Under the pieces are notes generated by a model. That model was not told where the DNA came from. It saw nothing but the letters and a program-made list of their open reading frames with translations, and searched no databases. The translations under genes and the position numbers were made by a program. From NCBI GenBank assembly GCA_937896195.1, contig CALBNC010000018.1:1-37999 (forward strand): a stretch of 37,999 nucleotides of DNA. Direction: 5' to 3'. This DNA comes from an uncultured Gammaproteobacteria bacterium (GTDB lineage: Bacteria > Pseudomonadota > Gammaproteobacteria > PS1 > Pseudothioglobaceae). Of the stretch, positions 1 to 37,999 are shown piece by piece. The number at the start of each line of letters is the position of its first letter. Position 1 is the first letter of the stretch.

Positions 1-2
1 TT

Positions 3-146
3 CTTAAGACACCGGCTATCCCATCTATATTGGTAGAAACTGCTTTTATTTCAAATCCTAAAGAGGAGCAGCGACTTAACAATAATAAAGAACAAGATAA
101 AATTGCTAATGCTATTTATCAAGGCATTATCAACTTCTATAAATAG
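3..146 (+). CDS. N-acetylmuramoyl-L-alanine amidase (AmiC type), C-terminal fragment
   Basis: The left edge of the window cuts this gene, leaving the last 47 codons in frame from base 3 and a TAG stop at 144-146. The visible peptide contains IPSILVETAFISNPKEE, the typical end of Amidase_3 zinc-dependent murein amidases, where the Glu of VETAF is the catalytic glutamate. The family cleaves the bond between MurNAc and the stem peptide and helps separate daughter cells in the periplasm. The gene runs towards the end of the dsr cluster and converges with dsrR. Whether it is AmiA, AmiB or AmiC cannot be decided from this fragment. Confidence 0.8.
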   Translation, partial: LKTPAIPSILVETAFISNPKEEQRLNNNKEQDKIANAIYQGIINFYK

Positions 147-326
147 CCCATTCTCATTATTTGCTAAATTTTTAAAAGCTTAGTACTTAATATCGATAAA
201 AATCCTGAAATAGGCCTATTTGGCGGCTTAAATCACTCTTTTTAATTGATGTTGGCTAAGATTTTCCGGCCTTTAACAGCCATTTTTATTATTTTCGAAT
301 TTTTTAATAACTAAAAAACTTAAAAA

Positions 327-659
327 CTAAGATTTGCTTGGCGCATGTCCTTCTTCAGGTGGCTCATAGCTTGGATCATTTGGATTCATAAAGACAAAGC
401 TATAATCCTGGTCAGCTTCGATTTGATCAAAGTCAACCACCATCCCTTCTAGTAATTCTTTTTGCTCGTAAGCCAAAATATACTCAACACCATTTGATTC
501 TAGGTGAATATCACTATCATTGCGATCATCAAAACCCATTAAATACTGGAAACCTTCATCGGTTTTATCAGCAGCAAAGCGGATAACTAATCCTTGCGTT
601 TCTGGATTATGAGTGGAAAGTGATATTTCTTCTGCTGCTTTTTTTGTAATTGTGATCAT
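327..659 (-). CDS. dsrR: DsrR, A-type iron-sulfur carrier-like protein
   Basis: This is a 110-residue cytoplasmic protein of the IscA/HesB fold, starting MITITKKAAEEI. It contains no cysteine at all, so it lacks the three Cys that A-type carriers use to hold Fe-S clusters. That matches what is known of DsrR from Allochromatium, which shares the fold, lacks the cysteines and affects dsr expression after transcription. Its ATG overlaps the dsrN stop by four bases (ATGA, 656-659), so translation is probably coupled. It is the last gene of the cluster here. The 180 bases beyond it hold no gene, no clear terminator and no dsrS. Confidence 0.9.
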   Translation of the reverse strand: MITITKKAAEEISLSTHNPETQGLVIRFAADKTDEGFQYLMGFDDRNDSDIHLESNGVEYILAYEQKELLEGMVVDFDQIEADQDYSFVFMNPNDPSYEPPEEGHAPSKS

Positions 660-2014
660 GATGTTTGGTGTTTAATTTTGTGAATAAAATCGACAAATTG
701 TTCAACCCACTGATTACCACCTACATTTCGCAAATGCGTATAGGAAGCGAGCAAGTTGTACTTAATAATGCCGTCCTGCATATTATCCACACCCACGCCA
801 CGCAAAACCTTAAAAGCATAACGTGTATTAGGGTCAATATTATCCAGTTTGGAATAATGAAACTCATGCGCATAAATTGTATTAGCTACATTTTTCCAAG
901 GATGATCTTTAGAGGGTGCTAGCTGCACATAGCCACGACCAATTGGCTTTGGCGACATACTCGTTTGTGCATCAATCACACTGACCATCGGATAAGTACC
1001 AGTAACACTAGTGATTTGATTGGTCAGATACATCAAGCCGCCACATTCTGCATAAGTTGGCAAGCCTTGTTCGATTTTAAGTTTTATATCCTTAATTAAA
1101 GATTGGTTAGCACTTAGCGCCTCTAATTGCATCTCTGGAAATCCACCGCCTATAAACAAGCCGTCACAATGAGGTAAATGAGCATCTTTATGTGTATTAA
1201 AATAAATAATCTCAACACCAAGTTGATTAAATTTGTCTAAATCATCTTGATAATAGAAGCCAAAACTACTGTCTTTTGCCACACTAACCTTTAGCTTGGT
1301 GGCAGTAATATTAATACTGGGCGCGATAGTAGTCTGAATGTTTTTCTCAAAGCTGATGATTTTATTTAAATCTACTTGCTCTGCAATTAATCTGGAAGCG
1401 CCATCAATAAACTGCTGGGATTGAGGGGTTTCATTGGCAGGCATTAAGCCTAAATGACGCTCATCAATAATCAACTCTTTTGATCGACGTACTGAGCCAA
1501 TAACATCAAGATCTGTGTAATGCTCAATCGCTTGAATAAGTTTTGACTCGTGACGCTCACCCGCCACTTTGTTTAAGATAATGCCAGCAATATTAACATC
1601 GGTATCAAATGCTTGATAGCCTTTAACTAATGCTGCAACGCCACGTGTAATGCCAGTGGCATCTATCACCAATACCACTGGCAGGTCAAGAAGCTTCGCT
1701 AGATCAGCGTTTGCATCTCCGCCAGTCACGCTCATACCGTCATACAGGCCTTTATTGCCTTCTATGATAGAAATATCAGTAGTTGAATTTTTATCACCGT
1801 ACAACTGAAGAATTTCTGATTCAGTCATATTGTAGAAATCTAAATTGTAGCAAGCCTTACCGCTGGCTTGTGAAAGCCAAATTGGATCAATATAATCAGG
1901 GCCTTTTTTAAAAGGCTGAACGGACAATTTTTGCGCCTTCAGAGCGCCACAAATCCCCAGACTAACAACTGTTTTGCCTGAGGATTTGTGTGCTGCGGAA
2001 AGATAGATGGACAT
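656..2014 (-). CDS. dsrN: DsrN, sirohaem amidase (cobyrinic acid a,c-diamide synthase family)
   Basis: This 452-residue protein has the CobB/CbiA layout. An N-terminal P-loop-type ATP site (AAHKSSGKT, about residues 7-15) is followed by a C-terminal glutamine amidotransferase domain, with the nucleophile Cys324 in YAECGGLMYL and a distal HEFHYS motif. In sulfur oxidisers the family member DsrN is thought to amidate sirohaem using glutamine, giving the siro(haem)amide cofactor of DsrAB. Its position after dsrP and before dsrR separates it from the cobalamin enzyme CobB, and no other cobalamin genes are present. It is translated in the dsr polycistron, 24 bases after dsrP. Confidence 0.92.
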   Translation of the reverse strand: MSIYLSAAHKSSGKTVVSLGICGALKAQKLSVQPFKKGPDYIDPIWLSQASGKACYNLDFYNMTESEILQLYGDKNSTTDISIIEGNKGLYDGMSVTGGDANADLAKLLDLPVVLVIDATGITRGVAALVKGYQAFDTDVNIAGIILNKVAGERHESKLIQAIEHYTDLDVIGSVRRSKELIIDERHLGLMPANETPQSQQFIDGASRLIAEQVDLNKIISFEKNIQTTIAPSINITATKLKVSVAKDSSFGFYYQDDLDKFNQLGVEIIYFNTHKDAHLPHCDGLFIGGGFPEMQLEALSANQSLIKDIKLKIEQGLPTYAECGGLMYLTNQITSVTGTYPMVSVIDAQTSMSPKPIGRGYVQLAPSKDHPWKNVANTIYAHEFHYSKLDNIDPNTRYAFKVLRGVGVDNMQDGIIKYNLLASYTHLRNVGGNQWVEQFVDFIHKIKHQTS

Positions 2015-2038
2015 GAACTGCCCTACTTTAAGCGTTTG

Positions 2039-3241
2039 CTAGCTTTTATGGTGCGGATCAGCAACATTATCAGCCAAGCTTTCTGGCAAGAAAGGTAAGA
2101 CCTTAACCAGAAAAATAATTGCAATTAAGGCTACCGCTATTCCACCCAGGCCTAGCATTAACTCAGCTAATGTAGGTGTGTACAAAGCGATAGCTCCGTA
2201 GCCTTCTAAAATTTCTTTACCAGGGAATAATTCCATTGGATAAGCTTGACCACCGACAATAATAACGTAGAGTTGTGCAATACCACCTAAGATCACTAAT
2301 ACTGAAGCAAGACCTAACATAGAGCGATTACCTTTAGTAGAAGGAGAATAAATAAGAACTAATGGTATCAAGCTACCTAAAATAATTTGACCATACCAAA
2401 ACAACTGTGTGTAGATACCACCATCCATTAAGATGAAATTTTCAACACCTGAATTCTCAGCTAAATATAGATTACCTAAATGATAAACAGCAACAAAATA
2501 TAAAACAGCTGCAACAAATACACCCAGCAAATTACTTAAACGATTAACAATAGCGTCACCCAATGGGCGCTCTGTCCATTTATAGCTTGCCATTAAGACT
2601 AACACAAAGAATGCTAGGCCAAAGGCAAAGGACATCACTATAAACATTGGCGCCATGATAACAGCATCATAAGCTTGTCGCGCTACTAGGAAACCAAAAA
2701 TTGAACCAGTACCTGTTGTTAAGATTAAGCGCCATATAAAGGCTGCAATACCAACTTTACGACTGTATTTATTCATACGACGTTCAAACATCATCCATAA
2801 ATAAATACCAACAATTAGGAAGAAGCCGTTATATAAAATAATATTCCAAGCAAAAATAGACCCGAAGTTGTACTCGGTCATGGCAACGATTAGACGATCA
2901 GGGCGACCCAGGTCTAATACTAAAACCATTAAACCACCTGCTAACAGCGCTAAAGCCACAAGACCTGATAAACGAGATAGCGGCTTGTATATTTTCTTAT
3001 TAAAAACAGAGGCAATAGACGCAATATTAAGTGCACCAGATGCAGCTACAATTAAGAATAAGGCAAACACATGAGGCAAGCCCCAAACGATATGATTATT
3101 CATACCTGTAACATGGTGGCCATTGTGCTCCATGAAATAAACACCGCCCAAAGCAGCTAAAATAAACGCACCTAAACCTGCGATTAATGCATAAAAACCT
3201 AGGCTTTTACCTTGTGTTTGTTCGTATCGAATAATGCTCAT
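2039..3241 (-). CDS. dsrP: DsrP, NrfD-family integral membrane subunit
   Basis: This 400-residue, strongly hydrophobic protein has about ten predicted membrane helices spread over its whole length and few charged loops, as in NrfD/PsrC-type quinone-interacting subunits. In the DsrMKJOP complex it is the membrane partner of the periplasmic ferredoxin DsrO and the trihaem cytochrome DsrJ, linking them to the quinone pool. An AAGAGAA sequence just before the ATG can serve as ribosome-binding site. The gene follows dsrO after nine bases and precedes dsrN. Order and topology make the call secure. Confidence 0.94.
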   Translation of the reverse strand: MSIIRYEQTQGKSLGFYALIAGLGAFILAALGGVYFMEHNGHHVTGMNNHIVWGLPHVFALFLIVAASGALNIASIASVFNKKIYKPLSRLSGLVALALLAGGLMVLVLDLGRPDRLIVAMTEYNFGSIFAWNIILYNGFFLIVGIYLWMMFERRMNKYSRKVGIAAFIWRLILTTGTGSIFGFLVARQAYDAVIMAPMFIVMSFAFGLAFFVLVLMASYKWTERPLGDAIVNRLSNLLGVFVAAVLYFVAVYHLGNLYLAENSGVENFILMDGGIYTQLFWYGQIILGSLIPLVLIYSPSTKGNRSMLGLASVLVILGGIAQLYVIIVGGQAYPMELFPGKEILEGYGAIALYTPTLAELMLGLGGIAVALIAIIFLVKVLPFLPESLADNVADPHHKS

Positions 3242-3250
3242 AAAATTCTC

Positions 3251-3982
3251 TTAAATTCCGCTGTAACGTACGCCCGTATTCAGATTTAAATCTGCACGGA
3301 TTTGTGTACTTTGAACTCTTTTTAATGTCTGATGAATGTTGCTAGTTACATCTAGTAAATCACCAAAAATAACTGCGTCGCTATCAACTGCTTCAACACA
3401 AGCTGGCTGCTCGCCTTTATCAACCCTGTGCACACATAAAGTACATGCTTCAACTGTACCTTTACCACGCGGCATATGCTCTTTTTGATTAGTTAACTCT
3501 TCATGAACAAAAGAACGTGCATCATATGGACAAGCCATCATGCAATAACGACAACCAATGCATCGATGCTTATCAACCAAAACGATACCATCTTCACGCT
3601 TCATAGAAGCGTTAGTTGGACAAACATCTACACAAGGTGGCTCTTCACAATGTTGACACATTAAAGCAAGATTACTGATACGTTGAGTGGCAGTATCCTT
3701 TACTTTAATTTTTTTAATCCAACTAGCTTTTTGATCACCTGTCGAGTGAGTTTCATTACCCCAACCATTCTCTTTTTGACAAGCAGTAACCATGCCATCA
3801 ATATCAGATTCAGTGAGTCGATTAGTGTCAACTAACATTCCCCAACGCTTTTCATTAGTTACTGGATTTTCATTAGCATTAACATAAGTAGTTAAAGTAA
3901 TTCCAGCACCTAACGCAGCAACACTAGCAGTTGTCGCAGTTGTTGCCTTGATAAAGTCACGACGATTAATTTTACTATCCAT
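3251..3982 (-). CDS. dsrO: DsrO, periplasmic ferredoxin-like iron-sulfur protein with Tat signal
   Basis: This 243-residue protein begins with a twin-arginine signal (RRDFIK at residues 7-12) followed by a hydrophobic stretch ending near residue 36, so it is exported folded by Tat. The mature part has several cysteine clusters typical of multi-[4Fe-4S] ferredoxin subunits, including CQHCEEPPCVDVCP, CIGCRYCMMACP and CTLC. It is the electron-transfer subunit of DsrMKJOP between DsrJ and DsrP. Its ATG overlaps the dsrJ stop by one base (TAATG at 3984-3980), which suggests translational coupling with dsrJ. Confidence 0.95.
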   Translation of the reverse strand: MDSKINRRDFIKATTATTASVAALGAGITLTTYVNANENPVTNEKRWGMLVDTNRLTESDIDGMVTACQKENGWGNETHSTGDQKASWIKKIKVKDTATQRISNLALMCQHCEEPPCVDVCPTNASMKREDGIVLVDKHRCIGCRYCMMACPYDARSFVHEELTNQKEHMPRGKGTVEACTLCVHRVDKGEQPACVEAVDSDAVIFGDLLDVTSNIHQTLKRVQSTQIRADLNLNTGVRYSGI

Positions 3983-4365
3983 TACTTATCTCCTTCTGCA
4001 GGGGTCGTCCTATGACAACCAAAACAGTCAACTGATATTGCCACCTTTTGATGACAAGTGGAGCAAAATTGTTCACTGGCATCAATTGCATGATAATCGT
4101 TTGATTGATCTTTTTTACTAGCATGACAAGAAACACAACCTTTTAGCGAATACTCTTCTGTACGTACACCTTGTCTTAATGTTTTGTCACGTTTATGATT
4201 CATAAACTCAGGGTGCATTTTACGAATCATAGAGCTGCTTTGATGATACGTCTTACCAGAACTCTTCATTGAGTCGGCTTGAGTACCCAACGTATGCTCA
4301 CTATTAGCATGCGCAAATACACTAGTCATCATCAAACTTAACAATAAAACCATAAATCGATTCAT
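3982..4365 (-). CDS. dsrJ: DsrJ, periplasmic trihaem cytochrome c
   Basis: Starting at the ATG at 4365 gives 127 residues. This start is preferred to the in-frame TTG at 4380 because GAGAG lies five bases upstream and the signal peptide then begins MNRFMVLLLSLMM. Three c-type haem motifs are visible: CVSCH (residues 77-81), CSTCH (101-105) and CFGCH (114-118), the count known for DsrJ. The signal peptide, probably cleaved near AHA-NS, places it in the periplasm. It is the cytochrome subunit of DsrMKJOP and overlaps dsrO by one base. Haem maturation must rely on genes outside the window. Confidence 0.94.
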   Translation of the reverse strand: MNRFMVLLLSLMMTSVFAHANSEHTLGTQADSMKSSGKTYHQSSSMIRKMHPEFMNHKRDKTLRQGVRTEEYSLKGCVSCHASKKDQSNDYHAIDASEQFCSTCHQKVAISVDCFGCHRTTPAEGDK

Positions 4366-4389
4366 AATTACTCTCTTCAATAAATTGAA

Positions 4390-6345
4390 TTACTCACCAA
4401 GACCCATTTGAATGTAGCCTGTTGGACATACATCAGCACAAATATGACAACCAATACACTTATTGTAATCGGTATCAACATAGCGACCTAAAGTAGACTT
4501 ATCAGCCTTCACTTTAAATACTGCATCTTGTGGACAGTACATGACACAGTTGTCACACTCAAAACACAAGCCACATGACATGCAGCGTGCCGCTTCTTTT
4601 TGTACTTCTTCTTCAGAGTAACCAATTAAGCGTTCTTCAAAGTTACCTAGTACGTTGCCTACATCTACTAACTTATGGTTACGTGCATGGCGTGGCTCTT
4701 CATCAAAGTGGCCTAAGAATAATTCAGTATGAGAAATGATTGATGCATGGGCGCGATCTTCGTAGTTATGAATTGCATAATCTGCAGTATCAGTCGCCTC
4801 ACCTAATGAACCACTTTTATATTCTGAAGGAGAAAGATCCCACTCATCAAGTTTCTTAGCAAGATCGAAGTAATGTACGTCAACCTTGTTACGTGCTCTT
4901 TGACCATCACCTGATAAATAATCATTAATACTTTCAGCAGCAATACCGGCTTGACCAATTGCAGTTGTTAGTAAGTGGGGGCGAACAACGTCACCACAAA
5001 CAAAGAAACCTGGCTTATTTGGTACTTGATAATTCTTATCAGCATCAATAAAACCATATTCATTAAAGAATGAATTATCTATGCCGTCAGAATCAACTGT
5101 TTGACCAATTGCAGATACAATTAGCTCACATTCAACGTCAAATTCAGAGCCTTCAATTTGAGTACTACCGTCGTCTTCTAAACGAATAAAGCGAAGAGCA
5201 GTTGCACGACCATCAGCATTCTTAATAACTTCAATAGGGCTTAACTGTCCTTGGATTTCAACACCTTCACGTATTGCATCATCAATTTCTTTTTGAGCCG
5301 CAGGCATATCATCAATTGTAGAACGAGTCGTTAATAGAACATCTGCACCTAGACGGTTAGAGGTATCTACAACATCATGTGCTGTGTCATTAAAAATGAT
5401 ATGTTCTGGACGATCCTTCTCAGCAAAATTAGTAATATTACCTAAACGACGGGCAACAGATACTACGTCAATTGACGTATCACCACCACCAATACAGATT
5501 ACTTTACCTGTAATGTGCTGTAAACGACCTTGGTTGTATGCTTCAAGAAATGCAACACCAGATACACAGTTACCTGCGTCACCACCTGGAATAGGTAATG
5601 CACGACCATTCCATGCACCAATAGCAAATAAAACAGCATCAAATTCTTTTTCAATTTCATCAATTGTTATGTCAACACCAACTTTGGTGTTCATTCTTGT
5701 TTCAACGCCAGTAGCAATAATGCGTTCCATTTCATAGTTAAGCACATCACGTGGTACACGGTAATCAGGGATTCCGTACATCATCATACCGCCTAATTGA
5801 TCAAACTTTTCAAATACAGTCACTGCATGGCCTTGACGACGAAGTTGTAAAGCTGCCGATAGACCACCACAACCACCTCCGATAATAGCAACTTTTTTGC
5901 CAGAATCAGCTGCTTCGATTTCAAATGTATAACCTTCTTTTTTAGCATTATCTCCAATAAATTGCTCAACTGCATTAATACCAACAGTGTCTTCAACTTC
6001 ATTACGGTTACAACCATCTTCACAAGGAGCAGGGCATACACGACCCATAACCGAAGGGAAAGGGTTTGCGTCAGTTGAACGACGGAAGGCATACTCTTGC
6101 CATGTCATATCGCCTGAAGGCTTTTCCATGCCACGAACAATATCTAACCAACCACGAATATTATGGCCAGAAGGGCATGAGCCTTGACAAGGAGGAGTTT
6201 GTGTTACATAAGTAGGACACTTGTGTGTTGTGTCTTCCTGAAAAATTTTCTGACTATAAGGAACTGAGCCTTTATCATCATCTTCATATAATCTAAATGT
6301 ATGATTCTCACCTTTTGTTGGTGTACCGTAAGCATTCTTTTGCAT
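4390..6345 (-). CDS. dsrL: DsrL, iron-sulfur flavoprotein NAD(P)H:acceptor oxidoreductase
   Basis: This 651-residue protein is related to the small subunit of glutamate synthase. The N-terminal region carries cysteine clusters including RVCPAPCEDGC. A Rossmann FAD site follows (IIGGGCGGLSAALQL, about residues 154-168), then a second nucleotide-binding site (CIGGGDTSID). The C-terminus is a ferredoxin domain with CGLCFECDNC and CIGCHICADVCP. DsrL is essential for sulfur oxidation in Allochromatium and couples the DsrAB reaction to NAD(P)H. Its place between dsrK and dsrJ is the order of oxidative-type clusters. An AAGGAG ribosome-binding site stands before the ATG. Confidence 0.94.
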   Translation of the reverse strand: MQKNAYGTPTKGENHTFRLYEDDDKGSVPYSQKIFQEDTTHKCPTYVTQTPPCQGSCPSGHNIRGWLDIVRGMEKPSGDMTWQEYAFRRSTDANPFPSVMGRVCPAPCEDGCNRNEVEDTVGINAVEQFIGDNAKKEGYTFEIEAADSGKKVAIIGGGCGGLSAALQLRRQGHAVTVFEKFDQLGGMMMYGIPDYRVPRDVLNYEMERIIATGVETRMNTKVGVDITIDEIEKEFDAVLFAIGAWNGRALPIPGGDAGNCVSGVAFLEAYNQGRLQHITGKVICIGGGDTSIDVVSVARRLGNITNFAEKDRPEHIIFNDTAHDVVDTSNRLGADVLLTTRSTIDDMPAAQKEIDDAIREGVEIQGQLSPIEVIKNADGRATALRFIRLEDDGSTQIEGSEFDVECELIVSAIGQTVDSDGIDNSFFNEYGFIDADKNYQVPNKPGFFVCGDVVRPHLLTTAIGQAGIAAESINDYLSGDGQRARNKVDVHYFDLAKKLDEWDLSPSEYKSGSLGEATDTADYAIHNYEDRAHASIISHTELFLGHFDEEPRHARNHKLVDVGNVLGNFEERLIGYSEEEVQKEAARCMSCGLCFECDNCVMYCPQDAVFKVKADKSTLGRYVDTDYNKCIGCHICADVCPTGYIQMGLGE

Positions 6346-6362
6346 AATAATTCTCCTTATTT

Positions 6363-7973
6363 TTATTCAGTTTCTGCTTCTTTCGCTTCAACAGCGTCTG
6401 TCGCTTCAGTTTGTGACTCACTCATTTGGATTGCCTCTTGAGGCTTATCCAAAATAATTGCTGCACTCACCAATTGGTGCACACTAACAATCATGTATGG
6501 GTCAAAATCAAATTTAGGTAATACTTTGGAAAATTGTGACTTACAAATGGCACAAATTGCAGCCAACGTATTAACCCCTTCGTTCGTTTCTACTTGTTTA
6601 AGAGCCTGCATTCTTGGCATAGCGCCCTTGATGCGAATCTCCATAAGATCATCAGTTAAGAGGCCACCACCACCACCACAACAGAATGTAGCCTCTTTAA
6701 TGGTTGATCTTTCCATGTCTACGTAATTATTACAAACCGCTTTAATAACTTCACGTGGAAGAATAAATTGTCCGCCCTCAATACCACCCATGTTAGTTGC
6801 ACGGGCAACATTACATGAGTCATGGAAGGTAACTGTACGTTCGTCATTTTCAGACTTATCAAAGTTAAGCTTTCCTCTTTGAATTAAGTCATAGGTATAT
6901 TCAATAATATGTTGTGGTTGTGGGTAGCGATCATCTAACTGGTTTTGCAACTTTAATGCATACTCATCACCTGATTGTGCGCCAGCACCAACACCGCTTA
7001 AGGTATTCCAAAAACTATAAGCAACACGCCATGCATGGCCACACTCACCAACCATCACACGTGATACCTCAAGATCTAATGCCGCTTTACGTATTCTAAG
7101 AGCTGCTTTACGCATAATATCGTAAGAGCCAATAAACATACCAAAGTTAGCACCTTCAGACGCATAAGAACTTAAGGTCCAAGAAACACCGTCTTGGTAA
7201 AAAACCTTACCATAGCCAATTAAGCCGTCGATATGTGGCTCTGCAAAAAAATCTGCAGATGGCGTGATAAGTAAAATTTCACTACCCTTAATGTCTAATG
7301 GAAATTTAACAGGTGCACCAAAATCCTCCTCAACTTCTTCTTCAAGATCTAAAAGCGTATCTCTTAAAGCAGGTTCAGGCAAACCAAGATTATTACCAAT
7401 TGTTAACGCTTTACCCAAAATTTGGTTACAATATTTTTGGCCAAGACCAATTGTATCAAGCACTTCACGGGCTGCCATAGATATTTCAGCGGTATCAATA
7501 CCGTACGGACAAAATACTGAACAACGGCGACATTGTGAACATTGGTGAAAGTAGTTATACCAATCATCAACCATTTCATCATCTAAATCTTTAGCGCCAA
7601 CTAATTTTGGAAAATGCTTACCTGCAAATGTAAAGTAACGACGATAAACACTTCTGAATAAGTCTTGACGTGCAACTGGCATATTTTTAGGATCTGACGA
7701 ACCTAAAAAATAATGACACTTATCAGTACAAGCGCCACATTTAACACAAGAGTCTAAGAAAACTTGTACAGAGCGGTATTTAGACTTAAGGTCGCCCATC
7801 TTCTCAATAGCAACCTCTTTCCAATTGTCAACTTTTCCACCTGGGAACCCTAAAGGATTTTGAAATTCATCAATCGCTTTAAAAGGGCCTTCACCTTTCA
7901 TTACATCTGGAATTAACTCCGGAATCTCGATGTAAGTTGGTAACTCAGGGATATCAAATTCTTTAGCAGCCAT
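6363..7973 (-). CDS. dsrK: DsrK, HdrD-like iron-sulfur subunit of DsrMKJOP
   Basis: This 536-residue cytoplasmic protein resembles the catalytic subunit HdrD of heterodisulfide reductase. Near residue 80 and beyond are two ferredoxin clusters (CVKCGACTDKC and CSQCRRCSVFCP). The C-terminal part holds CCG-type motifs, including TFCCGGGGG and AAICAIC, that bind a special [4Fe-4S] cluster. It is the likely site where the DsrC trisulfide or disulfide exchanges electrons with the membrane complex. The ATG follows the dsrM stop after one base. The glutamate- and alanine-rich tail after the last cysteines is not a known functional element. Confidence 0.95.
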   Translation of the reverse strand: MAAKEFDIPELPTYIEIPELIPDVMKGEGPFKAIDEFQNPLGFPGGKVDNWKEVAIEKMGDLKSKYRSVQVFLDSCVKCGACTDKCHYFLGSSDPKNMPVARQDLFRSVYRRYFTFAGKHFPKLVGAKDLDDEMVDDWYNYFHQCSQCRRCSVFCPYGIDTAEISMAAREVLDTIGLGQKYCNQILGKALTIGNNLGLPEPALRDTLLDLEEEVEEDFGAPVKFPLDIKGSEILLITPSADFFAEPHIDGLIGYGKVFYQDGVSWTLSSYASEGANFGMFIGSYDIMRKAALRIRKAALDLEVSRVMVGECGHAWRVAYSFWNTLSGVGAGAQSGDEYALKLQNQLDDRYPQPQHIIEYTYDLIQRGKLNFDKSENDERTVTFHDSCNVARATNMGGIEGGQFILPREVIKAVCNNYVDMERSTIKEATFCCGGGGGLLTDDLMEIRIKGAMPRMQALKQVETNEGVNTLAAICAICKSQFSKVLPKFDFDPYMIVSVHQLVSAAIILDKPQEAIQMSESQTEATDAVEAKEAETE

Positions 7974-7974
7974 G

Positions 7975-8748
7975 TTATTCGTCCTTACCTATTGTTTGTT
8001 CAAGCTTTACGGTATTTTCTTTTTCTTGTTTCAATGCCCAAGAAGAAATATGGCGTTTTTTACGTGCATTATCGACCTGGTTTAACGTTGGACTAAAAAA
8101 TATACCGGGTACATGTAACAATTTTGAAATTGGAAAAATAGCCAATAGCACTAACACCAAAAATAAATGCAATAAAAAATTTATTTCCGTTGGTAAATTA
8201 GTCCAGTCAAAAACAATCAACCCAGAGGCAAAAGCTTTAACCATCATTACGTCAGTATGGTTACTGGTAAATGTCATTATTGCACCACTAACACCAATAA
8301 CAATTAGCATCAGAAGCATTAAGTAGTCGCTTGGTGCTGAAATATAACGAATGCGTGGTACAAAAATACGACGAACCAACAAACCGGCTAAACCAATTAT
8401 CATTGCAAAAGCAGCATATTTAAAAGGCTGTATCAACAAGAATATTTCTGGCAAATCACCAGGAATAAAGTAACGTAAATGACGAACTAAAACTAATAGT
8501 AAGCCAAAGTGGAATAAAAATCCGAAGAGCCAGATCCACTTGTTTGATCGGAAGAGACTTTCAAATAAAGTCACTTCACGGATCATTTTAAAAATTGCAC
8601 CTGTTTGTGTTAATGGGGTTGGTGCAATTGGAATTTTAAGTGGGACAGGCGTAATCCAAAATTGACGGATTTTTCTACCCATACCCACGATAAAAATAAA
8701 TAAGGAAATGTAAAATAAAGCGGTAAATATAATGCTTATTAATGACAT
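7975..8748 (-). CDS. dsrM: DsrM, NarI-like dihaem b membrane subunit
   Basis: This 257-residue protein has about five hydrophobic membrane helices and conserved histidines in them (for example FHFGLLLVLVRHLRY), as in the NarI-like cytochrome b family. It anchors DsrK and exchanges electrons with the quinone pool. GAGAGCAAT precedes the ATG. It is the first gene after the terminator-like hairpin that follows dsrC, so the dsrMKLJOPNR half of the cluster may be transcribed less than dsrABEFHC. Its stop lies one base before the dsrK start. Confidence 0.93.
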   Translation of the reverse strand: MSLISIIFTALFYISLFIFIVGMGRKIRQFWITPVPLKIPIAPTPLTQTGAIFKMIREVTLFESLFRSNKWIWLFGFLFHFGLLLVLVRHLRYFIPGDLPEIFLLIQPFKYAAFAMIIGLAGLLVRRIFVPRIRYISAPSDYLMLLMLIVIGVSGAIMTFTSNHTDVMMVKAFASGLIVFDWTNLPTEINFLLHLFLVLVLLAIFPISKLLHVPGIFFSPTLNQVDNARKKRHISSWALKQEKENTVKLEQTIGKDE

Positions 8749-8774
8749 ATTGCTCTCAAACTAAATGTTTAAAA

Positions 8775-8806
8775 ATAAAAAAACACCTGCAAAAATGCAG
8801 ATGTTT
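8775..8806 (-). terminator. Terminator-like hairpin between dsrC and dsrM
   Basis: On the minus strand an 11-bp stem (bases 8806-8796 with 8791-8781) encloses a 4-base loop and is followed by a run of Ts. The one imperfect pair is G-U in the minus-strand RNA but would be C-A on the plus strand, so the structure belongs to the dsr transcript. It lies in the 75-base gap after dsrC, inside the cluster, and could be a partial terminator or a 3'-end stabilising element. Confidence 0.7.
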
Positions 8807-8823
8807 TAATGCTCTATATAGAA

Positions 8824-9168
8824 CTAGATACAGCCAGTTGGCTTTGGAAGACCCGCAAACTTACAACCTTGCTTACCTGGACCATAAGGAAATAAAGTGT
8901 AAAGGTACTTAGAGTTACCTTTGTCTTTACCAAGTTTCTTGCCAACTGCTTTAGTCAACACACGAACAGCTGGTGCAATTTGATACTCTTCAAAATAATC
9001 ACGTAAAAGATTAAGGACTTCCCAACGTTCTGAATATAATTCAGCTTCTTCGTTTTCTAAGTCAATTTCATCAGACTTTCCCATTTCAATTGCAATCTCT
9101 CTTGTCCAATCTTTAAGATTTACCAAGAAACCCTCTTCATCTACATCAGCGCCACAAATTTGTGCCAT
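8824..9168 (-). CDS. dsrC: DsrC, sulfur-carrier protein partner of DsrAB
   Basis: This 114-residue protein has the DsrC/TusE fold and the flexible C-terminal arm with both conserved cysteines, Cys102 (CysB) and Cys113 (CysA, penultimate residue in PKPTGCI), eleven residues apart. With both present it can form the intramolecular disulfide and the trisulfide that link DsrEFH, DsrAB and DsrMK. The insertion after residue 77 (GKKLGKDKGNSKYLY) is typical of true DsrC rather than TusE. It follows dsrH after 26 bases and is followed by a hairpin at 8775-8806. A second, shorter family member lies at 31015-31305. Confidence 0.96.
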   Translation of the reverse strand: MAQICGADVDEEGFLVNLKDWTREIAIEMGKSDEIDLENEEAELYSERWEVLNLLRDYFEEYQIAPAVRVLTKAVGKKLGKDKGNSKYLYTLFPYGPGKQGCKFAGLPKPTGCI

Positions 9169-9194
9169 AGTTATACTCCTATTTATTAATTAAA

Positions 9195-9491
9195 TTAAAC
9201 CCAAGAAACCGCAGTTCCGTGTTTAACAACTAGATCTACAAAACCTGCATAATCAACTAATTTGATATTATCTGCAAGCTTCGAAGAAATTCCTCTCGCC
9301 TCAACATCACCCTGAAGTGCAAATACGCGACCTTGAGTCGCAAGATCAGCAATCATTGATGATTTAGTATTATTCGCCGCGTTAATCACACCGTCTTCAA
9401 TAAATAATATGACACTTGAATCATCAATAGTATTTAAACAAGTTTGTAGAGAATTACGCTCAAAAGATGATTTGTTTACTGTATGTAACAT
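9195..9491 (-). CDS. dsrH: DsrH, subunit of the DsrE2F2H2 sulfur-transfer hexamer
   Basis: I place the start at the ATG at 9491, giving 98 residues beginning MLHTVNKSSFERNSL, the conserved N-terminus of DsrH/TusB. A GAGGGGG sequence five bases upstream supports it better than the upstream in-frame start at 9521. The conserved cysteine of the family is visible as Cys18. DsrEFH receives persulfide sulfur and passes it to DsrC. Its presence is a marker of sulfur-oxidising rather than sulfate-reducing dsr clusters. Confidence 0.93.
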   Translation of the reverse strand: MLHTVNKSSFERNSLQTCLNTIDDSSVILFIEDGVINAANNTKSSMIADLATQGRVFALQGDVEARGISSKLADNIKLVDYAGFVDLVVKHGTAVSWV

Positions 9492-9505
9492 ATTAACCCC
9501 CTCTC

Positions 9506-9910
9506 TTAGAAACTCAAGCAAACGTCTTGTTCAGACATGATTGCTGTAAGTTCATCATTAGTAACAATTTTGATAGAAGGTTTTTCTGCCCAATCATCAT
9601 CTTCATCTTCATAAACTAAAGGCATAAGATCAGACTCAGTTAAGCCTCTTTCTTCTAAAGATTCTTTAGAAACATAAAGCTTATTGATATCGTAATCACC
9701 TAGCGCGTGAAAAGTCTTAGAAAAGTTTTTCATGCCAATGCCATCAGAATTTTGGCCTTCAACGATTTGATATACACCATCATCCATAAAAGCCAAAGAT
9801 ACATCTTGTTCAAAAGCAGCAGCAATTAACACTACTTCTAATGATTCAATTGCATACACCGTACCAAATGAAGATCGGCGATTTAAATACATAAATTTCT
9901 TTGTAGCCAT
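9506..9910 (-). CDS. dsrF: DsrF, subunit of the DsrE2F2H2 sulfur-transfer hexamer
   Basis: The 134-residue protein starts at the ATG at 9910 (MATKKFMYLNRRSSFGT), with GGAG six bases upstream. An in-frame TTG at 9922 would add four residues but lacks a ribosome-binding site. The sequence matches the DsrF/TusC family. The catalytic cysteine of DsrE is not expected in this subunit, and the only cysteine is near the C-terminus. One base separates the dsrE stop from this ATG. It forms the hexamer with DsrE and DsrH in the cytoplasm. Confidence 0.93.
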   Translation of the reverse strand: MATKKFMYLNRRSSFGTVYAIESLEVVLIAAAFEQDVSLAFMDDGVYQIVEGQNSDGIGMKNFSKTFHALGDYDINKLYVSKESLEERGLTESDLMPLVYEDEDDDWAEKPSIKIVTNDELTAIMSEQDVCLSF

Positions 9911-9911
9911 C

Positions 9912-10313
9912 TTAATCTCCAAATACTACTAAACGATCACTCTGAATACCTGCTTCAATTAACTGGCCTAGGCCAGAAATTCTGAATGCAGGATGAAGGT
10001 TATTACCTTCAATTGAGTTCTTAGTTGCTTCTGACTCGTCAAGCATTCCTCGACGAAGCGCAGCAGCAATACAAACTACTAATTCAGGTTCGCCATCAGC
10101 ATCTTTAATATTTAAAGAAGCCCAGTTATTTACAACATGGCGATCATCTTGTGGTGGTAATGTAAAACGAGATGCGTTATTTACACCATCATGGTAGAAA
10201 AACACACGCATAATCTCATGGCCATTCTCAATCGCCGCTTTAGCGAATTGAAAAGCCGTATCAGACGCTTGATGCTGGTACGGACCTTCGTTAACTTGAA
10301 TTGCAAACTTCAT
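9912..10313 (-). CDS. dsrE: DsrE, sulfurtransferase subunit with active-site cysteine
   Basis: This 133-residue protein of the DsrE/TusD family has the active cysteine in ELVVCIAAALRRG (Cys81), equivalent to the essential Cys78 of Allochromatium DsrE that carries persulfide sulfur. It begins MKFAIQVNEGPYQHQASD, a typical family N-terminus. It transfers sulfur to DsrC in the DsrEFH hexamer. The gene follows dsrB after 11 bases and touches dsrF. TusD of the tRNA-thiolation pathway is the alternative, but the cluster context decides for DsrE. Confidence 0.95.
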   Translation of the reverse strand: MKFAIQVNEGPYQHQASDTAFQFAKAAIENGHEIMRVFFYHDGVNNASRFTLPPQDDRHVVNNWASLNIKDADGEPELVVCIAAALRRGMLDESEATKNSIEGNNLHPAFRISGLGQLIEAGIQSDRLVVFGD

Positions 10314-10324
10314 CTTAAGATTCC

Positions 10325-11401
10325 TTAGAAACGAATGTGTGCAGAAGAGTTAAGCTGGTGACGTGAACCTTTCCAATCATTGATATGGAATTTAGTAAAC
10401 GGCAATCCAGTCTTCTGGAAGAATGCTGGCCAACCGATACGCTCAACCCACTCTCCAACTCTTTCCCAATCACGTGCGTCTTCTTTATAAACGCTCAAGA
10501 TGTTCTTAACAACTGCACCAACTTCCGGCCATCTTGGCGGGTTGTTAGGTAGGTTAGAAGCAACTAACTTATGGAATGAAGGCTTAGATCTCGCATTAGA
10601 GTTCTTACCACCAATCCATAAAGCAATCTTAGAATGCTCAGGATCATTAATCTGCATTGGAGGACAAGGTGGGAAACATGCACCACAACAGATACATTTC
10701 TTCTCATCAACTTCCAAAGTAGGCTTACCATTAACCATCGCAGGACGAATCGCAGCAACTGGACAACGAGCAACAACCGTAGGACGCTCACAAACCATAG
10801 ATACTAAATCATGGTTAATCTTAGGCGGCTTAGTGTGCTGAATGTTAAGTGCGATATCACCTTGACCACCACAGTTAATCTGACAACATGAAGTTGTCAT
10901 ATGAACACGGTTAGGCATTTCTTCACGAGTAAATTCTTCGTGCATCTCATCCATTAACGATTTAACAACACCGGAAGCATCGGTACCTGGAATATCACAG
11001 TGTAACCAACCTTGAGTGTGGGAAATCATTGTTACTGATGGGCCAGTACCGCCGACTGGAAAGCCTGCTTCTGTTAACGCTGATACTAGCGCATCAACTT
11101 TAGAGCCATCTGCAACCATGAATTCAACATTCGAGCGCATAGTAAAACGAACAAAGCCGTCTGCATATTCATCAGCAATATCTGCTAATTTTTTAATTGT
11201 GTATACATCCATTTGACGTGCTGTACCACAACGAACAGTGAAAACTTCTTCATTGTTCTTTGAAGTATGACGTAATACGCCAGCGCGAGGACGGTCATGG
11301 TATGCCCATTGGCCGTAGTTACGACGCATAGTTGGGTGCATATATTGAATAGGGTCTGGACATCCAGATTCGATAGGCATTCTTGGTGCTTGCTTAGCCA
11401 T
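10325..11401 (-). CDS. dsrB: DsrB, dissimilatory sulfite reductase beta subunit
   Basis: This 358-residue protein has a sirohaem/[4Fe-4S] region (including TTSCCQINCGGQGD) and an inserted ferredoxin domain with CICCGACFPPCPP. With DsrA it forms the cytoplasmic alpha2beta2 reductase, here running in the oxidative direction from sulfide-level sulfur to sulfite. The start has a good AAGGAG site. The 66-base gap to dsrA holds a small hairpin (GGTGA/TCACC, 11426-11441) with no T-run, which may affect processing or stability rather than termination. Confidence 0.97.
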   Translation of the reverse strand: MAKQAPRMPIESGCPDPIQYMHPTMRRNYGQWAYHDRPRAGVLRHTSKNNEEVFTVRCGTARQMDVYTIKKLADIADEYADGFVRFTMRSNVEFMVADGSKVDALVSALTEAGFPVGGTGPSVTMISHTQGWLHCDIPGTDASGVVKSLMDEMHEEFTREEMPNRVHMTTSCCQINCGGQGDIALNIQHTKPPKINHDLVSMVCERPTVVARCPVAAIRPAMVNGKPTLEVDEKKCICCGACFPPCPPMQINDPEHSKIALWIGGKNSNARSKPSFHKLVASNLPNNPPRWPEVGAVVKNILSVYKEDARDWERVGEWVERIGWPAFFQKTGLPFTKFHINDWKGSRHQLNSSAHIRF

Positions 11402-11467
11402 TTTTTACTCCTTGTTATGTAATTAGGTGAATTTAATCACCCAAAAATTATATTCTTTTATTTATTA

Positions 11468-12772
11468 TTAAGCGTTTGCTTCAGCTTTATTTTCAAACCA
11501 TTTAACAGCTTCTTCGTCCCAATCATCCATACGAACATATGAAGAGGTACGAGTTTCGTTAATCATGTTTGGATCTACTTTAATGCCGATTCCTTCAAGG
11601 AAGTTTACAACACCGATACGCTCAATCATTTCACCTGTGCGTTCATGCTCTAATGCATTTTCAGCAAAAAAGTCAACCACTTCGCCTGCTAAATCTTCGA
11701 TTGCTTCTAAGTCATCAGCAGTATCCATCTTCATAAATGGAACAACAACAGAACCGAATAAATCACCGATTTTTAATGTACGCTTACCGCCCATAATAAT
11801 CATAACACCCTTATCATCGCCAGTCGCTAAGATAGGTTCAACGTCGCCTTTAGCGATGTACTTATGAGTTAATGGAGAAGTAACATTTAAACAATGCATA
11901 CACTTAACACAGTTTTTATTATCAATTGTTAATGAGTTGTCAGCATTCACTTTCATTGCTGAAGTAGGACATCTAGAAGTAATGTTATCAACTACGTAGT
12001 CCATACCTTTGTCAGAAACCATTGCTTTCCATAAGTCTTGGTTTATTTTGATATCATCTCTCCAAGTACCGATAGTTGCGAAGTCAGCACGTTGTACCGA
12101 GTTCATACAATCGTTAGCACATCCAGAAACTTTAAATTTCATTTTGTACGGTAACGCTGGACGGTGCATATCATCTAAGAATGCATTAACAAGAGTTCTT
12201 AAAACCGCTTGCTCATTTACATTTGACATTTCACAACGTGAAGCCCCAACACAAGACATACCTGTACGTACTGCTGGACCTGCGCCACCTAAGTCAAAAC
12301 CGTAATCATTAAACGTGTTAAAGATTGTTTGAGTTGTCTCTTCAGTAGCACCTTGTAACATGATGTCGCCTGACTGACCATGGAATGCGATTAAGCCAGA
12401 ACCACCATTATCAGTAAACATATCACACATATCTCTTAAAAGAGTTGATGTGTAGTGCATTCCTGCTGGTGGTTGAATACGCAATGTGTGGAATTCGCCT
12501 GCAGCAGGGAATTTATAATCACCTTTGTCGTCTTTCAACTCGTTAAAACGTGGAATGATACCGCCACCGTAACCGATAACACCAACTGTACCACCTTTCC
12601 AATAACCTTTTTTAGTTACGTAAGATGTTTCAAGTGTACCTAGTACGTCACGTGCCATGTCAGCACCTGCGTGCGTATCTAGTGCTAATCTCTTAAGACC
12701 TGTTACAAATGAAGGCCATGGACCATTTTCCAACTCATCAAGGTTGGGTGTGTTATATAGCTCTTTTGCCAT
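11468..12772 (-). CDS. dsrA: DsrA, dissimilatory sulfite reductase alpha subunit
   Basis: This 434-residue protein shows the sirohaem-[4Fe-4S] cysteines (CVGASRC and SGCANDC) and a ferredoxin domain (CVKCMHCLNV). The length fits DsrA of sulfur oxidisers, about 415-435 residues. It is the first gene of the cluster, with GGAGAGAG before the ATG. Its 177-base upstream region carries a TATAAT box and a perfect inverted repeat. The presence of dsrEFH and dsrL and the absence of dsrD in the cluster point to the oxidative pathway. Confidence 0.97.
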   Translation of the reverse strand: MAKELYNTPNLDELENGPWPSFVTGLKRLALDTHAGADMARDVLGTLETSYVTKKGYWKGGTVGVIGYGGGIIPRFNELKDDKGDYKFPAAGEFHTLRIQPPAGMHYTSTLLRDMCDMFTDNGGSGLIAFHGQSGDIMLQGATEETTQTIFNTFNDYGFDLGGAGPAVRTGMSCVGASRCEMSNVNEQAVLRTLVNAFLDDMHRPALPYKMKFKVSGCANDCMNSVQRADFATIGTWRDDIKINQDLWKAMVSDKGMDYVVDNITSRCPTSAMKVNADNSLTIDNKNCVKCMHCLNVTSPLTHKYIAKGDVEPILATGDDKGVMIIMGGKRTLKIGDLFGSVVVPFMKMDTADDLEAIEDLAGEVVDFFAENALEHERTGEMIERIGVVNFLEGIGIKVDPNMINETRTSSYVRMDDWDEEAVKWFENKAEANA

Positions 12773-12802
12773 TTTCTCTCTCCAGTATATTAATAAATCC
12801 CA

Positions 12803-12817
12803 AAAACACGGTGTTTT
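12803..12817. promoter_or_regulatory. Perfect 7-bp inverted repeat in the dsrA leader (candidate operator)
   Basis: AAAACAC-G-GTGTTTT is a perfect dyad with a one-base centre, 31 to 45 bases upstream of the dsrA start. It lies downstream of the TATAAT box at 12837-12842 and so within the expected 5' leader. No T-run follows, so it is not a terminator. A DNA-binding repressor site or an RNA hairpin are both possible, and the binder is unknown. Confidence 0.5.
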
Positions 12818-12836
12818 AGAGATGTGAACGAGTCAA

Positions 12837-12842
12837 ATTATA
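12837..12842 (-). promoter_or_regulatory. Candidate -10 box for the dsr operon
   Basis: A perfect TATAAT reads on the minus strand 65 bases before dsrA. I see no good -35 at 16-18 bases, so an activator may be needed. Two short dyads just upstream, TACTT/AAGTA (12841-12856) and CACT/AGTG (12862-12876), are possible binding sites. Confidence 0.45.
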
Positions 12843-12922
12843 CTTAAATGCAAGTAAATACCACTGTTTTATAGTGATATCATCACCTATCCCTTAGGGG
12901 ATATATAAGTTTTTTTTAGATG

Positions 12923-12949
12923 AAAAAGTTACTCTGAAAAGAGTTTTTT
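12923..12949 (-). terminator. Terminator after gltD
   Basis: The 5-bp stem ACTCT/AGAGT with a TTTC loop is flanked by a run of As and a run of Ts. It begins directly after the gltD stop codon. It separates gltD transcription from the dsr promoter region. The symmetric A/T flanks could also let it act in the opposite direction. Confidence 0.6.
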
Positions 12950-14383
12950 TTAAGAGAGGTACTCATGAGTTCGCTTTGCAACACCACGCCCTTCATTAAT
13001 TGCCCAAACGACTAATGACTGACCACGACGACAATCACCCGCGGTAAAGATACCTTCTTGTGAAGTTTGATATTGGCCATAGCTAGCTTTGTAATTACCT
13101 CGATCGTCTAATTCAATTTTTGCATCGTCGCTGACATAATGCTCTGGTGACACAAAACCCATTGATAATAATACCAACTGAGCATCCCAAGTTTTTTCGC
13201 TACCAGAAATTTCAGTTAACTGGCCATCTTGAAACTCTACGTTTACAGTGATAAGACCTGTTAAAGCACCATTTTCATCTTTGGTAAATGACTTAGTCAT
13301 GAGTTGGTATTGTCTTGGATCTTCACCAAAGGCTAATTTAGCCTCTGCATGTCCATAATCAACACGATAAATCAAGGGCCACAGTGGCCATGGATTATTG
13401 TCTGCACGATCAATAGGTGGTTGGCTCATCAACTCAAAATTAACCACAGACTTAGCACCTTGGCGAATCGCTGTACCGATACAGTCAGTACCTGTATCAC
13501 CACCACCAATAACAATAACATTCTTACCTTTGGCTGATAAATGTGAATCATCTGCAAGTCCAGTGTCTAGCAAACTTTTTGTATTAACAGTTAAATACTC
13601 CATTGCCCTATGGACGCCTTGTGCATCACGATTTTCAACAGGTAACTCTCTAGCTTCACTAGCACCTGTTGTTAATATAACGGCATCAAAATCTTGTTGC
13701 AATGCTTGAATAGTAATATCTTTACCAACATTAACATTGGTAATAAATTCAATACCGCAATCTTTCATGAGATTAACACGGCGATCCACGACATCTTTAC
13801 CCAATTTCATATTTGGGATGCCGTACATTAGCAAGCCGCCAATACGATCATCGCGTTCAAAAACACTAACACTATGCCCTAATTTATTAAGCTCGTCAGC
13901 TGCAGCTAACCCTGCAGGACCAGAGCCTATAATAGCTACTGCTTTTCCTGTTTTAAATTCGACATCATATGACTTAACCCAGCCTTGCTCAAAACCTTTA
14001 TCAATAATCGCCTGTTCAATATTTTTAATAGTAACAGCAGGATTGTTTATACCAAGAACACAAGAACCTTCACAAGGTGCTGGGCAAACGCGGCCGGTAA
14101 ATTCTGGAAAGTTATTGGTTTTTAATAATCTAGATAGGGCTTCTTCCCATTTATCGTTATAGACAAGGTCATTCCATTCAGGAATTAAATTATTAATTGG
14201 ACAGCCATCATCTGACTGGCAAAAAGGCACGCCACAATCCATGCATCGAGCGCCCTGCTCTTGCAGGTGTGGCTCGTCATGGGCACCTGTAAAAATTTCA
14301 CCATAATCCTTTAGTCGCAACTCAACAGGGCGATAAGCCTCTGTTTTTCTATCAAATTCTTTAAAGCCAGTTACCTTTCCCAT
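12950..14383 (-). CDS. gltD: Glutamate synthase small (beta) subunit
   Basis: This 477-residue protein begins with the GltD N-terminus (MGKVTGFKEFDRKTEAY). It has the [4Fe-4S] cysteines CMDCGVPFCQ and RVCPAPCEGSC, an FAD site (AIIGSGPAGLAAADEL, about residues 150-165) and an NADPH site (VIGGGDTGTD). It passes electrons from NADPH to the large subunit for glutamate formation from glutamine and 2-oxoglutarate. The large subunit gltB is not in the window, so gltD stands alone here between dsrA and rplS. It is a distant relative of DsrL, but its length and lack of a C-terminal ferredoxin domain separate them. Confidence 0.92.
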   Translation of the reverse strand: MGKVTGFKEFDRKTEAYRPVELRLKDYGEIFTGAHDEPHLQEQGARCMDCGVPFCQSDDGCPINNLIPEWNDLVYNDKWEEALSRLLKTNNFPEFTGRVCPAPCEGSCVLGINNPAVTIKNIEQAIIDKGFEQGWVKSYDVEFKTGKAVAIIGSGPAGLAAADELNKLGHSVSVFERDDRIGGLLMYGIPNMKLGKDVVDRRVNLMKDCGIEFITNVNVGKDITIQALQQDFDAVILTTGASEARELPVENRDAQGVHRAMEYLTVNTKSLLDTGLADDSHLSAKGKNVIVIGGGDTGTDCIGTAIRQGAKSVVNFELMSQPPIDRADNNPWPLWPLIYRVDYGHAEAKLAFGEDPRQYQLMTKSFTKDENGALTGLITVNVEFQDGQLTEISGSEKTWDAQLVLLSMGFVSPEHYVSDDAKIELDDRGNYKASYGQYQTSQEGIFTAGDCRRGQSLVVWAINEGRGVAKRTHEYLS

Positions 14384-14413
14384 TTCTAAAAATACATAAA
14401 TATAAAGCCCTCA

Positions 14414-14422
14414 ATTATGCCA
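14414..14422 (-). promoter_or_regulatory. Extended -10 candidate for gltD
   Basis: TGGCATAAT reads on the minus strand 31 bases before the gltD start, giving a TGn extension and a near-consensus -10. No convincing -35 is visible, as is usual for extended -10 promoters. Confidence 0.4.
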
Positions 14423-14467
14423 TATTTGCTTTAAAAATGCATCTATAAAAAAGATGGGATAGTTTGC

Positions 14468-14496
14468 TTGTTTAGAACAATGATTGACTGTATAAT
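14468..14496 (+). promoter_or_regulatory. Sigma-70-type promoter of rplS
   Basis: TTGTTT (14468-14473) and TATAAT (14491-14496) are spaced by exactly 17 bases and lie about 40 bases before the rplS start. This is the best-formed promoter in the window. Confidence 0.7.
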
Positions 14497-14536
14497 TGCC
14501 TTTTTTTAAGAAACAAATATTTAAGGATAAGTTCAA

Positions 14537-14887
14537 ATGAATTTAATTGATCAAATTGAAAGTGAACAGCTAAGAAGCGACATTCCTGATTTTTCAGCAG
14601 GCGACACAATTATCGTACAAGTAAAGGTACGTGAAGGTGATCGTGAAAGATTGCAGGCATTCGAAGGTGTTGTTATTGGTAAGAAAAATCGTGGCATTGG
14701 TTCGGCATTTACAGTGAGAAAAATGTCTCATGGTGAAGGTGTTGAAAGAGTTTTCCAAACACATTCTAAAATGATTGATTCTGTTGAAGTTAAGCGTCGC
14801 GGTAAAGTTCGTCAAGCGAAACTTTATTACCTTCGTGAACTTACTGGCAAGAAAGCAAGAATTAAAGAAAAATTACCGACTCGATAA
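14537..14887 (+). CDS. rplS: 50S ribosomal protein L19
   Basis: This 116-residue protein matches L19 over its full length ([22 protein letters not shown], then [21 protein letters not shown]). L19 sits at the 30S-50S interface. An AAGGA site precedes the ATG. In many gammaproteobacteria rplS ends the rpsP-rimM-trmD-rplS operon. Here the upstream neighbour is the divergent gltD, and rplS has its own promoter and its own strong terminator. Confidence 0.97.
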
Positions 14888-14907
14888 GTTTCTCCACTTT
14901 TTCTTTC

Positions 14908-14936
14908 AAATACCGACGACTAGTCGGTATTTTTTT
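14908..14936 (+). terminator. Rho-independent terminator of rplS
   Basis: A perfect 10-bp stem (AAATACCGAC with GTCGGTATTT) with a five-base loop ends in seven or more Ts. It lies 20 bases after the rplS stop and just before xerD, so xerD is probably read through at a lower level or has its own weak promoter. Confidence 0.92.
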
Positions 14937-14951
14937 GTCTAAAATTTAGAC

Positions 14952-15830
14952 ATGGAAAATAATATCCACCTTATTGAACAATTCCTTGATCATTACTGGC
15001 TATCGTCAGGTGCTAGTAAAAATACCTTGTCTGCTTATCGATCTGATTTAATGTTGTATTCAAAATGGTTAGATAAACTATCTCTAGAAAATTCTAGTGA
15101 TACTAGTATTCTTAAATATTTTCAATATCGACAGATTAGCCCATCTACTCAAGCACGAATTCTCACTTGTTTTAGGATTTTTTATCAATACCTAGTGTCA
15201 CAGAAACTTACAGATACCAATCCAACTGCCAAGCTTCATCATCCAAAACAAGTACAAAAATTACCTGTTTTTTTAAGTATCAAAGAGGTTGAGAAACTTC
15301 TAGATACGCCTGACCAAAAAACCATTTTTGGCATGAGAGATCGAGCAATGCTAGAGCTCTTATACTCATGTGGATTGCGTGTTACTGAACTTGTTAGCCT
15401 GGAATATCATCATATTAATATCAATGACGAATATATTCGAATTTTAGGCAAAGGAAATAAAGAGCGACTCTTGCCAATGGGTGATTTAGCCATAGAATAT
15501 CTTTCTAAATATGAAAAAGAAGCCCGTCCATTTTTAATTAAAAAAGGTCAAACTGATGGCTACTTCCTATCTAATCGAGGCAGCAATATGAGTCGTCAAA
15601 ATTTCTTTTACATGATTAAATCTTATGCTCAAAAAGCAGGAATTGACAAATCACTTTCTCCACATAGCTTAAGGCATGCATTTGCAACTCATTTAGTACA
15701 GCAGGGTGCAGATCTACGAAGTGTACAGCTCATGCTTGGTCATAGTGATATTTCAACGACACAAATATACACTCATATTCAAAATGTCCAGCTGAAATCA
15801 CAACACAGCAAGCACCACCCAAGAGGCTAA
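14952..15830 (+). CDS. xerD: Site-specific tyrosine recombinase XerD
   Basis: This 292-residue tyrosine recombinase has an N-terminal SAM-like core-binding domain (about residues 5-90) and a C-terminal catalytic domain with all expected residues: Arg143 (GLRVTEL), Lys167 (GKGNKER), His238 and Arg241 (PHSLRHAFATHL), His264 (LGHSD) and Tyr273 (IYTHIQ). With XerC it resolves chromosome dimers at dif. The ending (QHSKHHPRG) is typical of XerD. Nothing nearby looks like a prophage or integron, so it is a housekeeping recombinase. It converges on glcB, with 13 bases between the stops. Confidence 0.93.
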   Translation: MENNIHLIEQFLDHYWLSSGASKNTLSAYRSDLMLYSKWLDKLSLENSSDTSILKYFQYRQISPSTQARILTCFRIFYQYLVSQKLTDTNPTAKLHHPKQVQKLPVFLSIKEVEKLLDTPDQKTIFGMRDRAMLELLYSCGLRVTELVSLEYHHININDEYIRILGKGNKERLLPMGDLAIEYLSKYEKEARPFLIKKGQTDGYFLSNRGSNMSRQNFFYMIKSYAQKAGIDKSLSPHSLRHAFATHLVQQGADLRSVQLMLGHSDISTTQIYTHIQNVQLKSQHSKHHPRG

Positions 15831-15843
15831 GCTTACTTATGGT

Positions 15844-17973
15844 TTAGATTGATAAAGATAGTTCAGCTAATCTTTTTTGTCGATACTCTTTTAAAGTTGA
15901 TTCGGTATAACCATTTGGCTCACTCACACCTCTATAAACTAAAGATAGTGCTGCTTTAAATGCCATTCCATCATAGCTTGGCGCCATATTTTGATACAGT
16001 GGGTCATTCTCGTTTTGTGCATCCACAACGAGTGCCATCTCTTTAAACACTTGCTTTATTTGCTCCTTACTGCAAATCTCATGATGCAGCCAATTGGCCA
16101 TATGCTGGCTTGAGATCCTTAGCGTCGCCCTATCCTCCATTAACCCCACTTGATCAATGTCCATAACTTTTGAACAGCCTACACCTTGATCAATCCAACG
16201 CACAACATAGCCTAAGATACTTTGAGCATTGTTATTAAGCTCTGTCTTAATTTCAGCTGTACTTAATGTGCTAGTAGAGTTTAGTATCGGAGCAAGCAAT
16301 AAATCTTGTTCGTTGGCCTCAAGATGGGTTTGCATTAATTGTTGCTGTCTAGCGAAAACATCAAATCGATGGTAATGTGTCGCATGCAAGGTAGCAGCTG
16401 TTGGCGAAGGTACCCAGGCACAATTAGCACCCGCTTCTAAATGACTAACCTTACTCTCAAGCATTTCACGCATTTGATCAGGTTGTGCCCACATACCTTT
16501 ACCAATTTGTGCATTTTTATACATGCCACAATCCAAGCCTACTTGAACATTTAAGATTTCATAAGCTTTAATCCATGGCTGATTTTTGATTTTCGACTTA
16601 GGAAGTATTATTCCAGCTTGCATACTGGTGTGTATTTCATCGCCAGTGCGATCTAAAAAACCTGTATTAATAAAAATTACGCGTTTAGCTGCTGCTTTAA
16701 TACATGCTGCTAGATTAACACTTGTGCGGCGCTCTTCATCCATAATACCAATTTTAATTGTATTAGCCTTAAGTCCAAGAGCCTGCTCAACCCTCCCAAA
16801 CAGCTTAACACTAAACGCCACTTCATCAGGGCCATGCATTTTAGGTTTAACAATATAAACATTGCCCTTTTTTGAATTAGCACCTAAATGCTGAATATCA
16901 TGCAGAGCGATTAACGTTGTTATCAGTGCATCTAAAATACCTTCTGGTGCCTCTTGATTATCTGGAGTTTTAATTAAACCTGTTAACATATGGTGTCCGA
17001 CATTACGTACCAACATCAAACTACTTCCTGGCAAAGTACCGGACTTACCTTTTGCATTAATATAGCTTTTGTCTGAATTTACTCTTCTTACAACTGACTT
17101 CTCGCCCTTGTTAAATTTAATCTCTAAATCACGCTTCATTAGGCCTAAAAAGTTACGATAGGCGTTAATTTTTTCTTCACCAGCAACCGTAGCAACTGAA
17201 TCTTCAAAATCAATAATAGTTGTTAGTGCTGATTCCAAAATGACATCTTGAATACCTTTAGTATCTGTATTGATGACTAGTTCGATATGTAAATTATGGT
17301 GCTCAATTAAAATGCTATGATTGGTACTGCCAACAAAACTGTCTGAGTTTTTTAGCTGAGTTGTACTCTTATCCTTTAATGTAAATATTGGTACGTTTGA
17401 CTTAATATCAATAGAAGCAACTTGATCATAAGAGCCAGAATTTAGCGGTATTACCTCGTCTAAAAAAGTATTACTCCAACTAATAACTTGAGCAGCACGC
17501 TCATCGCCCTTAATTTTTCTATCGATAACGTCACTACCATACAAGGTGTCATACAAACTGCCCCAGCGTGCATTAAGTGCATTAAGTGCAAAACGAGCAC
17601 TGGAAATAGGCACCACTAATTGTGGTCCAGCTATTTTAGCAATCTCATCATCAACCTGATCTAGCTCAAGTTCGAAAGGAGCTGGTTTAGGTAATAAATA
17701 ACCAATATCTTCTAAGAATATTTTGTAAGCCTGTAAATCAAATGATCCAGTATTATTCTTATGCCACTTATCAATTTGGGATTGTAGTTTATCGCGCTGA
17801 AGCAGTAAATCTTGATTTTCCTTAGTTAACTCAGAAACAATAGTTAGTAATTTAGAGAAAAACTCATCCACCTTAATATCCAAACCTGGGAGAACTTCTT
17901 GCTCTATAAACTGATACAAGTTACGATCAACTTGGTAATCTGCTAAATTTTTATATCCTTCAACTAAAATCAT
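15844..17973 (-). CDS. glcB: Malate synthase G
   Basis: This 709-residue protein is about the usual length of isoform G (about 720 residues) and much longer than isoform A. It condenses glyoxylate with acetyl-CoA to malate, the second step of the glyoxylate bypass. Typical segments include DSVATVAGEEK, IGIMDEERRTSVNLAACI, FINTGFLDRTGDEIHTSM and GANCAWVPSPTAATLHATHYH. The start overlaps the stop of the preceding RraA-like gene by four bases (17970-17973), and it ends the aceA-aceK-rraA-glcB block. Isoform G in an ace operon, where enteric bacteria have aceB, is worth noting. Confidence 0.95.
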   Translation of the reverse strand: MILVEGYKNLADYQVDRNLYQFIEQEVLPGLDIKVDEFFSKLLTIVSELTKENQDLLLQRDKLQSQIDKWHKNNTGSFDLQAYKIFLEDIGYLLPKPAPFELELDQVDDEIAKIAGPQLVVPISSARFALNALNARWGSLYDTLYGSDVIDRKIKGDERAAQVISWSNTFLDEVIPLNSGSYDQVASIDIKSNVPIFTLKDKSTTQLKNSDSFVGSTNHSILIEHHNLHIELVINTDTKGIQDVILESALTTIIDFEDSVATVAGEEKINAYRNFLGLMKRDLEIKFNKGEKSVVRRVNSDKSYINAKGKSGTLPGSSLMLVRNVGHHMLTGLIKTPDNQEAPEGILDALITTLIALHDIQHLGANSKKGNVYIVKPKMHGPDEVAFSVKLFGRVEQALGLKANTIKIGIMDEERRTSVNLAACIKAAAKRVIFINTGFLDRTGDEIHTSMQAGIILPKSKIKNQPWIKAYEILNVQVGLDCGMYKNAQIGKGMWAQPDQMREMLESKVSHLEAGANCAWVPSPTAATLHATHYHRFDVFARQQQLMQTHLEANEQDLLLAPILNSTSTLSTAEIKTELNNNAQSILGYVVRWIDQGVGCSKVMDIDQVGLMEDRATLRISSQHMANWLHHEICSKEQIKQVFKEMALVVDAQNENDPLYQNMAPSYDGMAFKAALSLVYRGVSEPNGYTESTLKEYRQKRLAELSLSI

Positions 17974-18443
17974 ACTAACTCCTTCACAATAATAACGCCA
18001 TCTTGATCGGCATACAAATAATCCCCAGGGACAAAATTAACGCCAGAAAAGCTTAAATTAAGACTCTGCTCCCCAACGCCTTTCTTAATACTTTTTAATG
18101 GATGTGTGCCCAATGCACGAACCCCAATTGACATTTTATTAATCATCTCAGAATCTCTAATCAAGCCATAAATAATAATGCCAGACCAATTATTCTTAAC
18201 TGCTTTGGCAGCTAGCTGATCTCCCAACATGGCACAACGTCTTGAACCACCCGCATCTACTACTAAAACACCACCCTGGCCATCAGTATCAAGCACTTCT
18301 CTGACTAAAGAATTATCTTCAAAACACTTAATAGTGTGGATAACACCAGAAAAATCTATCTTGGCGCCATAACCATTATAAATAGGCTCCAAATACTGGA
18401 CATTAGGATGGAGTTGATCTGATATATCGCTAGTTTTTTGCAT
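17970..18443 (-). CDS. RraA / HMG-aldolase-like protein
   Basis: This 157-residue protein of the RraA/HMG-CHA aldolase fold is close in length to E. coli RraA (161). The family contains both regulators of RNase E and metal-dependent aldolases that also decarboxylate oxaloacetate. Enzymatic members carry the signature D-X20-R-D. Here Asp75 is followed by exactly 20 residues and then Arg96-Asp97, so the catalytic signature is complete, whereas E. coli RraA has R-Q. It lies five bases after aceK and overlaps glcB by four bases. That position between glyoxylate-bypass genes points to a metabolic role, though RNase E regulation cannot be excluded. Confidence 0.85.
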   Translation of the reverse strand: MQKTSDISDQLHPNVQYLEPIYNGYGAKIDFSGVIHTIKCFEDNSLVREVLDTDGQGGVLVVDAGGSRRCAMLGDQLAAKAVKNNWSGIIIYGLIRDSEMINKMSIGVRALGTHPLKSIKKGVGEQSLNLSFSGVNFVPGDYLYADQDGVIIVKELV

Positions 18444-18448
18444 ATAAG

Positions 18449-20194
18449 TTAGGTGGATTGTGAATAAATTTGGGACATCCTGAATTTTTGTCGGTATGGG
18501 TAATAATCAATAATCTTGCCATTTTGAATATTATCTTGTACAGATTTCCAATAATCAGCGCTTAGTAATTTTTCATAGGATTTGGCAAAAATTTGCTTAC
18601 TATCATTTTGACTAAACATGAATAGTTTAAACTCTTCTGGAAAAACATCTTCTGGGCCAACGTAATACCAAGGCTCAGCAGCCATTTCATCCTCTTCATG
18701 CCTTGCGTCTGGAATTTTTCTGAATACAGGTTTATCCATGGTGGTGATTTCATCATAATCATAAAATACAACACGATTTTGGCGAGTAACACCGAAATTT
18801 TTAGTGAGCATATCACCTGGAAAAATATCTGCATTAATCAATTCATCAATTGCTCGTCCATAATCATTAACAATATGCTTAAGGTCTTCTTTATTAGCAT
18901 TTTGGATATATAAATTAAGCGGAATCATTTTATTTTCCATATACAAATGCTTAATAATAAGTAAGTCACCCTCAATGGTGATATTTGACCCAACCTTTAA
19001 TTTTAACTCATTGAGTAGATCTTCATCCAAATCACGAATCGGAAAGGCGACATTTGAAAACTCCCATGTGTCTGCTAAGCGTCCAACTTTACAATGATTT
19101 TTAACAAAGAAATATTTATCTTTAACCTGTTGTTTGGTTGCAGTTTTAGGTGGAGCAAAATTATCATTAATTACTTTAAAAACATAAGGGAACATCGGAA
19201 AAGTAAAGACAGTCATAACCATGCCTTTAATGCCAGGAGCAAGAATAAGTTTTTCGCCAGTACTACGTGAATACTTTAAAAAACGACGATATAGCAAAGT
19301 TTTTCCGTGCTTATGTAGTCCAATTGAGCTGTATAGCTCAGCTTTAGTTTTACCAGGAAGAATTGCTTTTAAGAAATCTACGATCGCTGCAGGATAATCA
19401 GTATCAATAAAAAAGTATGCCCTAGAAAAGCTAAACACTATAGATATATTGGCAACATCAGTCAGCAATATATCTACATATATTCCTGTTTTTTCATCAT
19501 TTAACAGAGCTATCAAAACAGGGCGAACTTGATTATTTTTTAATACAACCTGTCCGACGATATAGCCAGCTTTTCTTCTAAAAAAAGTACTTTTAACTAA
19601 TTGCAATTCAAACTCTTCATCTTCCGATAAATTTAATTGTTTAATAAATTGCATTTTTAGACGCGATATATCACGATCTAAATTTTGATAGGGCGTGTCA
19701 AAGTCTAGCTTTAAAAAAATCGCTTGCAGTGTTTGCTCTAATTGATGAGTTTTAATATAATGACTAACAATAATTGGGTCATCCATATCAATAAAAGTAG
19801 TTGATATAGATGGCTTAACAAAAATAAAATTATTATTATAAAAACGCTTATCAAACAATAAACAAAAAACTGAGTTATAGAACGTTTCAGCTAATTCTGG
19901 CTGATTATAATTTGACGTTAAACTAATATAAGCAAGCTTGGTATTTATCCAAACTTCCTCATCAAACATATCTGTATTTATCTCTTTTTTAAGCTCAAGA
20001 CAGAATTGTTTAACTTGCTGATCATAAAAATAAAGGCGCGCCTTATAATCATCTAGTAATTGCTGCCATTCGCAGTGATCAAATCTAGATTTAGCTTGCA
20101 CAGAGGCTTGTTGAAAAACACGATAGTGCCTCTCAAAACCTTCCAATATTTTCTTGGAAGTTGCTTCAGAAAGATTGCTTGATTGCGTACTCAT
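18449..20194 (-). CDS. aceK: Isocitrate dehydrogenase kinase/phosphatase
   Basis: This protein of about 581 residues starts at the ATG at 20194 (MSTQSSNLSEATSKKILEGF), chosen over an in-frame TTG two codons upstream. It matches AceK over its full length: the N-terminal regulatory half, then a kinase-like catalytic half with GIKGMVMTVFTFP, a basic ATP-binding region and GVTRQNRVVFYDYDEI. It phosphorylates and dephosphorylates isocitrate dehydrogenase to direct carbon between the TCA cycle and the glyoxylate bypass. A strong hairpin (20214-20248) lies between aceA and aceK and would lower its expression relative to aceA. Confidence 0.96.
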   Translation of the reverse strand: MSTQSSNLSEATSKKILEGFERHYRVFQQASVQAKSRFDHCEWQQLLDDYKARLYFYDQQVKQFCLELKKEINTDMFDEEVWINTKLAYISLTSNYNQPELAETFYNSVFCLLFDKRFYNNNFIFVKPSISTTFIDMDDPIIVSHYIKTHQLEQTLQAIFLKLDFDTPYQNLDRDISRLKMQFIKQLNLSEDEEFELQLVKSTFFRRKAGYIVGQVVLKNNQVRPVLIALLNDEKTGIYVDILLTDVANISIVFSFSRAYFFIDTDYPAAIVDFLKAILPGKTKAELYSSIGLHKHGKTLLYRRFLKYSRSTGEKLILAPGIKGMVMTVFTFPMFPYVFKVINDNFAPPKTATKQQVKDKYFFVKNHCKVGRLADTWEFSNVAFPIRDLDEDLLNELKLKVGSNITIEGDLLIIKHLYMENKMIPLNLYIQNANKEDLKHIVNDYGRAIDELINADIFPGDMLTKNFGVTRQNRVVFYDYDEITTMDKPVFRKIPDARHEEDEMAAEPWYYVGPEDVFPEEFKLFMFSQNDSKQIFAKSYEKLLSADYWKSVQDNIQNGKIIDYYPYRQKFRMSQIYSQST

Positions 20195-20213
20195 TTCCAA
20201 TATATTACCCCAT

Positions 20214-20248
20214 AAAAAAGCTGATTTATATTATTATATAAATCAGCT
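20214..20248 (-). terminator. Hairpin terminator between aceA and aceK
   Basis: A perfect 13-bp stem (20219-20231 with 20236-20248) and a 4-base loop are followed on the minus strand by six Us. The structure follows the aceA stop by 25 bases and precedes the aceK start. It probably stops most transcripts after aceA and lets a fraction continue into aceK-rraA-glcB. Confidence 0.88.
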
Positions 20249-20273
20249 AATTTTATAAAAAAAATATCAAGAC

Positions 20274-21578
20274 TTAGAACTGCTCTTCTTCAGTTGAACC
20301 CGTTAGTGCAGTTACTGATGATTTACCACCCTGAATAACAGTTGTTACATCATCAAAATAACCTGCGCCTACTTCTTGTTGGTGAGCTACGAATGTGTAA
20401 CCTTTCTTGGCTGCTTCAAATTCTGGCTCTTGAACTTTATTTACGTAATGCTTCATGCCTTCGCCTTGTGCATATTCATAAGCTAAATCAAACATGTTGT
20501 ACCACATGTTGTGAATACCAGCTAATGTAATAAATTGATACTTATAACCCATTGCAGCAATATCTTCTTGGAATGAAGCAATTTGAGAATCACTTAAGTT
20601 TTTCTTCCAATTGAATGAAGGTGAACAGTTGTATGCCAATAATTGATTTGGATTTTCAGCTAATACCGCTTCTGCAAATTCTCTTGCAAAGCCTAAATCT
20701 GGTTTGCCGGTTTCACACCAAACAAGATCTGCGTAAGGCGCATAAGAAACACCACGTGAAATGGCTTGCTCTAGTCCATTTTTCACTTCGTAAAAACCTT
20801 CTGGAGTTCTTTTACCAGTTATGAATGGCGCATCAATTGGATCTACGTCTGACGTTATTAACGTCGCTGCTTCTGCATCAGTACGCGCAAGAAGCAATGT
20901 TGGAACACCCATCACATCAGATGCTAGTCGTGCAGCATTTAATTTTTGTATTGCATCTTGAGTTGGTACTAAAACTTTACCACCCATATGGCCACATTTT
21001 TTAACAGCCGCTAATTGATCTTCAAAATGCACACCTGCTGCACCTGTAACAATCATATTCTTCATTAATTCGTAAGCATTCAACACGCCGCCGAAACCCG
21101 CTTCTGCATCTGCAACAATTGGCAGGAAATGATCGATATAACCTTTATCACCAGGATTTATGCCTTTAGCATACTGAATTTCATCTGCGCGTTTAAAGGT
21201 GTTGTTAATTCTACGAACCATAGTTGGGACAGAGTCATAAGCATATAAAGACTGGTCCGGATACATTGTTTCTGATGTATTACCATCAGCAGCTACTTGC
21301 CAGCCTGATAAATAAATAGCCTCAATACCTGCTTTAGCTTGTTGCATAGCTTGTCCGGCAGTAATAGCACCCATACAGTTGACATAGCCTTTTTTAGAAC
21401 TACCATTTATTAATTCCCATAATTTATCAGCACCATCTTTAGCATGTGTGTATTCAATTTGCTTAGATCCACGAAGTCGAACAACGTCTTCAGCACTATA
21501 ACTACGCTTTACATCTTTCCACCGTGGATTTTCAGCCCATTCTTTTTCCAATGCTTTAATTTGATCTTGTCTGCTCAT
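20274..21578 (-). CDS. aceA: Isocitrate lyase
   Basis: This 434-residue protein has the same length as E. coli AceA and the catalytic signature KKCGHMGGK at 193-201 with Cys195. Metal and substrate segments such as [10 protein letters not shown] and [12 protein letters not shown] are also present. It splits isocitrate into glyoxylate and succinate, the first step of the glyoxylate bypass. It is divergent from the IclR-family gene across a 195-base AT-rich region with repeated operator-like sequences, so repression by that protein is likely. Confidence 0.97.
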
Positions 21579-21652
21579 AGTATTTTCCTTTTATGGATTA
21601 TTAGTTAATTACTTTATTTAGTAAAAATAATGATACTGATTTTTTTTCTTCT

Positions 21653-21768
21653 ATTTCATTATATAATATGTTATTTCATAATATGAAATTATTAAAAATT
21701 TATTGTTTATATTTCGCTATATAAAATTTAATTTCATAATATAATGTAATTTTTTTATAATACGAAAA
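21653..21768. promoter_or_regulatory. Array of five IclR-operator-like repeats between aceA and the regulator
   Basis: Five 17-base copies related to ATTTCATAATATGAAAT start at 21653, 21673, 21711, 21731 and 21752. The copy at 21673-21689 is a perfect dyad (ATTTCATA-A-TATGAAAT); the others match it partly, the last at 13 of 17 positions. Spacings are 20, 38, 20 and 21 bases, close to whole DNA turns. The last copy ends five bases before the regulator ATG, suggesting autoregulation. Confidence 0.65.
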
Positions 21769-21773
21769 AAGTT

Positions 21774-22469
21774 ATGTTGTTAGAGTCCAAAAATCCAGGA
21801 AAGAAAGTGACTGCTATTGAGAAAAGTTTAATTATTCTGTCAATTTTTACAATGGAAAGACCCGCTTTGAGCCTTAAAGAAGTTTGCGATCAAGTTGGTT
21901 TTAACGCATCAACAACATATAGAATATTGCATACCTTGTCAGAATACGGATACATTATTAGAACAGCCGACAAAAACTATTGCATTGGAACAACACCTTT
22001 ATCTTTAAGCGCTATCTATCAAAAAACAAACCAATTAACTCAAATTAGCCCTATTGTTGATCATATTAGAGATATGTGTAATGAAACGGCATCCTTTTTT
22101 ATTCAACAAGATAATGAGAGAATTTGCTTATATCGTGCACATTCTCGTGATGAAATTAGGCACAATATTGATGTAGGAACCCAATTAGAGCTTAATCGTG
22201 GCGCTTCAGGTAGAGTAATTTTGGCTTTTGGTCAACGCTTACAAGACAAGAGTGGATATTTTAAGAATATCCGTGATAAGGGTTATTATTTGTCAGTAGA
22301 TGAGCACAATGCTGCTTTGTTTGCTGTAGCCAAACCTATTATGTCTGTTAGTGGGCATCTTATTGGCGCTCTGACAATATCTGGACCAATAAGTCGCTTC
22401 AATGAAGAAAGGATTCAGTACTTTTTAGACTTGCTAACAGAGCAAATTAAGACAGTAAAAATTCTTTAA
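21774..22469 (+). CDS. IclR-family transcriptional regulator of the glyoxylate genes
   Basis: This 231-residue protein begins with a winged helix-turn-helix (about residues 14-70: KSLIILSIFTMERPALSLKEV, then FNASTTYRILHTLSEYGYI). An IclR effector-binding domain follows, with typical segments FIQQDNERICLYRAH, LNRGASGRVILAF and AVAKPIMSVSGHLIGALTISGP. It is divergent from aceA, the position expected of a repressor of the glyoxylate operon. No good ribosome-binding site precedes the ATG; only AAAAAAGTT is seen. It could be named iclR, but the family is large, so I leave the symbol open. Confidence 0.9.
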   Translation: MLLESKNPGKKVTAIEKSLIILSIFTMERPALSLKEVCDQVGFNASTTYRILHTLSEYGYIIRTADKNYCIGTTPLSLSAIYQKTNQLTQISPIVDHIRDMCNETASFFIQQDNERICLYRAHSRDEIRHNIDVGTQLELNRGASGRVILAFGQRLQDKSGYFKNIRDKGYYLSVDEHNAALFAVAKPIMSVSGHLIGALTISGPISRFNEERIQYFLDLLTEQIKTVKIL

Positions 22470-22477
22470 GGATTTAT

Positions 22478-22954
22478 CTATAGATACTTAACTGTTAATA
22501 TTTCATAAATAATATCACCTCTAGGGGCTTTTACAGTAACCTCATCACCCTCTTCATTACCCATTAGGGCGCTAGCAATAGGAGAGTGGCAAGAGATTTT
22601 ATGCTGGGCAATATCAGCCTCATCTTCGCCAACAATTTGATAAGTAATTTCACTATCATCTTCAACATTCATCAGACTGACCGTTGTTCCAAATACACAA
22701 CGACCATTTTGAACAAGCTTACCAACATCGATAATTTGCATACGAGAGAGCTTAGATTCAATCTCTTTAATTCTACCTTCACAAAAACTTTGCTCTTCTT
22801 TGGCTGCATGATACTCAGCATTTTCTTTTAAATCACCATGTGCCCGAGCTGTGGCAATATCTTCAACAATACGAAAACGAGTAACATCTTTAAGTTTTAA
22901 AAGTTCAGCTTCCAATGCTTTTGCACCACTCACTGTCATTGGAATATTTTCCAT
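22478..22954 (-). CDS. greA: Transcription elongation factor GreA
   Basis: This 158-residue protein has the N-terminal coiled coil (about residues 10-75, with [20 protein letters not shown], the acidic tip region) and the C-terminal FKBP-like domain ([20 protein letters not shown]). It restarts backtracked RNA polymerase by stimulating transcript cleavage. The length equals E. coli GreA. It follows carB after 12 bases and so probably shares the car transcript. It converges with the IclR-family gene, eight bases apart. Confidence 0.96.
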
Positions 22955-22966
22955 AAAGTCCTTCTC

Positions 22967-25900
22967 TTAATTATTCAGAGATTGCACAGTTCTTACTGTA
23001 ATCTCTTCATGCGTCTTCAAACCATCAAGCGTAGCAAATGCTGCAGCTACAGTAGTGATAAATGCCACCTTATGAACTAATGCTTGACAACGAATAGCAG
23101 CAGCATCTTCAATACCTTGAGTATCTTCAGTTGAATTAATAATTAAATCAATCGTATCATTTTTGATCATATCAACAATATGTGGCGATCCTTCCGATAC
23201 TTTATTGACCATTTCACACTCTAGACCTGCTTCTATTAGAGTATCTCTGTTACTACGAGTAGCTACTAAATTAAATCCTTGGTGTACTAATTTCTCGCCC
23301 AAATCAACTAAATAATCACGATCTAGTCGTCGAAGACTGATAAAAACAGTGCCTTTTTCAGGTGCACGAGATCCAGCAGCTAATTGTGCCTTATCAAAAG
23401 CAGAGGCGAAATCATCGCCAATCCCCATTACTTCTCCTGTTGAGCGCATTTCTGGACCTAAGATTGGATCTACGCCCAAGAACTTATTAAATGGAAATAC
23501 CGCTTCTTTGACGCTGTAATGCTTAGGAATAATTTCTTTTGTAAAGTTAAGTGACTTAAGTGTTTTACCTGCCATGACGCGCGCTGCAATATTAGCCAAT
23601 GGCGCGCTGATTGCCTTAGAAACGAAAGGAACAGTTCTAGATGCTCGTGGATTAACTTCGATCACGTATATTTCTCCATCTTGATAGGCTAGCTGAGTAT
23701 TCATTAAACCAACCACATTTAATGCTTTAGCCATGGCAACAACTTGTTCGCGCATTTGATCCAGTACATCACTCTCTAAAGAGTAAGGCGGCAATGAACA
23801 GGCGGAATCTCCAGAGTGAATACCTGCTTGTTCAATATGCTGCATAATTCCACCAATGACAACATCTTCACCATCAGAAATAACATCAATATCTACTTCG
23901 ATCGCATGATCTAAGAATGAGTCAAGCAACACTGGTGAGTTATTAGAAACTTTAACTGTTGTATGCATATAGTGGTCTAAAGAATCTTTATCATAGACAA
24001 TTTCCATAGCACGACCACCTAATACATAAGATGGTCGAACCACTAATGGGAATCCAATAGCATCAGCAATATCTTGTGCCTGTTCTAATGAACGTGCAGT
24101 ACCATTTAAAGGCTGCTTTAAGCCAAGCTCTTGAAGTAGAGCAGAAAAACGCTCACGATCTTCTGCTAAGTCAATTGCATCTGGACTAGTGCCAATAATT
24201 TTTGCACCACTTTTTTCTAAATCCGCTGCCAATTTAAGGGGTGTTTGGCCACCATAATGCACAATAATGCCATCTGGATTTTCCACATCTATCACTGCAA
24301 GAACATCTTCTAAAGTAAGGGGCTCAAAATATAGACGGTCTGAAATATCATAATCTGTTGAAACGGTTTCGGGGTTACAGTTCACCATAATAGTTTCAAA
24401 GCCATCTTCACGTAATGCTAAAGAAGCGTGTACACAACAGTAGTCAAATTCAATACCTTGGCCAATTCTATTTGGTCCACCACCCAAAATCATAATCTTT
24501 TTCTTATCCGTTGGATTGGCTTCACATTGTTGCTGATACGTAGAGTAAAGGTAGGCAGTTTGTGTATCAAACTCAGCAGCGCAACTATCAACACGCTTAA
24601 AGACTGGCTTAATATTTAGCACCTTACGACGCTCACGTACTGATGATTCGTTACAATTTAACAATTGCCCAAGACGCGCATCTGAAAATCCTTTACGCTT
24701 TAAGGCAAACATTTCATCTGCCTCAATGTCGGTAAGATTTGCACCATTAATCTGCATTTCTGTCGATACAAGGTCTTCAATTTGTGCCAAGAACCAAGGA
24801 TCCACTTTAGATAAATCAAATACCTCTTCCAAACTCATGCCCAATCTAAAGGCATCTGCAAGATAAAAAATACGCTCACCACGTGCTGTAATACACTCTG
24901 AACGAATTTTATTACGTGCATCATCAGCACTTAAATCAACCATTGGATCAAGGCCAACTTTATCAGTCTCCAACCCTCTTATTGCCTTTTGTAACGACTC
25001 TTGGAATGTTGAACCAATGGCCATTACTTCGCCCACTGATTTCATTTGAGTAGTTAGGCGATCATCTGCTTTAGGGAATTTTTCGAAAGCAAAACGAGGA
25101 ATTTTAGTAACAACATAGTCAATACTTGGCTCAAACGAAGCAGGTGTTTTACCGCCTGTAATATCATTATCAAGTTCGTCAAGCGTATAACCTACTGCTA
25201 GTTTTGCTGCAACTCTAGCAATTGGGAAGCCTGTTGCTTTAGAGGCTAATGCTGATGAGCGAGATACGCGTGGATTCATCTCAATAATAGTTAAACGTCC
25301 ATTCTCAGGATTAACTGCGAATTGCACGTTTGAACCACCTGTATCAACACCAATTTCGCGCAGTACAGCCAAAGAAGCGTTACGCATAACCTGATATTCT
25401 TTGTCCGTTAAAGTCTGTGCTGGAGCAACCGTAATGGAGTCGCCTGTATGGATACCCATTGGATCAAAGTTCTCAATAGAACAAATGATAATACAATTGT
25501 CTTTAGTGTCTCGAACCACTTCCATTTCAAATTCTTTCCAGCCTAAGATTGACTCTTCAACCAATAGCTCATTCGTAGGTGAAAGGTCTAATCCGCGCTC
25601 ACAAATTTCAACAAACTCTTCTTTGTTAAAAGCAATGCCACCACCTGAACCACCCATGGTAAATGAAGGGCGAATAACTGTTGGATAGCCAACTGTCTCT
25701 TGAACGGCAAAAGCTTCTTCTAATGTATGAGCAACTGCCGCTTTAGGCATATCCAATCCAATTTTAAGCATTGCTTCACGAAACAAATCTCGGTCTTCAG
25801 CCTTGTCAATCGCCTCTTTCTTGGCACCAATCATCTCAACACCATGCTTTTCTAAAACGCCATGGCGCTCTAAATCAAGCGCACAGTTCAATGCAGTTTG

Positions 25901-26176
25901 GCCACCCATTGTTGGCAAAAGAGCATCCGGCTTTTCAATCTCAATAATTTTTTCAACTGTGCGCCATTCAATGGGCTCAATATAAGTAGCATCCGCCATT
26001 TGCGGATCAGTCATGATGGTTGCTGGATTAGAGTTCACCAGAATTACGCGATAACCCTCTTCTCTTAGTGCTTTACAGGCTTGTGCGCCAGAATAGTCAA
26101 ATTCACAGGCCTGCCCAATAACAATTGGTCCGGCACCGATAATTAAAATACTTTTTAGGTCTTGTCTTTTTGGCAT
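22967..26176 (-). CDS. carB: Carbamoyl-phosphate synthase large subunit
   Basis: This 1069-residue protein is near the 1073 of E. coli CarB. Two homologous ATP-grasp halves are visible, each starting with a nucleotide site ([21 protein letters not shown] and [20 protein letters not shown]). An MGS-like allosteric domain follows at the C-terminus (from about residue 935, including [16 protein letters not shown]). It makes carbamoyl phosphate for pyrimidine and arginine synthesis using ammonia from CarA. It is separated from carA by mlaA, an unusual insertion, and followed by greA. Confidence 0.97.
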
Positions 26177-26198
26177 TATTCTCTAAATGTTAATTCTT

Positions 26199-26885
26199 TT
26201 AAAATTCGTCTTTTTCAACTGGCAGATTGCCATCAAAAATATCAAACTTGCGCTTTTGTAGATAAGAAGATCTCATCGTAATATAAGGGTCATCTGACTG
26301 ATCTAATAAATCAGTGATAGGTAGTAGCTCAACTCGCTTATCAATGACATTCATAGCACTAGCACTAAGAGCACCAACATCATCCAATTCATTAACCAAG
26401 TTTGCATCTGAGGTCATATCAACATACATACCTGCGCCATCTCTAAGAGTCGATGGGCCCATCAAAGGCAGCATAATAAAAGGTCCGCTATCTACGCCCC
26501 AAACTGCAAGTGTTTGACCAAAATCTTCATTTTCGGTTGTTAGACTCATATCGGTAGCAACGTCAAATAATCCATACAAACCAATAGTAGAGTTCACAAG
26601 GACACGGCTTAATGTGATCGCACCTTGCTCAATTTTAAATTGTAATATTTGATTAGCTAGTGTTGACACATCACGTAAATTACCAAAAAAATGACGGACT
26701 CGATTTTGTAAAAAATCAGGCATATGGTCTTTATAGGCACGTGAAACTGGCTCTAGTAAATTATCATCGATGGTCTCATTAAACTCATAAACTACTCTAT
26801 TCGTTTCTTCAAATGGATCCACTTCTTCTGCTATCGTAACTGTGCTGAATGCCAACAGTAACAAACTTATTAATAATTTTTTCAT
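26199..26885 (-). CDS. mlaA: MlaA/VacJ-family outer-membrane phospholipid-transport protein
   Basis: This 228-residue protein has the VacJ/MlaA pattern: [69 protein letters not shown] and [17 protein letters not shown]. MlaA draws phospholipids from the outer leaflet of the outer membrane into the Mla pathway. A signal peptide is present (about residues 1-19, [19 protein letters not shown]), but there is no lipobox cysteine, unlike E. coli MlaA, so it is probably not lipidated. It overlaps carA by four bases (ATGA) and lies between carA and carB; no other mla gene is nearby. Confidence 0.88.
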
Positions 26886-28003
26886 AAATTCATCTCCTGA
26901 ATAAAGGCGTCGAATAATCCGCTCACATCATGAGGACCAGGTGAGGCTTCTGGATGACCCTGAAAACTAAATGCCTTCTTACCTGTTACTCTAACACCTT
27001 GAATAGTGTCATCAAATAGTGATCGGTGAGTTACTTTCAAATTGTTCGGTATACTTTCTTCTGCCACTGTAAAACCATGATTTTGAGAGGTAATCATAAC
27101 TTGCTTAGAATCTAAATCTTGAACAGGATGATTAGCACCATGATGGCCGAACTTCATTTTCTGTGTTTTAGCACCACTGGCTAATGCCAGTAATTGGTGA
27201 CCTAGACAAATACCAAAAATTGGCATATTTTTTTCTAATAGTACTTGAATATTGGCAATAGCGTAATCACATGGCTCAGGATCACCCGGCCCATTTGATA
27301 AGAATACACCATCCGGGTTCATCGCCAAAACATCAGAAACTGGTGTTTGTGCATTTACTACCGTTAAGTCACAGCCTCGATCAACTAGCATTCTTAAAAT
27401 GTTTGTCTTAACACCATAGTCATAAACTACCACTTTAAATTTAGCATCTAAATCGGCAAATTCGCCCGTTTCTAAAAAATAAGAGCCCTTATTGAATGTA
27501 TAAGTTTTAGTGGTAGAAACCACTTTAGCTAAATCAGTATTTTTTAGTCCTGAAAAAGCTTGAGCTTTTTTAATGGCTGCAGCTTCATCAATGTTTTCAC
27601 CTGCAACAATACAACCTTTCAGAGAGCCCATAGAGCGTAAGTGACGAGTTAGTGCACGTGTATCAATATCACTAATAGCGACAATATTATTGACTCGTAG
27701 ATACTCATCTAATGGCATTGTATTTCGCCAATTGCTGTGCAATAGCGGCAGATCTCGAATAACCAATCCAGCTGCATAAACTTTTGAAGATTCTTCGTCA
27801 ACAACGTTTGTACCTGTATTACCAATATGAGGATAAGTCAGTGCAACAATTTGTTGAGTATAAGATGGGTCAGTAAGAATTTCTTGATAGCCAGTCATTG
27901 AGGTATTGAACACCACCTCGCCCAGTGTTTCACCTGTACTGCCTATAGATTTTCCGTAAAAAATCTGACCATCTTCTAATGCTAATAAGGCAACTTGTGA
28001 CAC
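26882..28003 (-). CDS. carA: Carbamoyl-phosphate synthase small (glutaminase) subunit
   Basis: I place the start at GTG 28003, giving 373 residues starting (M)[20 protein letters not shown], because AGGAG lies six bases upstream and E. coli CarA starts at the same point. An in-frame ATG at 28042 would add 13 residues with no ribosome-binding site and no family similarity. The glutamine amidotransferase triad is visible: Cys in [15 protein letters not shown], and His and Glu in [11 protein letters not shown]. It supplies ammonia to CarB. It overlaps mlaA by four bases. A TATAAT at 28086-28091 belongs to the opposite strand. Confidence 0.95.
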
Positions 28004-28085
28004 CGGATACTCCTGAATGAAAAACTTCGGAAATTTTACCATATTGTGTTACCCCTCTGAAGAGCAAATATACAAATCTAAGGTG

Positions 28086-28091
28086 TATAAT
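28086..28091 (+). promoter_or_regulatory. Candidate -10 box of the HMA-thiS pair
   Basis: A perfect TATAAT lies 28 bases before the start of the small metal-binding gene. No clear -35 is seen at the usual distance. Confidence 0.45.
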
Positions 28092-28119
28092 TAATCAAAA
28101 ATCACGATGAGAAGTTACC

Positions 28120-28389
28120 ATGGAAATTACAGTAGATAATATTAAATGTGGCGGCTGTGCCGGCTCAATTACCAAAAAATTAACCACAGTTTTTGACACA
28201 GATAAAATCAATGTAAATATTGAACAAGGCATCATCAATATTGACCTAGATGATTCTAAAAAAAATGAACTGGTTAAAGTGTTGTTAGATTTAGGCTATC
28301 CAGAGACTGACTCAGTACATGGCTTTGACTCGGCCAAGGCTAAAGCTAAATCATTTGTTTCTTGCGCTATCGGAACAATGAATAAATGA
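28120..28389 (+). CDS. Small heavy-metal-associated (HMA) domain protein
   Basis: This 89-residue protein starts with an HMA fold: MEITVDNIKCGGCAGSITKK holds the metal-binding pair Cys10 and Cys13 (CGGC) in the place of the usual MxCxxC loop. The ferredoxin-like beta-alpha-beta pattern continues to about residue 68. A short extension follows with a third cysteine, Cys82. Such proteins carry Cu(I) or similar soft metals, but no copper ATPase or sensor is nearby. Its stop overlaps the thiS-like start by four bases (ATGA, 28386-28389), so the two are translated together. Confidence 0.85.
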   Translation: MEITVDNIKCGGCAGSITKKLTTVFDTDKINVNIEQGIINIDLDDSKKNELVKVLLDLGYPETDSVHGFDSAKAKAKSFVSCAIGTMNK

Positions 28390-28586
28390 TTGTAGTGGTC
28401 AACGGTAAAGAGCTGGAAATAAAAAGCTCAGCCACAGCTGAGTATTTAATCAGTCAACTAAACTATCAAGATCAACGCATTGCCCTGGAAATTAATGAAG
28501 CTATTATTCCTAAATCTAGGCACGCTGAGTTTGCACTAAGAGAAAATGATAAGATTGAGATTATTAAAGCAGTCGGTGGCGGTTAA
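28386..28586 (+). CDS. thiS: ThiS-family sulfur carrier protein
   Basis: This 66-residue ubiquitin-like protein has the ThiS pattern (MIVVVNGKELEIKSSATA, then LEINEAIIPKSRHAEF and LRENDKIEIIKAVGGG) and ends in glycines, where the last Gly becomes a thiocarboxylate. In thiamine synthesis it gives sulfur to ThiG, but no thiG, thiF or thiE is in the window. It is translationally coupled to the HMA gene and converges, with a four-base overlap of the stops, on an ATP-pyrophosphatase gene of the tRNA-thiolation type. It may therefore serve thiamine synthesis in trans or another sulfur transfer. Confidence 0.85.
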   Translation: MIVVVNGKELEIKSSATAEYLISQLNYQDQRIALEINEAIIPKSRHAEFALRENDKIEIIKAVGGG

Positions 28587-29632
28587 ACAAACCACTCTTT
28601 AGGAATTTCATCTATACCTAGAGGCTTTACGCTAAATTGTTGAGCCACACCAACATTCAACTTCACTTCAATATCAACACTTGGTTGCTCTCGATCTTGT
28701 GAATATCGCGCTAAAATTCGAGCAGCAATTTTAAGATCTTCTTGATTTGGCTCACCATCAATCAATGCAATTGGACCCTTGCAGCTAGTTGAATAAAGAT
28801 TGGCATATTGATTTCTATAGCCTTCAAGAAATTTCACCTCACCCTCTTCTCTGGCAACAATCATTTTAAAACGTTGATTGGGGCGAATATGGCGGCCCAC
28901 TTTAAGCATCATTAAATCATCTAATTGATAATCACGATTACCGCGAGATTGCCACATATCAACTAACTTATCAGAATATTGCTTGTCTGTTAAGAAGCAA
29001 CAACCACCTGCAGGCGTTGCGTAATCCTCAAAACCATAGGATTTTGCCAAAGCTATTTGCGGCTTTCGCGTACGCCCAGTAAAATCAAGTAACTTTTCTC
29101 GATCTATCCACCCTTCTTTTTCTGGCTTGGTTTCAGGCAAATGTTTAGCGCACAATGGACGCAATAACAAGTCATTCGCACCTGATTCTGCTTGCACAAC
29201 TGGCATAGTGTCTTTACGCTGAGACATTGGACGTTGCCCCATAACCTCACCAGTAATAATAAAGTCAAACTCGTTTTCTTCCATCCATTGCTTAGCTTTT
29301 TTAACCATAAAACCTTTACAATCTAAACAAGGGTTCATGTTTTTGCCATAGCCATGCTTTGGATTTAAAAGTACATCGCGATATTCTTCGATTACATCAA
29401 TAATATGCAATTTAATACCTAATTGCTCCGCCACCCAAAGTGCGTTATTACGTTTTGGCTTATCACTTTTTTGCTTACGAATAGCGTGGGTATGGCCTTC
29501 TACACAAAATCCAGTAAAAAAATTAATTCCTTCAACATGAATACCTTGGTCAAGTAGTAGTTTAGTGCTTAATAGAGAGTCTAATCCACCTGAAATTAGA
29601 GATACTGCTTTAATTTGTTTTTTATTTGTCAT
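28583..29632 (-). CDS. ATP-pyrophosphatase/tRNA-thiolation-like protein with C-terminal NFACT-like domain
   Basis: This 349-residue protein has an N-terminal PP-loop (SGGLDS at 14-19), the ATP-pyrophosphatase motif of MnmA, ThiI and related tRNA-thiolating enzymes. A cysteine pair (NPCLDC, Cys102 and Cys105) is at a place similar to the catalytic cysteine region of MnmA, and a Cys-Cys pair is at 211-212. The C-terminal third (VGRHIRPNQRFKMIVAREE, then AARILARYSQ) resembles the NFACT-R type RNA-associated domain. It probably activates a tRNA base for sulfur insertion, but the target is unknown. It follows prmA after seven bases and is distinct from full-length MnmA and ThiI. Confidence 0.78.
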   Translation of the reverse strand: MTNKKQIKAVSLISGGLDSLLSTKLLLDQGIHVEGINFFTGFCVEGHTHAIRKQKSDKPKRNNALWVAEQLGIKLHIIDVIEEYRDVLLNPKHGYGKNMNPCLDCKGFMVKKAKQWMEENEFDFIITGEVMGQRPMSQRKDTMPVVQAESGANDLLLRPLCAKHLPETKPEKEGWIDREKLLDFTGRTRKPQIALAKSYGFEDYATPAGGCCFLTDKQYSDKLVDMWQSRGNRDYQLDDLMMLKVGRHIRPNQRFKMIVAREEGEVKFLEGYRNQYANLYSTSCKGPIALIDGEPNQEDLKIAARILARYSQDREQPSVDIEVKLNVGVAQQFSVKPLGIDEIPKEWFV

Positions 29633-29639
29633 AATTTTT

Positions 29640-30518
29640 TTATTTACGTTGTCCGCTTACTTGACACCATTCATCTTTTTGCGCCACTTTCATCTCTTTA
29701 AAATACACACCATAAGTCTCAAGTATCATTGGCAGTTGGTTTTCCATAATACCTGACAGTGCCACATTACCGCCCTTCTTCACTAAGCCTGAAAAATGCT
29801 CGCATAAATCTACCAAAGGGTTTGCCAAGATATTTGCAATGAGTAAATCTACTTGCTCCAGCTTACCTTCGTCATTTGTATGCAATACATGAACTTTATC
29901 TTGGACATTATTTACCTCAGTATTACTAATGGTGGAAATAATGGCCTGAGGATCGTTATCAACAGCGATAGCTTTTGTGGCGCCTAGTTTTATTGCAGCA
30001 ATCGCTAAAATCCCTGTGCCGGAGCCATAATCAATCACCGAACAATCAATAGGAGCATTATTATCTAAATATTGCAGACACAAATCAGTCGTTTGATGGG
30101 TTCCTGTACCAAATGCCAAGCCTGGATCCATATCAATGATAATAGCATCATCTGGTAAGTTGGCATCGCCCTCCCAAGAAGGACACACCCAAATTCTTTT
30201 TCCAAATTGCATGGCATGAAAGTCTTTCTTACACTCATCCTCCCAAACACGCCCTTTGAGCAACTCAAAATGTAGCTCATTAATATGGCAAATATTCTCA
30301 AGCATATAGCTGATGTTTGCCTGGTCGATCTTTAAATCAAATAAAGCAGTGATGGTTACATTCTTCCATAAAGGTGTCTCACCAACAGGCGGCTCAAAAA
30401 TAGCATCATCTTTCGTGTCACTAAAGGTGATAGAAACACTATCCAACCCTGTAAGAATTTCACTGACAAAATCTGCCTGATCTTTATTTGTTTGTAGGGT
30501 TAATTGCATCCAGTCCAT
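29640..30518 (-). CDS. prmA: Ribosomal protein L11 methyltransferase
   Basis: From the ATG at 30518 the product is 292 residues beginning MDWMQLTLQTN, aligned with the start of E. coli PrmA (MPWIQLKLNT). A start at 30542 would add eight residues without family support. The C-terminal class I methyltransferase domain is clear: VIDYGSGTGILAIAAIKLGA binds AdoMet, and LLIANILANPL is the NPPY-like region. It trimethylates L11 lysines and its N-terminus. A TATAAT box lies only nine bases before the chosen ATG and no ribosome-binding site is visible, so the mRNA may be almost leaderless. Confidence 0.9.
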   Translation of the reverse strand: MDWMQLTLQTNKDQADFVSEILTGLDSVSITFSDTKDDAIFEPPVGETPLWKNVTITALFDLKIDQANISYMLENICHINELHFELLKGRVWEDECKKDFHAMQFGKRIWVCPSWEGDANLPDDAIIIDMDPGLAFGTGTHQTTDLCLQYLDNNAPIDCSVIDYGSGTGILAIAAIKLGATKAIAVDNDPQAIISTISNTEVNNVQDKVHVLHTNDEGKLEQVDLLIANILANPLVDLCEHFSGLVKKGGNVALSGIMENQLPMILETYGVYFKEMKVAQKDEWCQVSGQRK

Positions 30519-30527
30519 GGCTGGGGA

Positions 30528-30533
30528 ATTATA
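30528..30533 (-). promoter_or_regulatory. -10 box close to the prmA start
   Basis: TATAAT reads on the minus strand nine bases before the ATG at 30518. If used, it gives a leader of only a few bases. Confidence 0.4.
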
Positions 30534-30629
30534 CCTATGCACATCATGCTAAAGCCCTTGTATTAAGCTGGAACAATTCAGACACTTTAAATAATAAAAC
30601 AAAAAAACTAATTACAAATTAAGCAGGTT

Positions 30630-30638
30630 TGATATAAT
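30630..30638 (+). promoter_or_regulatory. Extended -10 promoter of the 55-residue gene
   Basis: TGATATAAT joins a TGn extension to a perfect -10 box, 50 bases before the ATG at 30689. No -35 consensus is needed for this class and none is clear. Confidence 0.6.
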
Positions 30639-30688
30639 AACCATTGTTTATTTAAAACAGCATATACATTAATTTATTAGGAGATATC

Positions 30689-30856
30689 ATGGCTAACGGT
30701 ACTACAAAAGGCAACAGACCACCTCTAGGAAGTAGCTTAGACGCATTAAATGCATCTAACCCTTCAAACACAAGAACGGGCAAAGAAACAACAACAACTA
30801 CCCAAGATTACAAAAAAGGCATGAAGTCTGCAGAAGAGTTAGACGATCTTAGATAG
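30689..30856 (+). CDS. Unrecognised 55-residue protein
   Basis: This short gene has an extended -10 promoter (30630-30638), AGGAG six bases before the ATG and a strong terminator 26 bases after the stop, which together make it a convincing independent gene. The product (starting MANGTTKGNRPPLGSSLDAL) is hydrophilic and rich in Thr, Asn, Ser and Lys, with a TTTTT run at 34-38 and an acidic end (AEELDDLR). It has no cysteine, membrane segment or signal peptide, and most of it looks disordered. I recognise no family. Its neighbour is a separately transcribed DsrC-family gene, which does not by itself assign a function. Confidence 0.75.
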   Translation: MANGTTKGNRPPLGSSLDALNASNPSNTRTGKETTTTTQDYKKGMKSAEELDDLR

Positions 30857-30882
30857 AACCGTTAACGGCTATTTAAATTAAT

Positions 30883-30906
30883 AAAACCCTCGTAAGAGGG
30901 TTTTTT
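30883..30906 (+). terminator. Rho-independent terminator after the 55-residue gene
   Basis: A perfect 9-bp stem (AAAACCCTC/GAGGGTTTT) with a GTAA loop ends in Ts. Its right arm and tail (GAGGGTTTTTTATTG) are identical to those of the terminator after the next gene. Confidence 0.92.
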
Positions 30907-30958
30907 ATTGTTTAAAATTTACTCTATAGGCATATAAATAAAGCGTGTATTTATAAAA

Positions 30959-30974
30959 ATTGACTTAAGTCAAT
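30959..30974. promoter_or_regulatory. FNR/CRP-type palindrome before the DsrC-like gene
   Basis: ATTGACTTAAGTCAAT is a perfect 16-base palindrome. It contains TTGAC-N4-GTCAA, which follows the CRP/FNR-family pattern TTGAT-N4-ATCAA with one change per half-site. It lies just upstream of the TATAAT at 30979-30984, close enough to overlap a -35 region, which favours repression or a nonstandard activation geometry. Confidence 0.55.
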
Positions 30975-30978
30975 CTTA

Positions 30979-30984
30979 TATAAT
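30979..30984 (+). promoter_or_regulatory. -10 box of the DsrC-like gene
   Basis: A perfect TATAAT lies 30 bases before the ATG. The nearest TTGACT, at 30960-30965, is only 13 bases upstream, too close for a normal -35. Confidence 0.5.
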
Positions 30985-31014
30985 ATACCCAATTGAATTA
31001 CTAAGGTATTAAGG

Positions 31015-31305
31015 ATGGCATTAGAAAGAACAGGAAACGGCTACTTGGTTGATCCTTCAATTTGGACTGAAGAAATCATGCACGAAATGGCAACAGAGGA
31101 CGAAATAGAATTATCAGATTCTCAGGTGTCTCAAATTCTTGCTGCAAGAGATTATTTTTCTGAGAACTCGTCAGTACCGCCAATTAGAACATTTTCAAAA
31201 GTAGTTGGCATTGATAAAAAGATTCTTTTTAAAGAATGGCTAACTGGCCCTATGAAACCTATTACTAAATATGGTGGAATGCCTCAGCCAACAGGTTGTG
31301 TATAA
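31015..31305 (+). CDS. DsrC/TusE-family paralogue with a single C-terminal cysteine
   Basis: This 96-residue protein has the DsrC/TusE/RspA fold (NGYLVDPSIWTEEIMHEMA, then RDYFSENSSVPPIRTFSK) and the C-terminal arm ending in PQPTGCV with Cys95 in the penultimate place. The second cysteine of true DsrC is replaced by Thr84, eleven residues earlier, so no intramolecular disulfide can form. The insertion seen in the cluster DsrC is missing, so it is 18 residues shorter. A TusE-like sulfur relay to tRNA or a DsrC-like regulatory role are both possible. AAGG precedes the ATG, and the gene is bracketed by its own terminators. Confidence 0.9.
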   Translation: MALERTGNGYLVDPSIWTEEIMHEMATEDEIELSDSQVSQILAARDYFSENSSVPPIRTFSKVVGIDKKILFKEWLTGPMKPITKYGGMPQPTGCV

Positions 31306-31324
31306 AACAAAATCTGCTTAAAAT

Positions 31325-31350
31325 AAAAAACCCTCTTTCGAGGGTTTTTT
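31325..31350. terminator. Terminator between the DsrC-like gene and alaS
   Basis: An 11-bp stem (AAAAAACCCTC/GAGGGTTTTTT) with a TTTC loop has Ts on one side and As on the other, so it can end the DsrC-like gene on the plus strand and alaS on the minus strand. Confidence 0.9.
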
Positions 31351-31362
31351 ATTGCAAATTTT

Positions 31363-33960
31363 TTAAATTAAATCTTTAACTGAAGCAAGCGCCTTGGTAA
31401 GATTTTCTGGCTGGGTTCCACCACCCTGAGCCATATCAGCGCGGCCACCCCCTTTTCCGCCCACTTGAGTAGCAACGTGATTAAGGATTTTTCCAGCCTG
31501 ATATTTGCCAGTTAAATCTTTGGTAACGCCAGCAACTAAGGATATTTTATCACCGCTTACTGCGGCCAATACTACAACCACTGATCCCAACTTATCTTTG
31601 AGTTTATCAGCAATATCACGTAAATCTTTACCGCTCACTCCTTCTACAACTGTTGAAAGTAGCTTGACTCCATTAACTTCCTGAGCTTGACTAAGTAAGT
31701 CATCCCCTTGATTGCTGGCTAGTTTCTTTTGAAAAGTAGCAATTTGTTTTTCCAATTCTTTTTGTTGCTTTATTAGTTGCGTAACTTTTTCAACTGCACC
31801 TGAATTATTTGTTTTAGTCATCTGCGCAATCTCACTAAGACTATCTTCTATTTGCTTGTCAGACTGATAAGCGTTATAGCCTGTTAGTGCTTCAATGCGG
31901 CGAACACCTGCAGCAATTCCACCTTCTGAAGTGATTCTAAATAAACCAATATCCCCCAAAAGATTAACGTGTGTACCGCCACAAAGCTCTACAGAAAAAT
32001 CATTTTTACCCATGCTTAACACGCGCACAGTATTGCCATATTTTTCACCAAAAAGTGCCATAGCGCCTTTCTTTTTAGCTGCTTCAATATCTGTAATATC
32101 TGTATGAACCATTGAATTATCTAAAATTCGACGATTAACCATGGCTTCAATTTTATCCAGATCAACTTTATCAATCACTTCATCATGAGAGAAATCAAAA
32201 CGCAATTTATCACTGTCAACTAATGAGCCTTTTTGGGTAACTGTTTCACCCAAAACACTTCGCAATGCAGCATGAAGCAAGTGTGTTGCTGAGTGGTTAC
32301 AAGTAATCTGTTTACGTCTTCGAATGTCCACTTGCGCCTGAAGTACGTCGCCCACTTTTATAACACCACTTGATATAACACCATGATGCTCAAAAGCACC
32401 TGTTTTTTGCTTTAGAGTATTAGCAACATCAAACTTTATATCTCCAGCGACAAGTATTCCACTATCGCCAACTTGACCACCTGATTCAGCATAAAAACTT
32501 GACTGAGATAATACGATAATACCGTGATCTCCAGCTTCGATAGCATCAACCAACTCACCGTCTTTAATTAATGCTTGTACAGAGGATGTGTTTTCTAGTT
32601 GCTCATAGCCTAAAAATTCAGTTTCTGCTGAAATGTCAACACCTTTTTGTGTCGTTTTAAAATCACCTGCTGAACGAGCTCTATCACGCTGTTTAGTCAT
32701 CTGAGTTTCAAAACCCGGCATATCAATGGTCAACTTTCGCTCACGCGCAACATCAGCTGTTAAATCAGCTGGGAAGCCATACGTATCATAAAGCTTAAAT
32801 ACAGTTTCACCATCAATTTCACTACCTTTTAAATTTGAAATAGCATCTTCCAAAATCCCCATACCTTGGTCAAGTGTTTGCGCAAAACGCTCTTCCTCAC
32901 GCTTTAAAACCTTTTCAACATTGGCCAACGCAAGTTTTAACTCTGGATACACTTGATTAAGCTCTAGCGCCAATACGGGCGCTAAACGATAGAAAAATAC
33001 CTTATCTATACCAATCTTATGACCATGACGAATTGCACGACGAATAATACGACGCAACACATAACCACGTCCTTCATTAGATGGAATAACTCCGTCAACA
33101 ATCATAAAAGCAGTAGAACGGATATGGTCTGCAATAACTCGTACAGAGGAATCACTTTGTTTAATACTATTAACTGATGGCGTTAAATCAACGATAGCCT
33201 TAACCAAACTTTGGAAGCCATCTGTATCGTAGTTGTTGTTTTTGTGTTGTAATACTGCAGCTAAGCGCTCAAGGCCCATACCAGTATCGACACAGGGTGC
33301 TGCTAATGGCTTTAAGTAACCGTCTTCTTGTTTATCGTATTGGGTAAATACCAAATTCCAAATTTCAATATAACGATCGCCGTCTTCATCCGCATGTCCT
33401 GGAGGGCCGCCAGCAATATCTTCACCATGATCATAAAAAATTTCACTTGATGGGCCGCAAGGGCCAGTATCACCCATTTGCCAAAAGTTGTCTTTAGCGC
33501 CACAACGAGAGATACGGTTTTTAGGAAAGCCAATTTCGTTCACCCAAATGGCTTCAGCTTCGTCGTCGTCTTCAAAGACACTTACCCAAAGCTTTTCCTT
33601 AGGCAGGCCGATTTCTACTGTTAAGAATTCCCAAGCATATTGAATTGCTTCACGCTTGAAATAATCGCCAAATGAAAAATTACCTAGCATTTCAAAAAAC
33701 GTATGATGGCGCGCGGTATAACCTACATTTTCCAAATCATTATGCTTTCCACCCGCACGTACGCAGCGCTGACAAGAAACTGCACGGGTATAAGGGCGCT
33801 TTTCTAAACCACTAAACACATCCTTAAACGGCACCATGCCGGCATTAACAAACAACAAAGTTTTATCATTGTGTGGTACCAAAGATGAGCTTGGCTCAAC
33901 TGTATGCCCTTTAGAAATATAGAAATCTAAGAATTTTTGTCTAATTTGTGCAGTTTTCAT
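31363..33960 (-). CDS. alaS: Alanyl-tRNA synthetase
   Basis: This 865-residue protein is near the usual 875. The class II catalytic core at the N-terminus (KTAQIRQKFLDFYISKGH, NAGMVPFKDVF), the editing domain with zinc-type motifs (HSATHLLHAALR and CGGTHV) and the C-terminal C-Ala domain ending in GGKGGGRADMAQGGG are all present. It charges tRNA-Ala and removes mischarged Ser and Gly. A TATAAT box on the minus strand at 33990-33995 could provide its own promoter after yciO, leaving a leader of about 25 bases. No ribosome-binding site is obvious. Confidence 0.97.
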   Translation of the reverse strand: MKTAQIRQKFLDFYISKGHTVEPSSSLVPHNDKTLLFVNAGMVPFKDVFSGLEKRPYTRAVSCQRCVRAGGKHNDLENVGYTARHHTFFEMLGNFSFGDYFKREAIQYAWEFLTVEIGLPKEKLWVSVFEDDDEAEAIWVNEIGFPKNRISRCGAKDNFWQMGDTGPCGPSSEIFYDHGEDIAGGPPGHADEDGDRYIEIWNLVFTQYDKQEDGYLKPLAAPCVDTGMGLERLAAVLQHKNNNYDTDGFQSLVKAIVDLTPSVNSIKQSDSSVRVIADHIRSTAFMIVDGVIPSNEGRGYVLRRIIRRAIRHGHKIGIDKVFFYRLAPVLALELNQVYPELKLALANVEKVLKREEERFAQTLDQGMGILEDAISNLKGSEIDGETVFKLYDTYGFPADLTADVARERKLTIDMPGFETQMTKQRDRARSAGDFKTTQKGVDISAETEFLGYEQLENTSSVQALIKDGELVDAIEAGDHGIIVLSQSSFYAESGGQVGDSGILVAGDIKFDVANTLKQKTGAFEHHGVISSGVIKVGDVLQAQVDIRRRKQITCNHSATHLLHAALRSVLGETVTQKGSLVDSDKLRFDFSHDEVIDKVDLDKIEAMVNRRILDNSMVHTDITDIEAAKKKGAMALFGEKYGNTVRVLSMGKNDFSVELCGGTHVNLLGDIGLFRITSEGGIAAGVRRIEALTGYNAYQSDKQIEDSLSEIAQMTKTNNSGAVEKVTQLIKQQKELEKQIATFQKKLASNQGDDLLSQAQEVNGVKLLSTVVEGVSGKDLRDIADKLKDKLGSVVVVLAAVSGDKISLVAGVTKDLTGKYQAGKILNHVATQVGGKGGGRADMAQGGGTQPENLTKALASVKDLI

Positions 33961-34000
33961 GCGGCGAAAGCGTTGTATAAAAATGCCTAATTATACTTGT

Positions 34001-34615
34001 CTAAACGATAAGTGAGGTGTCGCCTGCACCATGGCGAATAATTACAACCGCCTCTCCCGATAAATCGATCACTGTGGTTGGTTCTGGTGGGCAGTAACCA
34101 TCGTCAATTATTAAATCCACTTGGTTGTCTACGGCATCTTGCACATCATTAATGTCGTAGAATTCAAACCCTTTAAGAATTAATGAAACACTCATTAATG
34201 GCTCACCCAGCTCTTCTAATAATGCTTGTACCACGCCGTGGCTTGAAACCCTGACACCAATAGTTTTTTTCTTTTCATGCAAAAGACGTTTTGGCACGTC
34301 ACGCGACCCTTGCAAAATAAACGTATAAGCGCCTGGCAAGATTTTTTTCAATAAGCGAAAAGCATTGTTATTCAGTTTTGCATATTCACCAATATGCGAT
34401 AAATCTCGCATCATTAGGGTGAAATCATGCCGCTTAGAAAGGCTACGAATTTGCCTAATTTTCTCAAGCCCATTTTTGTTACCCAGCATTGTTCCGAGTG
34501 CATACCCTGAATCTGTTGGATAGGCAATCACCCCGCCTGCTTTAAGCACTTCAACAACCTGAGTAACTAGTCTTTGCTGAGGATTTTGAGGATGAATGGC
34601 AATTAATTTAGCCAT
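34001..34615 (-). CDS. yciO: YciO-type threonylcarbamoyl-AMP synthase-like protein
   Basis: From the ATG at 34615 the product is 204 residues starting MAKLIAIHPQNPQQRL, the same start pattern as E. coli YciO, with AAGGA seven bases upstream. An ATG at 34630 would add five residues without support. The Sua5/YciO/YrdC domain shows GGVIAYPTDSGYALG near the N-terminus. Some YciO proteins make threonylcarbamoyl-AMP for t6A modification of tRNA, and others have weaker or unknown roles. It overlaps the end of the PHP gene by 13 bases, the same gene pair as in E. coli (yciV-yciO). Confidence 0.88.
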   Translation of the reverse strand: MAKLIAIHPQNPQQRLVTQVVEVLKAGGVIAYPTDSGYALGTMLGNKNGLEKIRQIRSLSKRHDFTLMMRDLSHIGEYAKLNNNAFRLLKKILPGAYTFILQGSRDVPKRLLHEKKKTIGVRVSSHGVVQALLEELGEPLMSVSLILKGFEFYDINDVQDAVDNQVDLIIDDGYCPPEPTTVIDLSGEAVVIIRHGAGDTSLIV

Positions 34616-35439
34616 GATGAGTCCTTCCAAACCATTTCATTAACTTGTGGCATATCTTGTAAATGTCCAATACGCACTCTTTGATTAGGCCAACCATGAT
34701 AATCTGAGCCAATAGAAGATAATAAATCAAACTCCTTTGCCCACTGACTCACCAGCGTGATTTCATCAGAACTACTTGATCCAGTTACCACTTCCACTCC
34801 ATCCAAACCTGCACCAGACAAATGATTTAATAAACGCCTCACCTTGGTATTTGTCATTCGATAACGCAGCGGATGTGCCAGAACTGCTTTACCACCTGCA
34901 GCATGAATCCAGCCAATCACTTCGTCATACTCGGCCCACTTTCCGCCCACGCCGCCAGGCTTTTTTCCAGTTAGAAAACGTTTAAAAACACTACGCATAT
35001 CTTTACACACACCTTCTTGTACTAGCATTTGAGCAAAATGTGTGCGTGTAATCATGCCTTTCTTGGCTACTAATTTAACTTTTTCAAGTGCGCCAAACAC
35101 ACCAGCACCACCCAAGCCTCGTGCCATTTTCTCAGCACGAAGTTGTCGAAATTCTTGATGCTGTTTAAGACCTTTTTGGAGTGTTTCATTATTTATATCA
35201 ATACCCAATCCTAGAATATGGATAGTCATATTGCTCCACATGGCGGATATTTCGACGCCATGAATCAATTTTAAATCACTTGAATCTGCCTGCTGTTGGG
35301 CCTCAATAAGCCCATCAGTTGTATCATGATCGGTGAGTGCAAATACATCACACCCTTCTTTCTTAGCAAGCAGTACCACCTCACTAGGTGATAAAAATCC
35401 ATCAGAATAATAAGAGTGGTTGTGCAAATCAATTTTCAT
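34603..35439 (-). CDS. rnm: PHP-domain phosphoesterase, RNase AM type
   Basis: This 278-residue PHP-domain protein has the metal-binding N-terminus MKIDLHNHSYYSDG and further metal-ligand motifs ALTDHDTTDG, LIHGVEIS, VLAHPLRYR and SIGSDYHG. It belongs to the TrpH/YciV family, now known as RNase AM, which removes nucleotides 5' to 3' from short RNAs and 3',5'-bisphosphate nucleotides and matures rRNA 5' ends. Its end overlaps yciO, and the pair likely forms an operon. No good ribosome-binding site is visible before the ATG. Confidence 0.9.
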   Translation of the reverse strand: MKIDLHNHSYYSDGFLSPSEVVLLAKKEGCDVFALTDHDTTDGLIEAQQQADSSDLKLIHGVEISAMWSNMTIHILGLGIDINNETLQKGLKQHQEFRQLRAEKMARGLGGAGVFGALEKVKLVAKKGMITRTHFAQMLVQEGVCKDMRSVFKRFLTGKKPGGVGGKWAEYDEVIGWIHAAGGKAVLAHPLRYRMTNTKVRRLLNHLSGAGLDGVEVVTGSSSSDEITLVSQWAKEFDLLSSIGSDYHGWPNQRVRIGHLQDMPQVNEMVWKDSSWLN

Positions 35440-35515
35440 AAATGATATTATCCATTATTAACGCTGTGAACTGGAATTCTTTAAAAAAGCAAAAAAAAAA
35501 AACTAATTAATAGCT

Positions 35516-35521
35516 TATAAT
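35516..35521 (+). promoter_or_regulatory. -10 box immediately before rfaH
   Basis: TATAAT ends eight bases before the rfaH ATG, preceded by a stretch of As. A start of transcription at the usual distance would fall at or next to the ATG. Confidence 0.5.
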
Positions 35522-35529
35522 AAACTCTT

Positions 35530-36003
35530 ATGAAGAACTGGTATTTAATTCAAACAAAACCTCAGCAAGAGCAAGTTGCTACTCAAAATTTATCTAACCA
35601 GAACTATACAGTATTTCACCCGAAAGCCATTATCAAAGGGAAATCTGTATCACTTTTTCCTCGTTATTTATTTATTGAACTAGATGACAAATCTCAAAAC
35701 TGGACACCTGTTCGCTCAACTCGAGGTGTGGCTAATTTTGTTAGGTTTGGCCTAACATTCGCCAAAGTACCTAATAAAATCATCAACATGATTAAGATCC
35801 AACAACAGCAAACTATCGAAAAGATGATTAACATCTGTTCGCATCAATCAGGTGATTCGGTTGTAATTCAAACGGGTACTTTCAAAGGTCAACAAGCTAT
35901 TTTTCAAAATTATAATAGTAACGATAGGGTTGCAATTTTGCTCAAAATTATTGGCCAAAATCAAGAAATTTTACTGAATGAGAATGAAGTGGCTGCAATA
36001 TAA
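35530..36003 (+). CDS. rfaH: RfaH-type transcription antiterminator (NusG paralogue)
   Basis: This 157-residue protein is close to E. coli RfaH (162) and aligns with it from the first residues (MKNWYLIQTKPQQEQVA with MQSWYLLYCKRGQLQRA). The NGN domain holds LFPRYLFIELDD and STRGVANFVRFG. The C-terminal KOW region includes SGDSVVIQTGTFKGQQAIF. RfaH joins RNA polymerase at ops sites and promotes long operons, often for surface polysaccharide. The neighbours glmS and galU supply sugar precursors, which suits such a role. I saw no ops element in the window. The start lacks a ribosome-binding site. Confidence 0.87.
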   Translation: MKNWYLIQTKPQQEQVATQNLSNQNYTVFHPKAIIKGKSVSLFPRYLFIELDDKSQNWTPVRSTRGVANFVRFGLTFAKVPNKIINMIKIQQQQTIEKMINICSHQSGDSVVIQTGTFKGQQAIFQNYNSNDRVAILLKIIGQNQEILLNENEVAAI

Positions 36004-36072
36004 GCCATCACATTACCCATTGCTTGCTTTAAAATTAAGTATTCGTTTTTAACTATTCAATCTTAATAAGCT

Positions 36073-37926
36073 ATGTGTGGAATTGTCGGCGGTATTTGTA
36101 AAAATAACATTACTCCTCTTTTGTTAGAAGGCTTAAAGCGCTTAGAATACAGAGGATATGACTCTGCCGGCGTAGTAGTTTTAGATAAGGATAACCAGCT
36201 TAGTCGTGTTCGCTCAGTTGGGAAAGTAGCTAATCTTGAACAGAATATTCGTGACCAGAAAATGCCAATAGACGGCACTATTGGCATAGCCCATACTCGT
36301 TGGGCTACTCATGGTGAGCCATCTAGTCGTAACGCCCATCCTCATATTTGCAACCAAAATATTAGTGTCGTACATAATGGCATTATTGAGAATTTTTTAG
36401 AGCTTAAATCTGAACAACTAGCACAAGGTTATAGCTTCACCTCAGATACAGATACAGAAGTTATTGCCCATGCTATTGATAAAGCACTAGAAACTAGTGA
36501 CACCTTACTAAAAGCTACACAAAAAGCGATTACTACTTTTAAAGGGGCTTACGGTGTTGGAGTGGTTTCACCTAAACATCCTGGACACATTATTGCTGCA
36601 AGAAGTGGATCACCTTTGGTTATTGGTATAAGCTCTAAAGGTCATTTTATTGCCTCTGATCAAATGGCATTACTTAATGTTACTAAAGAATTTATTTTTT
36701 TAGAAGAGGGTGATATTGCCGATATCACACTGGAGTCTGTGACTATTTACGATATTAATGGCAATCATGTTAATAGAGAAGTTAAAACCTCTAAACTTAA
36801 AAGTGGTCAGGTGTCAAAAGGTGATTATGCACACTTCATGCTTAAAGAGATTTTCGAGCAACCTCAAGCTATTCAGGATACACTAGAGTCTCGCATTACT
36901 AAAGATGCTGTTTTATCATCAGCCTTTGGCCATAAAGCTGAAGCTATTTTTAAAAATACCAAGCATATTCAAATTATTGCTTGTGGCACTAGCTACAATG
37001 CTGGCCTAGTGGCCAAATATTGGCTGGAAGACATTGCTAAAATTCCTACCCATATTGAAGTAGCAAGCGAATATCGCTATCGTAATCCAGTGATCCTAGA
37101 TGATACTTTATTTGTTACCATCTCTCAAAGTGGGGAAACAGCTGACACTTTAGAGGCACTAAAATCGGTCAAAAAATGTGCTAAAGATAAAAATATTCAC
37201 ACACTAACTATTTGCAACTCGGCTGAATCATCTCTTACGCGAGAATCAGAGCTTACATTTTTAACCCATGCTGGCCCTGAAATTGGCGTTGCCAGTACCA
37301 AAGCCTTCACCACTCAACTAGTATCTCTTGCACTATTAGCAGTCTCAATTGGTAAATGTCATAAGCAAGTGTCTGTAGAGCAAGAAGCGAAAATTGTTAA
37401 CGGACTTAACCTTTTGCCAGGTTTAATTAAAAAAACATTAGAGCAAGAAGATCAAATTATTGAACTCGCTAAAACTTTTAAAAATAAATATAACGCAATA
37501 TTTTTAGGCCGTGGATGTATGCATGCTATCGCTATGGAAGGCGCATTAAAACTTAAAGAAATTTCATACATACATGCTGAAGCCTTTCCAGCGGGTGAAC
37601 TTAAGCATGGGCCAATTGCGCTGATTGATAAAGACACTCCAGTAATCGCTATTGCACCTAATGATGCATTGTTAGACAAGCTTAAAGCCAATCTTCAAGA
37701 AGTTAAATCAAGAGGTTCAGAGATGATTGTATTTGAAGATGAAGCAGCAAAAGTAGAGCCAATGAAAGGTATGACTATTGTGCCAACTACGACTAATTTA
37801 GGCAGAATTACAGCGCCGATCATCTTCACCATCCCGCTACAACTACTCAGCTACCACGTTGCACTAATCAAAGGCACAGATGTTGATCAGCCTCGTAATT
37901 TAGCTAAATCGGTGACAGTAGAATAA
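36073..37926 (+). CDS. glmS: Glucosamine-6-phosphate synthase (glutamine-hydrolysing)
   Basis: This 617-residue protein has the N-terminal glutaminase with nucleophile Cys2 (MCGIVGGI) and motifs RLEYRGYDSAG and HTRWATHG. Two SIS sugar-isomerase domains follow (ACGTSYNAG, TISQSGETADT, STKAFTTQ). The ending NLAKSVTVE is the typical conserved C-terminus. It makes glucosamine 6-phosphate from fructose 6-phosphate and glutamine for murein and lipopolysaccharide. Because Cys2 fixes the start, the absence of a ribosome-binding site in TCTTAATAAGCT is real. The 69-base gap is too short for a glmS ribozyme. It directly abuts the galU stop. Confidence 0.97.
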   Translation: MCGIVGGICKNNITPLLLEGLKRLEYRGYDSAGVVVLDKDNQLSRVRSVGKVANLEQNIRDQKMPIDGTIGIAHTRWATHGEPSSRNAHPHICNQNISVVHNGIIENFLELKSEQLAQGYSFTSDTDTEVIAHAIDKALETSDTLLKATQKAITTFKGAYGVGVVSPKHPGHIIAARSGSPLVIGISSKGHFIASDQMALLNVTKEFIFLEEGDIADITLESVTIYDINGNHVNREVKTSKLKSGQVSKGDYAHFMLKEIFEQPQAIQDTLESRITKDAVLSSAFGHKAEAIFKNTKHIQIIACGTSYNAGLVAKYWLEDIAKIPTHIEVASEYRYRNPVILDDTLFVTISQSGETADTLEALKSVKKCAKDKNIHTLTICNSAESSLTRESELTFLTHAGPEIGVASTKAFTTQLVSLALLAVSIGKCHKQVSVEQEAKIVNGLNLLPGLIKKTLEQEDQIIELAKTFKNKYNAIFLGRGCMHAIAMEGALKLKEISYIHAEAFPAGELKHGPIALIDKDTPVIAIAPNDALLDKLKANLQEVKSRGSEMIVFEDEAAKVEPMKGMTIVPTTTNLGRITAPIIFTIPLQLLSYHVALIKGTDVDQPRNLAKSVTVE

Positions 37927-37998
37927 CTAAATAATGCCTTGCGCTTTAGCAAAAGCATTAGTAGCCTCGACAAAGCCTTTAACACTGCCACAATCAAA
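37927..37998 (-). CDS. galU: UTP-glucose-1-phosphate uridylyltransferase, C-terminal fragment
   Basis: The right window edge cuts this gene. Only 23 codons and the TAG stop remain. The peptide FDCGSVKGFVEATNAFAKAQ matches the conserved DCG(S/T)..G(F/Y)..A C-terminal motif of bacterial GalU. GalU makes UDP-glucose for surface polysaccharide. It converges on glmS with no base between the two stop codons. The call rests on a short motif only. Confidence 0.68.
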   Translation of the reverse strand, partial: FDCGSVKGFVEATNAFAKAQGII

Positions 37999-37999
37999 C

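Follow-up and report, generated by a model that had tools for sequence, protein, structure and literature searches.

In Allochromatium vinosum, DsrEFH passes sulfur to DsrC (PMC3397948), and four further TusE/DsrC paralogues of this organism have no established role (PMC3368242). Genes designated 'dsrC' are also carried by many marine phages, and have been cited as evidence that sulfur oxidation is boosted by viruses in the waters of oxygen-minimum zones and vents. In Roux et al. (PMC4164917), CysB and a loop are reported as needed for DsrC function, and Kieft et al. (PMC8190135) give 112 of 141 phage DsrC proteins as having the second cysteine motif only and suggest a TusE role for the one-Cys phage forms. 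The passages of the two papers drawn on here name no host orthologue of the phage gene and contain no description of a host paralogue as its source. Moreover, no paper was found that joined tusE, dsrC, auxiliary metabolic gene and ribonucleotide reductase.

In the present study, a stretch of 37,999 nucleotides (the window) was analysed from a SUP05-type sulfur oxidiser with a genome of 1.42 Mb, the closest named relatives of which are Candidatus Thioglobus records. The following features of the window are needed below:

8824-9168, minus strand: true DsrC, encoded in the dsr cluster and with both cysteines (comparison protein)
9620-9898, minus strand: DsrF, the only TusC/DsrF found in a search of the genome
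29640-30542, minus strand: prmA, a divergent neighbour that is conserved across the family's genera (profile match, locus comparison)
30689-30856, plus strand: 55-aa ORF, MANGTTKGNRPP...TQDYKKGMKSAEELDDLR, upstream of short dsrC, genus-wide and in phages
30883-30904, plus strand: intrinsic terminator after the 55-aa ORF, ahead of the short dsrC promoter (terminator scan)
30959-30974, no strand: perfect palindrome ATTGACTTAAGTCAAT, FNR/DNR-type box with a TTGAC-N4-GTCAA core at 30960-30973 (sequence)
30979-30984, plus strand: likely -10 element TATAAT (comparison of 11 loci)
31015-31305, plus strand: short DsrC-like protein, 96 aa (translation, Pfam DsrC, TIGR03342, phrog_17249, tree, AF2 model)
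31322-31353, plus strand: intrinsic terminator downstream, towards the convergent alaS (terminator scan)

Elsewhere in the window (15844-22469), ORFs that on sequence recognition only resemble malate synthase G, an RraA-like protein, AceK, isocitrate lyase and an IclR-type regulator suggest a glyoxylate-shunt cluster.

The short DsrC ends in ...GPMKPITKYGGMPQPTGCV, in which the penultimate Cys95 is the sole conserved cysteine of the translated protein and is invariant across every host and phage short DsrC aligned. As originally predicted, Thr84 aligns with the CysB position of the cluster DsrC, which itself carries both cysteines. The protein thus lacks the pair of C-terminal cysteines of DsrC proper because Thr84 replaces CysB, it shares the single penultimate Cys of TusE, and the presence of Cys95 separates it from RspA, which has no C-terminal cysteines. 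Membership of the DsrC/TusE/DsvC superfamily was indicated by matches to Pfam DsrC (PF04358, 68 bits against a cut-off of 24.9) and TIGR03342 (56.1 bits against 53.5), and the PHROG match was phrog_17249 (E=5e-40). Furthermore, the alignment revealed that about eight residues are deleted after V64, in what is the GKKLGKDKGN region of DsrC; this deletion distinguishes the protein from DsrC and from E. coli TusE alike. The prediction that the DsrC insertion is missing was right as regards this deletion, but part of the difference is the cluster DsrC's own 7-aa insertion (about DLENEEA), which is missing from most DsrC of relatives. The AF2 model had a mean pLDDT of 90.4, a level reached by one of five models, and its best PDB match was DsrC 2v4j_C with a TM of 0.84.

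In a tree of 154 DsrC-family proteins, whose few columns, several long branches and unsettled bootstrap make the finer forks unreliable, a branch of 1.21 (support 100/99) split the short subfamily from DsrC, TusE and RspA, and short DsrC and TusE lay on opposite sides of that branch, long branches being present. This placement outside all three groups agrees with the predicted sulfur-carrier paralogue apart from ordinary TusE. The same conclusion is supported by the TusE equivalog model PRK11508, on which short DsrC scored 33.9 bits against a cut-off of 191 (the genome's true DsrC was also below it, at 100.5), and by the search of the genome for a separate tusBCD set, which found none and only DsrF as TusC/DsrF. 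That short DsrC is simply this lineage's ordinary TusE after fast divergence is therefore unlikely. CysA alone, Thr at CysB and the position of sole CysA-only paralogue in the genome speak for such an identity, but a separate, loop-deleted subfamily spread over many gammaproteobacterial families and some betaproteobacteria (with long-branch effects possible) and a model score so far under the cut-off speak against it.

Within the short subfamily, Thr or Ala stands at the CysB position, except in one sister clade that has Cys there and so carries both cysteines (CKWGGLPKPTGCV). Orthologues of short dsrC were found in many genera of the host family, but not in genus g3; further ones came from numerous other families of Gammaproteobacteria and from some records of Betaproteobacteria, including a MAG labelled Thiobacillus denitrificans. 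In genus g3 itself, a sister genus (L201-L203), no convincing dsrA or TusC/DsrF matches were found, and one two-cysteine DsrC is kept, which branches with the DsrC of the family. Among 369 sampled Gammaproteobacteria genomes, with the subfamily drawn at an 80-bit score gap chosen by eye, dsrA was present in 53 of 57 genomes with the short subfamily and in 64 of 312 without it (Fisher p=2e-26, phylogeny ignored). Short DsrC is thus a separate, mostly one-cysteine subfamily that is nearly confined to dsrA-positive organisms among the sampled Gammaproteobacteria.

The genome encodes four DsrC-family proteins: the cluster DsrC, the short DsrC, the CysB-only L002 and the stand-alone, cysteine-less homologue L003, which we take to be RspA-type. 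Only short DsrC has CysA alone. L002 (1495-1830, plus strand) ends in RRPRGWSTG and lies downstream of narJ- and narI-like ORFs, and CysB-only proteins like it form a clade in the tree. In this setting, the reading we prefer, with a confidence somewhat below even, is that short DsrC works like TusE as a one-cysteine persulfide carrier fed by DsrEFH and serving an acceptor other than DsrAB. Cys95, on a flexible C-terminal arm, would accept the persulfide from DsrEFH, the presumed donor since it is the sole TusBCD-like complex here, and would hand it directly to the acceptor, for which the tRNA thiolase MnmA is the most plausible candidate. Because CysB is missing, the DsrC trisulfide/disulfide could not form, and the loss of the loop means that docking on DsrAB probably does not occur. 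The invariant Cys95, the Thr shared with E. coli TusE at CysB, the position as only CysA-alone paralogue, the encoded MnmA (460 bits), the single TusC/DsrF, the co-occurrence with dsrA and the DsrC fold (TM 0.84) are consistent with this carrier, as are the published DsrEFH-to-DsrC transfer (PMC3397948) and the TusE role suggested for one-Cys phage forms (PMC8190135). However, in the tree the subfamily stands apart from the group of E. coli TusE, and TusE has not lost the loop. Moreover, MnmA is nearly universal and 64 dsrA-positive genomes lack the subfamily, so tRNA thiolation does not in general depend on short DsrC; the two-cysteine sister clade indicates that the subfamily is not bound to one-Cys chemistry; and the phage copies described below abut nrdA/nrdB and not sulfur-relay or tRNA genes.

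The near-confinement of the subfamily to dsrA-positive genomes would also suit a brake or decoy on sulfur flux, in which short DsrC competes with true DsrC for the persulfide of DsrEFH and keeps or redirects sulfur in a form closed to oxidation by DsrAB. Sulfur would then be turned from energy metabolism to biosynthesis, and phages would re-route the sulfur of their host. The protein misses exactly the CysB and the loop reported as necessary in DsrC (PMC4164917), its gene recurs in phages, and the promoter box is placed for repression at low oxygen. We nevertheless regard this role as doubtful, as about half of the sampled dsrA-positive genomes are without short DsrC.

A perfect 16-bp TTGAC-N4-GTCAA palindrome beside the -10 had been predicted and was found, its core ending five bases before TATAAT, which is invariant in the genus and the sister genus (11 loci compared); TATAAT has no entry in the promoter scan because no -35 hexamer lies at 16-18 nt. 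Transcription of short dsrC alone was likewise confirmed by the two flanking terminators, terminator-like sites numbering three where shuffles gave an expectation of 0.6. Genome-wide, TTGAYNNNNRTCAA occurred 54 times, against 7 for a reversed control pattern (eightfold), and even at the observed density about 0.002 matches per 60-bp promoter stretch are expected by chance. A second match in the window (423-436) lies within a coding ORF and is probably due to chance. In this genome, the box motif also lies ahead of the FNR-like gene, of a DNR/FtrB-like gene and of nirK, and both TTGAY-N4-RTCAA boxes and candidate regulator genes are present. The FNR-like gene product has an N-terminal cysteine motif, with FnrL, FixK and FNR as nearest models, all below cut-offs.

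Among ten same-genus loci, the box is exact at the same place with a varying N4 in six (window, L008, L013, L016, L017, L019), has one mismatch in one (L007) and is decayed in three (L009, L103, L104), which keep the same -10 all the same. It is exact in one sister-genus locus (L011). In other genera, a different conserved element, ATAAAAACCAAGTA..GGTA..TATAAT, replaces the box at the short dsrC promoter, and a comparison of orthologous promoters in other families found nothing comparable at this place. The palindrome thus appears to be a genuine FNR/DNR-type box, beyond chance, but a lineage-specific one: the predicted redox or nitrogen-oxide element stands as regards its type and its sharing with the FNR-like, DNR/FtrB-like and nirK promoters and its exact recurrence in near relatives, but does not extend to other genera or families and has been lost in some congeners. 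Measured from the transcription start that the -10 implies, the box is centred about 24 bp upstream, and the FNR-like gene has its own box in a very similar position. As the box overlaps the core promoter, repression would be predicted rather than activation, and in this genus transcription of short dsrC is probably blocked by an FNR/DNR-type protein under low oxygen or NO.

A regulatory role has been discussed for some DsrC-like proteins, and a stand-alone gene with an FNR-type box might suggest that short DsrC is itself a redox-responsive regulator, as the original prediction had allowed. This is very unlikely, however, because in the fold search DsrC-family structures reached E 4.6e-6 to 4e-4, whereas HTH regulators came up only with E near 1 and a TM of about 0.4, and because box and gene do not travel together. 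Nothing was found that indicates a regulator function for this DsrC fold.

The orthology to phage 'dsrC' and the 55-aa upstream ORF lie beyond what had been predicted. A search of IMG/VR with short DsrC found 44 contigs at 70-86% identity, and an alignment search found 84 viral relatives, the weakest among the best 80 of 84 being near 54% identity. The 'DsrC' of podophage Lau218 is 79% identical to the host protein. Like the phage dsrC_1/phrog_17249 proteins, short DsrC has lost CysB and the loop and clusters with phage sequences; host and phage short DsrC form one clade (100/99), with the phage rows in several places. On these sequence grounds, short DsrC is taken to be an orthologue of the phage 'dsrC' auxiliary gene. 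Its fixed place beside prmA across genera favours a host origin, the direction of transfer not being resolved by the support values. Viral contig L322 carries a two-cysteine DsrC besides short DsrC.

In 31 of 71 phage contigs, which are not independent, nrdA or nrdB lies immediately beside short dsrC (Pfam; Lau218 annotation), and in some short dsrC overlaps the nrdB stop; thyX, gp59 or gp32 is near it in others, and in the Lau218 annotation thyX and nrdB follow 'DsrC' within a few genes. A role in DNA-precursor supply, in which short DsrC would serve class I ribonucleotide reductase or the replication module as a redox or sulfur partner, would account for these neighbours. We consider it quite improbable, as the nrdA/nrdB neighbours are limited to about 5 of the 22 phage sequence clusters and no nrd neighbour was noticed in the host loci examined. 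The more specific possibility of a glutaredoxin substitute for phage RNR was rejected, since the C-terminal CxxC is retained in phage NrdA and several contigs encode a glutaredoxin nearby, which also counts against the broader role.

The 55-aa ORF, a candidate partner common to host and phage, lies between prmA and short dsrC. All 12 genomes of the genus have it, whereas a search of 133 other genomes found it in none; in the further genera of the family that entered the comparison, only a small gap separates prmA from a short dsrC arranged back to back with it. About 15 phage contigs carry a homologue immediately ahead of short dsrC, often with a 14-nt overlap with its start, and for each of six phage forms the similarity to the host form exceeded all 2000 shuffles. 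No Pfam, NCBIfam or PHROG match was found for the host ORF, and one phage form matched a PHROG at E=0.12 only. In the host, the terminator at 30883-30904 divides the ORF from short dsrC. Viral contig L358 (129-425, plus strand) carries a member of this ORF family without an adjoining short dsrC, so the pairing is not strict. No conserved neighbourhood was seen outside the host family in 14 loci under heuristic ORF calling. A link to the ThiI-like PP-loop ATPase (28583-29632) was rejected, as this gene is nearby in many genomes of the family only and also occurs without short dsrC.

The analysis thus shows the family, predicted fold and residues of short DsrC, its co-occurrence with dsrA, its orthology to the phage gene and the conservation of the box within the genus, while the transfer of persulfide, its donor and acceptor and the sign of the regulation are inferred. 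Taken together, these data suggest that phage 'dsrC' genes are not true DsrC and warrant re-examination. It is possible, with less confidence than we attach to the TusE-like carrier, that the 'dsrC' of SUP05 phages derives from the stand-alone host paralogue and not from the sulfur-oxidation DsrC, and forms with the 55-aa protein a two-gene unit in the host genus and several phage lineages. Through a carrier which DsrAB cannot oxidise, the phage would steer the sulfur relay or a linked nucleotide pathway and would not boost sulfur oxidation. If most phage 'dsrC' genes are orthologues of the one-cysteine host paralogue, the boost reading needs revision, and the host gene offers a testable reference for them.

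With regard to known systems, short DsrC resembles most closely the phage 'dsrC' (dsrC_1, Lauvirus lau218 DsrC, phrog_17249), which likewise lacks CysB and the 7-8 residue loop; the host copy, however, is chromosomal beside prmA/alaS with its own promoter, whereas phage copies are found in nucleotide/replication modules or follow the 55-aa ORF. E. coli TusE is of the same family and has the single penultimate Cys and the Thr at CysB, but it retains the loop, belongs to a separate clade and has TusBCD as donor, only DsrEFH being found in the host genome. The DsrC of the dsr cluster shares the family, the predicted fold and the C-terminal PTGC arm, but has two cysteines, the loop and a place in the dsr operon, with 43% identity over the aligned part. 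The RspA-type homologue L003 is also a stand-alone DsrC-family paralogue in the same genome, but it lacks C-terminal cysteines and falls in a separate clade.
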